A DNA stretch of 64,000 nucleotides from an uncultured Eggerthellaceae bacterium (lineage in GTDB: Bacteria > Actinomycetota > Coriobacteriia > Coriobacteriales > Eggerthellaceae), in contig CANSWY010000005.1 in NCBI GenBank assembly GCA_947650915.1, forward strand, positions 1-64,000, read 5' to 3'. Made by a program: the position numbers and the translations under genes. Position 1 is the stretch's first letter, and every line of letters begins with the position of its first letter. Below, one piece after another: positions 1 through 64,000 of this stretch. The notes under the pieces are model-generated. The model was not told where the DNA came from. It ran no database searches and saw nothing but the letters and a program-made list of their open reading frames with translations.

Positions 1-81
1 TGGCCGAGTGGTTGAAGGCGGCAGTCTTGAAAACTGTTGTGCCGAAAGGTACCGTGGGTTCGAATCCTACTTCCTCCGCCA
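1..81 (+). tRNA. tRNA-Ser (anticodon UGA), 5' end cut by window edge
   Basis: The long variable arm, the T-loop sequence GGTTCGAATCC and a 3' end reading G-CCA identify a class II tRNA. The anticodon loop CTTGAAA gives TGA at 28-30, so it is tRNA-Ser reading UCA. The first strand of the acceptor stem (about 6-7 bases) lies before the window start. CCA is encoded in the gene. A second serine tRNA (GCU) lies at 4784-4874. Confidence 0.95.
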
Positions 82-129
82 TCTTCTTTCCCTTGCCTGT
101 GATGCCGGTCCATTTCGCGTTCTGGGCGG

Positions 130-135
130 TATAAT
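130..135 (+). promoter_or_regulatory. Candidate -10 box TATAAT
   Basis: A perfect TATAAT lies about 50 bp after the tRNA and about 66 bp before the preferred start of the acyltransferase gene. No convincing -35 hexamer sits 16-18 bp upstream, so this is a candidate only. Confidence 0.4.
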
Positions 136-200
136 CGCCTGCGTTGTCTTTTCGCTGGCCAACGGGTCAGCGTCAGGTGAAGAGAGGGGTCACAGCAAGG

Positions 201-2498
201 GTGAAGCCATCAGGTTCAAAGGGAGCGTTTCCTGATGGCGTGGAAGACTTCTTGCTGGAGCCTGACATCCCCATTTTGAAGGGTTCGCACGCGCCGCGGA
301 CAGGTGCGCACGCGCTGCCCGCACCGGAGCGGCCGGCAGGCCGTCACGCGCGGCCGCATGGTCCTGCTCCATCCGATGGTCTGCTGCCTGAGGAAGCGGT
401 TTTTTCGCATGCTGCGCCCACAGCCGTAGAAGAGCTGCCGCCCCAGGAGCCTGAGCAACGCGTGAAGCCCGCGATGCCTGCGGAACCCAAGCGGCCCAAG
501 CCGGACAAGCCCAAGAAGGGCGTGCGCTACATCCCTGCACTGGATGGCCTTCGCGCGCTGGCCGTGCTGGCGGTCATCGCGTACCACACGGGGCTTCCCG
601 CCTGCGAAGGCGGCCTCATGGGCGTCACGGTCTTCTTCGTCATCTCCGGCTACATCGTCACGAAGATCCTGCTGGTGGAATTCGCGCGCACCGGGCGCAT
701 CAGCTTCAAGGATTTCTACATCCGGCGCGTGAAGCGCTTGCTCCCGGCCATCATCCTGGTGATCGCGGCCACGGGTGCGCTGTGCGCTGTGTTCAACCAC
801 GTGCTGCTCACGAAGATGCGCCCTGAGGTGTTGCCTTCGCTCTTCTTCGTGAACAACTGGTGGCAGATCCTGAACGACGCGTCTTATTTCGAGAACATCG
901 GCCTGCCCTCCCCGCTCACGCATTTCTGGTCGCTGGCCATCGAAGAGCAGTTCTATCTGGTGCTGCCCTTCACACTGTTCTGCGTGCTGAAATTCGGCGG
1001 GAAGCTGCGGCATCGGCGCAACCTCTCCATCATCATCCTGGTGCTGGCGGCCCTCTCCGCGCTGGAGATGACGCTTTTGTACGACCCCGCCCAGGACCCC
1101 ACGCGCGTCTACTACGGCACGGACACCCGCGCGTTCTCGTTGCTGATGGGCGCGTTCGTGGCGGTGCTCACCACCGGTGCCAAGGACCGCGTCCCGCGCG
1201 CCGTGCGCGAAGCGTTCGCGGTGGTGGGCGCGGTGGGCGTGCTGGCATGCTTGGCGCTCATGAGCGGCGAAGACCCGTTCACCTACCAGGGAGGCATGGT
1301 GCTCTGTTCTGCGCTCACGGCGTTTCTGGTGTACGGCACCATCGCCCGTGATGCCGGCTGGGTAGCGAAGATCCTCTCTTGCAAGCCGTTCATCTGGATC
1401 GGCAAGCGTTCCTACGGACTGTACCTCTGGCATTATCCGCTGGTGCTCCTGTTCACCCCCGTGAACGGCAGCTTCGGGATGGACGGGCTGCTCATGGCAG
1501 CAGCGGTGGCGTGCACGTTCATCTGCGCCGAGCTGTCCTACCGCTTCGTGGAGAACCCCATCCGCTACGGCATCGCGAAGGAGAAGCGCGCTGAGGCATC
1601 TGCGGCCCCGGCCACGGCTCCGGCTCCTGCGCCCGCCCAGTCCGGAGAGCTTCCCATCGTGGAGGGCCTCATCGATGCGGCTGCGGCCCAGAAGGATGCC
1701 GCGCCCGTCGCTCCAGCGCGCGCGGGCGTCTTCGCGAAGATCCAGCGGGCGGTTCCCTTGAAGGCTCCGGTGGCCGCGGTGGTGGCGGTGCTGGTGGCGG
1801 GCTGCGCGGCAGGTCTGGCCTTCGTGCCGGACACATCGGCGCTGAGCGATGACGGGGCGGCCATCATCATCCGCAACTCCATGGCGGGAGAGCCCTTGAC
1901 CGGAGAGGTCAAGCTGGCAACGGGAGATGGAGAGGTGCCGGTGCTGGGGCTGCCCGAGGAAGAGCCTGAAGAGGAGGAGAAGCCGGTCTACGATGTGCTG
2001 ATGATCGGGGATTCGGTGGCGCTCCGTGCTGTTCCGTATTTCGAAGAGCGTTTCCCGCTGGGGCATCTGGATGCAGAGAAGAACCGTCGTCTTTCCCAGG
2101 GCATTCAGGTGTATGAACAGTACGCCGAGGACGGCCAGGTGGGAGACGTTGTCATCTTCGCGCTGGGCACGAACGGCACGCTCACGGAAGATGAGCTGCG
2201 CCAGGCAGTGGAGACGGTGGGGCCGGACAAGCAGATCTACTTCGTCACCATCCGCAACACCGATGATGATTCCATGGCCCAGAGCAACCACGCGTTGAAC
2301 GTGGTGCGCGAGGAATATGACAACGTCCACCTCATCGACTGGAACTCCTTGTCAGAGATGCATGGGGATTATTTCGATGGGGACGGAACTCATCTGACGG
2401 CTTCCGCGGCACAGACCTACGTGCAGTTCATCGCGGACGTGCTGCAGTATCCGCCCGCCGAGGAAGTGCTGGCCCAGCAAGCCGCCGAACAAGACTGA
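201..2498 (+). CDS. OatA-like membrane acyltransferase with C-terminal SGNH domain
   Basis: Predicted O-acetyltransferase of a cell-surface polymer (peptidoglycan or glycan). The Acyltransferase_3 membrane domain begins near residue 109 with RYIPALDGLRALAV, followed by the catalytic-type His in IAYHTG and by about ten hydrophobic segments. A linker rich in Ala/Pro/Glu and another membrane segment lead to a C-terminal SGNH hydrolase-like domain, with the GDS block near residue 602 (MIGDSVALR) and the terminal D-x-x-H type motif in DGDGTHLT near residue 727. This domain order is that of OatA-type proteins. The N-terminal 100 residues are Pro/Arg-rich and probably disordered. The start is uncertain: the GTG at 201 follows a purine run (181-189), while an in-frame TTG at 144 and GTGs at 177 and 240 are alternatives. 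Substrate is not deducible. Confidence 0.85.
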   Translation: MKPSGSKGAFPDGVEDFLLEPDIPILKGSHAPRTGAHALPAPERPAGRHARPHGPAPSDGLLPEEAVFSHAAPTAVEELPPQEPEQRVKPAMPAEPKRPKPDKPKKGVRYIPALDGLRALAVLAVIAYHTGLPACEGGLMGVTVFFVISGYIVTKILLVEFARTGRISFKDFYIRRVKRLLPAIILVIAATGALCAVFNHVLLTKMRPEVLPSLFFVNNWWQILNDASYFENIGLPSPLTHFWSLAIEEQFYLVLPFTLFCVLKFGGKLRHRRNLSIIILVLAALSALEMTLLYDPAQDPTRVYYGTDTRAFSLLMGAFVAVLTTGAKDRVPRAVREAFAVVGAVGVLACLALMSGEDPFTYQGGMVLCSALTAFLVYGTIARDAGWVAKILSCKPFIWIGKRSYGLYLWHYPLVLLFTPVNGSFGMDGLLMAAAVACTFICAELSYRFVENPIRYGIAKEKRAEASAAPATAPAPAPAQSGELPIVEGLIDAAAAQKDAAPVAPARAGVFAKIQRAVPLKAPVAAVVAVLVAGCAAGLAFVPDTSALSDDGAAIIIRNSMAGEPLTGEVKLATGDGEVPVLGLPEEEPEEEEKPVYDVLMIGDSVALRAVPYFEERFPLGHLDAEKNRRLSQGIQVYEQYAEDGQVGDVVIFALGTNGTLTEDELRQAVETVGPDKQIYFVTIRNTDDDSMAQSNHALNVVREEYDNVHLIDWNSLSEMHGDYFDGDGTHLTASAAQTYVQFIADVLQYPPAEEVLAQQAAEQD

Positions 2499-2726
2499 CG
2501 CGCGAAAGGTGCGAAGAGGCCGTCCCGGTGGTGCGTGAAAGGTGCGGAAGGGACGTCCCAAATTGCACATAGGAATGATCTTCCAGCACGTGCTCTCATA
2601 CCCTATGTGCAATTTGGAACGTCCCTTTCGCACCTTTCACGCACCTTTCACGCCTGGCAGATGTGCAGAGGGGACGTTTCAAATTGCATGCGCAGTGTGC
2701 GATTTGGGGTGTCCCCTCTGCACATC
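2499..2726. repeat. Family 1 hairpin repeat, copy 1a plus second hairpin 1a'
   Basis: This fills the gap between two convergent genes. A half-unit (2499-2526, GCGCGAAAGGTGCGAAG) precedes a long inverted repeat: left arm from 2531 (GTGCGTGAAAGGTGCGGAAG, then GGGACGTCCC and AAATTGCACATAGG) and right arm ending at 2644 (CGCACCTTTCACGCAC). A second, smaller hairpin follows at 2660-2726 with arms GATGTGCAGAGGGG and CCCCTCTGCACATC. Compared with other copies both arms have changed together, so pairing is kept while sequence varies. Confidence 0.85.
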
Positions 2727-2738
2727 TTTCGCCCCGCG

Positions 2739-3161
2739 TCATTTCTTCGGGCGGAACTTCCCCACCACGTCATAGAGCCACCAGAACGCATCGCCGCGCT
2801 TCACGGGAGCACCGCCCGCGGGCGTGGCCTTCGCGTTCACGGGAGAACGGTAATGCGGGTGGTTCTTTTTGAAGCGCCACCGGCAGATGAGCGTGACCAC
2901 CAAGCCTGAGATGCCCACGGCTGCGAAGCTGGCCGCCAGCTCCAGCACCGGCTGGTTGCCGTCCGCCAGCGCATAGAGGCTTGCCAGCGTGAAGAAGATG
3001 GCGAGCACTGAGCAGAGCACGGTGAACAGACGGATGAGCACTTCTTTCGCACGGGTGGGGGAGGAGCGCCAGGACACCACGAAGTACACGATGGCCGCCA
3101 GCGCCACCAGTGCGATCAAAAGCGGTATGCTCCGGGAGAGCTGTGCGATCAGATTGATCAT
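2739..3161 (-). CDS. Small three-helix membrane protein, function unknown
   Basis: 140 residues with hydrophobic segments at about 10-29 (IPLLIALVALAAIVYFVVSW), 43-65 and 70-90, followed by a basic cytoplasmic-type tail containing KKNHPHYRS. I recognise no family motif. It lies 21 bp downstream of ispE on the same strand and is probably the last gene of a tadA-ispE transcription unit. It ends against repeat family 1, which may act as the boundary towards the convergent acyltransferase gene. Confidence 0.6.
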   Translation of the reverse strand: MINLIAQLSRSIPLLIALVALAAIVYFVVSWRSSPTRAKEVLIRLFTVLCSVLAIFFTLASLYALADGNQPVLELAASFAAVGISGLVVTLICRWRFKKNHPHYRSPVNAKATPAGGAPVKRGDAFWWLYDVVGKFRPKK

Positions 3162-3182
3162 GCTGTCCTCACCTGTGCGGAT

Positions 3183-4259
3183 CTACATGGCCTGCGCGCG
3201 CAGCCGGGAGAGCGAGGTGGGGCGCGCCCAGAAGCCTGCCGCCTTCGCCGCCGTTGCCAGCGCGGAGGCCTGCGCGAACGAACCGGCTTCTGCGAAGAAG
3301 GCCGAACCGCTGCCGCTCATGAGCACGCGCGCGGCATCCACCCCGTCTTGCGCGCAGAGCCATTCTCTCACGTGGACCACCTCTGGCTGGACCGCGTCCG
3401 CGGCGTTCGCCAGACCGTTGAAAAGCGGCACCTCTCCAGCCGTGCGCGCCTGGCGCATCTGTGCCAAAAGCTCTTCTGAGGGGAGGACGGGGTCAGCGTC
3501 GAAGGCGGCGTAGGCGTCGCGCGTGGACACGCCCGCGTGCGGCTTCACCAGCACCAAGGGAGTGCGCGCAGGTTGAAGGGCGCCCGCGAAGGATTCGCCG
3601 GCCCCGATATAGCGGGCACAACCCCCTTTCAAAAAGAACGGCACGTCCGCGCCCAGCGTGGCGGCCACCTGCGCGGTGAGGGCCGCATCCACGCCCCAGA
3701 GCTGCGCGAGGCAGCTGAGCACGCAGGCGGCGTCTGACGAGCCGCCGCCCAGCCCGGCTTGGGCGGGCACCTGCTTCTCGATGCGGATGCGCACGTGCTC
3801 GGGCGCTTCGCGGCCAGCGGCCTTTGCCAGCGCCGCCGCCGCTCTGAATGCCAGGTTCTCAGCAGCGGGAATGCGCAGGGGGGATGCCTGCGCCTCTCCC
3901 AGCCCCGTCGTCTTGTCTACCACGTCCACGCTCACCAGCAGCTGGCCTTCCGTCCCGGCGAAGGCCAGCGCGTCGGAACCTGCTGCGATGGCGTCTTGCG
4001 CTTCGCGCGCGAACGCCTCATCCAGCGGGTGCGCGTTCACATGCAGCACGTCGTGCAGCGCCAGCGCGTGCATGACGTTCTCCACCTCATGCAGCCCATC
4101 TGCGCGCGCGGGTCCCACGCCCAGAAAGAGGTTCACCTTCGCGGGCGCGATGCCGCGCAACACCCCTTCTCCCATGAAGTCAGCGGCGCGGAACTGCGCG
4201 TTCGCCGCTTCTGCCAGGATGTCCGTGACGGATGCGGTGTTCAGGGCGGGATTCGTCAT
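3183..4259 (-). CDS. ispE: 4-diphosphocytidyl-2-C-methyl-D-erythritol kinase
   Basis: A GHMP kinase of the MEP isoprenoid pathway that phosphorylates CDP-methylerythritol. The family start motif APAKVNLFLGV appears near residue 38, and the ATP-binding glycine-rich motif GLGGGSSDAA in the middle. The C-terminal SGSGSAFF stretch is the third GHMP motif. The first 35 or so residues precede the usual N-terminus of the family and form an unexplained extension. The ATG at 4259 follows GGAGGAGACG and overlaps the stop of tadA by 4 bp, so the two are translationally coupled. At 358 aa it is slightly long for IspE. Confidence 0.92.
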   Translation of the reverse strand: MTNPALNTASVTDILAEAANAQFRAADFMGEGVLRGIAPAKVNLFLGVGPARADGLHEVENVMHALALHDVLHVNAHPLDEAFAREAQDAIAAGSDALAFAGTEGQLLVSVDVVDKTTGLGEAQASPLRIPAAENLAFRAAAALAKAAGREAPEHVRIRIEKQVPAQAGLGGGSSDAACVLSCLAQLWGVDAALTAQVAATLGADVPFFLKGGCARYIGAGESFAGALQPARTPLVLVKPHAGVSTRDAYAAFDADPVLPSEELLAQMRQARTAGEVPLFNGLANAADAVQPEVVHVREWLCAQDGVDAARVLMSGSGSAFFAEAGSFAQASALATAAKAAGFWARPTSLSRLRAQAM

Positions 4260-4768
4260 CGTCTCCTCCGTTTGAAGAATTCCTTCAGAAGCCGTGCGCA
4301 TTCTTCCTGGCGCACGCCAGGCGTCACTGGGAACGCGTGGTTCAGGCGTTCATCCGCGTTCACGTGATACAAACTGCCGAGCGCCCCCGCTTTCGCATCC
4401 GGTGCGCCATAGACGCAGCGATGGATGCGCGCTTGGTGCATGAGGCCGGCGCACATGATGCAGGGTTCCAGCGTCACGTACACGGTGCAGCCAGAAAGGC
4501 GCCAGGCGTCCAGTTCGCGCGCGGCTTGCAGCATGGCGATGAATTCCGCGTGCGCCGACGGGTCCCGTTTCGTTTCACGTTCGTTGTGGGCGCGGGCGAC
4601 GATGCGCGGCTCAGAGACCAACGTGCGCGTGGCGCGGTCATAGGCTTGATGCACCACGACAGCCCCGATGGGAACTTCGCCCGCAGCTTCCGCTGCGCGC
4701 GCCTCATCCAAGGCCAGCGCCATGAACAGGTCGTCGTCCGGGGGCAAGAATGCGTCAGTGCCAGTCAT
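4256..4768 (-). CDS. tadA: tRNA-specific adenosine deaminase
   Basis: Deaminates A34 to inosine in tRNA-Arg(ACG). The zinc deaminase motifs are present: HAEF (His-Ala-Glu) and PCIMCAG, at normal spacing. The start is chosen at the internal Met (MTGTDAF) because the upstream Met lies almost in the neighbouring serine tRNA gene. It overlaps ispE by 4 bp and lies directly downstream of the tRNA-Ser gene on the same strand. At 171 aa it is normal length. Confidence 0.9.
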   Translation of the reverse strand: MTGTDAFLPPDDDLFMALALDEARAAEAAGEVPIGAVVVHQAYDRATRTLVSEPRIVARAHNERETKRDPSAHAEFIAMLQAARELDAWRLSGCTVYVTLEPCIMCAGLMHQARIHRCVYGAPDAKAGALGSLYHVNADERLNHAFPVTPGVRQEECARLLKEFFKRRRR

Positions 4769-4783
4769 CACCAATGAAAGATC

Positions 4784-4874
4784 TGGCGGAGGAGTAGGGA
4801 TTCGAACCCTAGATGCCCTTTTGGGGCATACTCACTTAGCAGGCGAGCACCTTCGGCCTCTCGGTCACTCCTCC
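4784..4874 (-). tRNA. tRNA-Ser (anticodon GCU)
   Basis: Read on the minus strand, the 7-bp acceptor stem GGAGGAG/CTCCTCC, the anticodon loop CTGCTAA within stem CTCGC/GTGAG, a long variable arm and the T-loop GGTTCGAATCC fold into a class II tRNA with an encoded CCA. The anticodon GCT identifies serine (AGU/AGC). Confidence 0.95.
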
Positions 4875-4953
4875 GCGTGCTTGAGCAGCTTTGAATCATA
4901 CCCGAGCGGCGTTCGCGCTGTCAAACGGCGCGCGGAAAGCCGGGGTGCTGCAA

Positions 4954-4959
4954 TATAAT
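4954..4959 (+). promoter_or_regulatory. Candidate -10 box TATAAT
   Basis: A perfect TATAAT lies 37 bp before the start codon of the DUF2207 gene. No clear -35 hexamer is visible at the expected distance. Confidence 0.4.
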
Positions 4960-4995
4960 CGTGCATTCAGGCGAATGCGCGGAAAGGAGAGGGCG

Positions 4996-6852
4996 GTGAG
5001 CATGGCGAATGCACGGCATCGGTTCGCGTTGCGCGCCCTTTTCTTGGTGGCCGCCGTCATGCTGTCTGCGTGCTTGTTGCCAGGACGCGCGCACGCGGGG
5101 GCATCAGTGGATGCTGCCTCCATCCGCACGGTGGCGCAGGTGCAAACGGACGGGGCGCTGCATGTGGTGGAGCAGCGCACGTTCGTTTTCGAAGAGGAGC
5201 GTTCCGGCCTGTTCTGGCCGGTGACGTCCTTGGAGGAGGATTCCGTCCTGGAGGTGTCTTCGGTGCGGTTCGCGCCCTGCACGCTGCAAGGCGGCATCGC
5301 TGGCGAATGGATGGCGCTCCCGCGCGCTTCCATCTCCTCTGAGCTGGAAGCGGCCATCCAGGCCACGTCCGGCCGCACGGACAGCCTGGATGCGCAGGCG
5401 GCCGCGCTGAGGACGGTGGTGGATCCGGGCTTCCATGCGGACGCGGCTGAGCGCGGCATCTATCTTCTGTTCCCGCCCACGGAAGGGCGCGTCGTCTTCG
5501 AATGCGATCTCACGGTGACGAACGCCGTCCGCGCGTTCGACGACACGGCGGAACTTTACTGGGATTACGTGCCTGCTGACGCGGATGCATCCGCGGCCAG
5601 CGTGAACGTATCGGTCCAGCTGCCCATGCCGGAGGGCATGGAGGCGGTGGTGGGGCAGAACGTCTTCGCGTGGGGGCACGGTGCGGCGGGGACGGTGAAC
5701 GTGAAGGCGGACGGCACGGTGGCGTTCCATGTGCCGGAACTCTTGCGCGGGCAATACGCCCAGGCCCACGTGCTGTTCCCGCAGCAGTGGCTCACGAACC
5801 TGAGCTTCAAGGCACAGCACGCCCATTCCGGCACGCGCCTGGATGAGGCGAAGGCGGAAGAGGAGACGTGGACGGACACGTGGTCAGCGTGGTTGGCGAA
5901 TTCCTACACGTTGGACCTGGCTTTCGTGCTGGTAGCCCTTGCGGCACTGGGCGCGGCGTTCGGGCTCTTCTTCGCGTTCGGGCGCGAGCCGAAGCCGGTG
6001 GGGCCTGCCAGCAGAGAGGATGCCCGTGCGCTGCTGCACGGCTATGAGGCACCCCTGGTGGGACGGCTCATGCGCTGGGGGCACGCCGGCCCGGCCGATC
6101 TGGTGGCACTCTTGATGCAGCTGGCGGTGCGCGGGGCGGTGAAAGTGGAGGCTCTGGCAGATGCGGGGCCGCTCGGGCGCGGCTTCAATGACCTGCGCAT
6201 CCGCACGGGGACCCGGGCCAAGGACGTGGCGCGCACGCCCCTTGACCAAGAGCTCATGCGCCTGCTGTTCGATGTGTGGGGCGAAGGGTATGCCAGCGTC
6301 ACGCTCTCTGACATCAAGCGCCATGCCGCGGCCGATCGGATGCGCTTTCGGTCTGAACTGGCCGCGTTCGCGAAAGTGCTCTCAGGCGCAGTGCAGGAGG
6401 CAGCCTTCTTCGATGTGCGCAGTGCTCGCGTGCAGCGCATCGTCATGGTGTCGGGGTGCGCGCTTTTGGCAGCCGCGCTTCTGTTCGGCGTGGCGGCCGG
6501 ATCGTTCGTGCGCGGGGCGGCGCTCTTCATCGCGGGGGGCGGCTGCATCGTGTTGGGCAACTACACGGCGCGTTTGACGCCGAAGGGTGCAGAAGTGCAG
6601 GCGGCCGCGGTCATGCTGCAGCGCGCTCTCATGGATGTGCCGCCTGAAGACGTGCCTGAGGAGGACGCGCCCTATGCGTTCGCCTGCGGGTGCGCGCCGG
6701 ATGCGGCGGTGCCGTGCTTGAGCACAGAGAACGCTACGGAGGCAGACATCCCCTTCGCGCGCTTTTGGCTGGCTCCGCGCAAGGGCCGGGGCGGCAAGCC
6801 CATGCCGTCGTTCGCGCGGCATTTGGCGGATGAGCTGGAGGCGTGGGGGTAG
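4996..6852 (+). CDS. DUF2207-type membrane protein
   Basis: An N-terminal signal peptide (AVMLSACLLPGRAHA) precedes an extracellular region of about 290 residues with the pattern typical of DUF2207 proteins (DGALHVVEQRTFVFEE near the start). Then come one transmembrane helix (LAFVLVALAALGAAFGLFFAF), a cytoplasmic region (EAPLVGRLMRWG...DLVALLMQLAVRG) and a C-terminal pair of hydrophobic segments. This architecture matches DUF2207 membrane proteins of unknown function. LSAC inside the signal fits a lipobox, so it could be a lipoprotein; the AHA-G site is an alternative cleavage point. The GTG start at 4996 is preferred because AAGGAGAGGG lies 4-13 bp upstream; the ATG at 5002 is the alternative. 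Confidence 0.75.
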   Translation: MSMANARHRFALRALFLVAAVMLSACLLPGRAHAGASVDAASIRTVAQVQTDGALHVVEQRTFVFEEERSGLFWPVTSLEEDSVLEVSSVRFAPCTLQGGIAGEWMALPRASISSELEAAIQATSGRTDSLDAQAAALRTVVDPGFHADAAERGIYLLFPPTEGRVVFECDLTVTNAVRAFDDTAELYWDYVPADADASAASVNVSVQLPMPEGMEAVVGQNVFAWGHGAAGTVNVKADGTVAFHVPELLRGQYAQAHVLFPQQWLTNLSFKAQHAHSGTRLDEAKAEEETWTDTWSAWLANSYTLDLAFVLVALAALGAAFGLFFAFGREPKPVGPASREDARALLHGYEAPLVGRLMRWGHAGPADLVALLMQLAVRGAVKVEALADAGPLGRGFNDLRIRTGTRAKDVARTPLDQELMRLLFDVWGEGYASVTLSDIKRHAAADRMRFRSELAAFAKVLSGAVQEAAFFDVRSARVQRIVMVSGCALLAAALLFGVAAGSFVRGAALFIAGGGCIVLGNYTARLTPKGAEVQAAAVMLQRALMDVPPEDVPEEDAPYAFACGCAPDAAVPCLSTENATEADIPFARFWLAPRKGRGGKPMPSFARHLADELEAWG

Positions 6853-6855
6853 ATC

Positions 6856-7794
6856 ATGCGCGCCGAACGGGTCCTGCCACAAGCAGCGTACAAGCTGATG
6901 ATCGTCATCGCCACGGTGATCTGGGGCATATCGTTCGTGGTCATGAAGGACGCCGTGGACGTGATGGAGCCGTCGTGGCTGATCGGCATCCGGTTCATCT
7001 GCACGGCCATCATCCTGAGCGCGGTCTTCTGGCGGCGGCTGCGCGCCAGCTTCGGCCGGACGCTCTTGGCGGGCGGCGCGCTTCTGGGCGTCCTTCTGTT
7101 CGCGGCCTACTGGACGCAGACGGTGGGGCTCAAATACACCACGCCGGGCAAGAACGCGTTTTTGACCGCGGTGTACTGCGTGATCGTGCCGTTTCTGTTC
7201 TGGGGCGTGGCGAAGCGGCGTCCCACCCTGTACAACGTGTGTGCTGCCGTGCTCTGCATCGTGGGCGTGGGGCTGGTGTCGCTTTCCGGCAGCGCTGATC
7301 TGAGCCTCGGATTCGGCGACGGCATGACGCTCGTGTGCAGCGTGATGTTCGCCGGACATATCGTGGCCACGGCGGTGGTGTCCAAGAAAGCGGACATCAT
7401 GGCGCTCACCGTGGTGCAGTTCGCGGTGGCGGGCGTGCTGGGGTGCGCGGTGGGGCTCATCACGGAACCGCTGCCGAACGTGGCGGCCATCACGCCGGAT
7501 TTCCTGTTCAACATGGCCTATCTCATCATCTTCGCTTCATGCGTGGCGCTCGCGTTCCAGAATGCTGCGGTGGCGAAGGTGCCGCCGTCCCAGGCCGCCA
7601 TCCTGCTCTCTTTGGAATCCGTGTTCGGCGTGGGCGCCAGTATCATCCTGTATGGCGAACAGATGACGTTGGCCCTGGTGTCAGGGTTCGTGCTCATCCT
7701 GGGCGCGGTCATCCTGAGCGAGGCGTTCCCGCTGAAGCGGCCGCCGGATGACGTGGATGACGCCATCGTTGAAGATGCCATGGCCATAGACTGA
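6856..7794 (+). CDS. EamA/DMT-family transporter
   Basis: 312 residues with ten hydrophobic helices in two repeated halves. The first half has the typical start WGISFVVMKDAVD and later TTPGKNAFLTAVYCVIVPF; the second half has PPSQAAILLSLESVFGV. This is the drug/metabolite transporter EamA fold, an inner-membrane exporter of metabolites or amino acids; the substrate cannot be deduced. It starts 3 bp after the stop of the DUF2207 gene and probably shares its transcript. An acidic cytoplasmic tail (DDVDDAIVEDAMAID) ends the protein. Confidence 0.85.
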   Translation: MRAERVLPQAAYKLMIVIATVIWGISFVVMKDAVDVMEPSWLIGIRFICTAIILSAVFWRRLRASFGRTLLAGGALLGVLLFAAYWTQTVGLKYTTPGKNAFLTAVYCVIVPFLFWGVAKRRPTLYNVCAAVLCIVGVGLVSLSGSADLSLGFGDGMTLVCSVMFAGHIVATAVVSKKADIMALTVVQFAVAGVLGCAVGLITEPLPNVAAITPDFLFNMAYLIIFASCVALAFQNAAVAKVPPSQAAILLSLESVFGVGASIILYGEQMTLALVSGFVLILGAVILSEAFPLKRPPDDVDDAIVEDAMAID

Positions 7795-7825
7795 CTGGAT
7801 GCCCGACGTCAAGGAAAGGACCCGC

Positions 7826-8353
7826 ATGGAACCGCAGAAGCTCACAGAGAACAAAAACATCGTGCTGATCGGCATGCCCGGATCGGGCAAGTCCACCATC
7901 GGCGTGGTGCTGGCGAAGATGCTGAACTACGAATTCGTGGACGTTGACCTGGTCATCCAGCAACGCTGCGACAAGACGTTGCAACGCCTGATCGACGCGC
8001 TGGGGCCTGCCGGCTTCATCGAAGTGGAGAACGAGGTGCTGCAAAGCCTTGACTTCCAGCACACCATCATCTCCACGGGCGGCAGCGCCGTGTATTCGCA
8101 CGATGCCATCCAGCATCTGTCCGAAGAGGGCGTGATCGTGTATCTGCAGGTCAGTTTGGCGGAGGTGGAAGAGCGCCTGTCTGACTTCTCAGAGCGCGGC
8201 GTGGTGATGCGCCAAGAGGGTGCCATGAGCCTGGAGGATCTGTACGCCGAACGCGTGCCGCTCTACGAAGAGCACGCGGACGTGACCGTGGACATCAATG
8301 GGCTCTCCATCACCGAAGCCGCCAACGCCGTGCGCACCGCTCTGCACCTCTGA
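7826..8353 (+). CDS. Shikimate kinase-like P-loop kinase
   Basis: 175 residues. Walker A is GMPGSGKST near residue 17, the D-x-D pair is DVD, the central Gly motif is STGGSAVYS, and a lid region RGVVMRQEG leads to the R-x-P-L-Y segment. This is the order of the shikimate kinase family (AroK/AroL). However, the substrate-binding FR-x-x-E motif reads FIEVENE, so the shikimate-contacting arginine is not at its usual place. The activity could therefore be on shikimate with altered contacts or on another small hydroxylated substrate. It starts at the ATG at 7826 after AAGGAAAGGA, 31 bp downstream of the EamA gene, and its 3' end abuts repeat family 1. Confidence 0.7.
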   Translation: MEPQKLTENKNIVLIGMPGSGKSTIGVVLAKMLNYEFVDVDLVIQQRCDKTLQRLIDALGPAGFIEVENEVLQSLDFQHTIISTGGSAVYSHDAIQHLSEEGVIVYLQVSLAEVEERLSDFSERGVVMRQEGAMSLEDLYAERVPLYEEHADVTVDINGLSITEAANAVRTALHL

Positions 8354-8368
8354 CCTGCGCAGTTGCCG

Positions 8369-8552
8369 GATGTGCAAAAAGCTCGCCCTAATCGCACCTG
8401 ATGTGCAAAAGGGATGTGCAAAAGGGACGTCCCAAATTGCACATAGGAATGGTCTTTCCGTGCGCACGATCTTTTCCTATGTGCGATTTGGAACGTCCCT
8501 TTTGCACATCACCCTCGCGCAAACGCAATCCGGAACGTTCCTTTTGCACATC
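8369..8552. repeat. Family 1 hairpin repeat, copy 1b with two flanking half-units
   Basis: Lies between convergent genes. A half-unit (8369-8400: GATGTGCAAAAAGCTCGCCC, then ATCGCACCTG) precedes the main hairpin 8413-8510 (GATGTGCAAAAGGGACG ... CGTCCCTTTTGCACATC). A further right-hand half-unit follows (8518-8552, GGAACGTTCCTTTTGCACATC). One C-A mismatch (GTCCC opposite GGAAC) interrupts the stem, as in most other copies. Confidence 0.9.
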
Positions 8553-8557
8553 CACGC

Positions 8558-9367
8558 TCACGCCCGGCGCGACGGCTTCTCGCCCGCGATGAACCGGCTG
8601 GTGTTCTCCCACGCCATGAGGCGCAGCTCCTCTTCGGTGAACCCTGCGTCCGCGAACCGCTCCCATTCCGCCACCGGCTGCCACATGGGGAAATCGCTCC
8701 CGAACATCACGCGGTGGCAACCGTAGGCGCGGCAGAGCTCCACCGTGCGGCGCAGCCCCAAGAACTCCACGGAACTGGACATGTCCACGTAGCAGTCCGC
8801 GTTTTCCAAGTGCTCCAGCGCCAGGTCGAAGATGGACCAGCCGCCGAAGTGCGCTGCGTCCACCACTAGTTCCGGGAAGGCGCGCAGGACCTTCGCCATG
8901 CGCCGCGGGTGAGAGAAGTCATAGCGGTAATCCCCGCAGTGCATGATGAGGGGCAGACCGCGGGCGCAGGCTTCCTCGTAGATGCGCATGAGGCGCGCAT
9001 CATCCATGTCAACGCGCTGGGTGTCTGGGTGCAGCTTGATGCCTTTGAGGCCCAGCTCACGCGCGCGGTCCATTTCCGCCTCCGGGTCCGGGAAATCCTG
9101 ATGCAGCGTCATGAAGCCCACGAATTCTGAGTGGGCCGCGCACGCCTTCGCGATGAAATCATTGATGGAGGCCACCTGTTCGGGCTTTGTTGCCACCGAA
9201 TGGACGATGAAGCGCTGGATAGGGCTGCCTTCGCACGCGCGCAGAAGCCCCTCCGCCGTGCCATCGGGGCTCAGCATCTCGCGCCCGTAGAACTGGCCCA
9301 CGCCGGCCACCGCGCGCTCCGCGATCTTCTCCGGATAGATGTGGCAATGGCAGTCCGTGACCTTCAT
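8558..9367 (-). CDS. Amidohydrolase family 2 (TIM-barrel metal-dependent hydrolase)
   Basis: 269 residues. The N-terminal metal motif is DCHCHIYP (H-x-H), a mid-protein metal His appears in LIMHCGDYRY, a further His in VVDAAHFGGW, and the C-terminal Asp in MFGSDFPMW. These are the landmarks of the Amidohydro_2 family, which contains decarboxylases and hydrolases of cyclic substrates. The true substrate is unknown. It is transcribed divergently from the universal stress gene; a GC hairpin (CGCGCGCC/GGGCGCGCG, about 9385-9403) lies between them. Confidence 0.8.
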   Translation of the reverse strand: MKVTDCHCHIYPEKIAERAVAGVGQFYGREMLSPDGTAEGLLRACEGSPIQRFIVHSVATKPEQVASINDFIAKACAAHSEFVGFMTLHQDFPDPEAEMDRARELGLKGIKLHPDTQRVDMDDARLMRIYEEACARGLPLIMHCGDYRYDFSHPRRMAKVLRAFPELVVDAAHFGGWSIFDLALEHLENADCYVDMSSSVEFLGLRRTVELCRAYGCHRVMFGSDFPMWQPVAEWERFADAGFTEEELRLMAWENTSRFIAGEKPSRRA

Positions 9368-9447
9368 GCAACGCCTTCTTTCGCGCGCGCCGGGCGGGCG
9401 CGCGGGTGGGGTATCATCCGCTCAGAGGATAACGCAAGGAGGGCATC

Positions 9448-9927
9448 ATGCTGTACAAGAACATCATGGTCGCGTACGACGGGAGCGAGCCTTCAACGGA
9501 GGCGCTGGTGGTGGCGAAGGACATGGTGGGCGACGATGCGTCCGCCACGCTGCACGTGGTGTCCGTGATCCCCATCGGCGCGGCGGGGATCGGGCTGGAT
9601 TCACCGGTGCAGCCCGTGGCAGGCATGTCCCCGGTGTACACGGACCTGGACACGTTCAACGCGCTTCTGGCGAACGCGAAGGAAGAGACGCTGGCGAACA
9701 TGCACCAGGATGTGGATGGCATGCTGGAGAGCGTGGCGTGCGCGGTCAAGTTCGACGCCTACGCTGCGGTGAAGCCGGCCACGGGCATCTGCGAATACGC
9801 GGCGGACAACAGCGTGGACATGATCGTCATGGGCCGGCGCGGGCTGGGGGCGCTCCGCGCCATGCTGGGCAGCGTCAGCTACGCGGTGCTGCATGAGTGC
9901 GACATCCCCGTGGTCACCGTCAAGTAG
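9448..9927 (+). CDS. Universal stress protein (UspA family)
   Basis: 159 residues beginning MLYKNIMVAYDGSEPS, the classic Usp start. The C-terminal ATP-binding signature G-x2-G-x9-G-S is present as GRRGLGALRAMLGS, followed by YAVLHECDIPVVTVK. It is therefore probably an ATP-binding Usp of the cytoplasm. AAGGAGGGCATC precedes the ATG, and a TATCAT element lies about 35 bp upstream. It is monocistronic, with a promoter for the initiator tRNA just downstream. Confidence 0.93.
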   Translation: MLYKNIMVAYDGSEPSTEALVVAKDMVGDDASATLHVVSVIPIGAAGIGLDSPVQPVAGMSPVYTDLDTFNALLANAKEETLANMHQDVDGMLESVACAVKFDAYAAVKPATGICEYAADNSVDMIVMGRRGLGALRAMLGSVSYAVLHECDIPVVTVK

Positions 9928-9935
9928 ATTCCCGC

Positions 9936-9963
9936 TTGCAAATCCTGCCATTGGGTGTATCAT
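9936..9963 (+). promoter_or_regulatory. Promoter of the initiator tRNA
   Basis: TTGCAA (9936-9941) and TATCAT (9958-9963) are separated by 16 bp, a good sigma-70-type arrangement, and the tRNA begins about 31 bp after the -10 box. Confidence 0.7.
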
Positions 9964-9994
9964 AGGTCTCCGCTTGCAGCAGCAGGCGCAACAG

Positions 9995-10071
9995 TGCGGG
10001 GTGGAGCAGTCTGGTAGCTCGCCGGGCTCATAACCCGGAGGCCGTAGGTTCAAATCCTGCCCCCGCGACCA
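9995..10071 (+). tRNA. Initiator tRNA-fMet (anticodon CAU)
   Basis: 77 nt with an encoded CCA. The anticodon stem carries the three consecutive G-C pairs (GGG/CCC) next to the CAU loop that mark initiators, and the D arm GAGCAGTCTGGTAGCTC is initiator-like. The first acceptor pair is U1-G72, a weak pair in place of the C1-A72 mismatch of the Escherichia coli initiator. Confidence 0.95.
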
Positions 10072-10077
10072 ACTTCA

Positions 10078-10103
10078 AAACCCCGGCAAGCCGGGGTTTT
10101 TCA
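10078..10103 (+). terminator. Rho-independent terminator after tRNA-fMet
   Basis: A perfect stem CCCCGGC/GCCGGGG with a two-base AA loop is followed by TTTTT. It is bidirectional in principle because AAAA precedes the stem. Confidence 0.93.
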
Positions 10104-10125
10104 CTATCAGGGAGCCGGACCGCTC

Positions 10126-10728
10126 ATGCTGGAGAACAAGCTCGGGTTGACCTCATCGGCAGAGCTGCACGATGCTGAAGAGCGGCTGACGAAGCAACGC
10201 GCCGCGCAGCTGTTCGCTGATCGCCTCCTTGAGGGCAAGCCTGCCGGCACGTTCCAGACCTTGGCGTTCATCCATGAGCATCTGTTCCAGGATGTCTACC
10301 CGTTCGCGGGCAAGGTCAGGGAGGTGGATATCTCCAAGGGCGGTTTCCGTTTCGCCTCGGCGCTCTATCTTGAAGGTGCGTTGAAATCCATCGAAGGGAT
10401 GCCGCAAGCGGACTTCGCCCAGATCATCAAGAAGTATGTGGAAATGAACGTGGCCCATCCCTTCCGCGAAGGCAACGGGCGCAGCATGCGGCTCTGGCTG
10501 GATCACATCCTGAAGGAAGAACTGGGGCAGGTGGTGGATTGGAGCCGGGTGGACAAACAGGACTACCTCCTTGCCATGGAGCGCAGCCCCGTCAAGGACA
10601 CTGAGATCAAGGTGCTCATCCAAGGCGCCCTCACCCCTGAGGTGGACGACCGCGACGTCTTCATGAAAGGCATCGACGCCAGCTACGCCTACGAAGGCTA
10701 CGAAACCTACCGCACCGCCACCCTCTGA
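10126..10728 (+). CDS. Fic-domain protein (AMP transferase type)
   Basis: 200 residues with the full Fic active-site motif HPFREGNGR at 111-119 and the flap element GGFRFA near 72-77. The family normally transfers AMP from ATP to a hydroxyl side chain of a target protein. I see no inhibitory S/T-x3-E-G/N helix within the protein, so it would be a class I-type enzyme needing a separate antitoxin, yet none is visible next to it. The small gene at 10841 is a possible but unproven partner. It is the first gene of the accessory island, 22 bp after the tRNA terminator. Confidence 0.85.
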   Translation: MLENKLGLTSSAELHDAEERLTKQRAAQLFADRLLEGKPAGTFQTLAFIHEHLFQDVYPFAGKVREVDISKGGFRFASALYLEGALKSIEGMPQADFAQIIKKYVEMNVAHPFREGNGRSMRLWLDHILKEELGQVVDWSRVDKQDYLLAMERSPVKDTEIKVLIQGALTPEVDDRDVFMKGIDASYAYEGYETYRTATL

Positions 10729-10840
10729 CCGGCCGTTTGAAAGGTCATAAAGGGACGGGGACGTGCGACCTACATCCAAGAATCTATCGCTCATCTCCTA
10801 TAATTCTTTGTATTGCAAAACGAATCTACTGGGAGGCTCT

Positions 10841-11062
10841 ATGAAGTTCACTGAGCTAGTTGATTCAGGCGCGAGCAAGACGAAACAGCATGAGTATCTG
10901 GTTGATGGCGAACAGACGGCCATAACAATTCGCATACCGAGTAATTTGAGGTTAGCTGCCGTTGAGGCAGCTAACCTCAAAAGCTTGAGCTTCAGTGCCT
11001 TTGCGCGCATGTGCATGATTGACGAGCTCGTGAAGGAAGAAAAGCAGCATGCCAAATACTAA
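10841..11062 (+). CDS. Small ribbon-helix-helix-like protein ahead of hsdM
   Basis: 73 residues. The segment TAITIRIPSNLRLAAVEAAN followed by SLSFSAFARMCMIDEL has the strand-helix-helix pattern of RHH (CopG/Arc-like) DNA-binding proteins. GGGAGG precedes the ATG at 10841, and TATAAT (10799-10804) is a candidate -10 box. Its last codons overlap the start of hsdM by 14 bp, so it is the first gene of the restriction-modification operon. It may be an autoregulator or controller of the operon; this is an inference. A perfect inverted repeat lies within the reading frame. Confidence 0.7.
   Translation: MKFTELVDSGASKTKQHEYLVDGEQTAITIRIPSNLRLAAVEAANLKSLSFSAFARMCMIDELVKEEKQHAKY
10946..10980 (+). repeat. 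Perfect 15-bp inverted repeat inside the RHH gene
   Basis: TTGAGGTTAGCTGCC and its exact complement GGCAGCTAACCTCAA are separated by GTTGA. It lies in coding sequence (residues NLRLAAVEAANLK), 68 bp before the hsdM start, and would form a very stable hairpin in the mRNA. It may be an attenuator, an operator for the RHH protein or an mRNA-stability element. Confidence 0.8.
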
Positions 11063-12632
11063 AGAACAGCAGCGTGCAGAACTGCATAAGACCATCTGGG
11101 CCATCGCAGAAGACCTTCGCGGCAGCATTGATGGCTGGGATTTCAAGCAGTACGTCCTGAACACGCTCTTCTATCGCTTCATCAGCGAGAATCTCAGCAA
11201 CTATCTTGCTGAGTTGGAGGGCGATTCCGACTTCGATTATTCGCAGATGTCCGACGATCAGGCTGAATACGGACGCAAGGCAACGGTGGAAGAGAAGGGG
11301 TTCTTCATCCTGCCAAGCGAGCTCTTCTGCAACATTCTTGATACGGTCGACAAGGGTGGCATGAGCAAGACCGAAAATGGTAAGGATCTTAACGAGCTGC
11401 TTGAGCAAGTATTCAAGAATATCGAAGGCTCCGCCGTCGGCACGGAGAGCGAAGATGATCTCAAAGGTCTTTTCGACGACATGGATGTGAATTCCGCGAA
11501 GCTCGGCGGTTCGGTCATTGAACGCAATAAGAAACTTAAAAAGCTCATCGAGAAGGTTGGCAGTCTCGATTTCGGCGGCGCGTTCCAGGACAACTCCATC
11601 GATGCCTTCGGCGATGCCTACGAATTCCTCATGACCATGTATGCTTCCAACGGAGGCAAGTCGGGTGGTGAGTTCTTCACGCCGCAAGAGGTCGGCGAGT
11701 TGCTTGCTCGCATCGTCATCGCTGATAAGGACTCAGTCAACAAGGTGTATGACCCTTGTTGCGGATCAGGTGGTTTGTTGCTGAAGTTCGCGAAGATCCT
11801 CGGCAAGGACAACGTGAAGAACGGGTTCTATGGCCAAGAGAAGAACCTGACCACCTACAATCTGGCTCGTATCAACATGTTCTTGCATGACATTAACTTC
11901 AATCGATTCAATATTGAATATGGCGACACTCTTATTGACCCGAAGCATTGGGATGACGAACCTTTTGATGCGATCGTATCTAACCCACCCTATTCCACGA
12001 AGTGGGAGGGGAAGGACAACCCGCTTAATATCAACGATTCGCGCTTCAGCCCTGCGGGCGTCCTCGCGCCGGTCAGCAAGGCCGACCTTGCCTTCACCAT
12101 GCACATGCTCAGCTGGCTTTCGACCGACGGTACAGCTGCCATCGTTGAGTTCCCAGGTGTGCTCTATCGTGGAGGAACTGAGAAGAAGATCCGCGAGTAT
12201 CTCATCAAGAACAACTTCATCGATACGGTCATCCAGCTGCCAGCTGATTTGTTCTTTGGTGTGCCCATAGCCACATGCATTTTGGTTCTGAAGAAGAACA
12301 AGGCAACGAGCGATATTCTGTTCATCGATGCGAGCGAGGAGTTCAAGCGCTACGACTCTAAGAACAAGCTCATGCCCGAGAACATCGATCGCATCGTTAA
12401 CGTGGTGTTGCATCGAAGCGAGGAGGAGCGCTTCTCTAAGCTCGTATCTAACGACGATGTGCTCAACAACGATGCGAACCTATCCGTCAGTTCATACGTT
12501 GAGAAGAAGAACGAGCGCGAGGAGATAGATATCGTCGCCTTGAATGCTGAGATTGCACGGATCGTGGCCCGGGAAAGCGAATTGCGAAACAAGATCGATG
12601 CGATCGTGGCGGATCTGGAAGGCGAGCTGTAA
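11049..12632 (+). CDS. hsdM: Type I restriction-modification DNA methyltransferase subunit
   Basis: 527 residues. The HsdM N-terminal helical domain (about 1-160) is followed by the N6-adenine methyltransferase domain, with the SAM motif YDPCCGSGG near residue 237 and the catalytic motif NPPYS near residue 311. The FFTPQEVGELLARI segment just before the SAM motif is typical of HsdM. It methylates adenine within the bipartite site chosen by HsdS and forms the M2S methylase core. It overlaps the RHH gene upstream and its TAA shares a base with the ATG of hsdS. Confidence 0.96.
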   Translation: MPNTKEQQRAELHKTIWAIAEDLRGSIDGWDFKQYVLNTLFYRFISENLSNYLAELEGDSDFDYSQMSDDQAEYGRKATVEEKGFFILPSELFCNILDTVDKGGMSKTENGKDLNELLEQVFKNIEGSAVGTESEDDLKGLFDDMDVNSAKLGGSVIERNKKLKKLIEKVGSLDFGGAFQDNSIDAFGDAYEFLMTMYASNGGKSGGEFFTPQEVGELLARIVIADKDSVNKVYDPCCGSGGLLLKFAKILGKDNVKNGFYGQEKNLTTYNLARINMFLHDINFNRFNIEYGDTLIDPKHWDDEPFDAIVSNPPYSTKWEGKDNPLNINDSRFSPAGVLAPVSKADLAFTMHMLSWLSTDGTAAIVEFPGVLYRGGTEKKIREYLIKNNFIDTVIQLPADLFFGVPIATCILVLKKNKATSDILFIDASEEFKRYDSKNKLMPENIDRIVNVVLHRSEEERFSKLVSNDDVLNNDANLSVSSYVEKKNEREEIDIVALNAEIARIVARESELRNKIDAIVADLEGEL

Positions 12633-13780
12633 TGAATAAGATTGAAGAGATGATCGAGCGCCTTTGCCCTGAAGGGGTGGAGTATAAGCTCTTGTCCGAA
12701 GTTGCAGGATATGTCCGGGAAAGGGTGCTGGCGGAAGAGCTTGTTCCTGGATCTTATGTCGGGGTCAATGAGCTGTTGCAGGATTACAGAGGAAGAGGCA
12801 AAGAAATTCATATCCCCTCAGAGGACAAGTGTATTTCATATTCTGAAGGAGATATTCTTCTTGGAAATATTCGTCCCTATCTTAAGAAGATGTGGCTTGC
12901 GGACAGTTCGGGCGGAACGAACGGTGATGTTTTAGTTATAAGGGTTATTGATTCTACTACGTTAAACCCCGCTTTCCTTTGGCAGGTGCTAGCCGCTCAT
13001 GAGTTTACGGAATACAACGTTCAACATTCAAAAGGCGCAAAAATGCCACGTGGCGATAAGAAAGCAATAATGGACTTTTCAATTCCAGTTCCACCAATGG
13101 AGATTCAGGAAGAAATCGTGCGCGTGCTAGACTCCTTTGCAGAGCTGGAGACAGAGCTGGAGACAGAGCTGGAGGCGCGCAAGGCGCAATATGCCTACTA
13201 CCGCGACAAACTCCTCGACTTTAGCACGAGGGGGGGGGTAGCTCTAATGCCACTAGGTGATGTCCTCTTCATGAAAGCTGGAGCCAGTATTTCTGCAGGC
13301 AATATCTCTGACCTATTAACAGAGACGCAAGCTGTATCGTGCTATGGCGGTAATGGAATAAGAGGATATGTTTCGAATGCAAATCAAGAGACTGATGCTG
13401 TTCTGGTCGGTCGTCAAGGTGCTTTATGTGGAAATGTGCAGTTTGCGGTTGCGCCGTTCTATGCGACTGAACACGCTGTTGTGATAAGGCCTAAAGGTGA
13501 AATGAACTTGAGATATCTTTATCATGCTTTAGCATTTGCCGATCTTTCCCAATATAAAACATCGGGAGCGCAACCAGGGCTTTCTGTAAAAAGGCTCAAA
13601 CGGGTACAAATCCCTGTTCCTTCTCTCGAAGAACAAGAATATATCGTATCCATTCTCGACAAGTTCGACACGCTCTTAAATAACATCTCCCAAGGTTTGC
13701 CAGCTGAGATCGAAGCCCGTAAGAAGCAATACGAATATTATCGCGAAAAACTGCTCGCCTTCAAAGAAAAGGCCGCATAG
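12632..13780 (+). CDS. hsdS: Type I restriction-modification specificity subunit
   Basis: 382 residues with the two-fold layout of HsdS: TRD1 (about 1-165), central conserved helix (ARKAQYAYYRDKLL, about 181-194), TRD2 (about 205-345) and a C-terminal copy of the helix (ARKKQYEYYREKLL). Each TRD recognises half of a bipartite DNA site. Two unstable features lie at the junction: a three-fold 12-bp repeat coding E-L-E-T units (13142-13174) and a run of nine G (13230-13238). One base lost gives an immediate TAG; one gained reaches a TGA within about eight codons. Either leaves a half-length protein. An in-frame ATG at 13247 lies 8 bp after the G run. Confidence 0.95.
   Translation: MNKIEEMIERLCPEGVEYKLLSEVAGYVRERVLAEELVPGSYVGVNELLQDYRGRGKEIHIPSEDKCISYSEGDILLGNIRPYLKKMWLADSSGGTNGDVLVIRVIDSTTLNPAFLWQVLAAHEFTEYNVQHSKGAKMPRGDKKAIMDFSIPVPPMEIQEEIVRVLDSFAELETELETELEARKAQYAYYRDKLLDFSTRGGVALMPLGDVLFMKAGASISAGNISDLLTETQAVSCYGGNGIRGYVSNANQETDAVLVGRQGALCGNVQFAVAPFYATEHAVVIRPKGEMNLRYLYHALAFADLSQYKTSGAQPGLSVKRLKRVQIPVPSLEEQEYIVSILDKFDTLLNNISQGLPAEIEARKKQYEYYREKLLAFKEKAA
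13142..13174 (+). repeat. Tandem 12-bp repeat in hsdS spacer helix
   Basis: GAGCTGGAG occurs three times, the copies joined by ACA, giving the protein repeat E-L-E-T-E-L-E-T-E-L-E. It sits at the end of TRD1, where EcoR124I-type enzymes carry TAEL repeats whose copy number sets the spacer length of the recognition site. Confidence 0.9.
13230..13238 (+). repeat. Homopolymeric G9 tract in hsdS
   Basis: Nine consecutive G between ACGA and TAGC, at codons 200-203. Tracts of this kind slip during replication. It is also a strong purine Shine-Dalgarno-like run placed 8 bp before an in-frame ATG (13247) that opens TRD2. Confidence 0.9.
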
Positions 13781-13782
13781 CT

Positions 13783-16700
13783 ATGACCAAAGAAGCCACT
13801 CACGATAACACTGAAAGCAGGTTCGAATACTCGACGGTATCGATGCCACCTGATATTCGCAAGGATTCGCTTGTTGATGATCTATCAGGTGACGTGAGGT
13901 TCGACGTGATGGCATTCGGCGGACAATCGACTGTGTGCTCTGCTGCTCCGAAGGACACCAAGCGCTCGTCTTCCTATCAAAGCGAAGCCCAACTTGAGGA
14001 CGCGTTCATCAAACAGCTTTGCGCTCAAGGATACGAATATCTCGCCGTCGATTCAGAGCAGGATTTAATCGCAAACCTTCGTAAACAACTTGAGCTGCTC
14101 AATAAGGTCACATTCTCCGACAAGGAATGGGAGCACCTGTTTAAAGGCTGGATCGCTTCTGACAACGAAGGCATCGTCGAGAAAATGCGCCGTATCCAGC
14201 AAGATCACGTGTATCCGTTGCGCCGCGATGACGGAACGGTCAAGAACATCCAACTTCTAGACAAGCGTAACGTCTACAACAATAGCCTGCAGGTGATGAA
14301 CCAGTACACGCAGACAGGCAACCATGAGAATCGATACGATGTGACCATTCTCGTGAATGGTTTGCCGCTCGTTCACGTGGAGCTCAAGCGTCGCGGCATC
14401 GCCATCGAGGAGGCCTTCAACCAGATCGAGCGCTATCAGCGCGACAGCTTCTGGTCGGGTTCGGGGCTTTTCGAATACGTGCAGCTGTTTGTCATTAGCA
14501 ACGGCACGCATACGAAGTACTACTCCAACACCACGCGCTTTTCCGTCATCGAGGAGGTTAAGGGACCCAAGCGCAAGGGCAAGAAGACCTCCAACAGCTT
14601 CAAGTTCACCAGTTGGTGGGCGGCGGCCGACAACGTGCCTATCTACGACCTAGTGCCGTTCACCGCGACCTTCTTCGCGAAGCACGCGCTTTTGAACATC
14701 TTGACGAAGTACTGCGTTTTCGACGTTGACGAGCACCTGCTGGTTATGCGCCCTTACCAGATCGTGGCCACCGAGCGTATTCTCAACAGGATCTTGGTGA
14801 GCGAGAACAACAAGAAGATGCTCGGCACCTTGAAAGCCGGAGGATATATCTGGCATACGACGGGATCAGGCAAGACGCTCACCAGCTTCAAGACTGCGCA
14901 GCTCGCTAGCGCCATGGACGGCATCGACAAGGTGATGTTCGTAGTTGACCGCAAGGATCTGGACTACCAGACCATGAAGGAGTATGACCGGTTTGAGAAA
15001 GGAGCGGTTGATGGAAGCGAATCCACTGCCGTTTTGACGCGCCAGCTCACCGACCCCAACTGTCGCATTCTGGTCACCACCATCCAAAAGCTCTCGAACT
15101 TCATCAAGAAGAACAAGAAACATGAGATCTACGACCGGCATTGCGCCATCATCTTCGACGAGTGCCACAGAAGCCAGTTCGGCGACATGCACAAGGACAT
15201 CACCAAGCATTTCAAGAACTATCATCTGTTCGGCTTCACGGGAACGCCTATTTTCGCCGAGAACGCGCGCTCGGGTGGCAACCCGCAGCTTCGCACCACT
15301 GAGCAAGCGTTCGGCGACAAGCTGCATACCTACACCATCGTTGACGCCATTCGCGATGAGAACGTGCTGCCGTTCCGTATCGACTACATCAAGACCATCA
15401 ATGAACGTGATGAGTACCCGGACGAGAAGGTCTACGACATCTATCGTCAGGGAGCCTATCAAGCGGCCGAACGTGTAGATTTGATCGTCAACTACATCCT
15501 GGATCATTACGCGCAGAAGACGAAGCGCGACAGGAGCTATCTTCTCAAAGATCAGCGCGTGATGGGCTTCAACTCCATCTTCGCCACCGCTTCCATCCCC
15601 ATGGCAAAGATTTATTATTCAGCCTTCAAGCGACTGCAAGAGGAGCGTGGCGGCGAGAAGCTCAAGATCGCACTCATCTACAGTTTCGGACCCAATGAGT
15701 CCGACGACGGTAGCGGCTTACCTGATGAAAGCTTCGATGTGGAAAGCCTTGACACGCCGAGCCGTGACTTCCTCGATGCGGCTATCGACGACTACAACGA
15801 GATGTTCTCGACGAGCTTCGATACATCTTCACTCGGCTTCCAGAACTACTACAAGGATGTCTCAGAGCGCTTGAAGAACCGTGAGCTGGATATGGTCATC
15901 GTGGTGAACATGTTCCTCACGGGCTTCGATGCGACCACGCTCAATACGCTCTGGGTAGATAAGGATCTCAAAGGCCATGGGCTGATCCAAGCATTCAGTC
16001 GCACGAGTCGCATTCTCAATTCTGTTAAGACCTATGGCAACATCATTTGCTTTAGGAACCTTGAGGACAACGTGAACCACGCGATAAGTTTGTTCGGTGA
16101 CAAGGACGCCGGTGGCATCGTCCTTTTGAAACCCTATGGAGAATACCTAACCGAATATCAGGAACGTCTTGCACAGCTCTACGAGAATTTTCCGCTTGGC
16201 GAGGTGATCCTAGGTGAGCAGGCCGAGAAGGACTTCATTCGCCTGTTCGGCGTGATCCTGCGCTTGAGGAATATTCTCACTTCGTTCGATGACTTTGCTG
16301 CTGACGATACGCTGCCGCCACGGGACGAGCAGGACTATAGGAGCATCTACCAAGATCTTCATAACAAATGGCGTCCGCAGGGCGAGGAGTCCATCATCAT
16401 CAACGATGACTTGGTGTTCGAAATCGAGCTGTTGAAGCAGGTGGACATCAACATCGACTACATCTTGATGCTCGTGCAGAAGTACCACGACGGCCATTGC
16501 AAGGACAAGCTTCTTATCGCTGATATCGAGCGCGCCATCAAGTCGAGCTATGAGCTTCGTAATAAGAAGGATCTTATTGACGCTTTTATCGATGGACTGG
16601 AATCCAGCGATGATGTGACGGCTGATTGGGAGCGCTATATCGCCGAGGCGAAGCAGCGTGAGCTTTCTGCGATCGTCGAGGAAGAGAACTTGGACGAAGT

Positions 16701-16887
16701 TGCTACGGAAGCCTTCGTGAACAAGGCCTTTGCCGATGGCGAGATCGAGGCTTCCGGCACGAACATCACGAATCTCATGAACTGCAAGCCAAGCCGTTTC
16801 GCACCTGACGGTCAATACTCCGAACTAAAGGATCGCGTTATCGCCCGACTGAAAATGTTCTTGGAGAGATTCAAGGGTTTGAGCTAG
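13783..16887 (+). CDS. hsdR: Type I restriction endonuclease subunit
   Basis: 1034 residues, normal for HsdR. The N-terminal nuclease region contains the D...E-x-K type motif ending HVELKRRG near residue 205. The helicase domain has Walker A HTTGSGKT near residue 363, motif II DECHRSQ near residue 463 and FGFTGTP (motif III) near 488, with later motifs including DMVIVVNMFLTGFD and QAFSRTSR. It provides ATP-driven translocation and cleavage of unmodified DNA in complex with HsdM and HsdS. It starts 2 bp after hsdS. No frameshift or missing motif is seen, so the system looks intact. Confidence 0.96.
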   Translation: MTKEATHDNTESRFEYSTVSMPPDIRKDSLVDDLSGDVRFDVMAFGGQSTVCSAAPKDTKRSSSYQSEAQLEDAFIKQLCAQGYEYLAVDSEQDLIANLRKQLELLNKVTFSDKEWEHLFKGWIASDNEGIVEKMRRIQQDHVYPLRRDDGTVKNIQLLDKRNVYNNSLQVMNQYTQTGNHENRYDVTILVNGLPLVHVELKRRGIAIEEAFNQIERYQRDSFWSGSGLFEYVQLFVISNGTHTKYYSNTTRFSVIEEVKGPKRKGKKTSNSFKFTSWWAAADNVPIYDLVPFTATFFAKHALLNILTKYCVFDVDEHLLVMRPYQIVATERILNRILVSENNKKMLGTLKAGGYIWHTTGSGKTLTSFKTAQLASAMDGIDKVMFVVDRKDLDYQTMKEYDRFEKGAVDGSESTAVLTRQLTDPNCRILVTTIQKLSNFIKKNKKHEIYDRHCAIIFDECHRSQFGDMHKDITKHFKNYHLFGFTGTPIFAENARSGGNPQLRTTEQAFGDKLHTYTIVDAIRDENVLPFRIDYIKTINERDEYPDEKVYDIYRQGAYQAAERVDLIVNYILDHYAQKTKRDRSYLLKDQRVMGFNSIFATASIPMAKIYYSAFKRLQEERGGEKLKIALIYSFGPNESDDGSGLPDESFDVESLDTPSRDFLDAAIDDYNEMFSTSFDTSSLGFQNYYKDVSERLKNRELDMVIVVNMFLTGFDATTLNTLWVDKDLKGHGLIQAFSRTSRILNSVKTYGNIICFRNLEDNVNHAISLFGDKDAGGIVLLKPYGEYLTEYQERLAQLYENFPLGEVILGEQAEKDFIRLFGVILRLRNILTSFDDFAADDTLPPRDEQDYRSIYQDLHNKWRPQGEESIIINDDLVFEIELLKQVDINIDYILMLVQKYHDGHCKDKLLIADIERAIKSSYELRNKKDLIDAFIDGLESSDDVTADWERYIAEAKQRELSAIVEEENLDEVATEAFVNKAFADGEIEASGTNITNLMNCKPSRFAPDGQYSELKDRVIARLKMFLERFKGLS

Positions 16888-16945
16888 CTCTTGCAAAGAG
16901 CATCATACTACGAACTTTTGACACATCATTTGGAGAATTAGACAT

Positions 16946-18760
16946 ATGGCAAATACCGATGAGATCAAAAACCATATAAACGAATATCTTGAGCCAGGCA
17001 AGTCCCATCACGCAATGATTCTCTATGGAGAATGGGGCTCGGGCAAAAGCTACTTTGTGCGCAATGATCTAAAGACGTATCTTGAAGGGCGTGAAGATTC
17101 GATAGCAGTGATTTATACGACTGCTGCGGGCTTTACTGATCCTGATGAGCTAATGGAACGGATAGCAACTGCCTATATCAATGAATTGGCGAGTATCGAA
17201 GAACTACCAGATGACTCTAAAAAGAAAAAGCTTCTAAACGAAGCAAGGAAATCCAGTCTGGGTTTCTTGAAAAATCTAACGAAGAAGGTTGGTAAAGCAT
17301 CGGGAGCTTTACCGTCATTAAGCGATAGTGCTTTCCTCTCTCTAATGCTTCCGAAAAGAGCTCTCATTATCATTGATGATTTGGAGCGCAGGGCTTTTTC
17401 CTTGCTGCACAATAATGACTTGGATGCAGGCGACAATGAAGAATTTGATGACGCTCTGTTCTCTGCCTTGTGCCGCTTAGTAGAGGAACATGGTCATAAG
17501 GTTTTGCTTGTCGCGAACAGCAGCGATGCGATACCTGCAGACATAATGGAAAAACTTGTGTGGGATAGGCAGGAGTTCAAGCCAGATCCCGCTGAGTTAG
17601 TTGATCGAATTCTTGCAGAAAACATCAGAGGTTTTCCTCAAAGTTTAAAAGTTGAGGAGCAAATCATTTCAGCCCAAAGCCATACCGGAAAATGTAATGC
17701 AAGACGCCTGGTTCGTATCAGACCCATGCTTGAATTAATGGCACAATGTGACTTTTTCAAAGACAATGAGATAGATTCCGCAATACGAATAGATACCTTG
17801 AAGGATGTCTTGTATGTAGCGCTACGAGCATCAGATGGCGAAAAGGAAGAGTCTAAAAATGATGATAATTGGCTGACAGAGGAAGAATTCGAACAGTATC
17901 AATCAAAGCTTAACACCCTAAAGTGTTTCAAACTCTTCTTTGTTGAAGGCGTAAAACCTAATATTGATGGATTAAATAACAATCTTGTTCGATTTGCTCA
18001 GAGATATCACCCTCAATCCCAAAAAGAGCAAATAGCTCTTGCTGCCTTGAATTCGATTCGCTGTCGGGCATTCGAGGACGAGGATGGAGAGCAATATTTG
18101 AGGGCAATTATCGATGCTCTTGATTCTGAAGAAATGGATATCTCAAATATTCCAAATGTTTTACGTGCTATCAACCTCTTAAGATCAATAGGAATTGCGT
18201 CGCGGTCAGATTATGAGCAAGCCGTTCAAGCATCTAAGCGCTTGTTGACGAATAATTCTTCCTTCTCAAGGAGCGCCATCAACGAAGATCAAATTGCTTG
18301 GCAAGTGGTTCACGTCGATGACGTTAATCGACTCGACGCAATAGACAGCCTGCGCGAAATGGCCCTTCAGAAATTTAAGGATGAAGCATATCCACGCATG
18401 ATGGCCGGAGTAGATGATGCTGACGAGGAAGCTGGTTTACGAATAGCACAAAATGCTGATGCTTGGTTTGGCCCAGATCCGATTGGACTCACGGCAATTA
18501 GCCCTGACGAATTCGGGGATTTTTTCAAGACCGCCAATGCTGTTTCAATTCATGCGCTCTGGAATGCCATCGTTCGAATGAACAATGAAGGCATTCAGTC
18601 AAAAGCCAGGAGCAGAGAACAAGTAAAGAAGTGGAACAAAGAGCTTGCGGAGATTCTTTCGCAAGTTGATGTCGACTCAAAGATGCGAAATTATCTGATT
18701 GGGCAGTTATGCGAATATCTGCAGAACAATACGGTTACGGCTGAGCAGGTTCAAACATAA
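16946..18760 (+). CDS. KAP-like P-loop NTPase following the type I RM operon
   Basis: 604 residues. Walker A is GEWGSGKS at 28-35 and the Walker B-like motif is LIIIDDLERRA near 140-150; IDDLER is characteristic of KAP/AAA-type NTPases. The C-terminal 300 residues are helical and charged with no motif I recognise. No transmembrane segment is seen, unlike classical KAP proteins. It is 58 bp downstream of hsdR on the same strand, and its DNA is visibly more AT-rich than hsdR, suggesting separate acquisition. KAP-like NTPases are frequent in defence islands, so an anti-phage role is plausible but not shown. Confidence 0.7.
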   Translation: MANTDEIKNHINEYLEPGKSHHAMILYGEWGSGKSYFVRNDLKTYLEGREDSIAVIYTTAAGFTDPDELMERIATAYINELASIEELPDDSKKKKLLNEARKSSLGFLKNLTKKVGKASGALPSLSDSAFLSLMLPKRALIIIDDLERRAFSLLHNNDLDAGDNEEFDDALFSALCRLVEEHGHKVLLVANSSDAIPADIMEKLVWDRQEFKPDPAELVDRILAENIRGFPQSLKVEEQIISAQSHTGKCNARRLVRIRPMLELMAQCDFFKDNEIDSAIRIDTLKDVLYVALRASDGEKEESKNDDNWLTEEEFEQYQSKLNTLKCFKLFFVEGVKPNIDGLNNNLVRFAQRYHPQSQKEQIALAALNSIRCRAFEDEDGEQYLRAIIDALDSEEMDISNIPNVLRAINLLRSIGIASRSDYEQAVQASKRLLTNNSSFSRSAINEDQIAWQVVHVDDVNRLDAIDSLREMALQKFKDEAYPRMMAGVDDADEEAGLRIAQNADAWFGPDPIGLTAISPDEFGDFFKTANAVSIHALWNAIVRMNNEGIQSKARSREQVKKWNKELAEILSQVDVDSKMRNYLIGQLCEYLQNNTVTAEQVQT

Positions 18761-18946
18761 ATCATAACATAATTGTTTGAAACAGCCGTTTGAGTTCAGA
18801 ATTGTTAGGGATTGACTTCGCGCTTGATAGATTGATTGGTCCATGTTGTAAAAACATGGTGGCTGAATAAGCTACCCCCAGGCGTCGGGGTCAGTCTCTC
18901 GGCATTTTTCGGGTTATGTTTCAAAAAGTGTGCTCTTTGGAATTAT
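18761..18946. other. Intergenic stretch after the NTPase gene
   Basis: No gene is seen. A small hairpin with arms CCATGTT/AACATGG lies at 18841-18859; it is not followed by a T run. The GC-rich piece around 18870-18900 (CCCCCAGGCGTCGGGG) forms a second small stem. Confidence 0.4.
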
Positions 18947-19070
18947 TCACCGCCTGTATTCAGTAGGCATATGGAACTCGCTCCAGACGATCCCTGATTC
19001 GTATTCCTCGGGTGCCCCGTCATCTCGCTTGCTTTCGCTGGCAGCTGATGCGAACAGCCCATCCACTTTA
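18947..19070 (-). pseudogene. 3' gene fragment next to the IS3 element, unidentified
   Basis: Read on the minus strand, an open frame enters from the repeat/IS boundary and ends in TGA at 18947-18949: KVDGLFASAASESKRDDG, EEYESGIVWSEF and HMPTEYRR. The composition is protein-like, but no start remains. It may be the tail of a gene broken by the repeat and the insertion element. Identity unknown. Confidence 0.35.
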
Positions 19071-19079
19071 GTGACAAAG

Positions 19080-20357
19080 GGGAGTGCGGACGTTTTCTTA
19101 GACTTCCTAACTATACCCTAGGCTCAGTCTGTACTCTTTCGGGCTAAGCCATCCTAGACGCTTCTTTATGCGCTGCTCGCAGAAGTACCGGAGATAGGAA
19201 TCCAGTCTCTCCATGAACTCGCTTGCGTTTACACCCCTCCAATCGCGCCCGTAGTAGAACTCGGTCTTCAGACGTCCGAAGAAGCCCTCGCATGCGGAGT
19301 TGTCGGCACAGCAGCCCTTCCTGGACATGCTTCTCGTAAGCCCTACTTCCTCGCAGAGCTTGATCCATGACGGGATACGATAATGGACACCTCGATCGGA
19401 ATGGATGATAGGATGCGACCCCGTGCGCTTCCTCGCGATCGCATCCTTCAGGCTCCCATCGGAGAGCTCCTTTGAAGGATGCCTTCCGATCCGCCAAGAG
19501 ACAGGGGCGCCGTCGAAGGCGTCTATCACGGGATGGAGGTAGACCTTGGCGCCACCTGGGAGCGCGAACTCGGTCATGTCGGTGAGCCAGATCTCATCAG
19601 GGGCGTCAGCAGAGAAGCGATGACGGACGAGATCGTGCGGGGCATCCGCGATCTCTCCTTTGTAGGAGCAGTACTTCCTAGGCTTGTTCGGACGAATGAC
19701 ACGCATGCCTTCGTCGCGCATGAGACGGCGCACCACCTTCTCGGAGACCTTGACCCCGCAGCGCTTGAGGGTCGCCCAGATGCGCCGGTAGCCGAAGGTC
19801 TGGCCGCTTGACTCGAATACGCTGCGCACCTCTTTTCTGAGGCAGGCGTACTTGTCACGCCCAAGGCGGGCGCGGTGATACTCATAGGAGCTCTTCGATA
19901 TCCTCAAGAAACCTGTGATCTGTCGGAGGGGCAGGCCTGTCGCCATCCTCAATCTCTCGCCTGACTCGCATTTGCTCCTGTTCGAGATCGAATCCGGCAC
20001 CCACCCGTCCGCTTTTAGGTCGGCCAACACCGCCCGAAGCAAGAGGTCCTCGATCTGCGCGGGCTCTAGTCCTGCGAGCGGTCCTGAATGAGGCGGCGCA
20101 TAGAGATCGTCGTTTTCCATCTCCTTGCCTTTCTCGTCATCACCTTCAGATGATACAGGCGTGAGGGTTTCGCTCAAAGCCCTTCGTGCGGCAAGCCATC
20201 GAAAGACGGTGCGTCTGTTGACCCCGATGTAGTCTGCTATCTCTTCTTTCGTAGCACCTTCGTCAGCTAGTTTGAGGGCTTTCAACCTGGCCAAATCCTT
20301 GTACATGCGAACTCCTAACAGACCAATTCCTTGGTCCAAGATTTTGTCCGCACTCCC
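19080..20357 (-). mobile_element. IS3-family insertion sequence, complete
   Basis: 1278 bp bounded by perfect 12-bp terminal inverted repeats GGGAGTGCGGAC/GTCCGCACTCCC and flanked by the 3-bp direct repeat AAG (19077-19079 and 20358-20360). The element sits inside a family 2 palindromic repeat: GTGACAAAG on the left, GGTCAGGCTTGATGTCAC on the right. The transposase is intact, so the element may be active. Confidence 0.9.
19107..20306 (-). CDS. IS3-family transposase
   Basis: 399 residues in a single frame. An N-terminal helix-turn-helix (KEEIADYIGVNRRTVFRWLA) is followed by a linker, the HTH_21-like region RICKSSYEYHRARLG-type segment (RISKSSYEYHRARLG) and the rve integrase core. Catalytic residues are Asp in LTDMTEF, Asp in HSDRGVHY and Glu in ACEGFFGRLK, a DD(35)E triad. 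The ATG at 20306 follows TTAGGAG and keeps the gene inside the IS ends. No programmed frameshift is needed, unlike many IS3 members, because both regions are already fused. Confidence 0.92.
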   Translation of the reverse strand: MYKDLARLKALKLADEGATKEEIADYIGVNRRTVFRWLAARRALSETLTPVSSEGDDEKGKEMENDDLYAPPHSGPLAGLEPAQIEDLLLRAVLADLKADGWVPDSISNRSKCESGERLRMATGLPLRQITGFLRISKSSYEYHRARLGRDKYACLRKEVRSVFESSGQTFGYRRIWATLKRCGVKVSEKVVRRLMRDEGMRVIRPNKPRKYCSYKGEIADAPHDLVRHRFSADAPDEIWLTDMTEFALPGGAKVYLHPVIDAFDGAPVSWRIGRHPSKELSDGSLKDAIARKRTGSHPIIHSDRGVHYRIPSWIKLCEEVGLTRSMSRKGCCADNSACEGFFGRLKTEFYYGRDWRGVNASEFMERLDSYLRYFCEQRIKKRLGWLSPKEYRLSLGYS

Positions 20358-20430
20358 AAGGGTCAGGCTTGATGTCACTATTGAGAAACAGCGATACTGA
20401 GCAATGACATTGTGTCTGATCCTCTGTCAC
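20358..20430 (+). repeat. Family 2 palindromic repeat, copy 2a (split by IS3)
   Basis: This is the right-hand part of the repeat; its first nine bases (GTGACAAAG) are at 19071-19079 on the other side of the element. The inner part reads GGTCAGGCTTGATGTCAC and the end is CTGATCCTCTGTCAC. Confidence 0.85.
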
Positions 20431-20697
20431 ATGGACTGTCACCATAAGGATCGGCAGCTTAGTGCGCGCTGCCAAGAAGATCGACCCCTTGACGCTCACG
20501 AACATGAATCTGCACTAAATATGGAAGAGCGTTTCTTCGAGATTCTGGAGGGGGGCATCGGTGCCATCTATCGTCCATCGATTTTGTGTTGCCTGATTGA
20601 AAAGGTCACCCCGGTTGTTTATCCTGAATATGAAAAGAGAGCCGTCATTGTAAACGACTCTCCGTTGCAGGATGAGATTCTAGTGGCCGTTAGGGTC
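20431..20697. other. Region of ambiguous coding potential
   Basis: On the plus strand an open frame starting at 20521 (MEERFFEILEGG...) runs on to 21072, but its second half is antisense to the two small genes below and lacks a ribosome binding site. A short plus-strand tail ending at TAA just before 20521 (GSLVRAAKKIDPLTLTNMNL) and a minus-strand start (MFVSVKGSIFLAARTKLPIL) are both protein-like. I cannot decide which, if any, is real; a decayed gene is possible. Confidence 0.25.
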
Positions 20698-20796
20698 TCA
20701 TCTTATTTTGAAGCGCTTAGTCTTTGTTCCAGTTTTGATCAGTCGTCTTCTTTTGCTGATACGATAAGCGGGAGTTGCGATCTGTACGTGTGCCAA
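20698..20796 (-). CDS. Tiny basic protein, 32 aa, TTG start
   Basis: A strong ribosome binding site (AAGGAGG, 5 bp before the TTG at 20796) opens a 32-residue frame starting (M)AHVQIATPAYRIS and continuing KRRRLIKTGTKTKRFKIR. About a third of residues are Lys or Arg. It lies 36 bp downstream of another tiny basic protein on the same strand, so the two probably share a transcript. No family is recognised; RNA or DNA binding is suggested only by charge. Confidence 0.5.
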   Translation of the reverse strand: MAHVQIATPAYRISKRRRLIKTGTKTKRFKIR

Positions 20797-20832
20797 CTAA
20801 TCCTCCTTTCCTGGAGAGTTTTGAGTTTCAAC

Positions 20833-20961
20833 TTAGTGTTTAGCGTGCTTGTGATTGGCGAGGGTTCTTCCCGAGGAGCTTTTTGTCCTCTTAGAGGTTC
20901 TCTTGCTGGCAAGTCGAGAGGCTGCCCTGCCGACCTTGCCGCCGTGATGGACTCTGGCCAT
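20833..20961 (-). CDS. Tiny basic protein, 42 aa
   Basis: AAGGAGA lies 7 bp before the ATG at 20961. The product is 42 residues, MARVHHGGKVGRAASRLASK then RTSKRTKSSSGRTLANHKHAKH, with ten or more Lys/Arg and several His, and no acidic residues. It is transcribed away from the XRE regulator at 21134, with an AT-rich 170-bp promoter region between them, the layout of a repressor and a divergent regulated transcript. The role is unknown; a small nucleic-acid-binding protein is the simplest idea. Confidence 0.6.
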   Translation of the reverse strand: MARVHHGGKVGRAASRLASKRTSKRTKSSSGRTLANHKHAKH

Positions 20962-21133
20962 GTTTCATCTCCTTTCATGACGGGGCTCTACAACTCCACC
21001 ATTGGTAAACCGAGGTGGATTCTTTGGTTCGTTGTCGCTCTCCTTTCTTCTATAATGAATATTGCTACTTAAGAGTATTATAAGAAAAGTAATAATTCAA
21101 GTAAATAATTGAGCAAAATCGAAGAAGGTAAAA

Positions 21134-21739
21134 ATGAGCGAAAGGGACAACAGGTCGATTCTTGATACAGAGCTCCTCGGTTTCAATTTAAGGAGGGCTC
21201 GTCAAAAAGCAGGCTACGAGAAAGCAGAAGATTTGGTTGAGGCTTTAGCAAATCAGCTCAACTATTCTGTATCAAAACAGACGATATATAACGTCGAAAG
21301 CGGTAAGCAAGAACCAAAGCTTAGTCTCTATCTTGCATTGATGCGTCTTCTCCATCCTGACGAGTTTCCAATGGTTGATTCTGTCGTTGTTGATGCGTTG
21401 CCGCCTCGCTGGAGGGTCCCACTTTTGGTTGCAGAGGAGCTTGATGCTCAAAGTGAGCAAAACGAGAGCGGTAAGGAGACAGATGATTCCGCGAAGTTGT
21501 CAGGATTCACCGATGCCGCAAGAGTGGCGTCAGCCTTGTTGATGCCAGAAATTCATACCTCAGCGATCTCTGCTGCAGCTAGGACCCTTGCCGCGTCAGC
21601 ATCCGCGATTGATGCATCGAAGCTCGTTAGCGCCTTTGCTGCAGCAAGCCAATTGGGTGCAGTGGCTCGAGCAGGCTTAGAGCCCTCAGGGCAAGTTGAT
21701 GTTTCAGAAGGCGAGGCGAATCTTAAAGATAAGGAATAG
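21134..21739 (+). CDS. XRE-family helix-turn-helix regulator
   Basis: 201 residues. The N-terminal HTH (about 13-62) reads LGFNLRRARQKAGYEKAEDL with SVSKQTIYNVESGKQEP as recognition helix and following turn. The C-terminal half is Ala/Ser-rich without the peptidase S24 motifs of LexA/CI-type repressors, so induction by RecA cleavage is not expected. GAAGGTAAAA precedes the ATG. It stands divergent from two tiny basic genes and upstream of the RexA/RexB-like pair on the same strand, separated from it by repeats. It probably represses its divergent promoter region. Confidence 0.8.
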   Translation: MSERDNRSILDTELLGFNLRRARQKAGYEKAEDLVEALANQLNYSVSKQTIYNVESGKQEPKLSLYLALMRLLHPDEFPMVDSVVVDALPPRWRVPLLVAEELDAQSEQNESGKETDDSAKLSGFTDAARVASALLMPEIHTSAISAAARTLAASASAIDASKLVSAFAAASQLGAVARAGLEPSGQVDVSEGEANLKDKE

Positions 21740-21742
21740 TCA

Positions 21743-21774
21743 GTGACAAAGGGGAGTACGGACGTCTTCTTGTA
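21743..21774 (+). repeat. Solo end of an IS3-family element with repeat fragment
   Basis: GTGACAAAG (21743-21751) is followed by GGGAGTACGGACGTCTTCTT and GTA, matching the left flank and terminal repeat of the IS3 element at 19080. No transposase follows; a full family 2 repeat starts right after. It looks like the scar of a lost or deleted insertion. Confidence 0.7.
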
Positions 21775-21848
21775 GTGACAAAGGGTCAGGCTTGATGTCG
21801 CTGTTGAAAAGCAGCGATACTGGGCTGTGACATTGGATCCCCTGTCAC
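21775..21848 (+). repeat. Family 2 palindromic repeat, copy 2b
   Basis: Starts GTGACAAAGGGTCAGGCTTG and ends GATCCCCTGTCAC, with an internal GCAGCGATACTGGGC loop region. It lies 36 bp after the XRE gene and could terminate its transcript. Confidence 0.85.
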
Positions 21849-21907
21849 GCACTCTCCATCCCGAATCGATAACGTTGCATTTTACTGCGCCACATTGTGG
21901 GCATCTA

Positions 21908-21932
21908 TCTGTAGAGCAATGCGCTCTACAGA
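21908..21932. repeat. Perfect 10-bp inverted repeat
   Basis: TCTGTAGAGC and GCTCTACAGA are separated by AATGC. It sits between the family 2 and family 3 repeats, in non-coding DNA upstream of the RexA-like gene; it could be an operator or a small hairpin. Confidence 0.6.
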
Positions 21933-21968
21933 CCTTGCTCTCATGGATAATATGATGAATGGCACGAA

Positions 21969-22228
21969 ACGGTCCAGATGTCAGAAGATGTCAGATGTTG
22001 TCGGTTCTCCTTGCCGATAGGCTTTCTCTCACGGCTTCTTGAGGAATCTGGTGGATATAGCGAATGGGTTCGAGCGGATGTGATTCGTTCTAATGGAAAT
22101 GCGCCGTTCGGCGCTTCACGAACTCACTTGACGCAACCTCGTATTCGATTCTCGTCATCGCCGTCTTTCCACTGCACCCCGCCATCTCGTTGCACTCGAT
22201 CATGACGTTTGGATCTTCTCCTGTCATG
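21969..22228. mobile_element. Family 3 MITE-like element, copy 3a
   Basis: About 260 bp, diverged copy of the elements at 27376 and 33060. The left end reads ACGGTCCAGATG and the right end CATGACGTTTGGATC then TTCTCCTGTCATG. Shared interior blocks include CGGCTTCTTGAGGAATC, GGATATAGCGAATGGGTTCG and TTTCCACTGCACC. No coding sequence is seen in it. Confidence 0.7.
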
Positions 22229-22379
22229 TTCGTCCTCTGTCATGGTCTTGACATATTATGAAGATGGAGCTGATGAAAGGTTTGTGCAGGGATGGATTGA
22301 TGTTTGGTGAGGCGCGCTGTTATTCTGAATCACGCGGCGTGGATTCGGTATGCGGTGTCGATGTTATGAAGGGTTGGTA

Positions 22380-23255
22380 ATGAGCAAAGAAGCGACTTTT
22401 TTCTGCTTTAGGTATTTCGAGGTAAAGAAGCAGGGAGATTTATTCGAATCAAATCTGCCAAGCTTGATGCAGCGTGTGATTGATGAGTGCAGAAAGGCAA
22501 AGATAGAAGTTCTGTCGGCCGATGGGAAACGGTCAGGGTTGATCTTTGTCAAGGAATTGGACAAGAATCTTGTTTTGCTGAAGCAATATAAACAAACAAA
22601 CGTAACGGTTCAGAAATTTAACTCCTCCGAAGAAGACATCGTTCCTGTAGAAGATGACAGTCTTCCGTTTGTTTTTGTAATTGTTTCTTTGGGAAATCAA
22701 CAAATGATTGCATTCCAGAAGAAAACGACAGTATTTAGAGATGCTCAAGCTGCTAAATCGGCGTTTCTGCGAATACTGAAGCAACACTTTGATGATCCCA
22801 ATATTACGCTTTCTATTGATGAGATTTCTATTGAAAAACGCTTTTGGGCAATCGTGGATCGAGCTGAAAAAATCTACTCAATGAAGCTCAAGCTTCGATC
22901 TCCAAATTTATTTGGCGGCGCTTTTGAAATCCATTCATTCCTTGAAGCGATTAATGAGGAAACAAACAATGATTCTGTGATTCTTGAATTGGAGAGCGAA
23001 AGTGGTGATTTAACCATTGAGGAAGAGGATTATGGGGACGCGCTAGCATATATTGATGCTGGAGGCGGAAGTTGGGAAATTACTTGTCAAAATGACTCAT
23101 CGCAGAAAAGGGAAAGGATAAAAAGCACTTCGGACGTATCAAGTTTTACTATTCCGACTCCAGAAGAGACGCCGAAGCTTTTGGAGGACGGTGAAATGAT
23201 TGCAAGCGAGCTTACGGCAATTGATAGAGTTTCGCGCCCGCTAGAGGGTAATTAA
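22380..23255 (+). CDS. RexA-like soluble protein of a two-gene abortive-infection-type cassette
   Basis: 292 residues, no transmembrane segment, AT-rich gene. Size, order and several local patterns resemble lambda RexA (279 aa). DDSLPFVFVIVSLGNQQMIAF parallels RexA DESLGFPSFLFVEGDTIGFA, and KIYSMKLKLRSPNLFGGAF parallels TVKVEAKLPVFGDIL, at similar positions. The next gene, 2 bp downstream, is a four-helix membrane protein like RexB. RexA is a DNA-binding sensor that activates the RexB channel on phage infection; this function is inferred by analogy from remembered sequence, not from an alignment. The ATG at 22380 is preferred to the upstream in-frame start because GAAGGGTTGGTA precedes it. 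Confidence 0.6.
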   Translation: MSKEATFFCFRYFEVKKQGDLFESNLPSLMQRVIDECRKAKIEVLSADGKRSGLIFVKELDKNLVLLKQYKQTNVTVQKFNSSEEDIVPVEDDSLPFVFVIVSLGNQQMIAFQKKTTVFRDAQAAKSAFLRILKQHFDDPNITLSIDEISIEKRFWAIVDRAEKIYSMKLKLRSPNLFGGAFEIHSFLEAINEETNNDSVILELESESGDLTIEEEDYGDALAYIDAGGGSWEITCQNDSSQKRERIKSTSDVSSFTIPTPEETPKLLEDGEMIASELTAIDRVSRPLEGN

Positions 23256-23257
23256 TT

Positions 23258-23734
23258 GTGAACGTCGTCTTCTTGATTTGCGTGATTGCAAGTTCAGTGT
23301 TTTCCGCTCTCGTGGTGGGTTCATCTCCTGTAATAATGGGCGGAGAGAGCGAATTGCTCCAGCCTGCATATTGTCTTCAGATCTTGTCGGTTGTTGCAAG
23401 CATTGGGTTTGCGGTCGTTACGTTTATTTTCCCTGCACTTGTGAAGGCTATCGATGGCCAGGAGGATTCGGCGAGTCGGTCTAAATTGGAAAAGATCAGG
23501 GGTGAGCTGCAGCAGGATGTTGTATTGCTCTTTGTGTTGGTTGTAGCTGTATTTATCGTAGGTGTACTTCGTGATTGCGATTTACCTTGGATTCGGGATG
23601 TCCTATGTCTCAAGGAGGCAATCGTTTCTTGGTTTGTATTGGAGTCATTCATTCTGTCCGCAATCGGGATTTTCGATCTCGTTGTGGCGTCGTTTGGGAT
23701 AATGCGCATTCCTATTAATGATATCAGCGAATGA
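23258..23734 (+). CDS. RexB-like four-helix membrane protein
   Basis: 158 residues with helices at about 2-21, 40-62, 87-104 and 121-147, and a charged cytoplasmic-type loop (66-86, KAIDGQEDSASRSKLEKIRG) between the second and third. Lambda RexB (144 aa) has the same four-helix layout with a basic loop after helix 2 (IGSRTRRLAKIREYG). It starts with GTG 2 bp after the RexA-like gene and so is co-translated. Predicted role: inner-membrane channel that depolarises the cell when the sensor is triggered. The gene is AT-rich like its partner. Confidence 0.6.
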   Translation: MNVVFLICVIASSVFSALVVGSSPVIMGGESELLQPAYCLQILSVVASIGFAVVTFIFPALVKAIDGQEDSASRSKLEKIRGELQQDVVLLFVLVVAVFIVGVLRDCDLPWIRDVLCLKEAIVSWFVLESFILSAIGIFDLVVASFGIMRIPINDISE

Positions 23735-23789
23735 CATCAGAACATGTCTAATGGTGCGCTGAAGTAGTTTATGCTTTTGCTATGGTTCC

Positions 23790-23855
23790 TCAACAGATGC
23801 CCGTCAAGCGCTCTATTTGGCGGATCGCCAGCTCGAGCTCTTTGAGCGTGGATTA
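23790..23855 (-). pseudogene. Short 3' gene remnant cut by the IS256 element
   Basis: On the minus strand the frame TLKELELAIRQIERLTGIC ends in TGA at 23790 and is broken at the left end of the IS256-type element. Protein-like, but too short to identify. Confidence 0.3.
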
Positions 23856-25298
23856 TGTCCCCAATGTTGGTGTAAGAGCCGTTTCGCTTGAGAGACGAGA
23901 AACGGCCATCGCCTAGAATCTTCAATTGTCGAGATTGATGGATCCACAAGAAAGGCGATGACCTTATGGACAGTTTAGAGCACGGTATGCCAAAGGTATA
24001 CGAGATACCCCGATTCGATGACGGGATGGTCAACATCCAAGAGCTCATCCGCATCATGGCGGAGTCTCTCATCAACGAGGTCATGGATGCGCAAGCGGAG
24101 GATGCATGCGCTGACGGCAACCAGAGGAATGGCTACCGTGAGCGCACGCTCATCACCAGCGTTGGCACGATCAACCTGCGCATCCCCAAGCTGCGCCGCG
24201 GCAGCTACTTCCCGGAGGACCTCATCGCCCGCTACTCGCGGGTGGACCGTGCGGTCATCGCTGCGGTGTCCGAGATGGTGACCTGCGGCGTGTCCACACG
24301 GAAGGTGGCGCGGGTAGCATCACAGATGGGCATAGACCGCATGAGCCCAAGCCAGGTGTCGCGCATATGCAACTCGCTGGATGATATCGTGGCTGACCTG
24401 CAGAGCCGCGACCTCTCCGATGTGGCCTTTCCCTACATCTGGTTGGATGCCACCTACATCAAATGCCGTGATGAGGGTCATGTGTCCTCTTGCGCGCTCG
24501 TGAGCGCCATCGGTGCCGGTGCTGATGGATACCGACGCCTCCTTGGGCTCGACGCCATCGATACGGAGAGCTATGCTGGCTGGCTTGCGTTCTTGAGGTC
24601 GCTGCGCGAGAGAGGCGTTGCCGGCGTCATGTGCGCCACATCGGATGCCCACGAGGGGCTGCGTCGCGCCATCGAGGAGGTGTTCCCAGGGTCTGCATGG
24701 CAGAGGTGCATCGTGCATCTCATGAGGAATGCAGCATCCTCAGCACCCACGCGCCAGAAGAGAGCGGCAGTGCTGGCCATCCTGCATGCCGTGTTCGCAG
24801 AGCGAGACCCGGACCTCGTGCGCGAGCTCTACCATCTTGCCTGCGAGGAGATCTCCGGGATCTGCGCCAAGGCCGCAGAGCTCCTGGAAGGGGCCGAGGC
24901 CGATGCGCTCGCATACCTCGACTTCCCCTACGCCCATCACAGGCGCCTGCGCACCAACAACGTGCAGGAGAGGGCCAACCGCGAGCTCAAGAGGAGGAGC
25001 CGCGTGGTGCAGGTCTTCCCGTCAAGGCGCTCGCTCATCCGCATGCTCGGTGCCGTCTTCTCCGAGATGGACGAAGACTGGGCGAGCCGGAGATGGTTCA
25101 CGGAGGAGTCGATCGCGCAGGCCGCATCACCAGCAAGATCCACCGCTCCCGCACCTGCCTACGAGGGCACCGCTGAGGAGCACGCAAGGCGCATCATCGA
25201 TGTCGTGATCGCCGACAACCCGATCGGAAGGAGGGCAGCTTAGATGCTAGGCTAGAATACGAGCCAGATTCTAGGTGCCTACACCAACGTTCGGGACA
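23856..25298 (+). mobile_element. IS256-family insertion sequence
   Basis: The left end (23856) reads TGTCCCCAATGTTGGTGTAAG. The right end (to 25298), read inverted, gives TGTCCCGAACGTTGGTGTAGG, imperfect inverted repeats of about 21 bp. Obvious 8-9 bp target duplications were not found, consistent with a deletion next to the element. It is joined on the right to the 3' half of an IS3-type element. Confidence 0.8.
23966..25243 (+). CDS. IS256-family (mutator-type) transposase
   Basis: 425 residues. The N-terminal region with NGYRERTLITSVGTINLRIP and LRRGSYFPEDLIARYSRVDRA is typical of Transposase_mut. The catalytic Asp residues lie in YIWLDATYIK and CATSDAHEGL, with RCIVHLMRN downstream and the Glu in RTNNVQERANRELKRR. 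The frame is intact and of normal length, so it may still be functional. Confidence 0.93.
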   Translation: MDSLEHGMPKVYEIPRFDDGMVNIQELIRIMAESLINEVMDAQAEDACADGNQRNGYRERTLITSVGTINLRIPKLRRGSYFPEDLIARYSRVDRAVIAAVSEMVTCGVSTRKVARVASQMGIDRMSPSQVSRICNSLDDIVADLQSRDLSDVAFPYIWLDATYIKCRDEGHVSSCALVSAIGAGADGYRRLLGLDAIDTESYAGWLAFLRSLRERGVAGVMCATSDAHEGLRRAIEEVFPGSAWQRCIVHLMRNAASSAPTRQKRAAVLAILHAVFAERDPDLVRELYHLACEEISGICAKAAELLEGAEADALAYLDFPYAHHRRLRTNNVQERANRELKRRSRVVQVFPSRRSLIRMLGAVFSEMDEDWASRRWFTEESIAQAASPARSTAPAPAYEGTAEEHARRIIDVVIADNPIGRRAA

Positions 25299-25670
25299 CT
25301 ACCCCGCCTCGCGGCGCAGGACAGATGCACCGCCCATACCGACAAGGGAGGGCACTATTTCGCTGAGAGCTGGAAGGCGATCTGCGAAGAGCACGGGATC
25401 GAGCGGTCCATGTCGAGGAAGGGGCACTCCCCGGACAACGCGAGGATGGAAGGGTTCTTCGGACGGATGAAGATGGAGTTCTTCGATGCGCATGATTGGG
25501 AAGGCGTCAGCGCAGAACGGTTCATGGAGGAGCTGGACGCCTGGCTCGTCTACTACAATGAAAGGCGGCCCAAGCCATCCTTGGGATGGATCCCTCCCAT
25601 GCAATATCGCCGCCGTTTCTACGCGGCTGCTTGAACGAGGCCGGTTCTACAAGAAATCGTCCGCACCTCC
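25299..25670 (+). pseudogene. 3' half of an IS3-family transposase and its right end
   Basis: From about 25314 to 25634 the frame contains the last part of an rve integrase: TAHTDKGGHYF (second Asp), MEGFFGRMKMEFF (Glu) and SLGWIPPMQYRRRF. The first half is missing, replaced by the IS256 element. The IS right end CGTCCGCACCTCCCC follows at about 25656-25670 and matches the terminal repeat of the intact IS3 copy. Confidence 0.85.
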
Positions 25671-25692
25671 CCGACCCTTGTTCCAACTCACT

Positions 25693-26874
25693 TTAGCCTT
25701 TTGCACTCGGCAACTGAACTGCAATTTCATCAAGAAAGGTATTAGGGTTTGAGCGGAATTGATCAAAACTAAATGGTCGTTCTCCGCAGAAGTCCAATCC
25801 ATATTTTTCTTTGAGCAAACCTTCGAACTCTTTGTCTGATACCGAGTCTCGCAGAATAAGCGTAGTTTTGCCATGTTTATTAACCAGCAGCAAAACTTTC
25901 GACTCCATTTGTGAGCGTTTTGCATCTTCGATGATATCCAGCAAAACAATTTGAGAACTTGAATGGTAGACTTTTGCGGTGGGCAGATTGATGCTTGTGG
26001 CAAAGCCTTGGTTTCTCTCAATCCTGCACCAAGGGTCAGCAGGTATGTCTCCGAAAAATGCGTCTATTGGATAATCCACCTCGACGCTTCCATATCCTTG
26101 CTCATATTCTTTGTGTAAAACAAAGTCACGTGCGCATTCGTAGAATAAACGCGGATTAGACAAATTCGAGCCAGAATACTTGCCGTATATCGCATTAATA
26201 TCATGTCCAATTGCTTCGATCATAAACATCAAATCATATGCATATCCTGATCGATATAGCATCAAAAGGTTCGAAATGTCCTGATTGTTATATGGCTGGA
26301 GTTTAAGAGCAAACCGATTAGAGGTGACAAGATATCTATCGTAAATTTCTTCGATTATTGGAATTGCGAGTCGGACGCTTTCTTCATCACTTAATATCGT
26401 ATCTGATGTTACTTGCATAAGCCCCGTTGTTTTGGCTATCCCAAACCTCTGTAAGCCAATCTTTGCGAGTAATCGCTCTATCCTTCTGTGGCTCTTAGGT
26501 CGATAGTGGTTCTCTGTTAGAGCAATCGTATAGACAATTATTCTTAATGCAACATCCTGCCTAGCTCGATCAGGTAACAAGCAGCCGAAGTTTCTTTCAA
26601 ATGCATATAGCTCCTTCTCGCATTCTTCATGAATCCGCCAATAATAGTTTTCCTTCCGAAAGACGGGACTTTGAGATAGCATCTGCAGGACAACAAACAG
26701 CACAATTACAACGAACTCCAATGATATGTCCGACGATTGCGGAAGTAAATTATCTATAGGATCTCGCATCGCTGTATAAAACAGATATAGACATAGTCCA
26801 ATCGAGAGAATCGCTTGAGAGATAAACATTAGAAAATTGGTCCCAAGCATTTTGCGGTTAAAGAGCCACGTCAC
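25693..26874 (-). CDS. Membrane-anchored protein of unknown function (gene 2 of an AT-rich pair)
   Basis: 393 residues, AT-rich. Two N-terminal helices (about 14-37 and 49-68) are followed by a soluble domain of about 325 residues. Charge distribution (RK before the first helix, RK after the second) puts the soluble part in the cytoplasm. The domain contains ALTENHYRP and TTGLMQVTSD, which recall the E...GLMQ pattern of lytic transglycosylases, but the predicted cytoplasmic side argues against that. It overlaps the upstream 110-aa gene by 17 bp, so the two form one unit. It lies between an IS3 relic and a MITE in the defence-type island; function unknown. Confidence 0.55.
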   Translation of the reverse strand: MTWLFNRKMLGTNFLMFISQAILSIGLCLYLFYTAMRDPIDNLLPQSSDISLEFVVIVLFVVLQMLSQSPVFRKENYYWRIHEECEKELYAFERNFGCLLPDRARQDVALRIIVYTIALTENHYRPKSHRRIERLLAKIGLQRFGIAKTTGLMQVTSDTILSDEESVRLAIPIIEEIYDRYLVTSNRFALKLQPYNNQDISNLLMLYRSGYAYDLMFMIEAIGHDINAIYGKYSGSNLSNPRLFYECARDFVLHKEYEQGYGSVEVDYPIDAFFGDIPADPWCRIERNQGFATSINLPTAKVYHSSSQIVLLDIIEDAKRSQMESKVLLLVNKHGKTTLILRDSVSDKEFEGLLKEKYGLDFCGERPFSFDQFRSNPNTFLDEIAVQLPSAKG

Positions 26875-27190
26875 GAAGCGTAGTCCCCAATAAAAAAATA
26901 ATGCTATAAAATGCTAAAAAGGAGTCGATTTCAGGAGCAGCAACCTTCCCGATGAGGGCGATAATCATCAAAAGTACTATCGGTGCAAAAATTCTATATC
27001 CAACATTGAAAATTGATTTTTCTTCATCGAACGCATTTATAAAGGAACGGTAGGTAAGTGGCAGACCTTTTGCCCCCAAGGCATTAATGACAGCCAGCAT
27101 CACAACGCCAATAATCAAGTCAGCAAAAATGAAAGCCCATTCGCTCACTGTTTCTCCTGCCCTGCTAACGAAAATATGCAGACGAACCAT
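26858..27190 (-). CDS. Small three-helix membrane protein (gene 1 of an AT-rich pair)
   Basis: 110 residues with helices at about 19-41 (AFIFADLIIGVVMLAVINALG), 64-84 (IFAPIVLLMIIALIGKVA) and 88-108. Its end overlaps the start of the 393-aa membrane protein by 17 bp, indicating translational coupling and probably a complex in the membrane. No family is recognised. The upstream side carries a family 3 repeat. Confidence 0.55.
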   Translation of the reverse strand: MVRLHIFVSRAGETVSEWAFIFADLIIGVVMLAVINALGAKGLPLTYRSFINAFDEEKSIFNVGYRIFAPIVLLMIIALIGKVAAPEIDSFLAFYSIIFLLGTTLRDVAL

Positions 27191-27375
27191 TTGTGCTATC
27201 CAGCATGGTCAGAGATGCCATGCCGTAATGCGTAAGTGCGATGGAATACAGTGTACATTACCAGTTTTCCTCGACCAAGGAACGAAGCAAAATCTAAAAG
27301 CGCCAGCATATGATCAAGAACAGAGGTCACCTAGCGTTTGATACAGCGAATGATCGAACAGCGCGGATGAGAACG

Positions 27376-27637
27376 ATGACAGGGGACGGTCCAAATGTTA
27401 GATGCCGTCGTTTCTCTTTGCAGGTCGATCTGCCTTCGCGGCCTCTTGAGGATTCAGGTGGATAGAGCGAATGGTTTCGAGCGGGATGCGGCTCGTCTCC
27501 AATGGAAATACGCCGCTCAGTTCTTCATGAAGTCGCTTGGAGCATCCTTATGTTCGATCCTTGCCTTCGCCGCCTCTCCACGGCACTCCGCTCATCGCGT
27601 TGCACTCGATCATGACATTTGGACTGTTCCATGTCAT
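27376..27637. mobile_element. Family 3 MITE-like element, copy 3b
   Basis: 262 bp with ends ATGACAGGGGACGGTCCAAA and, inverted, ATGACATGGAACAGTCCAAA. The interior is shared with copies 3a and 3c (GCGGCCTCTTGAGGATTC, GGATAGAGCGAATGGTTTCG). It has no coding capacity, so would need a transposase in trans. Confidence 0.75.
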
Positions 27638-27688
27638 GGTTCCCTACCGTGATCAGAAGAATGACATCGGAACGCATCTAATGTCATG

Positions 27689-27711
27689 ATGACAGGGGAC
27701 GGTCCAAATGC
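27689..27711 (+). repeat. Solo terminal repeat of family 3
   Basis: ATGACAGGGGACGGTCCAAA followed by TGC repeats the left end of copy 3b 313 bp further on, without an element behind it. Confidence 0.7.
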
Positions 27712-28204
27712 CATGCTCCCATGGACGAGCAAGCTGGCAGCCATGGCCACGGGTCCTGCAGCACATGCATGGGGTTCCTTTCAGAGAGCTAGAACGTGAA
27801 CGAAGTGCTCCGCTGCATGTCTGGTTCGCGAGATTCGCACCGTGTGCGCTCGCGTTCATGAGGGTGCTCGTTCGCGTCACTGGGGATGTGAGAAGCGCTG
27901 AGCGGTCGCGAATGGAGGCTGCAGGGTCTCCCGCAACATGGGCCACCCCTGGAAGGGTGGGGTGGCTGAACGTCACCGAAAATGGCATTCGGATGCCTTC
28001 TGGCATCTCTCCGCGCTCGTTCTTGTCCCCGTGTCGACCGAGCCGTTTCTAGGGACGCTGCCCCAAAGCGCGAAGGTCGACTGCATCGAAGGCGTGCGTG
28101 ATGACATCGTCTTTGTGCTGGAAGCCTACGAGTGGGCATGGTAATTTGGTGAGCAGCGCAAGGCTCGAAGGCCGCCGGTTCGCTATGGCGAGAGATGGGG
28201 TTCT

Positions 28205-29164
28205 ATGGCTATGGTCAACAACGATTCTCAAATCGTTCTGTTCGAGTCATCGGACGGGGCCGTGGAGCTCAACGTCACAGTCGATGTTGAGAAAGACGAA
28301 GTATGGCTCAACCGCAACCAGATGGCGCTTCTGTTCGATCGAGATGTCAAGACCATAGGCAAGCATGTTTCCAATGCCTTCAAGGAGGAGCTGAGCGGGT
28401 CTTTTGATTCAACTGTCGCAAAATTTGCGACAGTTCGAATGGAGGGCGATCGGGAGGTGATGCGGGAGATCGAGCATTACAACCTCGACGTGATCATCTC
28501 CGTCGGCTACCGCGTGAAGTCACAGCGCGGCGTTGAATTCCGTCGTTGGGCAACCGATGTGCTTCGGAGGTACATCATTGAAGGCCGTGCTGAGAATGGT
28601 CGTAGGCTGCAGCAGCTGTCGCAGGCAGTGACTCTTCTTGAGCGCGTCTCTGACGATCTGGACGCGGACCAGGTTTTGGAGGTCGTGAAAAGCTACGCAT
28701 CCGCTCTTGACCTTCTTGATGACTATGACCATCAGCGAATAGCCCGGCCAGCAGGGAACGACACTGCATACGTTCTTGACTATGAAGAATGCCTCCAGCT
28801 CATTGGCAGACTGAGGTTCAATGAGGGAAGCGACCTGTTCGGTGTGGAAAAGGACGATTCGTTCAAGAGCAGCATTGCGGCCATCTACCAATCCTTTGGC
28901 GGCCGGGAGCTGTATCCATCGATCCAGGAGAAGGCCGCGAATCTGCTGTACTTCATAGTGAAGAATCACTCCTTCCATGACGGGAACAAGCGGATCGCAG
29001 CCACCACCTTCCTGTATTTCCTCGACCGGAACGACCTGTTATACCGAAACGGACAGAAGGTGATGAGCGACAGCGCTCTGGTGGCGACCACGATCATGAT
29101 CGCTGAATCCAAGCCTGAGGAGAAGGAGATGATGGTCTCGCTCGTCATGAACTTTCTTGTTTGA
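28205..29164 (+). CDS. RhuM-Fic/Doc fusion protein
   Basis: 319 residues. The N-terminal half is RhuM-like (VWLNRNQMALLFDRDVKTIG, ISVGYRVKSQRGVEFRRWA), the C-terminal half a Fic/Doc domain with HSFHDGNKR near residue 256, the Doc-type variant of the HPFxxGNGR motif. Doc proteins phosphorylate, and Fic proteins AMPylate, target proteins; the Lys in DGNKR favours the Doc type. Such fusions are common in mobile regions and may act as toxins or effectors. No antitoxin is visible next to it. Confidence 0.85.
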   Translation: MAMVNNDSQIVLFESSDGAVELNVTVDVEKDEVWLNRNQMALLFDRDVKTIGKHVSNAFKEELSGSFDSTVAKFATVRMEGDREVMREIEHYNLDVIISVGYRVKSQRGVEFRRWATDVLRRYIIEGRAENGRRLQQLSQAVTLLERVSDDLDADQVLEVVKSYASALDLLDDYDHQRIARPAGNDTAYVLDYEECLQLIGRLRFNEGSDLFGVEKDDSFKSSIAAIYQSFGGRELYPSIQEKAANLLYFIVKNHSFHDGNKRIAATTFLYFLDRNDLLYRNGQKVMSDSALVATTIMIAESKPEEKEMMVSLVMNFLV

Positions 29165-29691
29165 TCGCAAAGTCCGATGACGGCCATTGCAGCCCAATGG
29201 AGAGGGAGATGCGGGGTTGCGGTAGAACGCTCCCGAGCGCCTGATCGAATGTGCAGCGGTATTCGCGTTCATGGGGGGAGGTGCACTTTGGTTTCTCGTC
29301 CCGCCTGATGGGTTCAAGGCGAGATTTATGACCATTTCACTCATATTAATTGAGTACTTGAAATGCCTTGAATGCGAAGGTGCGTTCCGTAGATGAACAG
29401 GGGGACGTGTTTTCGTTCATGCACGGGAAACAGGGGTAGGTTCTTCGTTCCACCAAGAGCCGTTCCAAATCGGGAACGAAGCGCCGGTTCCCATCGTCTT
29501 CGAACGGGATCTGCTGGCCTATGTCGCACTGGACGACGTGGTGTATCTGACTTTCCGTCCTTCTCTTGGCTTTCGCGGCATGGATGCTCTTGTCAGGCAG
29601 CGGGGAACGATATGACAACAGAAAGTGGAACGCGGAACCGACCCTTGTTCCAACGACCCTTGTTCCAACCTCGCTGCCTTTCCACCCTGTC
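29165..29691. other. Intergenic stretch with decayed coding traces
   Basis: No intact gene. A plus-strand frame ending near 29613 (PFQIGNEAPVPIVFERDLLA, YVALDDVVYLTF) is protein-like but has no start. Two copies of GACCCTTGTTCCAAC stand at 29640-29672; a third copy is at 25674, next to the IS3 relic. Confidence 0.35.
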
Positions 29692-29886
29692 ATGCATGAA
29701 TGGCTGACAGGTTTGCGTGAGATGGTCATAGACTCGGAGCGGTGTCCTTTGACCTTCGCCGAGTTCACCTTGAAGGAGTACATGCGGGACAAGAACGGCG
29801 CTTGGATTGACGAGATACCGGACAGCAACGACCATTCGATCGATGCGGCTCGGTATGCCATGATGGAGGATGTGCTGAGAGGCTAA
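29692..29886 (+). pseudogene. Phage terminase large subunit, C-terminal remnant
   Basis: About 64 residues survive: EWLTGLREMVIDSERCPLTF, EFTLKEYMRDKNG and IPDSNDHSIDAARYAMMEDV. The D-x-N-x-H-x-I-D-A-x-R-Y-A ending is the characteristic C-terminus of PBSX-type large terminases. The packaging ATPase domain is gone, so this is a prophage relic. Confidence 0.7.
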
Positions 29887-29892
29887 ATCGCG

Positions 29893-30240
29893 TTAAAAGA
29901 TGACTTCGCCAAGGTATTTGTCATGTGGTTGGATAAGACACTTATCAATTGCTTTCCAATAGGTGTCGTATAGGTTCTTCTGGGCTTTGCCGTAATTTGC
30001 TTCGGAATCGAATTCCCAGAAGAGCGCATATTTTATGCATTTGACGATGCGCGTAAGCTTCTTGGGAGGGAGACCTTCTCTGATTTGTTCCATGTCTATC
30101 TTATAACCACGCTTTGTTAGGTGCACTTGTATTAGGCCGCTTTGCTTCTCAAGAAAAGGCTTGGCTTCCTTCATGATGGATTCGAATTCGTCCACCTTTT
30201 CCGGTTTCACTTGATAAATGCATACTTCAGAAAACGACAT
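29893..30240 (-). CDS. ABM-domain (dimeric alpha-beta barrel) protein
   Basis: 115 residues. MSFSEVCIYQVKPEKVDEFE and AKPFLEKQSGLIQVHLTKRG followed by YALFWEFDSEANYGKA are typical of the antibiotic biosynthesis monooxygenase/ferredoxin-like fold, used by quinol monooxygenases, haem-degrading enzymes and others. The active residues are not conserved enough to name a substrate. AAGGAGGGATAATC precedes the ATG. It lies downstream of the TipAL-like regulator on the same strand, separated by a family 2 repeat. Confidence 0.65.
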   Translation of the reverse strand: MSFSEVCIYQVKPEKVDEFESIMKEAKPFLEKQSGLIQVHLTKRGYKIDMEQIREGLPPKKLTRIVKCIKYALFWEFDSEANYGKAQKNLYDTYWKAIDKCLIQPHDKYLGEVIF

Positions 30241-30268
30241 GATTATCCCTCCTTGGGAAAGTATAGGG

Positions 30269-30345
30269 GTGACAAAGGGTCAGGCTTGATATCACCGTTG
30301 AAAAGCAGCGATGCTGGGCTGTGCATTGAGCCTGAACCTCTGTCA
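30269..30345 (+). repeat. Family 2 palindromic repeat, copy 2c
   Basis: Starts GTGACAAAGGGTCAGGCTTG and ends CCTGAACCTCTGTCAT. It lies between the ABM gene and the 3' end of the regulator gene. Confidence 0.85.
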
Positions 30346-30386
30346 TGCACGAACCGCGTGCGGCAACCCGATCGAGGGGCTTGATG

Positions 30387-31166
30387 CTATTCGAGATTTG
30401 CCTTGATGATATCGCGCAGGAACTCGGTTGCACCGGCCCCACATGCCCCGTCATAGTATTCGACGAAGCGCCGATCTCCAAGATACCCCTCTACCAGAGC
30501 CACATGAGCCTCGGGTGAGTAGGCGTCTTCACCCCAATGCACTTCTATCCATTGGGCGTGCATTCCTGCCACGAGCTTGGACTCGGGCGACATGGGATCC
30601 TTGGTCTTCATGGCGATGGCCAAGTTGTCCTTGATGCGTTGTTCGAGCTCTTCTTTGGCATTCCATGCCGTCTTGCTCATCCTGAGCATTCGCTCGTTTG
30701 CGCGATCGATGGCTTCATCACCGTACAGCTCACGTGCCTCTTGTCCATACTCTTTCTCGAGGTCGGCAACTGATCGCTTCTTTATCTGGTCGAATCGTTC
30801 CTTGTCATCCATCTTCTCGAAATCCTCCAATCCAGCCACAGCGATCCGAGCTGCGGCTATGGTCTTGTCCAGTTCTTCCCTTTGTCGACAAAGGAGGGTC
30901 AAATGCTCTTGAAGCATGGTTTCGAGGTCGAAGTCGGACTTGTCGAGCGCGTCCTCGATAGATTCCAAAGAGACGCCGCAAGACCGCAGAAGCAGGATGT
31001 GCTGCAACCTGTGCATGTCGGCCACGCTATAGACCCGATAGCCGTTATGGGCTCGTGCGGGGACGAGCAGTCCGATCTGGTCGTAGTAGCGAAGCGTGCG
31101 CGGGCTGATGCCAGCCCAGTCAGCCAATTCCTTGGTGGTGAACGTTCTGTCCTCTGGAACTGTCAC
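30387..31166 (-). CDS. MerR-family TipAL-like regulator with TipAS domain
   Basis: 259 residues. The N-terminal MerR HTH (FTTKELADWAGISPRTLRYY) leads to the dimerisation helix, and the C-terminal half is a TipAS-type ligand domain (KEYGQEARELYGDEAIDRAN, MHAQWIEVHWGEDAYSPEAH). TipAL proteins bind thiopeptides and other aromatic-rich drugs and activate efflux or sequestration genes. It is divergent from yjdF at 31482, with about 315 bp between, and so may regulate it and/or the downstream ABM gene. Confidence 0.88.
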   Translation of the reverse strand: MTVPEDRTFTTKELADWAGISPRTLRYYDQIGLLVPARAHNGYRVYSVADMHRLQHILLLRSCGVSLESIEDALDKSDFDLETMLQEHLTLLCRQREELDKTIAAARIAVAGLEDFEKMDDKERFDQIKKRSVADLEKEYGQEARELYGDEAIDRANERMLRMSKTAWNAKEELEQRIKDNLAIAMKTKDPMSPESKLVAGMHAQWIEVHWGEDAYSPEAHVALVEGYLGDRRFVEYYDGACGAGATEFLRDIIKANLE

Positions 31167-31369
31167 AGCTGCTCCGATCTTGTCGCTTCATGAGCATCTG
31201 TGATGAGGTTAGGCCATGACGCAACGTAAAGGTCAAGCATGAATACAAAAGAAAATGCCATCCCATGCATGCTCCTGTCGCATACGTGAAGCCGGCGAAC
31301 GCCCGCAGACAGGCCACTCTCCGCTGGCCCAGCTGTCCGCTTCGTGATACGATCCAGCGATCAGAGATG

Positions 31370-31455
31370 AAAACACAGTCCCCGTCGGGTAGTCGTGGGC
31401 GTGCGGGGATCCCGCATCAGTAACCTGCCTCCTTGGTCGTCCCTTCTCTGCATGG
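31370..31455 (+). ncRNA. Candidate yjdF (azaaromatic) riboswitch
   Basis: The leader of the yjdF-type gene contains an AAAACACAGTCCCCG block, a paired stem GTCCCCG (31378-31384) / CGGGGAT (31404-31410) enclosing GGGTAGTCGTGGGC, and a downstream ATCAGTAACCTGCC segment, about 70 bp before the ribosome binding site. yjdF genes are known to be preceded by yjdF-motif RNAs that sense azaaromatic compounds. The match is by gene context and visible stem only. Confidence 0.55.
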
Positions 31456-31481
31456 TCATCTACATAAAGGAGGATTCCACC

Positions 31482-31901
31482 ATGCAGATCAGCGTGTCAT
31501 CCACCCTGACCCTCTATCATGACGGCCAATTCTGGGTAGGCGTCGTCGAACACACGGAAGACGGAAAGCTTGGGGCCGCCCGCATCGTTTTCGGCACAGA
31601 GCCTTCCGATGAGGAGATCCTGCAGTTCGTCGTTCAACGATGGGAGAAGCTCTCGTTCTTCGGTGAGGAGAAGCCGATCAGCGCGAAGCTGGCCAAGAAC
31701 CCGAAGCGCCGGATGCGCGATGCCGCGAAAGCGCTCAAGAAACCGGCCGTCAGCACCAAGGCCCAGAAGGCGCTGGCAGAGCAGCGCGAGACGGCGAAAG
31801 ACGCCTCGAGCCAGAAGCGCAGCAAAAGGCGAGCTGCCCAGAAACAAGAACGCTTCGCCCAGAGCAGAGAAAAGCGAAAGCAAAAGCACCGTGGCCACTA
31901 G
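31482..31901 (+). CDS. yjdF: YjdF family protein (DUF2992)
   Basis: 139 residues. SSTLTLYHDGQFWVGVVEHT and FGTEPSDEEILQFV are the conserved N-terminal part of YjdF/DUF2992; the second half is a highly basic, repeat-like tail (KRSKRRAAQKQERFAQSREK). The biochemical role of YjdF is not established; its RNA leader in other bacteria responds to azaaromatic, often toxic, compounds. AAAGGAGG precedes the ATG at 31482, so the longer upstream frame is not used. Confidence 0.88.
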   Translation: MQISVSSTLTLYHDGQFWVGVVEHTEDGKLGAARIVFGTEPSDEEILQFVVQRWEKLSFFGEEKPISAKLAKNPKRRMRDAAKALKKPAVSTKAQKALAEQRETAKDASSQKRSKRRAAQKQERFAQSREKRKQKHRGH

Positions 31902-32031
31902 CCCAGCGTGACGCAGTATGTGCAGTGGTGACAAAGGGGCGGGCTGGAAACCCTCTCCCTGGAGGACCAAGGAAAGGGCCTGCTTTCAATGCATGGTGCA
32001 ACAATGCGCAGCACGTCATCGTGATCGACGA

Positions 32032-32110
32032 GTGACAAAGGGTCTGGCTTGATGTCACCGTTGAGGAGCAGCGATGCTGGAGAGTGACATTGTGCCTGAC
32101 CCTTTGTCAC
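32032..32110 (+). repeat. Family 2 palindromic repeat, copy 2d (best preserved)
   Basis: GTGACAAAGGGTCTGGC pairs with GCCTGACCCTTTGTCAC across 79 bp with one mismatch; the inner ATGTCAC/GTGACAT and CAGC/GCTG also pair. It lies between the convergent yjdF and XRE genes. A further isolated GTGACAAAGGGG stands at 31928. Confidence 0.9.
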
Positions 32111-32139
32111 GCTAAAGACGATGGCGTATGCCGCGATCC

Positions 32140-32757
32140 TTAGAGAATCGAGTTCGCTATTGTTGTGATCAGGAATGCGCAGACGAAACCGATGCCGAAT
32201 CCGCAGACTATCCTTAGAACAAAGCTCGAACGCGACCCGCGCCCAGGCATTGCCTCGCTGTCATCTGCGATGTCCCTGCCGTCCATGAATGCGCTTATCT
32301 CCCGGTAGGAATTGAGTTTATGGTCGTGCTTGATCCTCTCGATTCGCTTTGTGCATATCACAGACGGAATCCAGAAGGCTGCAAATGCCAAGACGCCGAC
32401 TATGGACCCTACGGTCATATGGGGAATGATGGAGGGCTCTGGCAATGCCGCATAGAGGCCGATCATGCAGCCCAAACCAAGCAGCAACAATGCCACCGAC
32501 CCAGCCATGAGCCTTTCCATTCGCAATGCATCCTTGCTCACCATTTCCTTCATTGCGACCACGTCTCCTTTCACGAGATCATCGATAGAGACACCGAAGA
32601 GCTGGGAGAGCAGAAGCAGGCTTTGGACATCCGGATAGGTCTTGCCGTTCTCCCAGCTGGACATCGTCTGGCGCGAGACGAAGATCGCGTGCGCGACATC
32701 CTCCTGAGACAAGCCGAGCCGTTCCCGGTTCGCCTTCAATTGCTCGGGCAGTTTCAT
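32140..32757 (-). CDS. XRE-family regulator with C-terminal membrane segments
   Basis: 205 residues. The N-terminal HTH (LKANRERLGLSQEDVAHAIF, SRQTMSSWENGKTYPDVQSL) is followed by three hydrophobic segments (about 100-121, 131-150 and 180-201), so the regulator is membrane-tethered. This HTH-plus-membrane design occurs in stress-sensing regulators, but the signal is unknown. GGAGGCACCG precedes the ATG at 32757. Confidence 0.8.
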   Translation of the reverse strand: MKLPEQLKANRERLGLSQEDVAHAIFVSRQTMSSWENGKTYPDVQSLLLLSQLFGVSIDDLVKGDVVAMKEMVSKDALRMERLMAGSVALLLLGLGCMIGLYAALPEPSIIPHMTVGSIVGVLAFAAFWIPSVICTKRIERIKHDHKLNSYREISAFMDGRDIADDSEAMPGRGSRSSFVLRIVCGFGIGFVCAFLITTIANSIL

Positions 32758-32877
32758 CGGTGCCTCCTTTCCGAGACGAGGTTTGCATTTGAGATCCGAA
32801 GACACCACCAAGATAGCTTGACATTGATGCATCGAGAACTGATTGAAGCGTCAAAAGGTCTTTACATGCGCCTCTGA

Positions 32878-33058
32878 GCTGGGTTTATGGTAGCGGCGTC
32901 CGCGACCCGTCGTCCTCCATAGGATTCCTTGCCACGCAAGATGCAGAATGCCTTGATGCGGGAAAGGCAGGACTCCCGATCATCACTGAGAGACTAGAAC
33001 AATGCCTGGCTTGTCTGGTGAAGCCAGAAAACGAGCACTGCTGCCTCGGCGAGAGTCC
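32878..33058 (+). pseudogene. Unidentified coding remnant before a MITE
   Basis: A plus-strand frame without start reads WVYGSGVRDPSSSIGFLATQ, DAECLDAGKAGLPIITERLE and QCLACLVKPENEHCCLGESP, then runs into the family 3 element. The composition is protein-like (four Cys late in the fragment); I cannot name it. Confidence 0.35.
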
Positions 33059-33059
33059 T

Positions 33060-33312
33060 GAGGGGTCCAGATGCCAGATGCTGCCGTCTCGCCTTGCAGG
33101 TCGGTCTTCTTTCATGGCCTCTTGAGGGTTCAAGTGGACAGAGCGAATGGTTTCGTGCGAATGCAGCTTATCTTCAATGGAAATGCGTCGTTCGGTGCTT
33201 CACGAAGTCGCTTGGCGCATCCCTATATTCGATCCTTGTCTTCGCTGTCTTTCCACTGCACTCCATTCATCGCGCTGCATTCGATCATGACGTTTGGACC
33301 GTCCCCTGTCAT
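33060..33312. mobile_element. Family 3 MITE-like element, copy 3c
   Basis: About 253 bp; the right end CGTTTGGACCGTCCCCTGTC, then AT, is the best preserved terminal repeat of the family. The left end is shortened to GGGGTCCAGATG. Interior blocks match copies 3a and 3b. Confidence 0.75.
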
Positions 33313-33409
33313 GACCTCTGTCTAGGAGCGGTAACCCGGAGGAGGACAGGGATCGGTTCTGTGGGCCGCTTGGTGTGCGGGCGAGGGATGATGTTGATTC
33401 TGGCGGGCA

Positions 33410-34342
33410 TCACAGGTGCGGGAGGGTGGTGCGGTAGCGGCGCAGGCGGTCTTCGCCCACCTTGTGGATGATGGCGTTCAGGGCATCCAGCAGCTGCTCC
33501 CGGTGTCCCGGCAGGTGGCCGTGCAGCATCACCGGGTTCGAGGCTCCCATCATGGCGAATTCCGTGGAGATCTTCAGGCAGCCCACCAGCTCTTTCAGCT
33601 CCTCATATTTCTCGGTCTCCGTTTCTTCTTGCCATCTCCCGGCGACGATCTCCTGGTGGAGCGCGGAGCTCTCGTAGATCGTGAGCATGTTCGCACCGAT
33701 GAGCCAAGGGCGCGTGCGGTTCATCACGTCAGCGGTCCGCCGCGCGCCTTCGATGCCGCGTCCGCTCCCAGAGATGCCGGCCAGGTAGAAGAACGCGTAG
33801 GAGATGCCCGCCGCGTCAAGCCGTGCGCACTGTTCGACGATGTCTTCGGCGGCGTAGCCCTTGTCCATGAACGAGAGCGCTTCGCCATCCCCGGTCTCAA
33901 CGCCGATGGTGAGGCCGTCGAAGCCGGCGATTGCAAGGGCATGCAGTTCGTCATCCGTCTTGTGCGTCACGTCGGTCACGCGCGCGAAGCAGCCGATGCT
34001 CTCACAGCTCGGAAAGGATCCGTGTATGAGGCTGGCTATCTCAAGCAGGCGCTTCGTGGGAAGCCCGAACGGATTCGCGCCAGCCAAGAACACGCGGCCA
34101 AGCGTCGCTTTCGGCATTTCGAAAAGGCGCTCTTCGGCTTTGCGCAGCGGATCGTGATACCACGTTTGCGCCTCCAGGAGGTCTGCCTTGATGTGTTCCA
34201 GCGGAGACGGCTTGAACTTGAACGGCAGGTCTTCGTAGAGCGTGCAGAACTTGCACGCATGGTGCGTGCAGCCTGCGGTGGCTTCGATGATGAGAGCGTC
34301 GGCCTCGTAGGGCGGCCGCCAGATGGTTCCGGTGAAATGCAC
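33410..34342 (-). CDS. Radical SAM enzyme with C-x4-C-x2-C motif
   Basis: 310 residues. The cluster motif CTHHACKFC (C-x4-C-x2-C, about residues 25-33) is the variant seen in a subfamily of Elp3-like radical SAM proteins rather than the usual C-x3-C-x2-C. FDGLTIGVETGDGEALSFMD and AGISYAFFYLAGISG are the typical SAM-binding and barrel strands. The substrate is unknown. It is divergent from the HxlR regulator at 34597, with a family 1 repeat in between, so that regulator may control it. Confidence 0.85.
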   Translation of the reverse strand: MHFTGTIWRPPYEADALIIEATAGCTHHACKFCTLYEDLPFKFKPSPLEHIKADLLEAQTWYHDPLRKAEERLFEMPKATLGRVFLAGANPFGLPTKRLLEIASLIHGSFPSCESIGCFARVTDVTHKTDDELHALAIAGFDGLTIGVETGDGEALSFMDKGYAAEDIVEQCARLDAAGISYAFFYLAGISGSGRGIEGARRTADVMNRTRPWLIGANMLTIYESSALHQEIVAGRWQEETETEKYEELKELVGCLKISTEFAMMGASNPVMLHGHLPGHREQLLDALNAIIHKVGEDRLRRYRTTLPHL

Positions 34343-34430
34343 GATGTGCTCCTTTCCTCAGGCAGCGTTATCATGCGCAAAGCGATGCGATGGATGAAGT
34401 ACTGTCTTTTTTTGGAGCGCTCACGCGCAG

Positions 34431-34572
34431 GATGTGCAAAAGGGACGTCCCAAATTGCACCTGTGAAGTTGCCTGATGTGCAAAAGGGACGTCCCAAATC
34501 GCACATAGGAAAAGCGATACTGTGCCGAGAGTCCTTTCCTATGTGCAATTTGGAACGTCCCTTTTGCACATC
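34431..34572. repeat. Family 1 hairpin repeat, copy 1c with half-unit
   Basis: Half-unit 34431-34462 (GATGTGCAAAAGGGACGTCC, AAATTGCACCTG) and full hairpin 34475-34572. Unlike most copies it lies between divergent genes. Its loop (AAGCGATACTGTGCCGAGAG) is repeated, inverted and with one or two changes, in copy 1d at 45930. Confidence 0.9.
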
Positions 34573-34596
34573 GCCCGCATGGACGAAGGAGGGAAC

Positions 34597-34929
34597 ATGG
34601 CACGGAGACGAGGCGCAGAGGTGGAACGATGCAAGTCGGTATCCACGATACAGCGCATGATCGGCGGCAAGTGGAAGATCGAGATCCTGTTCTACATCGC
34701 GCTCAAGGATGTGCGGCATTTCGGCCAGCTCAGGCGCTGCATCGGCACCATTTCGGAATCCACGCTGTCCAAGCAGCTGAAAGAGTTGGTGGAAGACGGG
34801 TTCCTTCGGCGCACGGATTTCGGCGAAGTGCCGCCGCGCGTCGAATACGCCTTGACGCCGCAAGGGGAGAGCTTCGTGCCCATCCTCTTGGCCATGAAAC
34901 GTTGGGGCGAAGAAGAGCTGGGCCTCTGA
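34597..34929 (+). CDS. HxlR-family transcriptional regulator
   Basis: 110 residues. A winged-helix HxlR domain is recognisable from MIGGKWKIEILFYI, FGQLRRCIGTISESTLSKQL and LVEDGFLRRTDF-PPRVEYALT. The short Cys-containing start (ERCKSVSTIQRM) has the Cys typical of redox- or electrophile-sensing members. GGAGGGAAC precedes the ATG at 34597. It probably regulates itself and the divergent radical SAM gene. Confidence 0.88.
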   Translation: MARRRGAEVERCKSVSTIQRMIGGKWKIEILFYIALKDVRHFGQLRRCIGTISESTLSKQLKELVEDGFLRRTDFGEVPPRVEYALTPQGESFVPILLAMKRWGEEELGL

Positions 34930-34984
34930 CCTTGAACGGGGGAATGCGGCCCCGTTCGTGGCTACGGCTGGAGGGGAAGCAGGA

Positions 34985-35119
34985 TCAGAGGTTGAGAGCG
35001 GCTTTCCAGGCGGGTTCTTTGAAACCGGGGATGGCGGTGTCAGGGGTCACCAGAAGGGGGCGCTTCACCAGCATGCCGTTGCTGGCAAGGAGGGCATACT
35101 GTTCGTCACGTTCGTTCAT
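34985..35119 (-). pseudogene. Internally deleted copy of the Spx/ArsC-like gene
   Basis: The last 35 or so codons (LLASNGMLVKRPLLVTPDTA, IPGFKEPAWKAALNL) match the C-terminus of the intact gene at 46031-46402. The flanking upstream DNA with its ribosome binding site (AAAGGAG) matches the region upstream of that gene, but about 240 bp in between are missing. The deletion leaves an open frame of 44 codons starting MNERDEQYALL. The CxxC active site is lost, so it cannot work as a reductase. Confidence 0.8.
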
Positions 35120-35547
35120 CTCCTTTACGGGTTCCGTCGAGCGCCCATCATAGCAAGGGAAACAGGCAGTCGAATTCTCCGCACAGCAGCAACACACAGA
35201 ACCGTCCCCTGTGTTAACGCCGTCCCCTGTGCCGTCTCCACCCTGGGCGTCCATGTGCCATCAGGTGCATAGAACTGTGGTCTGCAAGCATTCCTTCTTG
35301 GAATGCTTGATATGACATTTGGGCGCAGTGCTCACGATAATCTTCGCTTTTGTTCCCGCTCTTTTCTCCTTACGATGATGCCAGTTCATGAACTTCTATT
35401 TGACATGAGATGGCAGGGGGACTTGGGGCAGCTTCGCCCTCGCCCGATATCCAGCATGAGGGTCTGGATGCACTCGTCAGAAGGTTCTTGGGGAGTCGTT
35501 GTGGGCAAGTCTTTCGAAGTCCCTCTTCGGGGAGAGGAGATCTTCAG
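35120..35547. other. Intergenic region upstream of the first Mo-enzyme operon
   Basis: 35125-35170 continues the duplicated upstream region of the Spx/ArsC-like gene. CCGTCCCCTGTG occurs twice at about 35200-35230, reminiscent of the family 3 ends. The promoter of the following operon must lie here, but no clear -35/-10 pair was found. Confidence 0.4.
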
Positions 35548-35775
35548 ATGTGCTTCAGACCAGCCGACGCGAATATGTCCGTGACGTGCCCATCATGCGG
35601 CAAAGAGATAAATGCGGTCCTTGGGATCGTCCCGAAGGAATGTCCCTTCTGCGGTGCCACGTCGGAGGACTTCGAGGGATCCTCTGACATCAAACCGCCG
35701 TCTGCTCCGGCCGCGCCTGGCGCACCGAAAGCTCCTGGTGCTCCCCAGCCTCCTGCGGCTCCCGGCAGATCGTGA
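35548..35775 (+). CDS. Small zinc-ribbon protein (MCF type), first of three
   Basis: 75 residues beginning MCFRPADAN, with a two-C-x2-C zinc ribbon (CPSCGKEINAV...CPFCGATSEDF) and a Pro/Ala-rich tail. GAGGAGATCTTCAG precedes the ATG at 35548. Its stop overlaps the MFS start (TGATG). Similar small Cys-rich proteins stand at 43074 and 52869, each next to an MFS and Mo-enzyme genes. Role unknown; a metal or cofactor-delivery function for these enzymes is a guess from context. Confidence 0.65.
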   Translation: MCFRPADANMSVTCPSCGKEINAVLGIVPKECPFCGATSEDFEGSSDIKPPSAPAAPGAPKAPGAPQPPAAPGRS

Positions 35776-37013
35776 TGGGAGGGGCGAAGGGCGCGGCGCC
35801 CGCCTATGGATGGGTGGTCACGATCGTCGTCTGGCTGACGGGGATCAGCATGCCGCTCAACATGCTCAAGGTGTCCATCTTGGCTCCGGTCATCATGGAA
35901 GCGTTCAGCGTGGATACGGATGCCATGAGCTGGGTCATCGCCACGTTCTACATCATGGGCATGATATTGGCGCTGCCTGGAGCGGTGGTGGTCGACCGGA
36001 TCGGCAAGAAGGCCACGTTCGTGCTCTCCCTCATCTGCGCGCTCATCGGTGGCGCTCTCGGATACATCGCGCAGGATATCGGGCTGTTCATCGTGAGCCG
36101 GATCATCGAGGGGATCGGCTTCGGCCTTGTCACCACAGCAGCCGTGCCAGCCATCTCTGCTTGGTTCGCGCCCGAGCATCGAGGGGTCCCGTTGGGCGTA
36201 TGGGCCATCAACGTGACCGCAGCATTCTTGATCGGGCCGAACCTCTTCTCGCAGATCTATGCGGCAACGGGGTCCTACCATGACGTCTGGGCGCTCAGCT
36301 TCGCGTTCGATGCCGTCGTCCTGGTAGCCGTCTTGGCGCTGTACCGAGAGCCGACGTTCACCTTCGATGACCATGGACAGAGGGTCGCGCTGGCAGATGG
36401 GAGCGCACGTGCCTCTGCTCCGAAGAAGGGCGTTCTCAAGCGCGTGCTGACCCAGCCTGCGGTCTTGCTCGTGGCGGCCATCTTCTTCTGCGAAGAGGTG
36501 CCGTTCTTGGGGATGTCGAACTTCCTGACCACCTACGCTGCTCAGGAGACCGACCTCACGCTCCCGGTCATGTCCACCATCATCTCGGTCATGGCGATCG
36601 TAGGGTGCGTGGTGAATCCTCTGAGCGGGATGATCTCGGACAAGATCAAGTCGAACAAGAAGCTGATGGTCATCAGCTGCATAGGTGGCACGGTGTATGC
36701 ATGGCTCGTGTTCCAAGCCACCACCGTCCAGGCGTTCATCCCCGTGATCCTCTGCAATGCCTTGGCCGGAGGGATCATCCCGACCATGGTGATGGCATCC
36801 ATACCGAAGGTGGTGAAGGACCCTGGGGACATAGCAGGTGCTACGGCGGTCGTCTTGTTCGCTCAGCAGCTCGCATCGTTCCTCGGGTCGAGGGTGCTGG
36901 GGCTCATCGTGGCGACCTATGGGGGCTTCGCTGTGGCTGGGCAGTTCTTCATGGCTCCGATATTCGCGCTTGGCTTGGTGATCTTGGTCCTTGGATGGAA
37001 GAAGCTCCCGTAA
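35775..37013 (+). CDS. MFS transporter 1, linked to Mo-enzyme 1
   Basis: 412 residues with twelve hydrophobic helices. The conserved MFS loop motif after helix 2 appears as VVDRIGKKATF, and helix 1 starts YGWVVTIVVWLTGISMPLNM. It is an inner-membrane uptake or exchange permease; its position directly before a molybdenum oxidoreductase suggests transport of that enzyme's substrate or product, as in catechol dehydroxylase clusters. The ATG overlaps the stop of the zinc-ribbon gene; a GTG one codon earlier is the alternative. Confidence 0.88.
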   Translation: MGGAKGAAPAYGWVVTIVVWLTGISMPLNMLKVSILAPVIMEAFSVDTDAMSWVIATFYIMGMILALPGAVVVDRIGKKATFVLSLICALIGGALGYIAQDIGLFIVSRIIEGIGFGLVTTAAVPAISAWFAPEHRGVPLGVWAINVTAAFLIGPNLFSQIYAATGSYHDVWALSFAFDAVVLVAVLALYREPTFTFDDHGQRVALADGSARASAPKKGVLKRVLTQPAVLLVAAIFFCEEVPFLGMSNFLTTYAAQETDLTLPVMSTIISVMAIVGCVVNPLSGMISDKIKSNKKLMVISCIGGTVYAWLVFQATTVQAFIPVILCNALAGGIIPTMVMASIPKVVKDPGDIAGATAVVLFAQQLASFLGSRVLGLIVATYGGFAVAGQFFMAPIFALGLVILVLGWKKLP

Positions 37014-37031
37014 CGATCGAAAGGAAAGGCA

Positions 37032-39311
37032 ATGGAAGAGAATGCGAAGTGGGTCGAGGATCTGGGCGATGGCGTCCATAAGGTCAGGACCTGCGTGTGG
37101 TCACCGCCCGGGGATCATCCCGTTGGGTGCGGCATCATCGTGACCGTGAAGGACAACAAGGTCATCAACGTGGAGGGCGATCCGACGCATCCCATCACCC
37201 AAGGGCGGCTGTGCCCGCGGTGCATAGCGATGGATGAGGCGCTCTACCACCCGGACCGCATCTTGCATCCCATGAAGCGCGACCGCGCTGACAGGGGCAA
37301 GGATGCGTGGGAGCAGATCAGCTGGGACGAGGCCCTTGACCTCATCGAATCCAAGGTGCGTCATTTCTGGGAGGTGGCGGGGCCTGAGAGCATCCTCACC
37401 TTCACGGGGACGGGCCGCGAGATAACCATGTATTCCGCGGCGTACTGCCATGCCATCTTCGGATCGCCCAACTACTGCATGGTGCTCAGTGGCGGCTCGT
37501 GCTATGGGCCTCGCTGCACCATCGCGAACTTCCAGCTGGGAGCGGGATACCCTGAGCTGGACTATGCAGCGTACTTCCCGGATCGCTACGAGGATCCACG
37601 CTGGGAGCTTCCTCAGTACATCCTGGTCTGGGGGAAGAACCCGGTGTATTCGAATCCTGATGGATTCTTCGGGCATGCGCTCATCGATCTCATGAAGATG
37701 GGCTCCAAGTTGATCGTGGTGGACCCGCAGCTCACTTGGATAGCTGCCCATGCCGAATACCATCTCCAGCTTCGCCCTGGCACCGATGCCGCGTTGGCTA
37801 TGGCCATGTGCAACGTGATCATCGAGGAGGACCTGTACGACCATGAGTTCGTGGAGAAGTGGGTCTATGGCTTCGATGAGTTCGCAGCATGTGTGGCCGA
37901 GTGGAGCCCTGAGCGCGCAGCGGAGGTCTGCTGGGTGGACGCTGATGTGCTGAGGGAGGCTGCTCGCGCGTTCGCGACGCATAGCCCCTCATCCGCGCTC
38001 TGGGGCCTCTCCATCGACACGGAGACCAATGGCGTTCAAGCGGGGCATACGTTCTTGGCCATCTGTGCGCTCACGGGCTATATGGATGTTCCTGGTGGCA
38101 TCACGCTTGCCCGGCCTTCCAGCTTCACGGGCAAATGGCGCTATGAGACCGTGAACTCTGTTCCAGATGAGGTGCGCGCGAAGCGCATCAAGGATCAGCA
38201 GGGGCGCTACAGCTGTTGGGATGCAGCGGGCCCTGGTCCTCTGCCCGATGTGACCCTGGACTGGCTCGAGATGGACGAGCCGCCCACTGATTTCAAGATG
38301 AGCTACTGGTTCGGGACCAATCCGCTCGCATGCATGTCCGTGCAGCCCATGCGTTGGGAAAAGGCGCTGGACAAGCTGGAATTCAACGTCGTGCAGGATG
38401 TGTTCATGAATCCGTCCATCATGCGTCTGTGCGACCTGGTGTTGCCGCTGTCCATGTCGGTGGAGCACGCGGGCATCGTGATGCCGCACTTCGGGCGCAA
38501 CACGCACTTCTTGGGCGCGATGAACAAAGCGGTCGAGCCTCTTGATAGCAAGAGCGACGTGGAGATCATGTTGGAGCTGGGACGGCGTTTGCGCCCGGAG
38601 CTCTGGCCTTGGGAGACGCCGGAACAGTTCTTCACCGATCAGCTGCATACCGCATACGATTGGGGCTTCAAGGAGCTTCAGGATGATGTGGTGTTCCAGC
38701 AGCCCTTCGAGTATCGCAAGTACGAGACAGGTGCCCTGCGTGCTGATGGGAAGCCCGGATTCGACACGCCCACGGGTCTGATAGAGCTCAAGGCGAGCGT
38801 CTATTCGGTGTTCGGCGAAAAGCCGCTGCCGTACTTCAAGGAGCCGGAGCTGAGCCCTTATAGCGATGCCATCTCCGATGAGGTCAAAGAGGAGTTCCCG
38901 CTCGTGCTCACCACTGGCGGCCGCCACATCTCCATGTTCCATTCCGAGCATCGGCAGATCCCCTCCATGCGCGCGCTGAACCCGTGGCCTCTGATCACGA
39001 TCCATCCTGAGACCGCTGCGGCCCATGGGATAGCAGAGGGGGACTGGGTGGCGATCGAGAACCCGCTCGGGCGCTGCATCCAGAAGGCATGCATCCGCCC
39101 TGTGGTGGACCCGCGCGTCGTCCATGCTCAGCACGCATGGTGGTATCCCGAACAGTCCGGCGAGGCGCCCAACCTGTTCGGCCTCTACAAGTCGAACATC
39201 AACAGCCTCATCCCGCATGAGAGCGTGGGCGTGACGGGGTATGGCGCTCCGTACAAGAACATCATCTGCAAGATCTACAAGGTGGACAGCCTTGACGCAT
39301 TCGAGGCCTAG
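37032..39311 (+). CDS. Molybdopterin oxidoreductase 1 (catechol-dehydroxylase-like)
   Basis: 759 residues of the bis-MGD DMSO reductase superfamily. The domain order is normal: N-terminal cluster region (CVWSPPGDHPVGC and GRLCPRC, Cys 21, 33, 61, 64), MGD-binding middle (LVWGKNPVYSNPDGFFGHAL), and C-terminal cap (VHAQHAWWYPEQ). Cys157 in SCYGPR stands where the Mo-ligating residue is expected. The first cluster cysteine of its paralogues (GCHPVGC) is Asp here (GDHPVGC), with an extra Cys eleven positions upstream, so the Fe-S site may be altered. No Tat signal is seen, so it should be cytoplasmic. Known relatives in Eggerthellaceae dehydroxylate catechols; the substrate is not deducible. Confidence 0.85.
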   Translation: MEENAKWVEDLGDGVHKVRTCVWSPPGDHPVGCGIIVTVKDNKVINVEGDPTHPITQGRLCPRCIAMDEALYHPDRILHPMKRDRADRGKDAWEQISWDEALDLIESKVRHFWEVAGPESILTFTGTGREITMYSAAYCHAIFGSPNYCMVLSGGSCYGPRCTIANFQLGAGYPELDYAAYFPDRYEDPRWELPQYILVWGKNPVYSNPDGFFGHALIDLMKMGSKLIVVDPQLTWIAAHAEYHLQLRPGTDAALAMAMCNVIIEEDLYDHEFVEKWVYGFDEFAACVAEWSPERAAEVCWVDADVLREAARAFATHSPSSALWGLSIDTETNGVQAGHTFLAICALTGYMDVPGGITLARPSSFTGKWRYETVNSVPDEVRAKRIKDQQGRYSCWDAAGPGPLPDVTLDWLEMDEPPTDFKMSYWFGTNPLACMSVQPMRWEKALDKLEFNVVQDVFMNPSIMRLCDLVLPLSMSVEHAGIVMPHFGRNTHFLGAMNKAVEPLDSKSDVEIMLELGRRLRPELWPWETPEQFFTDQLHTAYDWGFKELQDDVVFQQPFEYRKYETGALRADGKPGFDTPTGLIELKASVYSVFGEKPLPYFKEPELSPYSDAISDEVKEEFPLVLTTGGRHISMFHSEHRQIPSMRALNPWPLITIHPETAAAHGIAEGDWVAIENPLGRCIQKACIRPVVDPRVVHAQHAWWYPEQSGEAPNLFGLYKSNINSLIPHESVGVTGYGAPYKNIICKIYKVDSLDAFEA

Positions 39312-39327
39312 AAGGGAGGTGTGCCAA

Positions 39328-39666
39328 ATGGAGAAGCGAGCCATGCTCATCGACTACGGCTATTGCACCGGTTGCCATTCGTGTGAGGTGTCGTGTCGGA
39401 AGAAGAACGATCTGCGCCTTGACGAGTGGGGCATCAAGGTCAACGAGGTGGGGCCTCAGAAGTTCTCGAATGGCAAATGGGAGTGGGATTTCGTGCCCGT
39501 GCCGTCGAGTCTGTGCGACCTGTGCGAGGACCGGATAGCGGAGGGGAGCAAGCCCTTGTGCGAGCTGCATTGCCTTGCAGCGGTGATCCGGGTCGTGCCG
39601 GTGAGCGAGGTGTCCTCATGCCTTGAGTCCATGGATAAGGACAAGGTGGCGGTCTACCTTCCGTGA
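39328..39666 (+). CDS. 4Fe-4S ferredoxin-type partner 1
   Basis: 112 residues. YCTGCHSCEVSC gives one C-x2-C-x2-C-x3-C motif, and CDLC with CELHC later give a second set, so it probably carries two clusters. This is the small electron-transfer subunit that accompanies the Mo-enzyme 17 bp upstream. GGGAGGTGTGCCAA precedes the ATG at 39328. Its stop overlaps an alternative start of the next Mo-enzyme. Confidence 0.9.
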   Translation: MEKRAMLIDYGYCTGCHSCEVSCRKKNDLRLDEWGIKVNEVGPQKFSNGKWEWDFVPVPSSLCDLCEDRIAEGSKPLCELHCLAAVIRVVPVSEVSSCLESMDKDKVAVYLP

Positions 39667-39689
39667 TGGACGCAGTGAGAAGGAATCAG

Positions 39690-42119
39690 ATGAGCGAAGG
39701 ATGGAGGGGAGCGAAGATGGAGAAGGAGTATTCGGATTGGCATGACAATCCGACCATGCGCAGCTGGCACCCAGAGCGATTGAACGCCCGGAGCGAGTGC
39801 ACCATTTCGGACGTGAATGACCTCAACAAGCCCTGGCGCTTCGAAGAGGATGGCCTGACGGTCACGCGCACGAGCCCGTGGTCGCCGCCAGGATGCCACC
39901 CGGTCGGGTGCTCTTTGAAGCTCTACACTGACGAGGATGGGAAGCTCGTCAAGGTGGAAGGGGATGAGAACAACCCGGTGACGCAGGGGCGCTTGTGCGT
40001 TCGCTGCCTCACCTTGAAGGATTACATCTACAACCCGAGCCGCATCTTGCATCCCATGAAGCGAGACCCCAAGAAGCGCGGCGACGCGGATGCGTGGGAG
40101 GAGATCAGCTGGGATGAGGCGTTCGCTCTCATCAAGAGCGAATACGATCGCATCACGAAGGAGTACGGGCGCGAGTCCATCGTGTGCTTCGCGGGCACCG
40201 GACGTGAGGGCGGCACCATGGCGCCGTTCGGGAGCCGGATGCTCTGCACGCCGAACTATTGCTATTCGCAATCGGGGTACGCGTGCTACGTGCCCCGCAT
40301 GGCGGCTTCCTCGTATCTGCTCGGGGCGGCATACCCCGAGATAGACTATGCGGGAGGGCTGCCTGGGCGCTACGATGACCCTGAGTACGAGGTGCCTGAG
40401 TGCATCGTGATATGGGGCAAGGAGCCGCTGCCGTCGAATCCGGATGGGTTCTTCGGGCACTCGGTCATCGACCTCATGCGCCGCGGCACGCGTCTGATCG
40501 TGGTCGATCCGCGTGCGAATTGGCTCTCCACGCGCGCTGACTACCATTTGCAGCTCCGTCCTGGAACGGATGCGGCGCTCTCTCTTGCATGGATCAACGT
40601 GATCGCCAACGAAAAGCTCTACGATGCGGAGTTCGTCGAGTATTGGACCTACGGGTTCGATGAGTTGGTAGAGCGTGCCCAGGAGATGCCGCCTTCTCGC
40701 GCTGCTGAGATCACCGGGGTTCCTGAGGAGATCATCATCGAGTCAGCGCGCATGTATGCCAATGCGACCCCTGCGGCCATCGCGTGGGGCTTGGCGCTCG
40801 ACCAGAAGGCGAACGGCATGCAGGTCGGTCACTGCCTGATCGCGCTCATGGCCATCACGGGCAACATCGACGTGCCGGGCGGTCAGCGCATCGGCGATAA
40901 GACCATGGGCCTCAACGAGGCGGGCTTCGGGTTCGAAGAGGGCTTGGGGCAGGAGCTGATCGCGAAGATGATCGGCGCGAAAGAGTATCCGGCCTATTGC
41001 GGCCTGATCTTGAACTCACATGCCGATCTCACGCTGCGCGCCATGGAGACAGAGGATCCCTATCCCATCCGCATGGGCTTCTATGCGGGCAACAACCTGC
41101 TCTCATGCACCTCGGCGGAGCCGGAGCGCTGGATGAAAGCCATCAATGGCTCAATGGAGTTCGTCATCGCCTTCGACACCTTCATGACCCCCTCAGCCCA
41201 AGCGACCTGCGACGTGTTCCTCCCCCTGGCCACGATCGCCGAGCGCGAGGGCGTCGTTCAGACCCATTACGGTTCCTCCCCGGTGACCATGGGCTTCATG
41301 AACAAGGCCGTCACCCAAGGCGAGGGCATGTCCGACATGGAGCTCTGCTTCAATCTGGGCAAGGTGCTCAACCCGCATCTGTGGGACCAGTACGAGGATA
41401 TCCGCGACTTCATCGAGCATCTGCGCCTTGGCAAGAAGTACTGCTATGAGGATATCCGGAAAGAGGTCGTGCTCCAGCGCTACGTCGGGTATCGCAAGTA
41501 CGAGACGGGTCTGCTCCGTCGTGACGGGAAGCCGGGCTTCAACACCTCAACGGGGAGGGTGGAGCTCTGGTCCTATGCGTTCCACCGCTTCGGAGACGAT
41601 CCGCTGCCGTACTACATCGAGCCGCAATTCGGTCCGGAGTCATCACCTGAGCTCATGGAAGAGTATCCCTTCATCCTCACCAGCGGTGCGCGCACGTATG
41701 CCTTCTTCCATTCCGAGAACAGGCAGATACCCTATTGCCGCGAGCTGAATCCCGACCCGCTCCTGGAGATCAATCCCGAGGATGCCAAGCGCAAGGGCAT
41801 CGTGGATGGCAGCTGGGTGAAAGCGGTCAATCAGTTCGGGGAGTGCGTCATGAAGGCGAAGGTGTCGCCCATCGTCAAGGAGGGCGTCGTCCATGCGCAG
41901 CATGCGTGGTGGTTCCCCGAGCAGGATGGCAACGATCACGGCGGCGGTGCCTACGATACGTTCCGCTCCAATATCAATAATCTGGTTCCCAACTTCCATT
42001 TCGGCAAGCTCGGCTTCGGGGCTCCGTTCAAGTGCATGATCTGCGACGTGGTGCCCATCAGTGAGAGCTATGACACGGATATGGATGAGATCTGGGAGAA
42101 GTTCGGGAAGTTGGTGTAG
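39690..42119 (+). CDS. Molybdopterin oxidoreductase 2 (catechol-dehydroxylase-like)
   Basis: About 809 residues, a paralogue of enzymes 1 and 3. The N-terminal cluster motif is complete: WSPPGCHPVGC and GRLCVRC (Cys 69, 74, 103, 106 from this start). The probable Mo ligand is Cys199 in ACYVPR. MGD-binding segments (VIWGKEPLPSNPDGFFGHSV) and the C-terminal VHAQHAWWFPEQ are conserved. A 55-residue leader rich in charged residues precedes the cluster; there is no Tat motif. ATGs at 39666, 39690 and 39717 are possible starts; 39690 follows AGAAGGAATC and 39717 follows GGAGGGGAGC. It is followed by its own ferredoxin, so the operon carries two complete enzyme pairs. Confidence 0.87.
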   Translation: MSEGWRGAKMEKEYSDWHDNPTMRSWHPERLNARSECTISDVNDLNKPWRFEEDGLTVTRTSPWSPPGCHPVGCSLKLYTDEDGKLVKVEGDENNPVTQGRLCVRCLTLKDYIYNPSRILHPMKRDPKKRGDADAWEEISWDEAFALIKSEYDRITKEYGRESIVCFAGTGREGGTMAPFGSRMLCTPNYCYSQSGYACYVPRMAASSYLLGAAYPEIDYAGGLPGRYDDPEYEVPECIVIWGKEPLPSNPDGFFGHSVIDLMRRGTRLIVVDPRANWLSTRADYHLQLRPGTDAALSLAWINVIANEKLYDAEFVEYWTYGFDELVERAQEMPPSRAAEITGVPEEIIIESARMYANATPAAIAWGLALDQKANGMQVGHCLIALMAITGNIDVPGGQRIGDKTMGLNEAGFGFEEGLGQELIAKMIGAKEYPAYCGLILNSHADLTLRAMETEDPYPIRMGFYAGNNLLSCTSAEPERWMKAINGSMEFVIAFDTFMTPSAQATCDVFLPLATIAEREGVVQTHYGSSPVTMGFMNKAVTQGEGMSDMELCFNLGKVLNPHLWDQYEDIRDFIEHLRLGKKYCYEDIRKEVVLQRYVGYRKYETGLLRRDGKPGFNTSTGRVELWSYAFHRFGDDPLPYYIEPQFGPESSPELMEEYPFILTSGARTYAFFHSENRQIPYCRELNPDPLLEINPEDAKRKGIVDGSWVKAVNQFGECVMKAKVSPIVKEGVVHAQHAWWFPEQDGNDHGGGAYDTFRSNINNLVPNFHFGKLGFGAPFKCMICDVVPISESYDTDMDEIWEKFGKLV

Positions 42120-42121
42120 CT

Positions 42122-42619
42122 ATGACAGCATTTGGCCTGCTTATCGATTACGAATACTGCTCAGGATGCCAGTCGTGCGAGGTCTCCTGCAAGGAGGAGC
42201 ACGGATATCCGGTGGGCAAGTGGGGCATCCGGGTCATGGACGACGGTCCATGGGAGATTGAGCCGGGACACATGAACTGGAACAAGGTGCCCATCCCCAC
42301 TGACCTCTGCGACCTGTGCGCTGGGCGAACCGCCAAGGGGCGCGAGCCAGCATGCGTGCACCACTGCCTTGCCGATGTCATGAAGTATGGGCCTGTTGCA
42401 GAGCTGGCGGCATTCATGGAGGAGAAGCCAAAGCAAGTCCTCTTCGTCCCGCAGTACAAGCCCTATGAGGCGCGTGGGGCCTTCGTGTCGGCCAGGAAGG
42501 ATGATGCGAGCCGACGCAGGGCTGCGGCCATGGAGGTGGATGCGAACGCGCAGGTGGAGTTCGCGACGCACCGGGATGATTCTGACGTGAGGAACGTGGA
42601 AGAGCTCAGCGAGCAGTGA
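42122..42619 (+). CDS. 4Fe-4S ferredoxin-type partner 2
   Basis: 165 residues: a cluster-binding core like partner 1 (YCSGCQSCEVSC, CDLC, CVHHC) with an extra C-terminal tail of about 60 mostly charged residues (SARKDDASRRRAAAM...). It starts 2 bp after the stop of Mo-enzyme 2, so is translated with it. It should pass electrons to that enzyme; the tail may bind a protein partner. Confidence 0.9.
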   Translation: MTAFGLLIDYEYCSGCQSCEVSCKEEHGYPVGKWGIRVMDDGPWEIEPGHMNWNKVPIPTDLCDLCAGRTAKGREPACVHHCLADVMKYGPVAELAAFMEEKPKQVLFVPQYKPYEARGAFVSARKDDASRRRAAAMEVDANAQVEFATHRDDSDVRNVEELSEQ

Positions 42620-42631
42620 GGCGGCGATAGC

Positions 42632-43066
42632 ATGGAGCGCGAAGAGCGGATCGGAAGGGTGGTCAAGGCCCTCTACAAGGGAGGGCCGACCGGCGAGGAG
42701 CCTCTGGACGACCATTCCGCGGGAGAGCCAGAGGAGCTCGTGGTGGGCGTGGGGCAGCTGCCTCGCGGCATCGATGAGGCGCTGCTGGATATGGAAGCGG
42801 GCGAGGAGCGGACGATCATCATCCCCTGCGAGAAGGGCTTCGGTCCCCACGACCCCCAAGGCGTCCAAACGTATCCGCGCGCGGCCATCGAGGGCGGGGA
42901 GAAGCTGCAGCTGGGAGATGTGTTCCCGTGGACCAACCCCGCATCGGGACAGCCGATCCCCGTCAGGGTGGTCAAGGCAGACGACCAGCTCGTGACGATT
43001 GACTTCAATCACCCTTTCGCCGGCAAGGAGCTCACCTACTGGTTGAGATTGGTGTCTGTGGGATAG
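42632..43066 (+). CDS. SlyD-type FKBP peptidyl-prolyl isomerase
   Basis: 144 residues. The FKBP core with inserted-flap domain is recognisable from EELVVGVGQLPRGIDEALLD, MEAGEERTIIIPCEKGFGPHD and the end VTIDFNHPFAGKELTYWLRL (FDFNHPLAGK-type). These isomerases assist folding and, in SlyD, metal delivery; the His-rich SlyD tail is absent. Being inside the Mo-enzyme operon, it may help to mature or metallate these proteins, an inference. Confidence 0.85.
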   Translation: MEREERIGRVVKALYKGGPTGEEPLDDHSAGEPEELVVGVGQLPRGIDEALLDMEAGEERTIIIPCEKGFGPHDPQGVQTYPRAAIEGGEKLQLGDVFPWTNPASGQPIPVRVVKADDQLVTIDFNHPFAGKELTYWLRLVSVG

Positions 43067-43073
43067 GGCGGCC

Positions 43074-43328
43074 ATGTGCTTCTTCTGTGCAGGTTGCGGT
43101 GCATGTCCCCGAGCAGCTACGCAAGATGCTCCGCTTTGGGTGGCTGCAGAGGGGATGTGCCCCGCATGCGGGGCCGCGCTCGCCTCGGAGGCGGAAGCGC
43201 GCTGCGGATGCGGATGGGCAGCGCCCGCGCCAGCGGGAAGGGCACAGGCCCGATCGGATAAGGATGAGGCCCGGCTCTCTGATGAGGAGGGTGCAGGGCG
43301 CAAGATAGAGGAAAGGTCAGAGAGATGA
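43074..43328 (+). CDS. Small zinc-ribbon protein (MCF type), second of three
   Basis: 84 residues starting MCFFCAGCGACPRA, with a second Cys group CPACGAALASE and CGCGWA, followed by a charged tail. Like the protein at 35548 it begins with MCF and sits directly before an MFS gene, overlapping it by 4 bp (ATGA). Zinc binding is inferred from the Cys pattern; the function is unknown. Confidence 0.6.
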   Translation: MCFFCAGCGACPRAATQDAPLWVAAEGMCPACGAALASEAEARCGCGWAAPAPAGRAQARSDKDEARLSDEEGAGRKIEERSER

Positions 43329-44614
43329 CTGAGACCAATAAGGGAAGACTGCATTACGCATGGCTCATCTTCATAGGATGCTGCTTCGTCAATGCCGCAT
43401 CCATGGCGGCATCGATCAGCATCGTCGGGGTGTATCTGCTCCCCGTGTCATCGTCGATCGGGGTGGGTCCAGGCGACTGGATGCTCTGGATGACGGTGTG
43501 TTCCATCGTGTCGTGCATCGTGACGTCAATCTGGGGGCAGTTTCTCCAGACCAAGAACATCAATGTGGTGACATCCATCTCCGCGGCCGCGCTCGCCATC
43601 GCCGTGTTCGCGTTCTCCTTCGGCAATAGCGTGCAGTGGTTCTGGATCTGGGGTGGCGTGCTGGGCTTTGCCATGCCGTGCATCGCCACGCTGACGGTGC
43701 CCACCCTCATCGGCAACTGGTTCGGCAAGAAGTACAGCGGGAAGCTCCTGGGCATCGCAGCTGCCTTCACGGGCGTGGGGACCTTCTGTTGGGCACCGTT
43801 GTTCACCATGATCATCCAGAGCCTGGGATGGCAGACGGCCTATCAGCTGAACGCTGCGCTCATCGCCGTGTGCCTGCTCCCCTGGACGCTGTTCGTCTTC
43901 AAGTTCAAGCCAGAGGACAAGGGTCTCGAACCCTATGGCTATGACGCGGAGCTTGAGGCGCAGAGCGCGAACGCCATGAAGCTCGGCATGAGCCGCTCCC
44001 TGGCGCTCAAGACGGCTCCGTTCTGGATCATGGTGGTGGTCATCCTCTTCACGTCCATGGGCATGGGCTTCAACAGCAATCAGGTTGCCATCGCGACCGA
44101 GGCGATGAGCGGGTCGATGGACATGCAGGCTGCGGCCATGTTGGGCGCTTCCATGATATCTGTGGCGGCTGTGGGCAACATCTGCGGGAAGATCATCTTC
44201 GGGTTCATGCAGACGCGTGCTGGCTTGAAAGCCACGTTCATCGTGTTCATCGTGGCATTCTTGGTCGGCTTCGGACTGTGGGCATTCGTGCCGATATCCG
44301 CGGTGCTCCTGATCGGTGCGTTCCTGTTCGGCACTCATAATGCGCTCGTGTCCGTGGGATATCCGCTGCTCGTGCGCTCGTTGTACGGAAACAAGGATTA
44401 CTCGAAGATCTTCTCGAACCTCATGACCGTCAACGGGCTGATGGGCGGCATCAGCGGCACGATCATCAGCTTCGTCTATCAGATGCTCGGCTCCTACCAG
44501 GCAGCGCTCGTGGCTGCGATGGCCATCGTGGTGCTCATCGGCATCGGCGTTCTGGTGGCGTGCGGATTCATCGGGAAGATGAAATGGGACTCACCCGCAC
44601 CTGTTGAGAGCTGA
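43325..44614 (+). CDS. MFS transporter 2 (OFA/oxalate-formate-like layout)
   Basis: 429 residues with twelve helices. It begins LHYAWLIFIGCCFVNAASMA; the mid segment TLTVPTLIGNWFGKKYSGKL, with the NWFGKK loop, is typical of MFS monocarboxylate/OFA-type carriers. Likely substrate or product antiporter of the operon. A hairpin terminator candidate follows at 44645-44687, so this appears to be the last gene. Confidence 0.86.
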   Translation: MTETNKGRLHYAWLIFIGCCFVNAASMAASISIVGVYLLPVSSSIGVGPGDWMLWMTVCSIVSCIVTSIWGQFLQTKNINVVTSISAAALAIAVFAFSFGNSVQWFWIWGGVLGFAMPCIATLTVPTLIGNWFGKKYSGKLLGIAAAFTGVGTFCWAPLFTMIIQSLGWQTAYQLNAALIAVCLLPWTLFVFKFKPEDKGLEPYGYDAELEAQSANAMKLGMSRSLALKTAPFWIMVVVILFTSMGMGFNSNQVAIATEAMSGSMDMQAAAMLGASMISVAAVGNICGKIIFGFMQTRAGLKATFIVFIVAFLVGFGLWAFVPISAVLLIGAFLFGTHNALVSVGYPLLVRSLYGNKDYSKIFSNLMTVNGLMGGISGTIISFVYQMLGSYQAALVAAMAIVVLIGIGVLVACGFIGKMKWDSPAPVES

Positions 44615-44644
44615 TGCGCACAGCTGGCATCAGAAAAGCTTGCA

Positions 44645-44687
44645 GCGAGCGGGGAGGGCCAGGCGGCCTTGTCCGCTCGCTTCTTCT
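44645..44687 (+). terminator. Candidate terminator after MFS 2
   Basis: Perfect stem GCGAGCGG/CCGCTCGC with a further inner GC stem, followed by TTCTTCT rather than a pure T run. It would close the 35.5-44.6 kb transcript. Confidence 0.6.
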
Positions 44688-44797
44688 ATACTGAGGTTCG
44701 CATCGTCCCTTGAGGGCGTCTTTTTGCGAAGCCCTTCTTGGAGAGGGCGCATCTTGTCCTTGGAGGATGGCACCGATCGACAAGATTGGAGGAAAGC

Positions 44798-45739
44798 ATG
44801 GATCTGGAATTGCTGCGAGAGTTTCAAGTCTTCGCCGTTTCCCAGAATCTGAGCAAGGCTGCGAAGGTCCTGCATGTGACGCAGTCGTGCTTGAGCAAGC
44901 ACATTGCCGAGATAGAGCGCACTACCGGATTGAGCCTGCTCGACCATGGTCCCAAGAGCGTCTCGCTGACGCCGGTCGGCGAGTGCTTCTTGCGAGAGGT
45001 GTCGCCCATCGTCTCCTCCTATGACAATTGCCTCATCAAGTGCCGGAAGCTCCAGCAGCGTTATGACAACATGCTCAAGGTGCAGCTGCTCTTGGATGGC
45101 AATATCGTCAATGGGCTCCTCTTTCAGCTGCGCAATGAGTTCAAGATGCTGCATCCAGAGTGCGAGGTGATCTTCGAGAAGCTCATCGGGTACACGCCTG
45201 AGAGCGCCCTTCCGCTGCGGATCTTCGACGTGACGCTGGCGTGCCGTTGTGGCGATCTGCGAACGTACGAAGAGGAGTGCGCGCATGCGGGGATCCGCGT
45301 GCTGCCCTTGAAGAAGGATCCCATCATCGTGTGGCTGAGCAAGGAGAATCCGCTTGCGCAGGCCGAGCGCTTGACTTTGGACATGCTCGATTGCATCCCC
45401 ATCATGACCAGCGTCACAGATGCGTTCGACTACATACGCGAGGCTACTGAGACGCTGTTCGAATCTCATGGGATGGTGGCGTTCATGAAGCCGGTGCACT
45501 TCGATATCGCGTCTCCTGCTGCGTTCTTCCTGTCAGATTTCGATCGGCGCGCTGTGATGCTCACCTCGTCGGGCATGCTGGGGAACGCGGGCTTGAGCGA
45601 ACGGGATGACATCTGCTGGAAGCAGCTGGACGGGGGAGATGCCGTCATGACGGTCTGCATGTGCGCGCTCGTGGAGAACAGACGGGCGAATGAGTTCCTG
45701 GACTTCGCCGAGGTGAGCCTTGGGAATCATGGGGCCTGA
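44798..45739 (+). CDS. LysR-family transcriptional regulator
   Basis: 313 residues. The N-terminal winged HTH (MDLELLREFQVFAVSQNLSK, VLHVTQSCLSKHIAEIERTT, LTPVGECFL) is typical of LysR; the rest is a periplasmic-binding-like effector domain. GGAGGAAAGC precedes the ATG at 44798. It stands downstream of and co-directional with the Mo-enzyme operon, and probably senses its substrate. The operator was not located. Confidence 0.9.
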   Translation: MDLELLREFQVFAVSQNLSKAAKVLHVTQSCLSKHIAEIERTTGLSLLDHGPKSVSLTPVGECFLREVSPIVSSYDNCLIKCRKLQQRYDNMLKVQLLLDGNIVNGLLFQLRNEFKMLHPECEVIFEKLIGYTPESALPLRIFDVTLACRCGDLRTYEEECAHAGIRVLPLKKDPIIVWLSKENPLAQAERLTLDMLDCIPIMTSVTDAFDYIREATETLFESHGMVAFMKPVHFDIASPAAFFLSDFDRRAVMLTSSGMLGNAGLSERDDICWKQLDGGDAVMTVCMCALVENRRANEFLDFAEVSLGNHGA

Positions 45740-45843
45740 GGAGAGCGACCGGCAGCACGAAAGTGGTGCCAGGCAGATCGCCCTTGCGCCGTCAGACGCG
45801 AATGACACCGCATGGTCCGTCTAGCCACGAAGGGGCGGCATGA

Positions 45844-45877
45844 GACACAGGGAACACAGGGGACGGTTCTCTGTGTC
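45844..45877. repeat. Hairpin GACACAG...CTGTGTC
   Basis: GACACAGGGAAC and GTTCTCTGTGTC pair around ACAGGGGACG. The loop shares GGGGACGGT with the family 3 terminal repeats, and ACCGTCCCCTGTG motifs also stand at 35.2 kb. Confidence 0.6.
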
Positions 45878-45929
45878 AGATGGCCCTGCTCCATTCGGAT
45901 GTAGGCCAGTGGTTGCAATGGGGTGGGGA

Positions 45930-46026
45930 ATGTGCAAAAGGGACGTTCCAAATTGCACATAGGAAAGGACTCTCGGCACAGTCTCGCTTTTCCTATGTGC
46001 GATTTGGGACGTCCCTTTTGCACATC
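45930..46026. repeat. Family 1 hairpin repeat, copy 1d (inverted)
   Basis: 97 bp: ATGTGCAAAAGGGACGTTCC ... GGGACGTCCCTTTTGCACAT. The mismatch is on the opposite arm compared with other copies, and the loop is the reverse complement of the loop of copy 1c at 34475, so this is the same element in the other orientation. It ends 4 bp from the stop of the Spx/ArsC-like gene. Confidence 0.9.
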
Positions 46027-46030
46027 AGGG

Positions 46031-46402
46031 TCAGAGGTTGAGGGTGGATCGCCAGGCGGGTTCTTTGAAGCCGGGGATGGCGGTGTCAGGGGTCACCAGC
46101 AGGGGGCGCTTCACCAGCATGCCGTTGCTGGCAAGGAGGTCATACTGTTCGGCTTCGCTCATAGCGGGCAGTTTCTTTGACAGCTCCATCTCTCGGTAGA
46201 GCATGCCGCTGGTGTTGAAGAAGCGCTTGAGCGGGAGACCGCTGCGCTCATGCCACGCGCGCAGTTCGTCGGCCGTGGGATTCCGTTCCACGATGTTGCG
46301 CGCTTCGTAGCGCACTCCATGGCCATCAAGCCACTTCTTGGCTTTCTGGCAGGTGGAGCATTTCGGGTATTCCAAGAACAGGATGCTGTCCGTCACGTCC
46401 AT
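46031..46402 (-). CDS. Spx/ArsC-like (arsenate reductase family) protein
   Basis: 123 residues. LFLEYPKCSTCQKAKKWLDG carries the CxxC-type redox motif of Spx/YffB/ArsC-like proteins, and LLVTPDTAIPGFKEPAW is the typical C-terminal part with KRPLLV. It is either a thiol-dependent reductase or a Spx-type regulator; I favour the YffB-like group because of its short length. AAGGAGATGG precedes the ATG at 46402. The stop of msrAB is 32 bp upstream, so they form a thiol-repair operon. A deleted copy lies at 34985. Confidence 0.82.
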   Translation of the reverse strand: MDVTDSILFLEYPKCSTCQKAKKWLDGHGVRYEARNIVERNPTADELRAWHERSGLPLKRFFNTSGMLYREMELSKKLPAMSEAEQYDLLASNGMLVKRPLLVTPDTAIPGFKEPAWRSTLNL

Positions 46403-46434
46403 CCATCTCCTTCGCGGGTTCCGTCGAATGCCCA

Positions 46435-47406
46435 TCATAGCAAGGGGAGCAGGTAGCCGTAGCCCTCTTCCTCCAGGTGGTCCTTGGGGATGAAGCGCAG
46501 TGCGGAGCCGTTGATGCAGTAGCGCTGGCCTCCCGAACTGGCGGGGCCGTCCTCGAACACGTGGCCCAGGTGGCTTTGGCCCTTGGCACTGCGCACTTCG
46601 GTCCGCGGCATGCCGGGAATGCTGGCATCCGGCGCCTCGGTCACGGAGCTCTCAGCGATGGGGCGCGCGAACGCGGGCCAGCCGCAGCCGGCGTCGAACT
46701 TGTCCTTGGAAGAGAAGAGCGGCTCTCCTGTCACAACGTCAACGTAGATGCCTTCGTCGAACAGCTGGTCGTAGGGGTGCGTGAAGGCGCGGTCCGTGAC
46801 GCTCTGTTGGGTGACCGCGAACGCTTGCGGATCCAGCGCCTCCTGCAGGGTCGCTTCATCGGGCTTCCGGTAGCCTTGGGCCGCTATGGTGAAGTCCGCC
46901 TGGTGCTCACGGACGAAACGCTCGGCGTCAGCCAGATCCACATGGCAGTAGCCGGAAGGATTGGCGTCCAGGTAGTCCTGGTGGCAGCCCTCGGCGGGGA
47001 AGAAGTTGCGCAAGGGTCCCGCCTCCACGCGCGTGGGACGTCCCAGCCGTCGTTCCACGCGCGTCAATGCCGCGGTGACGGCGGGCGCATCTCGGGGGTC
47101 CGTCCAGTAGATGTCAGTGCGGTACTGGGTGCCGCGGTCGTTCCCCTGCCGGTTCAGCGTTGTGGGGTCGATGGTGCGCAGGTACGCTTCCAGAAGGAGC
47201 GGCAAGGGAATGATGCTGGGGTCATAGACGACGCGAACGGCCTCAGCAGCGTTCGTTGCCCCAGTGCACACCTCCTCATAGATGGGGTGCGCAACCTGGG
47301 AGTTCGCATAGCCCGCCTCTGTCTCCAAGATGCCGGGCAGGCGCTTGAGATACGCTTCGGTCCCCCAGAAGCAGCCTCCTGCAAGGATGATCTCCCGTCG
47401 ATCCAT
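46435..47406 (-). CDS. msrAB: Fused methionine sulfoxide reductase A-B
   Basis: 323 residues. The N-terminal MsrA domain has the catalytic GCFWG motif at about residues 11-15 and the EGCHQDYL region near 148. The C-terminal MsrB domain has the zinc/fold pattern DAGCGWPAF, GQSHLGHVF and the catalytic Cys in RYCINGSALRF. It reduces both sulfoxide stereoisomers of methionine. AAGGAGGCGCAC precedes the ATG at 47406. It is followed closely by the Spx/ArsC-like gene. Confidence 0.94.
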   Translation of the reverse strand: MDRREIILAGGCFWGTEAYLKRLPGILETEAGYANSQVAHPIYEEVCTGATNAAEAVRVVYDPSIIPLPLLLEAYLRTIDPTTLNRQGNDRGTQYRTDIYWTDPRDAPAVTAALTRVERRLGRPTRVEAGPLRNFFPAEGCHQDYLDANPSGYCHVDLADAERFVREHQADFTIAAQGYRKPDEATLQEALDPQAFAVTQQSVTDRAFTHPYDQLFDEGIYVDVVTGEPLFSSKDKFDAGCGWPAFARPIAESSVTEAPDASIPGMPRTEVRSAKGQSHLGHVFEDGPASSGGQRYCINGSALRFIPKDHLEEEGYGYLLPLL

Positions 47407-47579
47407 GTGCGCCTCCTTCGGCAGTTCGCGGATGATAGGGGGAGGGTAGTGCATCTTCTCAGGTGGCAGAGCGCAAGGGCGCATCTGTTCACCGTACTGA
47501 TATGAAGAGGTTGCAGACAGCATCGCTCGGCGGCTCTGAGCGCAGGGTGGGGCGGTCACGCGTGTGGTAGGCTTGCGGC

Positions 47580-48278
47580 ATGGCAGGGGCGGATGACAGG
47601 AACTGGGAGCTGATCCAGGCGGCGCTGGCGGCGGAGGGCAGCGGGAAGAGCCTGCGGGTGTTCTCGTCGCGCCGCACGCTCTTCGGCATCCCGTCGGCGC
47701 TGGACGAAGAGCTGGCGAAGCTGGACGCGCAGCCGCTCAGGCCGGAGGCCGGTGCCTCAGCGAAGAGCGGCGCATCCAGGAAGAGGCCCGCCCGCGTGGC
47801 GCATCCGCTGCGCCCGGTGTTCGACGAACGTTCCCGTGTGCTCATCCTGGGCACCATGCCCTCCCCGAAGTCCCGCGAGACGGGCTTCTACTACAACCAT
47901 CCCCAGAACCGCTTCTGGCGGGTGATGGCGGCGCTGTTCGATGAGCCCCTCCCCCAGACGAACGTTGAGAAGGAGCGGCTGGTGCGGACGCACGGCATCG
48001 CGCTCTGGGACGTGCTGGCAGAATGCGCCATCGAAGGCGCAGCGGACGGCACCATCGCGGACATCGTGCCGAATGACATCCCGTGGCTTCTGGGCCAGGC
48101 GCCCATCCAGGCCGTCTTCTGCACGGGCGCGAAGGCGGCGGAACTCTACCGCAAGCATTGCGAAACGGCCGCGGGCATGGCATGCACGCGCTTGTCCTCC
48201 ACCAGCCCTGCGAACGCGGGCACGTCTTTGGAACAGCTGATCGAAGAATACCGGCAGATCCTGCCGTTCTGCTGCTGA
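47580..48278 (+). CDS. Hypoxanthine-DNA glycosylase (UDG family 6)
   Basis: 232 residues. From about residue 85 the UDG-fold signature LILGTMPSPKSRETGFYYNH followed by PQNRFWRVM identifies the DNA-deoxyinosine glycosylase family, with a second motif in STSPANAG near the C-terminus. It excises hypoxanthine arising from adenine deamination. The N-terminal 80 residues are an extension not needed for the fold (LRVFSSRRTLFGIPSALD), possibly for DNA or protein contacts. It is divergent from msrAB. Confidence 0.87.
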   Translation: MAGADDRNWELIQAALAAEGSGKSLRVFSSRRTLFGIPSALDEELAKLDAQPLRPEAGASAKSGASRKRPARVAHPLRPVFDERSRVLILGTMPSPKSRETGFYYNHPQNRFWRVMAALFDEPLPQTNVEKERLVRTHGIALWDVLAECAIEGAADGTIADIVPNDIPWLLGQAPIQAVFCTGAKAAELYRKHCETAAGMACTRLSSTSPANAGTSLEQLIEEYRQILPFCC

Positions 48279-48280
48279 GA

Positions 48281-48482
48281 GATCTCCCAAATCGCACCTG
48301 TGACATGTCTGATGTGCAAAAGGTGCAAAAGGGACGTCCCAAATTGCACATAGGAACAGTCTTTCAGTGCGCATGGTCTATTTCTATGTGCAATTTGGAA
48401 CGTCCCTTTTGCACCTTGAAGAAGTTATTCAGCGCGCATCGTCTGATCCTCTGTTCGATTTGGAACGTCCCTTTTGCACATC
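48281..48482. repeat. Family 1 hairpin repeat, copy 1e with half-units
   Basis: A left half-unit (48281-48300, CTCCCAAATCGCACCTG), the hairpin 48321-48417 with changed outer pairs (GGTGC/GCACC instead of TGTGC/GCACA), and a further right half-unit ending at 48482 (GGAACGTCCCTTTTGCACAT). The loop resembles copy 1f. Confidence 0.9.
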
Positions 48483-48677
48483 GGCTTTCGCGCATCGGAG
48501 CGTTCTGGAGGAAGTTCCAATCTGGGGATCCCGCTCTTGGAGGATTTGCCGTATCGCTCCCCACATCCGGTGAGTATGGTGCTCTCATCTTGGACAGCAC
48601 TGTCCCATATCTCGATTCTGAGCCGTGCGGAAGCGCTGCCATGAGGGGGAAAGAGAGGTAAGGGAAAGGAGCGGTGC

Positions 48678-51083
48678 ATGGAGTACAACAACAAGCCCGA
48701 CTTGGAGCTGTACCCGAAGAAGTTGCATTGGAAAGAGGGGGATCTCACTGCCACCCGCACTACCATGTGGTCGGGGCCGGGCTGCCATGAGGGTTGCCAG
48801 GTCATCTTCTACACGGATGAGGACGGCAAGCTGGTCAAAGTGGAGGGGGACCCGAACAGTCCGTTCAACCAGGGACGTCTGTGCATGCGCTGCCTGGAGC
48901 TGCCGGAGCTGGTCAATCACGAGTCGCGCCTGAAATACCCCATGAAGCGCGCCCGCGATGAGCGCGGCCAGGACACCTGGGAGCGCGTGAGCTGGGACGA
49001 GGCCTACGACATCATCGAAGAGAACGTGCGGAAGTTCCAGAAGGAATCCGGCCCCGAATCCATCATCTCCATGATCGGCACGGGGCGCAACGTCTCCCAG
49101 GTCATCGCGCACAACCAGTATGCGAACTTCGGCGGCCCGGATCTCACGCTCTGCTTCCTGTCCGGTGACAGCTGCATGCTGCCCCGCACTGCGCTCTGCT
49201 ACGTGGTCATGGGCAACCAGTGGGTGGCGGACATGAGCCAGTTCCGCGAGAAGCGCTACGAAGAGGACGAGGATTGGGTGGTGCCGGAGTGCATCGTGCT
49301 GTGGGGCACGAACCCGGTGGTGTGCAACTCGGATGCGTTCTTGGGCCACTGGATCGTGGAGGCCATGAAGCGCGGCAGCGAACTGATCAGCGTCGATCCG
49401 CAGCTCACCTGGATCGGTGCGCGCGCCAAGTACTGGCTGCGCCTGCGTCCCGGCACGGACGCGGCGCTCGCGCTGGGCATGTTGAACGTCATCATCAACG
49501 AGGACCTGTACGACCATGAGTTCGTGGACAAGTGGTGCTACGGCTTCGACGCGCTCAAGGAACGCGTGCAGGAGTACCCGCCCGAGCGCGTGGCGGAGAT
49601 CTGCTGGGTGGACAAGGACACCCTCATCGAGGCGTCCCGTTTCTACGCGAAGGCGCATCCTTCCACCATCCAATGGGGCCTGGCCGTTGACATGTCGAAG
49701 ATCGGCACGCAGACGGCGCTCGCGATAGCGGATCTGGCCGGCATCACCGGCAACATCGACAACCCCGGCGGCAACATCCTGATCGACCAGGCCGGCGGCC
49801 TGGAGTTCGGCTACAACTCCGGCATCGAGTACCTCAAAGAGGGCATGGTGGAGAAGCGCCTGGGCAATTCGAAATACCCGCTCAAGAAGTATGGCTTCAC
49901 CGCCTCCTCTCAGTCCGACGCCATCCTGGACGCCATCGAGACGGGCAAGGACGAAAAGGGAGACCCGCGTCCGGTGCGCATGCTCTGGATCCAGTCATCC
50001 AACCCCATCACCAACATGGGCCAGGACGCGCCGCGCATCTACCGCGCCATGAAGAACGTGGATTTCATCTGCGTCATCGACATGTTCATGACGCCGTTCG
50101 CCAGCGCCTGCGCCGATCTGGTGCTGCCCTGCGCCATGTCGAACGAGCGCGATTGTGTGCGCGTGTGGTTCGACCCCATCCGCTCGCTCACGAAGACGGG
50201 CTCCTACTATGAGGCCAAAGAAGACGAGCAGATCATGATCGATCTGGGCCACCGTCTGGCGCCCGAGTCCTGGCCGGAGTGGGTGCAGACCTCGCGCGAC
50301 TACATGAACTGGCGCATGTCCACCGCGCCCGAGTGCCGCTACGACTCCATGGAGGAGCTGGAAGAGGCCGGCGGTTGGCACTACCATCCGTTCCGCTACT
50401 ACAAGCATGAGAAGGGCCTGCTGCGCCCGGACGGACAGCCCGGCTTCAACACGGTGACGGGCCTGTATGAGCTGGCGCCCACGCTCTTCGATGCGTGGGG
50501 CGAGGATGCGCTGCCCTTCTACGAGGAGCCGCCGTCAAGCCCCTATAGCACGCCGGCTCTGGCTGAGGAGTACCCGCTGGTGCTGACCACCGGCAAACGC
50601 TCCTTCGAGTTCTTCCACTCCGAATGGCGCCAAGCCGACACCACCTCCCGCGAACTGCACCCGGTGCCCTATTTCGACATCCATCCCGAAACGGCGGCGC
50701 TCTATGGCATCGTTGAGGGCCAGTGGGCGTGGATCGAGAACCAGATGGGCAAGTGCCGCCAGGTGGCGCGCTTCAATGAGACGCTGGATCCGCGCGTCAT
50801 CTCCACGGAGCACGGTTGGTGGTTCCCCGAGAAGGAATCGGCCGAACCGGAACTGTTCGGCGTGTTCGACTGCAATCCGAACAACTTGATCCCCATGGGG
50901 GAGAACGGGCCTTCCGGCTATGGCGCGCCCATCAAGTGCTCCATCGCGAAGGTCTATCCGGCCACGCCCGAGAACATGGCCGCTGAGAACCATCCCACCT
51001 ACCAGGTGACGCGCGGGAGCGGCTACACGCATGGCCCGTCGCACAAGACGGACACGCCCAGCTTCTACGACGGCATCCGCTAG
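48678..51083 (+). CDS. Molybdopterin oxidoreductase 3 (catechol-dehydroxylase-like)
   Basis: 801 residues. The cluster motif is WSGPGCHEGC with GRLCMRC (Cys 36, 40, 69, 72). The probable Mo ligand is Cys166 in SCMLPR. The MGD region has VLWGTNPVVCNSDAFLGHWI, and the C-terminal STEHGWWFPEK corresponds to HAQHAWW of the other two. No Tat signal. AAAGGAGCGGTGC precedes the ATG. It is followed by a ferredoxin and an MFS transporter, the same module as at 35.5-42.6 kb but in a different order (MFS last). Its codon use is more GC-rich than that of enzymes 1 and 2, suggesting separate histories. Confidence 0.87.
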   Translation: MEYNNKPDLELYPKKLHWKEGDLTATRTTMWSGPGCHEGCQVIFYTDEDGKLVKVEGDPNSPFNQGRLCMRCLELPELVNHESRLKYPMKRARDERGQDTWERVSWDEAYDIIEENVRKFQKESGPESIISMIGTGRNVSQVIAHNQYANFGGPDLTLCFLSGDSCMLPRTALCYVVMGNQWVADMSQFREKRYEEDEDWVVPECIVLWGTNPVVCNSDAFLGHWIVEAMKRGSELISVDPQLTWIGARAKYWLRLRPGTDAALALGMLNVIINEDLYDHEFVDKWCYGFDALKERVQEYPPERVAEICWVDKDTLIEASRFYAKAHPSTIQWGLAVDMSKIGTQTALAIADLAGITGNIDNPGGNILIDQAGGLEFGYNSGIEYLKEGMVEKRLGNSKYPLKKYGFTASSQSDAILDAIETGKDEKGDPRPVRMLWIQSSNPITNMGQDAPRIYRAMKNVDFICVIDMFMTPFASACADLVLPCAMSNERDCVRVWFDPIRSLTKTGSYYEAKEDEQIMIDLGHRLAPESWPEWVQTSRDYMNWRMSTAPECRYDSMEELEEAGGWHYHPFRYYKHEKGLLRPDGQPGFNTVTGLYELAPTLFDAWGEDALPFYEEPPSSPYSTPALAEEYPLVLTTGKRSFEFFHSEWRQADTTSRELHPVPYFDIHPETAALYGIVEGQWAWIENQMGKCRQVARFNETLDPRVISTEHGWWFPEKESAEPELFGVFDCNPNNLIPMGENGPSGYGAPIKCSIAKVYPATPENMAAENHPTYQVTRGSGYTHGPSHKTDTPSFYDGIR

Positions 51084-51110
51084 CGCGCGGCGCGAAAGAG
51101 GAGGAATCAC

Positions 51111-51464
51111 ATGACACGAGGCGAATACGGCCTGATGATCGATTACAAGTACTGCTCCGGGTGCCACGCCTGCGAGGTGGCGTGCAAGAAGGAGCACGAC
51201 ATGCCGAAGGGGGATTTCGGCATCCGCGTGCTGCAGCACGGGCCCCATCAGACCTCTGATGGGGTGTGGGAGTTCGACTACCTGCCGCTGCCCACGCATT
51301 TGTGCGACCTGTGCGCTGAGCGCACGGCGCAGGGCAAACTTCCCACTTGTGTCCATCACTGCCAAGCGGGCGTGATGGTCTACGGCACCACTGAGGAGCT
51401 GGCTGCCAAGGCGCGCAAGGCCGAGGCGGACACCACGGCCCAGATGGTCATCTTCCCCCGATAG
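51111..51464 (+). CDS. 4Fe-4S ferredoxin-type partner 3
   Basis: 117 residues. YCSGCHACEVAC plus CDLC and CVHHC give the same Cys pattern as partners 1 and 2, probably two clusters. It lies 27 bp after Mo-enzyme 3 and should be its electron donor. AGAGGAGGAATCAC precedes the ATG. Confidence 0.92.
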   Translation: MTRGEYGLMIDYKYCSGCHACEVACKKEHDMPKGDFGIRVLQHGPHQTSDGVWEFDYLPLPTHLCDLCAERTAQGKLPTCVHHCQAGVMVYGTTEELAAKARKAEADTTAQMVIFPR

Positions 51465-51474
51465 GATCGCACCC

Positions 51475-52791
51475 ATGCAAGAAGAGAGACTGCATCCTCG
51501 GCGCTGGGCCATCCTGGTGGGGATGACCTTCATCCTGGTGGCCATCCAATTCAGCGTCATCCTGCCTGGTGGCGGGGCCATCCTGGTCATGCAGCAGTAC
51601 GGCATCGAGCCCATGATGTTCTCCATGATCATGACCGCGCCGTACTTGACGGGCTTTCTGTTCGCCATCCCGGCGGGCGCTTTCGCTGACCGCATCGGAC
51701 TGAACAAGGTGCTGGTGGCGGGCTTCGTGCTGTGCCTCATCGGCGTGGCCATCCGCATCGCCTCCGGTTCTGATTTCACGCTGCTGATGGTGGGCACCAT
51801 CATCATGGGCTTCGCGCCCGCAGCGCTGAACGCGAACTCCGCGAAGCTTTTGCGCGCGTGGTTCCCGGGCAAGGCGAACTCGTTCGCCATGGGCGTCTAT
51901 ACGGCGGGCATGAGCTTCGGCGCGGCGTTGGCCCTGTACTACGGTTCGCACATCGCCACCATCAATGAGGGCTGGGCGTTCTCCACCGCCCTGGTGGCCA
52001 TCGGCATCGTCATCTGGCTGGCGCTCTACCGCGCGCATCCGGACGGTGAGGAGATCGACAAGGAGCCTATCGGCCAGTACTTGAGCGTGGTTCTCAAGAA
52101 CAAGGACGTCTGGGGCATCTCCATCTTCGCGTTCCTGGTGTTCGGCGCCATGAGCAATCCGAACTCCAGCTTCATGGTGGCTGCCATCACCACGCTGGCC
52201 GGGGGCGATCCCGGTGTCGCTGGCGAGGCGGGAGACCTGTCCACTCTGAACACGGTCATCGCGGCCACGCTGTCCATGATCTTGCCGGTGGTGTTCGTGG
52301 CGCGCTTCGAGCACATGCGCACGCCCACGGCCATCTGCTGCTTCGCCTGCGCCATCATCTACGGCGTGCTGTACTTCATCCCCTACGGCCCCATCACCTG
52401 GGTGCTGTACATCCTGCAAGCCGTTTTCTTCTGCTCGCTCATGCCCATCGTGAAGATGCTGCCGGCGCTCTTGCCCAGCGTCAAGCGCGAGCATCTGGGC
52501 GTCGTCGGCGGCGTGCAGGCCACGTTCCAGAACTTTGGGATGTTCCTGATCGCGTCGTATGTCCTGTCCCCCATCGTCATCGCGGTGACGGGCCAGACCG
52601 ATGGCCTTGTGTTCTATCAGGGCATCTACGTGGGCATCGCCATCCTGTCCGTGGCGTCGTTCGCCAGCATGTATCTCTTCGCGAACGTGCGCTCGAACGT
52701 GGCTGACAAGATCGCGGATGATCGTGCGGCCATGGAGGAGATCGCCGAGACGGATGCGGAAGGCATTTTGGAGGCCGAGCACATCGGCTAA
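51475..52791 (+). CDS. MFS transporter 3
   Basis: 438 residues, twelve helices. The loop after helix 2 reads AFADRIGLNKVL, an MFS G-x3-D-R-x-G-type motif, and helix 1 is AILVGMTFILVAIQFSVILP. It lies 10 bp after ferredoxin 3, so it belongs to the Mo-enzyme 3 transcript. A 12-bp perfect hairpin lies 9 bp after its stop. Confidence 0.88.
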   Translation: MQEERLHPRRWAILVGMTFILVAIQFSVILPGGGAILVMQQYGIEPMMFSMIMTAPYLTGFLFAIPAGAFADRIGLNKVLVAGFVLCLIGVAIRIASGSDFTLLMVGTIIMGFAPAALNANSAKLLRAWFPGKANSFAMGVYTAGMSFGAALALYYGSHIATINEGWAFSTALVAIGIVIWLALYRAHPDGEEIDKEPIGQYLSVVLKNKDVWGISIFAFLVFGAMSNPNSSFMVAAITTLAGGDPGVAGEAGDLSTLNTVIAATLSMILPVVFVARFEHMRTPTAICCFACAIIYGVLYFIPYGPITWVLYILQAVFFCSLMPIVKMLPALLPSVKREHLGVVGGVQATFQNFGMFLIASYVLSPIVIAVTGQTDGLVFYQGIYVGIAILSVASFASMYLFANVRSNVADKIADDRAAMEEIAETDAEGILEAEHIG

Positions 52792-52800
52792 ATCGTGAGG

Positions 52801-52832
52801 GCCGAAGGCGGGGGCGCGCTCCCGCCTTCGGC
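52801..52832 (+). terminator. Strong hairpin after MFS 3
   Basis: Perfect stem GCCGAAGGCGGG/CCCGCCTTCGGC with an 8-base loop, followed by only TT. It may terminate or stabilise the upstream mRNA. It overlaps the longest possible frame of the next gene and so argues for that gene's later start. Confidence 0.65.
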
Positions 52833-52868
52833 TTGGTGGACATGCAGCGCGGAGGGAGGAAGCGCCAG

Positions 52869-53069
52869 GTGGGGACGTGTCACTACTGCTTCAATTGCGG
52901 TCGGTGCCGCGGCGAGACGCCGCGGGCCGTCTATGTCCGCACGTGCCCGGCCTGTCGCTTCAAGAACGAAGAGGGCGCGAGAGCGTGCGCTCAGTGCGGC
53001 GAATCCTTGTTCATGGACCCCGCGCGCGTCTTCGTGAAGCCGGAGCATCGGGAGCGCGGCGCGCGCTGA
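52869..53069 (+). CDS. Small zinc-ribbon protein, third of three
   Basis: 66 residues from the GTG at 52869. The sequence holds CHYCFNCGRC, then CPACRFKNEEGARACAQCG, eight Cys in four pairs, as in two zinc ribbons. GGAGGGAGGAAGC lies about 10 bp before the GTG; ATG 52842 and GTG 52833 are alternatives but fall on or next to the hairpin. Like the other two small Cys-rich proteins it accompanies an MFS and Mo-enzyme module. Confidence 0.6.
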   Translation: MGTCHYCFNCGRCRGETPRAVYVRTCPACRFKNEEGARACAQCGESLFMDPARVFVKPEHRERGAR

Positions 53070-53138
53070 TCTTGATGCTCGTCATCTGAGAAGAGGAGGG
53101 GCCATCAGAGGTCCCTCATCATGAGAGAAGGAGCGACC

Positions 53139-55199
53139 ATGGCAGGACTTGAGCACCTCTATCAACCCATCACGTTGGGCAACACGCGATTCCGCAACCG
53201 GTTGTTCTCGGCGCCCACCGGCGAGGAGTACTTCACGAACAGCCACAACCACATCGATGACCGCATCGTGGCCTACTTCGAACGCAAGGCGAAGGGCGGA
53301 GCGGCCACGGCCTCACTGGGCTCGGTCATGGTGGACCTTCAGCGCGGAGCCGTGGGACCCTCCATCCATCTGGATGACCCCACGGGCTTGAACCCCTTCT
53401 TCACGCTAGCGAACTGCGTGTCGCGCCATGGGGCGGTGGCGGACATCGAGCTGCAGCACAGCGGCGCGAACTCCTACCACAGCCTGCTGGATCTGGGCGG
53501 CCCCATCTACGGTGCGTTCGATTCCGTGAACGGCCTGGGGATGGAGGTGCCGGAGATGCCCGAGGACGTCATCCTGGAGACCATCCAGCTCTACGGCAAC
53601 GGCGCGCAGGTGGCGAAGCACTGCGGCTTCGGCATGGTGACCATCCATGCGGGGCACGGGTGGCTTCTGAACCAGTTCTTGAGCGACAAGAACAACCGCC
53701 GCGACCAGTGGGGCGGTTCGATGGAGAACCGTGCGCGCATCGTGGTGGCCATCTGCCAGGACATCAAGAAGAAGTGCGGGCAGGGCTTCCCGGTCACCGT
53801 GCGCATCAGTGGCTCCGAGATGTTCAGTGGCGGCTACGACATCGATTACGGCGTGGAGATCGCCAAGCAGTTGGACGGCCACTGCGACATGATCAACGTG
53901 TCCGTGGGCGCGCACGAGGAGGAATCCGTCTTCACCGTGACGCACCCCAGCATGTTCCTGGCCGACGGGTGCAACGTGCGCTACGCCGCTGAGGTGAAGA
54001 AGCACGTCACGCAGTCCAAGGTGGCTGCGGTGGGCGCGCTCACCAGCCTGGAGGAGATGGAGGAGATCGTGGCCAGCGGCCAGGCCGACGTGGTCATGAT
54101 GGCTCGCCAGCTCATCGCCGACCCGGACACCCCGCTCAAGGGCATGACGGGGCATGCGGACGATGTGCGCCGCTGCATCCGTTGCTTCGAATGCTTCAGC
54201 CAGCACTTCACCACGCTGCATGGCAAGTGCGCCATCAATCCGGAAGCCGGCTTCGAGCGCGAAGTGAAGTACGAAGAGCCCGAGGCGCAGGTGAAGAAGC
54301 GCGTGCTGGTGTGCGGCGGCGGCGTGGGCGGCATGCAGGCCGCCATCACGGCTGCTGACCGGGGGCATGAGGTGATCCTGTGCGAGAAGGGCAGCCAGCT
54401 GGGCGGCTGCTTGCGCTGCGAGGCGAACGTCCCGTTCAAGGCGAACCTGCAGTGCTACCTGGACCAGCAGGCACGCCATGTGCAGGAGCACGAGAACATC
54501 GACCTGCGCATGGAGACAGAAGCCACGCCGGAGCTGGCGCGCCAGATCGCGCCGGACGTGATCATCGCCGCGTTCGGATCGGACGCCATCATCCCCACGT
54601 TCCTGCCCGGATACGACGGGGACAACGTCATGAGCGTCGATGACGCGCTCGCGGATGCCAGCGCGGTGGGCGATGAGGTGGCCATCCTGGGCGGCGGCCT
54701 TTCCGGTGTGGAGTGCGGCATCTATCTGGCGAAGCTGGGGCGGCGCGTGAAGATCGTGGAGCGCTCCACCAGCTTGGGCACGGGCAACAACGTGCTGCAC
54801 GCCATGGCCATCGACAACGAGCTCGAGAAGCTGAAGGACACGCTGGAAGTGCTCTATGGCACCGCCGCGGTGGAGATCACGCAGGACGGCGTGGTGGTGG
54901 AGTTCGTGAGAGACGAATACGCCCAGCCGGAGCACTGCGACGTGCTCAAGCGCGGCACGCTGCGCTCCGTCATCAGCGCGCATGAATCCGGCGGCGAGCA
55001 TGAGCCTGGCGAGCGCCTGCTGCTGAACGCGGACACCGTCATCTACGCGCTGGGGCAGAAGTCCCGCACGGAGGCGGCGGACGCGCTGGTGGGCATCGCT
55101 GATGAGCTTCACGTCATCGGGGATTGCGCGGCGCCCAGCAACGTCTACCAGGCGAACGCGCAGGCGTGGACCGTGGCCATGGATCTGGGCCGCTACTGA
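53139..55199 (+). CDS. Old-yellow-enzyme/FAD oxidoreductase (BaiCD/FadH type)
   Basis: 686 residues. An N-terminal FMN-binding TIM barrel (about 1-340, with HAGHGWLLNQFLS near residue 170, the family's HxAHGYLLxxFLS motif) is followed by a 4Fe-4S site (Cys 346, 349, 352, 364: CIRCFEC...C) and a C-terminal FAD/NAD(P)-binding domain (GGGVGG near 393, ILGGGLSGVECG near 517). This is the architecture of 2,4-dienoyl-CoA reductase, BaiCD-type enone reductases and daidzein reductase. It should reduce a conjugated C=C bond of a dietary or host compound. GAAGGAGCGACC precedes the ATG at 53139. Confidence 0.9.
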   Translation: MAGLEHLYQPITLGNTRFRNRLFSAPTGEEYFTNSHNHIDDRIVAYFERKAKGGAATASLGSVMVDLQRGAVGPSIHLDDPTGLNPFFTLANCVSRHGAVADIELQHSGANSYHSLLDLGGPIYGAFDSVNGLGMEVPEMPEDVILETIQLYGNGAQVAKHCGFGMVTIHAGHGWLLNQFLSDKNNRRDQWGGSMENRARIVVAICQDIKKKCGQGFPVTVRISGSEMFSGGYDIDYGVEIAKQLDGHCDMINVSVGAHEEESVFTVTHPSMFLADGCNVRYAAEVKKHVTQSKVAAVGALTSLEEMEEIVASGQADVVMMARQLIADPDTPLKGMTGHADDVRRCIRCFECFSQHFTTLHGKCAINPEAGFEREVKYEEPEAQVKKRVLVCGGGVGGMQAAITAADRGHEVILCEKGSQLGGCLRCEANVPFKANLQCYLDQQARHVQEHENIDLRMETEATPELARQIAPDVIIAAFGSDAIIPTFLPGYDGDNVMSVDDALADASAVGDEVAILGGGLSGVECGIYLAKLGRRVKIVERSTSLGTGNNVLHAMAIDNELEKLKDTLEVLYGTAAVEITQDGVVVEFVRDEYAQPEHCDVLKRGTLRSVISAHESGGEHEPGERLLLNADTVIYALGQKSRTEAADALVGIADELHVIGDCAAPSNVYQANAQAWTVAMDLGRY

Positions 55200-55200
55200 C

Positions 55201-56478
55201 ATGCAGGACGCATCGCGCGCGAGCGGGCAGCGCTGGATCATCCTGTGCCTGTTGGTGTTCGGCACTGCTACGCTCACGTATTCGAACATCGTGTTCGCCA
55301 GCTGGGCCATCGAGGCCATGGAGCGGTTCTCCATGGACCAGATGCAACTGACGGCCGTGTCCTCGTTGATGCTCTTGCCGGGCGCGTTCTTCAGCGTGGC
55401 GCTGGGCAGCTTCTTCGACGCGCGCGGGCCGCGCGCCATGCGCTTCGCAGGCGGGGCCATGCTCTGCGTGGCCACGGCCTTCGTGGCGGTCCGCGTCTTC
55501 ACGGACAGCTATGCGGTGCTCATGGTGGTCACGTTCTTGGCCGGCGCGTTCTTCCTGCCCACGCAGGTGCTGCCGGCCAAGATGATCGAAGCGTGGTTCC
55601 CGCATCGGCAGATGGGGCTGGCCATGGGCATCTACGGGTCCGCGGCGGCCTTGGGCATCATGGTCTCGTTCGCCAGTGGTGCGGTGCTCTCCGGCCTGGA
55701 TGCGGCGCTGGGGTCCTGCGCGGCCTGCTATGGCATCACGGCTCTGGCGTGGCTCGCGCTGGGCCGCATGCCCGACGGCTGGCAGGCGGCGCGCACCCCG
55801 GCGGCGGATGAGGGGGCAGCGTCCCCGAAGGCGGGCGGCGTGGGCCGCGTGGCGCGCAGCCGTACCATGTGGCTGCTCATGGCGTGCACGCTCATATCGG
55901 CTTCCGGGCCGCTTTTGCTGAACACCTACATGGTGAACGCCTACGCATGGAAGGGCGTGAGCCTGGCCGCCATCGGTTCCATGGGCGTGCTGTACAACCT
56001 GTCCTTGGTGGTGGGTGCCATCGCAGCCGGTTCGCTGGCCACGCGCCTGGGGCGCTACAACGGCGTGTGCCTGGGCTTCTGCCTGGTGGGAGCCGCAGGC
56101 ACGCTGCTCTCGTTCCTGGTGCCGGCATCCGTGCTCACGTTCGTCTTCCTGTTCGTGGGCGGTTTCGGATGCGCGGCCGCCCAACCGCTCGGGTTCGCGC
56201 GCGTGGGCCTCATCCCGCTCACGGGAGAGTTCGGGGTGGAGAACGTGGGCGTGGCCGGCGGCATGAACAACACGGCCATGGGCATCGGTCCCTTCGTCAT
56301 CCCCACAGCGGTGGCGTGGGCCTGCGGGAACGATTATTTGGCGGTCTTCATCGTCCTGGCCGCAGGGTTCGTGGTGATGGGCGTGATCGGCGGCGTGCTG
56401 CTGCCGGAGTTGGGAGAGAAGGGAAAGCTGGCGCAGGCTGCGAAGAGCGCAGCGAGCGCTGATGGGAAGGAGATCTGA
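55201..56478 (+). CDS. MFS transporter 4
   Basis: 425 residues, twelve helices. SVALGSFFDARGPRAMRFAG is the MFS loop after helix 2, and LPAKMIEAWFPHRQMGLAMG a helix 4-5 region of the OFA/monocarboxylate-like group. It starts 1 bp after the oxidoreductase stop and its stop overlaps the SDR start, so all three are co-translated. Likely the carrier for the pathway substrate. Confidence 0.87.
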   Translation: MQDASRASGQRWIILCLLVFGTATLTYSNIVFASWAIEAMERFSMDQMQLTAVSSLMLLPGAFFSVALGSFFDARGPRAMRFAGGAMLCVATAFVAVRVFTDSYAVLMVVTFLAGAFFLPTQVLPAKMIEAWFPHRQMGLAMGIYGSAAALGIMVSFASGAVLSGLDAALGSCAACYGITALAWLALGRMPDGWQAARTPAADEGAASPKAGGVGRVARSRTMWLLMACTLISASGPLLLNTYMVNAYAWKGVSLAAIGSMGVLYNLSLVVGAIAAGSLATRLGRYNGVCLGFCLVGAAGTLLSFLVPASVLTFVFLFVGGFGCAAAQPLGFARVGLIPLTGEFGVENVGVAGGMNNTAMGIGPFVIPTAVAWACGNDYLAVFIVLAAGFVVMGVIGGVLLPELGEKGKLAQAAKSAASADGKEI

Positions 56479-57242
56479 TGGGACGTTTGGCAGGGAAGCG
56501 CGCACTGGTCACAGGCGCGGCATCGGGCATCGGCGAGGCCACGGCGCGCTTGTTCGCGAAGGAGGGCGCGCGCGTGCTCATGACGGATCTGAATGCGGAG
56601 CGCGGGCAAGCCATCTGCGAGGAGATCCGCGCTGAGGGAGGAGAGGCGCTCTTCTTGGCGGGCAACCTGGTGGACGAGGCGCTGCCGAAGGAGCTGGCGG
56701 CGCTGGTGGAGGCGGAGTTCGAGGGGCGTTTGGAGGTGCTGGCGAATTGCGGCGGCATCCTCATCCAGGGGCCGTTCTTGGAGCAGACCGATGAGGATCT
56801 TGACCGCCTCATGAAGATCAACTTCCGCGGCGCCATCCGCATGATGCGCCAGTTCATCCCCGTCATGGTGGAAGGGGGCGGCGGCTCCATCATCAACGTG
56901 ACGTCCATCTCCGCGCAGTGGCCTGAAGTGAACTCCTACTTCTACGGGGCGGCGAAGGCAGCACTGAACGTGACGTCGCGCAACATCGCGAAGGAGTTCG
57001 CGGGCACGGGCGTGCGCGTGAACTGCATCCAGCCCGGGCCGGTGAACACCGGCATGACGCCGCAGGAAGTGAAGGACGATCCGGCCCTCATGCAGGGACT
57101 GCTTGACCATTTCTGCATGCTGGGACGCATGGGGCGGCCGGAGGACATCGCCTACGGGGCGCTGTATCTGGCATCGGACGAGTCTTCTTGGGTGACGGGA
57201 ACGGACCTGGTCATCGACGGCGGCGCATGCATCAGCAACTAG
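56478..57242 (+). CDS. Short-chain dehydrogenase/reductase
   Basis: 254 residues, classical SDR. The NAD(P) motif is TGAASGIG (12-19), and the catalytic residues are Ser143, Tyr156 and Lys160 (YGAAK). Asp37 after the second strand (LMTDLNA) suggests NAD(H) preference. VIDGGACISN is the normal C-terminus. It probably interconverts a ketone and an alcohol of the same compound handled by the neighbouring enone reductase. Its ATG shares bases with the MFS stop (TGATG). Confidence 0.92.
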   Translation: MGRLAGKRALVTGAASGIGEATARLFAKEGARVLMTDLNAERGQAICEEIRAEGGEALFLAGNLVDEALPKELAALVEAEFEGRLEVLANCGGILIQGPFLEQTDEDLDRLMKINFRGAIRMMRQFIPVMVEGGGGSIINVTSISAQWPEVNSYFYGAAKAALNVTSRNIAKEFAGTGVRVNCIQPGPVNTGMTPQEVKDDPALMQGLLDHFCMLGRMGRPEDIAYGALYLASDESSWVTGTDLVIDGGACISN

Positions 57243-57291
57243 TCGCGCGGCGCACAGGGATCTGAGGGGAATCGGGCAAGGAGGACGCTCC

Positions 57292-57807
57292 ATGGAAAGC
57301 CGGGGATATGCGAACCACGTGGTGCAATACGCGCCGGACTATTCGCTCTGCGCGGGGTGCGAGACGTGCGCCATCATGTGCGGGCTCACCCATTTCGGCG
57401 TGACGGGGCCGCACGTGAGCGGCGTGCATGTGGACCTGGGCACGCGCGACTGCATCCACACCATCCAAGTCTGCCAGCAGTGCCTCGACCGGCCCTGCTA
57501 CGAGGCGTGCCCCAAGAAGGATGAGGCCATGTGCTTCGATGCGGGAACGGGCGTCACCTACGTCCGCCAGGAGGGCTGCATCGGGTGCGGCAAGTGCATG
57601 CGCGCCTGCACGTTCACGCCTTCGCGCATCACGTTGCGCCGGGCGGAGAGCCGCAAGGGCTGGCGCGCGGTGAAGTGCGACCTGTGCCGCGAGCGCGAGG
57701 GCATGCCCGCATGCATCACCTATTGCCCGGTGCGCTGCATCGGACTGTCAGAGGATTCGGTGGAGGCCGCCAGCGGCATCCACCCGGCCGAGCCGAACGC
57801 GCTCTGA
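57292..57807 (+). CDS. Four-cluster polyferredoxin subunit of the AOR
   Basis: 171 residues with sixteen cluster-type Cys in four groups: CAGCETCAIMC, CQQCLDRPCYEAC, CIGCGKCMRAC and CDLC...CITYC. This is the HycB/FdhB-like electron-transfer subunit pattern. It is placed directly before the aldehyde oxidoreductase gene, which such proteins often serve as electron partner. AAGGAGGACGCTCC precedes the ATG. Confidence 0.9.
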   Translation: MESRGYANHVVQYAPDYSLCAGCETCAIMCGLTHFGVTGPHVSGVHVDLGTRDCIHTIQVCQQCLDRPCYEACPKKDEAMCFDAGTGVTYVRQEGCIGCGKCMRACTFTPSRITLRRAESRKGWRAVKCDLCREREGMPACITYCPVRCIGLSEDSVEAASGIHPAEPNAL

Positions 57808-57822
57808 GAGGAGGTGCGCACC

Positions 57823-59979
57823 ATGCCGAACTACACCCTTGATGACATCATCAACAGCCCTGCGAACACGGGGCATCTCCACGGCTACAGCGGCAAGATC
57901 ATCCGGGTGGATCTGACCACGCGCGAAGTCTCGTTCTTGGACACCTACCAGTACGTGCCTGAATACGTGGGCGGCCGGATGATCGCGAACCGCATCTTCT
58001 TCGATGAGGTGCCGCCGGACACCGGCGCGTTCGATGAAGCGAACGAGTTCATCTACATGACCGGCCCCACCACCGGCGTGGGCATTCCCGCAGGCGGCCG
58101 CAGCGCGGCGTGCGCCGTGGGCGCGGCCATGAGCCCTGAGCAGTACGCCTGGGGCAACATCGGCGGGTGGTTCGCCACGGAACTGAAGTATGCCAGCTAT
58201 GACGGCCTGATCATCCAGGGCAAGGCGGATGAGCCGGTCCACATCAAGATAGAGGACGATTCCATCGAGATCCTGCCGGCGGACGACCTTTGGGGTCTGC
58301 GCGTGCATCAGACGCAAGCGGCGTTGGAGGAGCGCTACGGCCATGAGTTCAAGTCCATGGTCATCGGGCCGGCCGGCGAGAACCTGGTGCGCATCGCGTC
58401 CATCACCACGGGCAACGACTGCGTGTTCGCCAAAGGCGGCTTCGGCGCGGTATGGGGCTCCAAAAAGCTCAAAGCCATCACCGTGCGCGGGCACGGCGTG
58501 CTGGCGCCTGCTGACCTGGAAAAGCTGGAGTACCTGCGTTTCAACATGAACAACCCGGGCATGCGGCCCTCTCCCGTGCTCCACATGACCCAGATCGGCG
58601 TGCCGGGCGGCGAATTCCCTGTGGAATACGACCGCGGCAACGTGGCGTGCAGCCCGGGGTGCAACCAGCACTGCAACGCGCTTTTGATGGATGGCCGCTC
58701 CGCCTTCTCTGACGAGCGCGTGAACCATATCGAGAAATGCGTGAGCATCTGCACGTTCGACTACCGCTCCGACATCCCCACCACCGTAGGGATGTTCTGG
58801 CCCACCAAGGAGAACTACTGCGCCCCCTGCAAGCTGCTCTCCCGCGAATTCCCCGAGCCCGACTTCTCCGATCCGCACTTCCAGGAGCAGGCGAAGCCCT
58901 TGGCGCCGGACATCCTCAACTTCTGGGGGCCGGATTACGACCGCGGCACCATCGTGAACGATTTGTGCAACGAATACGGCATCGACAAGTGGGAGGTCAT
59001 CATCTTCATGATGCCGTGGCTGGCCATGTGCAAGGAAGAAGGCCTGTTCGACGGCATGGATCTGGGGTGCGCCGAACCCATCGATGTGGAGAGCGAGGCC
59101 TTCTTGCGCGAGTTCATCACGAACCTGGTCTACCGGCGCGGCGAATTCGGAGACCTGTTCGCCGAAGGCATGGCGCGCGCCATACGCGGCCTGGGCTATG
59201 AGAAGTTCAGCGAATCCATCTATCACGGGCGCTATTCCCAGATGTTGGGCGGGAAGCGCATCGATCTGCCGGTGTCCTTGGAAGCGGCGTGGGGGCAGAG
59301 CGTGCACTGGCAGGGCCGCGGCTTCGAAGGCGCCATCGAGAAGCCCACGTGGCTCGCCATGAGCCTGATCAACATGGTGTCCACGCGCGACGCTCAGACG
59401 GTGGAGCACTTCCACTGCAAGCACGACTTCCACGAAGCGGCCATGGCCGATCCGTACCACTGCCCGCACGTCATAGACGCCATCATCCACACGCAGAACG
59501 CCGCTGAGATCAAGGACTCCGTGATGAGCTGCGAATGGCAGAGCCCGGATCTGTGGTGGCCCACCATGGAGGCGGAGATGTACGCGGCCGCCACGGGATA
59601 TCCCATGACCGAAGAGGAGCTCAACGATGCGGCCTGCCGCTCCAAGCTCCTGTTCCGCGCCACGCTCATCCGCAACCATGGCCGTTGCCGCCGCCAGGAG
59701 ATGGAGTCCATCTGGCGCATCCTGTCCGTGCCGGACTCGCTGGATGAGGTGGCTGATTGGCAGAGCTGGAACGAGATGGTGGACCTGTATTACGAGGCGC
59801 GCGGCTGGGATTTGGAGACGGGGTGGCCGTATCGGGAGACCTATGAGCGCTACGGGTTGGCTGACGTGGCTGATGAGATGGAGCGCTTGGGGCTTCTGCC
59901 CGAACGCCCGCAAGAGCGCTGGTGCGACTATGGAGATGAGCCGTTCGTGCTGTTCGCCCAGAACCGTGAACGCCCCTGA
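57823..59979 (+). CDS. Aldehyde ferredoxin oxidoreductase family (tungsten-type)
   Basis: 718 residues. The N-terminal AOR domain is clear: GYSGKIIRVDLTTREVSFLD, YVGGRMIANRIFFDE, PAGGRSAACAVGAAMSPE and GNIGGWFATELKYASYDGLI. The cluster cysteines appear as CSPGCNQHC (C-x3-C-x3-C rather than the common C-x2-C-x3-C), with CAPC further on. These enzymes contain a W- or Mo-bis-pterin and interconvert aldehydes and acids. The substrate is unknown; with the upstream polyferredoxin it probably forms an AOR complex. GAGAGGAGGTGCGCACC precedes the ATG at 57823. A family 1 repeat follows 25 bp after the stop. Confidence 0.92.
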   Translation: MPNYTLDDIINSPANTGHLHGYSGKIIRVDLTTREVSFLDTYQYVPEYVGGRMIANRIFFDEVPPDTGAFDEANEFIYMTGPTTGVGIPAGGRSAACAVGAAMSPEQYAWGNIGGWFATELKYASYDGLIIQGKADEPVHIKIEDDSIEILPADDLWGLRVHQTQAALEERYGHEFKSMVIGPAGENLVRIASITTGNDCVFAKGGFGAVWGSKKLKAITVRGHGVLAPADLEKLEYLRFNMNNPGMRPSPVLHMTQIGVPGGEFPVEYDRGNVACSPGCNQHCNALLMDGRSAFSDERVNHIEKCVSICTFDYRSDIPTTVGMFWPTKENYCAPCKLLSREFPEPDFSDPHFQEQAKPLAPDILNFWGPDYDRGTIVNDLCNEYGIDKWEVIIFMMPWLAMCKEEGLFDGMDLGCAEPIDVESEAFLREFITNLVYRRGEFGDLFAEGMARAIRGLGYEKFSESIYHGRYSQMLGGKRIDLPVSLEAAWGQSVHWQGRGFEGAIEKPTWLAMSLINMVSTRDAQTVEHFHCKHDFHEAAMADPYHCPHVIDAIIHTQNAAEIKDSVMSCEWQSPDLWWPTMEAEMYAAATGYPMTEEELNDAACRSKLLFRATLIRNHGRCRRQEMESIWRILSVPDSLDEVADWQSWNEMVDLYYEARGWDLETGWPYRETYERYGLADVADEMERLGLLPERPQERWCDYGDEPFVLFAQNRERP

Positions 59980-60004
59980 TCCTCCCACGGCCGGGACGCC
60001 CCCC

Positions 60005-60144
60005 GATGTGCAAAAGGGACGTCCCAAATCGCACCTGCGAGGTTGACGTGTGCAAAGGGGACGTCCCAAATCGCACATAGGAACAGTCATTCAATGCGCA
60101 TGGTCTTTTCCTATGTGCAATTTGGAACGTCCCTTTTGCACATC
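60005..60144. repeat. Family 1 hairpin repeat, copy 1f with half-unit
   Basis: Half-unit 60005-60036 (GATGTGCAAAAGGGACGTCC, AAATCGCACCTG) and hairpin 60048-60144 (GTGTGCAAAGGGGACGTCCC ... GGAACGTCCCTTTTGCACAT). It fills the whole gap between the convergent AOR and recQ genes and touches the recQ stop. Confidence 0.9.
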
Positions 60145-61981
60145 AGGGGTTGATCTCCTTTAGGAAGGCTTGGCCGTAGCGTTGGAGCTTCACCTCTCCT
60201 ACGCCGGGAATCTCCAGGAACGCTGCTTCGTCAGCGGGACGTTGGATGCACATGGCGCGCAGCGCCGAATCGGCGAACACCACATACGGCGGCACGGCCG
60301 CCTCGTCCGCCAAGCGCTTGCGCAGCGCGCGCAGGCGCTCGAATAGCTCGGTGTCGTAGTCCGTCGGCACTGGCGTCGCGGCCCTGGCCTTGCGCGCCCG
60401 CTTCGGTGTCAACGGCTTCATGAACAGCTGGAAGCCATCCTCGGCCGCCTCGCGCATGCGCGGCCCCAGTTCCACCTTCGGGTAGCTGCCCTCCGTGATG
60501 GTGAGGAACTCCTGCGCGGCCAGAAGCTCCGTGACCGCTTTGATGAGCGCTTCGGATTCGCCTGACAGAGCGCCGAACGTGCGGCACGAATCCAGTCCCA
60601 GCTCCGCGATGCGCTTGGTGCCGGATCCGCGCAGAACGGAGGCTATCACGCCTTTCCCGAAACGCCCGCGCAGCTCGTGCACGCAGCGCATGATGGCCCG
60701 TGCTTGGAAGGTGACGTCGGTCTTCTGGCCTTCTCCCAGACAGTTCGAGCAGTTGCCGCACTCATCCGGCGCGTCTTCGCCGAAGTAGCGCAGGATGTGC
60801 GCCCGCAGGCAATCCGCCGTGTGGCAGTAGCCCACCATGGCTTCCAGCATCCGGCGTTGTGCGGCGCGCACGGCCTCTTTTTCAGCTTCATCCAAACGTT
60901 CGTTGCCGGCATCCTGCTCGATGAAGAACCGGCAGGTGGAAATGTCGGCATCGTTCCAGAGCAGGATGCATTCAGCGGGTTCGCCATCACGGCCCGCGCG
61001 TCCTGCTTCCTGGTAGTACGCCTCCAGGCAGCCCGGCATGTTGTGATGGATCACATAGCGCACGTTCGATTTGTCGATGCCCATGCCGAATGCGTTCGTC
61101 GCCACCATCACCGGAGCGTCGTCGGTGATGAACGCGCGCTGGTTCTCCGCGCGTTCAGCACGGGAGAGCCCGGCGTGGTAGCGGGTGGCCGCCATGCCGG
61201 CGGTGAGCAGCGCCTCGTGCACCGCTTCCGTATCCTTGCGGGTGGAGCAGTAGATGATGCCGCTGTCCTGCGGGTGGGTGCGCGCATGCTCCACGATGCG
61301 GGCCAGCTTCTCCTTCGTGGGCAGGCGCGTGACGGAGAAAGAGAGGTTCGGACGGTCGAATCCGCTGAGGGTGACGTGAGCATCCTCGAGCCCCAAGAGC
61401 TCCGTGATGTCCGCCTGCACGCGCGGGGTGGCCGTGGCGGTGAGCGCGGCCACCACGGGGCGGGCGGGCAGCGCGCCGATGAAGTCCGCGATCCCCAGAT
61501 AGGAGGGCCGGAAATCCTGCCCCCATTGGGAGACGCAGTGCGCTTCGTCCACCGCGATGAGCGGGAGGGGCGCGTTTGCGGCGAACGCTTCGAAGCGCGC
61601 ATCCTGCAAGCGCTCGGGGGTCACGTACAGAAGGTCGTACGCGCCAGCGCGTGCGCGTTCCAGCACGATGTCCTGCTGGCTGGGCGTGAGCGTGGAGTTC
61701 AGATAGCCGGCCGCCACGCCGGCGGCGCTGAGCGCCTCCACTTGGTCCTTCATGAGGGACACGAGCGGGCTCACCACCAACACCAAGCCGGGAAGCGTGA
61801 GGGCGGGCACCTGGTAGCAGAGCGATTTTCCCGCACCCGTGGGCATGATGGCCAGAACGTCTTGGCCGCAGGCCAGCGCGCTCAGGGCGTCTTCCTGGGC
61901 CGGGCGGAAGCGCGGATAGCCGAACGTGCGCGCGAGCGCATCCTGCGCTCCGTGCATGGTGAAGAGCTGCGCCATGGGCAT
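60143..61981 (-). CDS. recQ: ATP-dependent DNA helicase RecQ
   Basis: 612 residues. Walker A is MPTGAGKSLCYQ near residue 47, motif II DEAHCVSQWG near 141, and the later helicase motifs STRKDTEAVH and QEAGRAGRDG are complete. The RecQ zinc site follows (CLRAHILRYFGE, CGNCSNCLG), then the winged helix and a C-terminal HRDC domain (LRALRKRLADE, ADEAAFLEIPGVGE). It unwinds recombination and replication intermediates with 3'-5' polarity. Codon 3 is also Met; either may be the start. Confidence 0.96.
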   Translation of the reverse strand: MPMAQLFTMHGAQDALARTFGYPRFRPAQEDALSALACGQDVLAIMPTGAGKSLCYQVPALTLPGLVLVVSPLVSLMKDQVEALSAAGVAAGYLNSTLTPSQQDIVLERARAGAYDLLYVTPERLQDARFEAFAANAPLPLIAVDEAHCVSQWGQDFRPSYLGIADFIGALPARPVVAALTATATPRVQADITELLGLEDAHVTLSGFDRPNLSFSVTRLPTKEKLARIVEHARTHPQDSGIIYCSTRKDTEAVHEALLTAGMAATRYHAGLSRAERAENQRAFITDDAPVMVATNAFGMGIDKSNVRYVIHHNMPGCLEAYYQEAGRAGRDGEPAECILLWNDADISTCRFFIEQDAGNERLDEAEKEAVRAAQRRMLEAMVGYCHTADCLRAHILRYFGEDAPDECGNCSNCLGEGQKTDVTFQARAIMRCVHELRGRFGKGVIASVLRGSGTKRIAELGLDSCRTFGALSGESEALIKAVTELLAAQEFLTITEGSYPKVELGPRMREAAEDGFQLFMKPLTPKRARKARAATPVPTDYDTELFERLRALRKRLADEAAVPPYVVFADSALRAMCIQRPADEAAFLEIPGVGEVKLQRYGQAFLKEINP

Positions 61982-62121
61982 CGTTCCCTTCTGGCCGTGG
62001 CTTCAAGTCCTCGCATTCTAGTGCATCCCGAGCGCACCTGGCGCCATGCGCGCCGCTCCCGTTCGCGGGCTGTGCGTTCCGTGGAGATGGCCGGCGCGGC
62101 GCTGCTGCGCGCGTTGCTGGA

Positions 62122-62127
62122 TATACT
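62122..62127 (+). promoter_or_regulatory. Candidate -10 box TATACT
   Basis: TATACT lies 45 bp before the proposed CTG start of the histidine kinase. No good -35 was identified. Confidence 0.35.
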
Positions 62128-62172
62128 ACAAGCGCACAGAACGCGTTCCGGGGGTCTCAAGGGGGAACGAGC

Positions 62173-64000
62173 CTGAACAAGAGAAGATACATCGTGATCG
62201 TCGCTGTCGCCATCGCGCTGATGGCGGGTGCCATCTACGTGTATCTCGTCCAGTTGCAGAGCACGGTGTCCGCGAACCTCATGTCCACCATCAACGAGGT
62301 TTCGCGCCATGACGTGGAGACCATCGAAGGCTCGCTGGATTATTCGTATTCGCGCCTGGGATCGGTGGCTGAACGCATGAGCGTCTACGACGTGAGGACG
62401 GTGGAGGAGGTCCAGGAACAGATGAACCTGGAGGCTGCGTCCTCCAGCATGTTCAACGCCATCTACCTTTTGGATGAGGATGGGAATCTGTACAGCAGCT
62501 CTTACGTGCGCATCCCGGCTGCAGGGCACGCCTACGATGAGATCTTCTCGGACGGGCGGGACCACTTCGCCATGCTGTATGACGACGAGGATGGCCGGCT
62601 GGAGACCACGAAGGAATCGCTGATCTACGGCATCAAGCTGGACGGCATGGTCATCGGGGGGCGGCGTTTCGTGGGAATGCTGGGCCGCAGCGACGTTTCC
62701 ATCATCTCCGACCAGCTCATGATCGACAGCTTCGAGGGCCAGGGCATCTCGAGCGTGGTGAATCCGTACGGCTACTACATCGTGAGCGGCGCGCCGGCAG
62801 CGGCGGATCTGGCCGGGCGGGACAACTTCTACAACGTGCTGGAGACAGGATGGCTCCATGACGGCGTCACCATCGAAGAGGTGCGCCGCAACATCGCCGA
62901 GGGCCAGAGCTTCGTGATCTACTGCACCACGGTGAGCGGCGAAGAGCTGGTCATGAGCTTCGCACCGGTGGAGGGCACGGCGTGGTCGTTCATCATGACG
63001 GTGCCCATGAGCGTCTTCGACCAGACGTTCGCGCCGTTCATCACCATGACCATCGGCATGCTGGTGGTGGTGGCGGTGCTGTTGGTGGCCATGATGCTGC
63101 TGATCTACCGCTCTATGAAGCGGACTCTGGTGGCGAACGCGAACGCAGCGGCGCGATCGGAGTTCCTGTCCAACATGAGCCATGAGATCCGCACGCCCCT
63201 GAACGGCATCATCGGCCTGAACCACTTGATGGAACGCCACCTGGATGATCGTGAGGCGCTGGAGGGCTACGTCAAGAAGATGGACAAAGCGGCGGAATAC
63301 CTGCTGTCCTTGGTGAACGACATCTTGGATGTGTCCAAGCTGCATGCGGGCAAAGTGCAGCTGGATGCGCGTCCGTTCAGCCTGCATGACGTCATCAACA
63401 ATGTGTGCGAGATGGAACGTGAGGTCATCATTGCAGGGGGCATTTCATTCGACGTGGATGCGGACATTCCTCATCCGTGCGTGATGGGAGATGACGTCCG
63501 CTTGTCCCAGGTGCTCATGAACATCCTCTCCAACGCAGCGAAATTCACGCCGGAGGGCGGCACCATCACGCTCACGGCGCGCCAAAAGCTGGAATCCGCT
63601 CCGCGCATGACGCGGGTCATCATCTCTGTGGCGGATACGGGCTGTGGGATGACGCCGTCGTTCCAGAAGCACATCTTCGATGCCTTCACGCAGGAGCGCG
63701 GCCTCAACAGCGAAAGCCAGAAGGGCACCGGGCTGGGCATGGCCATCAGCAGCCTGCTGGTGCAGGAGATGGGCGGCAGCATATCGGTGGAGAGCGAACC
63801 GGGTGCGGGCACGTGCTTCACGGTGAAGGTGCCGTTGCCGCTGGCGGGTTCCGGGCAGCTGCCGGGCTCCGCGTCCGTGGAGGCGCCGCAGGCCGCTGCG
63901 ACTTCAGGCGCGCCCGCGGAGAAGGCTCCTGCGGAGGTGAAGGTGCTGGTGGCCGAGGATAACGAATTGAACGCGGACATCATCTCCAGCATCTTGGAGG
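62173..64000 (+). CDS. Hybrid sensor histidine kinase, 3' end beyond the window
   Basis: At least 609 residues. An N-terminal helix (YIVIVAVAIALMAGAIYVYL) and a second helix near residue 290-312 (TIGMLVVVAVLLVAMMLLIY) enclose an extracellular Cache-like sensor region. The kinase core follows: HisKA with FLSNMSHEIRTPLNG, then HATPase boxes DVRLSQVLMNILSNAAKFTP, DTGCGM and GTGLGMAIS. A receiver domain begins VKVLVAEDNELNADIISSIL at the window edge. The best-placed start is a CTG at 62173, 6 bp after AAGGGGGAA-type purines, which gives a basic N-terminus (NKRRY); GTG 62194 and ATG 62221 would cut into the first helix. No stop is reached. Confidence 0.88.
   Translation, partial: MNKRRYIVIVAVAIALMAGAIYVYLVQLQSTVSANLMSTINEVSRHDVETIEGSLDYSYSRLGSVAERMSVYDVRTVEEVQEQMNLEAASSSMFNAIYLLDEDGNLYSSSYVRIPAAGHAYDEIFSDGRDHFAMLYDDEDGRLETTKESLIYGIKLDGMVIGGRRFVGMLGRSDVSIISDQLMIDSFEGQGISSVVNPYGYYIVSGAPAAADLAGRDNFYNVLETGWLHDGVTIEEVRRNIAEGQSFVIYCTTVSGEELVMSFAPVEGTAWSFIMTVPMSVFDQTFAPFITMTIGMLVVVAVLLVAMMLLIYRSMKRTLVANANAAARSEFLSNMSHEIRTPLNGIIGLNHLMERHLDDREALEGYVKKMDKAAEYLLSLVNDILDVSKLHAGKVQLDARPFSLHDVINNVCEMEREVIIAGGISFDVDADIPHPCVMGDDVRLSQVLMNILSNAAKFTPEGGTITLTARQKLESAPRMTRVIISVADTGCGMTPSFQKHIFDAFTQERGLNSESQKGTGLGMAISSLLVQEMGGSISVESEPGAGTCFTVKVPLPLAGSGQLPGSASVEAPQAAATSGAPAEKAPAEVKVLVAEDNELNADIISSILE

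Follow-up and report, generated by a model that had tools for sequence, protein, structure and literature searches.

A specialised SlyD-type FKBP is inherited with one clade of molybdoenzymes in Coriobacteriia, mostly beside a cysteine-rich protein

In Coriobacteriia, the genes of one clade of molybdoenzymes are inherited together with those for a ferredoxin, a specialised FKBP and, for the most part, a small cysteine-rich (Cys-rich) protein. The case described here is an operon of an uncultured Eggerthellaceae bacterium (assembly GCA_947650915.1, contig CANSWY010000005.1), which lies in a 64,000-nucleotide stretch of DNA that we call the window. It holds two molybdoenzyme-ferredoxin pairs, Mo1-Fd1 and Mo2-Fd2, and the FKBP and Cys-rich genes follow the second. 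The co-inheritance of Mo2, Fd2, the FKBP and mostly the Cys-rich gene is no proof of direct interaction. What might the operon do? The model towards which we lean, with modest confidence in it as a whole, comprises import of a compound, two dehydroxylating molybdoenzyme-ferredoxin pairs, and maturation of Mo2-Fd2 by the FKBP and the Cys-rich protein.

Inspection of open reading frames and Pfam searches place nine tightly packed genes on the + strand between positions 35548 and 44614, in the order ZnR1, MFS1, Mo1, Fd1, Mo2, Fd2, FKBP, Cys-rich, MFS2. Neighbours either overlap by 4 nt (ZnR1 with MFS1, Cys-rich with MFS2) or are separated by 2-50 nt, a spacing that suggests a single transcript. 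Because a gap of ~180 nt with terminator-like hairpins (44662-44677 and 44704-44718, from a scan whose yield was not above chance) separates MFS2 from the LysR gene, the latter is probably a separate unit and a candidate regulator. The original prediction was of a ten-gene operon; its genes and order hold, but the count is nine, the tenth being at best the separate LysR unit. The features are as follows.

35548..35775, + strand: ZnR1, a small zinc-ribbon-like protein of the MCFRP family with a Pro/Ala/Gly-rich tail (sequence; homologues beside molybdoenzyme genes)
35772..37013, + strand: MFS1 transporter (PF07690, E 1e-40)
37032..39311, + strand: Mo1, bis-MGD molybdoenzyme of 759 aa, cytoplasmic type (PF00384, PF01568, PF04879; 2E7Z; trees)
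39328..39666, + strand: Fd1, 112 aa, two 4Fe-4S motifs, partner of Mo1 (motifs; gene position)
about 39717..42119, + strand: Mo2, bis-MGD molybdoenzyme of 800 aa, FKBP-linked clade (Pfam; 2E7Z; tree)
42122..42619, + strand: Fd2, 165 aa, two 4Fe-4S motifs, partner of Mo2 (motifs; gene position)
42632..43066, + strand: specialised SlyD-type FKBP, 144 aa, without a His/Cys tail (PF00254; fold; profile)
43074..43328, + strand: Cys-rich protein, N-terminal M-C-x2-C-x2-C-x2-C and a zinc-ribbon-like C-x2-C ... C pair (family alignment)
43325..44614, + strand: MFS2 transporter (PF07690, E 6e-24)
44798..45739, + strand: LysR-type regulator (PF00126; ~180 nt beyond MFS2)

Pfam matches above cut-off cover Mo1 and Mo2 (PF04879, PF00384 and PF01568, which assign both to the bis-MGD, or DMSO reductase, family), both MFS transporters, the FKBP (FKBP_C, PF00254) and LysR. 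An SD-like sequence decided the choice of the Mo2 start, with a GTG in the same frame at 39663 as a possible alternative. In Fd1 and Fd2 the 4Fe-4S models score below curated cut-offs, and each protein has eight motif cysteines; those of Fd1 form CxxCxxCxxxC and CxxC..CxxxC, with weak, sub-cut-off matches to DmsB/Fer4. Both expected molybdoenzyme-ferredoxin pairs are thus present. Neither ZnR1 nor the Cys-rich protein matches a Pfam or NCBIfam family above cut-off; both of these short genes are backed by homologues at the equivalent gene position in many genomes. The source genome, of 1.98 Mb, contains about two dozen PF00384 matches.

The best PDB match of both molybdoenzymes is acetylene hydratase (2E7Z; E 7e-67 for Mo1 and 1e-73 for Mo2), ahead of every other solved chain by many orders of magnitude. 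Kinship with acetylene hydratase is a stated hallmark of catechol dehydroxylases (PMC7028382). In our main tree (FastTree, 118 rows, with uneven sampling of loci), Mo1 and Mo2 fall in the same 116-row group (support 100) as the catechol dehydroxylases Dodh and (+)-Eldh1/2. Within this group both lie in a 68-row half (support 100), in separate sub-clades and with 45% identity to each other, whereas Dodh, Eldh1/2 and the candidate enzymes of the ellagic acid metabolism (eam) cluster lie in the other half (support 81). Among the characterised enzymes that could be located in the fetched genomes, none is placed in the half that holds Mo1 and Mo2. Dodh was located through exact matches to both published qPCR primers (locus L167), (+)-Eldh1/2 as an adjacent pair with 73.8% identity in genome G067 (the published value is 74%), and the eam candidates through an adjacent amidohydrolase gene; Gp Hcdh, Gs Vadh, (-)-Eddh and Eadh3 were not located among the fetched genomes.

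Two identities were rejected. Models of the arsenate and tetrathionate reductases ArrA and TtrA reach 48-82 bits where 1600-1750 are required, which places Mo1 and Mo2 outside these subfamilies and leaves the original reading standing on this point; the remaining curated models, too, score far too low. Nor is this an eam cluster: the operon has no PF04909 gene, and L121, L125 and L150, the candidate Eadh loci, fall on the Dodh and Eldh1/2 side of the tree. The resemblance to Eggerthella lenta catechol dehydroxylases that was originally proposed stands as far as a catechol dehydroxylase-like group is concerned, but the closest kin are the cytoplasmic two-subunit enzymes of the Gordonibacter type and not the Tat-exported three-subunit ones. 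Mo1 and Mo2 have N-termini without a Tat motif and a small 4Fe-4S partner each; a twin-arginine signal, a larger catalytic subunit (759 and 800 aa here) and a membrane anchor gene, all Eggerthella-type traits, are absent from the operon. Judged by sequence, Mo1 and Mo2 are members of the known group or very close to it, and it is only their tree neighbourhood that suggests catechol chemistry.

Could they do something else? Mo1 and Mo2 might catalyse another reaction of the acetylene hydratase or transhydroxylase kind, or reduce an acceptor that is not a catechol. The closest solved structure is after all that of a hydratase, their half of the tree is the one without a placed characterised enzyme, and an Fe-S motif of Mo1 is altered. 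The ferredoxin subunit and MFS setting are nevertheless those of Dodh-type enzymes, the sister half contains Dodh and Eldh1/2, and the cysteine aligned with the one near residue 141 of acetylene hydratase, which we take to be a metal ligand, is kept. We regard a different chemistry as quite improbable, and dehydroxylation remains our preferred reading.

The central evidence concerns what follows Mo2. Since the loci in the tree were partly chosen through FKBP matches, we counted neighbours in a search of 138 genomes with Mo2 only. This search returned 24 genes of at least 61% identity, counting that of the window. Two are cut off where their contigs stop, and in all 22 evaluable cases a ferredoxin gene and then an FKBP gene come after the Mo2 relative. 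In the 118-row tree the Mo2 clade (21 rows, support 100) shows the same, every row being followed by a ferredoxin of the Fd2 type and an FKBP. The Mo-Fd-FKBP order is repeated across the fetched neighbourhoods and also occurs in families f4, f6 and f11. It holds for the outlying strong FKBP matches in other families (G302 and G351), and a weaker match in G156 is arranged likewise.

The FKBP of the cassette is itself distinct. Relatives beside molybdoenzyme genes are mostly 42-53% identical to it, compared with about 35-40% for ordinary FKBPs. When the class (296 genomes) was searched with a profile built from the specialised type, strong matches scored ~170-235 bits and most ordinary FKBPs ~100-115, with a few values in between. 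A scan of the named genomes with the FKBP profile found mostly ordinary SlyD proteins and was set aside. The molybdoenzyme and FKBP trees are largely congruent, the same main clades being recovered in both, and the two distance matrices are correlated (Mantel r 0.85, 0/2000 permutations). There are exceptions: one specialised FKBP (L062, contig C29 of G037, a genome of the same family as the source) has no molybdoenzyme gene nearby, and several relatives on the Mo2 side, accompanied by FKBPs of other types, make the boundary of the rule less sharp.

The Cys-rich gene comes after the FKBP gene, usually within about 15 nt. Genome-wide in the 138 genomes, each of the 22 strong matches to its family lies directly 3' of a specialised FKBP. 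Seven to eight cysteines are conserved in the family alignment, and 15 members had no Pfam or NCBIfam match. In one metagenome-assembled genome the FKBP and the Cys-rich protein share a single reading frame, possibly through a single-base error. Four triads with a specialised FKBP (L064, L283, L284, L285) have no detected Cys-rich gene from this family directly after it. A structure model of the Cys-rich protein reached a pLDDT of 54 and was not used. Elsewhere in the window, a short MC-type Cys-rich reading frame (52833-53069) stands between the set formed by a third molybdoenzyme gene (Mo3, see below) with its Fd and MFS genes and an enoate-reductase-like gene at 53121.

By sequence and by predicted fold (AF2, pLDDT 92), the operon FKBP has an FKBP fold with an insert-in-flap domain, and its best PDB match on both counts is SlyD of Thermus thermophilus. 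This assignment predicts prolyl isomerase and chaperone activity. The protein ends after the FKBP domain, has one cysteine and lacks the His/Cys-rich C-terminal tail of the E. coli type, a metal-binding tail that in E. coli SlyD serves hydrogenase maturation (PMC7055735). Because the FKBP is SlyD-like yet tailless and the gene for a Cys-rich protein is its neighbour instead, we propose a split SlyD-like maturation pair for Mo2-Fd2.

We infer this maturation role as one part of a model for the whole operon. MFS1 and MFS2 would import an aromatic, probably catechol-like compound, from which Mo1-Fd1 and Mo2-Fd2 would each, most likely, remove an aromatic hydroxyl reductively. Folding or cofactor loading of Mo2-Fd2 would depend on the dedicated FKBP and the Cys-rich protein: the FKBP may hold the unloaded chain while the Cys-rich protein, presumably binding metal or Fe-S, supplies or guards the metal or cluster. 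Hydrogenase maturation by E. coli SlyD would be the parallel, except that here the metal-binding part would be encoded by a gene of its own instead of forming a tail. Only tentatively, and with rather less than even confidence, do we suggest that such a split factor is required for one cytoplasmic, aromatic-reducing molybdoenzyme clade of Coriobacteriia and has not been described before. Two-subunit enzymes do not generally need an FKBP, since recombinant (+)-Eldh1/2 and others retained activity on transfer to another species, and an FKBP was not reported for them; the transferable enzymes that are placed in our tree lie outside the FKBP clade.

Alternatively, the FKBP and Cys-rich protein may protect or regulate, for example by sensing redox state or metal as a pair, or as a stress chaperone that has travelled with the operon. 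No function is known for the Cys-rich family, whose structure model is poor, one FKBP is an orphan (L062), and related small MC-type proteins also follow ferredoxin genes where there is no FKBP. This reading sits badly with the fixed position of the FKBP after the ferredoxin and the congruence of its phylogeny with that of Mo2, and the source genome has at least three ordinary FKBP genes elsewhere for general duty. We consider it unlikely, and prefer maturation.

The Mo1 side is different. In the fetched loci Mo1-clade genes are also followed directly by a ferredoxin gene, but no FKBP comes after it; often a ZnR1-like MCFRP protein adjoins instead. ZnR1 homologues adjoin Mo1-clade or other molybdoenzyme genes at L118, L119, L120, L127, L129, L136, L138, L142, L143, L153 and more. 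MCFRP zinc ribbons, some with Pro/Gly/Ala-rich tails, recur beside molybdoenzyme operons (for example L099, L118, L142 and L156). Mo1 has Asp in place of one cysteine of an Fe-S motif (WSPPGDHPVGC). The same Asp occurs in about a dozen relatives of Mo1 (L104, L119, L128, L129, L132-L135, L138, L139 and L140), always with an upstream cysteine (RTC or RSC); at L105, L143, L155 and L158 the motif cysteine is wholly lost. The original reading took a dedicated FKBP and small Cys-rich proteins for maturation factors. Gene order, congruent trees and the tie between the Cys-rich gene and the FKBP argue for dedication, but to Mo2 only; the zinc ribbon goes with the Mo1 clade and other molybdoenzymes.

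Do the two pairs serve one pathway? Possibly they act at two positions of a single compound. Eadh1/2 and (+)-Eldh1/2 are pairs whose members work one after the other, or at two sites of the same molecule, and this analogy makes sequential action plausible; the data do not require it, because most FKBP cassettes elsewhere have no directly adjacent second pair. Mo1 and Mo2 may instead be independent enzymes with different substrates, encoded in two recently joined modules with a transporter each (ZnR-MFS-Mo1-Fd1 and Mo2-Fd2-FKBP-Cys-rich-MFS2). Their 45% identity and different clades fit such a history, as does the weak likeness of MFS1 and MFS2 (about 24% local identity); each module occurs elsewhere without the other, and the Mo1-Mo2 combination is found at no other fetched locus. 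Against it stand the tight spacing, the behaviour of the known pairs of this group, and the recurrence in several genera of MoA-FdA before MoB-FdB-FKBP with different MoA types. We give independence a serious but lesser chance, somewhat short of even, and see action on one compound as plausible. An MFS transporter 33-37% similar to MFS1 is found near several Mo2-type cassettes.

Two other features of the window bear mention. A third molybdoenzyme gene (Mo3, 48678-51083), with a ferredoxin gene at 51111 and an MFS gene at 51475, shares 81-86% identity with G068 and G085 genes and fell near (+)-Eldh1/2 in a first tree; Mo3 may be the (-)-Eddh orthologue. A yjdF (azaaromatic) riboswitch lies at 31357-31460, where a DUF2992/YjdF-like gene begins.

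Many gut Coriobacteriia carry dozens of uncharacterised enzymes of the Gordonibacter-type kind, and obtaining active protein from standard hosts is a reported bottleneck. If our proposal is true, co-expression of the FKBP and its Cys-rich partner could open up a branch of orphan molybdoenzymes, and the FKBP would join the few chaperones known for molybdoenzymes (TorD/NarJ type, XdhC and FdhD). In the open-licence literature, we found no relevant paper linking FKBP, SlyD, peptidyl-prolyl or zinc ribbon with molybdenum dehydroxylases, and the catechol dehydroxylase papers searched for FKBP or prolyl isomerase mention neither. The pairing of FKBP and Cys-rich protein with a molybdoenzyme clade is thus the new part, no description of it having been found there.

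How does the operon compare with known systems? The Gordonibacter-type enzymes (Dodh, Gp Hcdh, Gs Vadh, (+)-Eldh1/2, (-)-Eddh and Eadh1-3) share with Mo1 and Mo2 a length of about 760-800 aa, the lack of a Tat signal, a small 4Fe-4S partner, MFS neighbours, kinship with acetylene hydratase and a place in the same large clade. Two-enzyme operons are known among them (Eadh1/2 and (+)-Eldh1/2). The regulator near this operon is LysR and not LuxR, though Gs Vadh also has a LysR; the papers searched for an FKBP and a Cys-rich partner mention neither. Like the eam cluster (Eadh1/Eadh2), the operon encodes two molybdoenzymes, 4Fe-4S proteins and MFS carriers; unlike it, it has no Eah-type amidohydrolase, and the tree puts the candidate Eadh enzymes in the half opposite to Mo1 and Mo2. 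One further locus (L109, G000:C9), where Mo, Fd and MFS genes precede an Amidohydro_2 gene at about 8601, resembles part of the eam arrangement. TorD-like DadhF and XdhC are, like the operon FKBP, dedicated accessory proteins encoded with molybdoenzymes, but they belong to unrelated families and serve Tat-exported Eggerthella-type enzymes and xanthine-oxidase-type enzymes, respectively. SlyD of T. thermophilus has the same fold with the insert-in-flap domain and is 36-37% identical over the model. Relative to the SlyD proteins of T. thermophilus, E. coli and Helicobacter pylori, the first loop of the FKBP domain is changed (YRGGxxGE...DD), and the operon FKBP differs from SlyD in having no metal-binding tail, an adjoining Cys-rich gene and a link to a molybdoenzyme.
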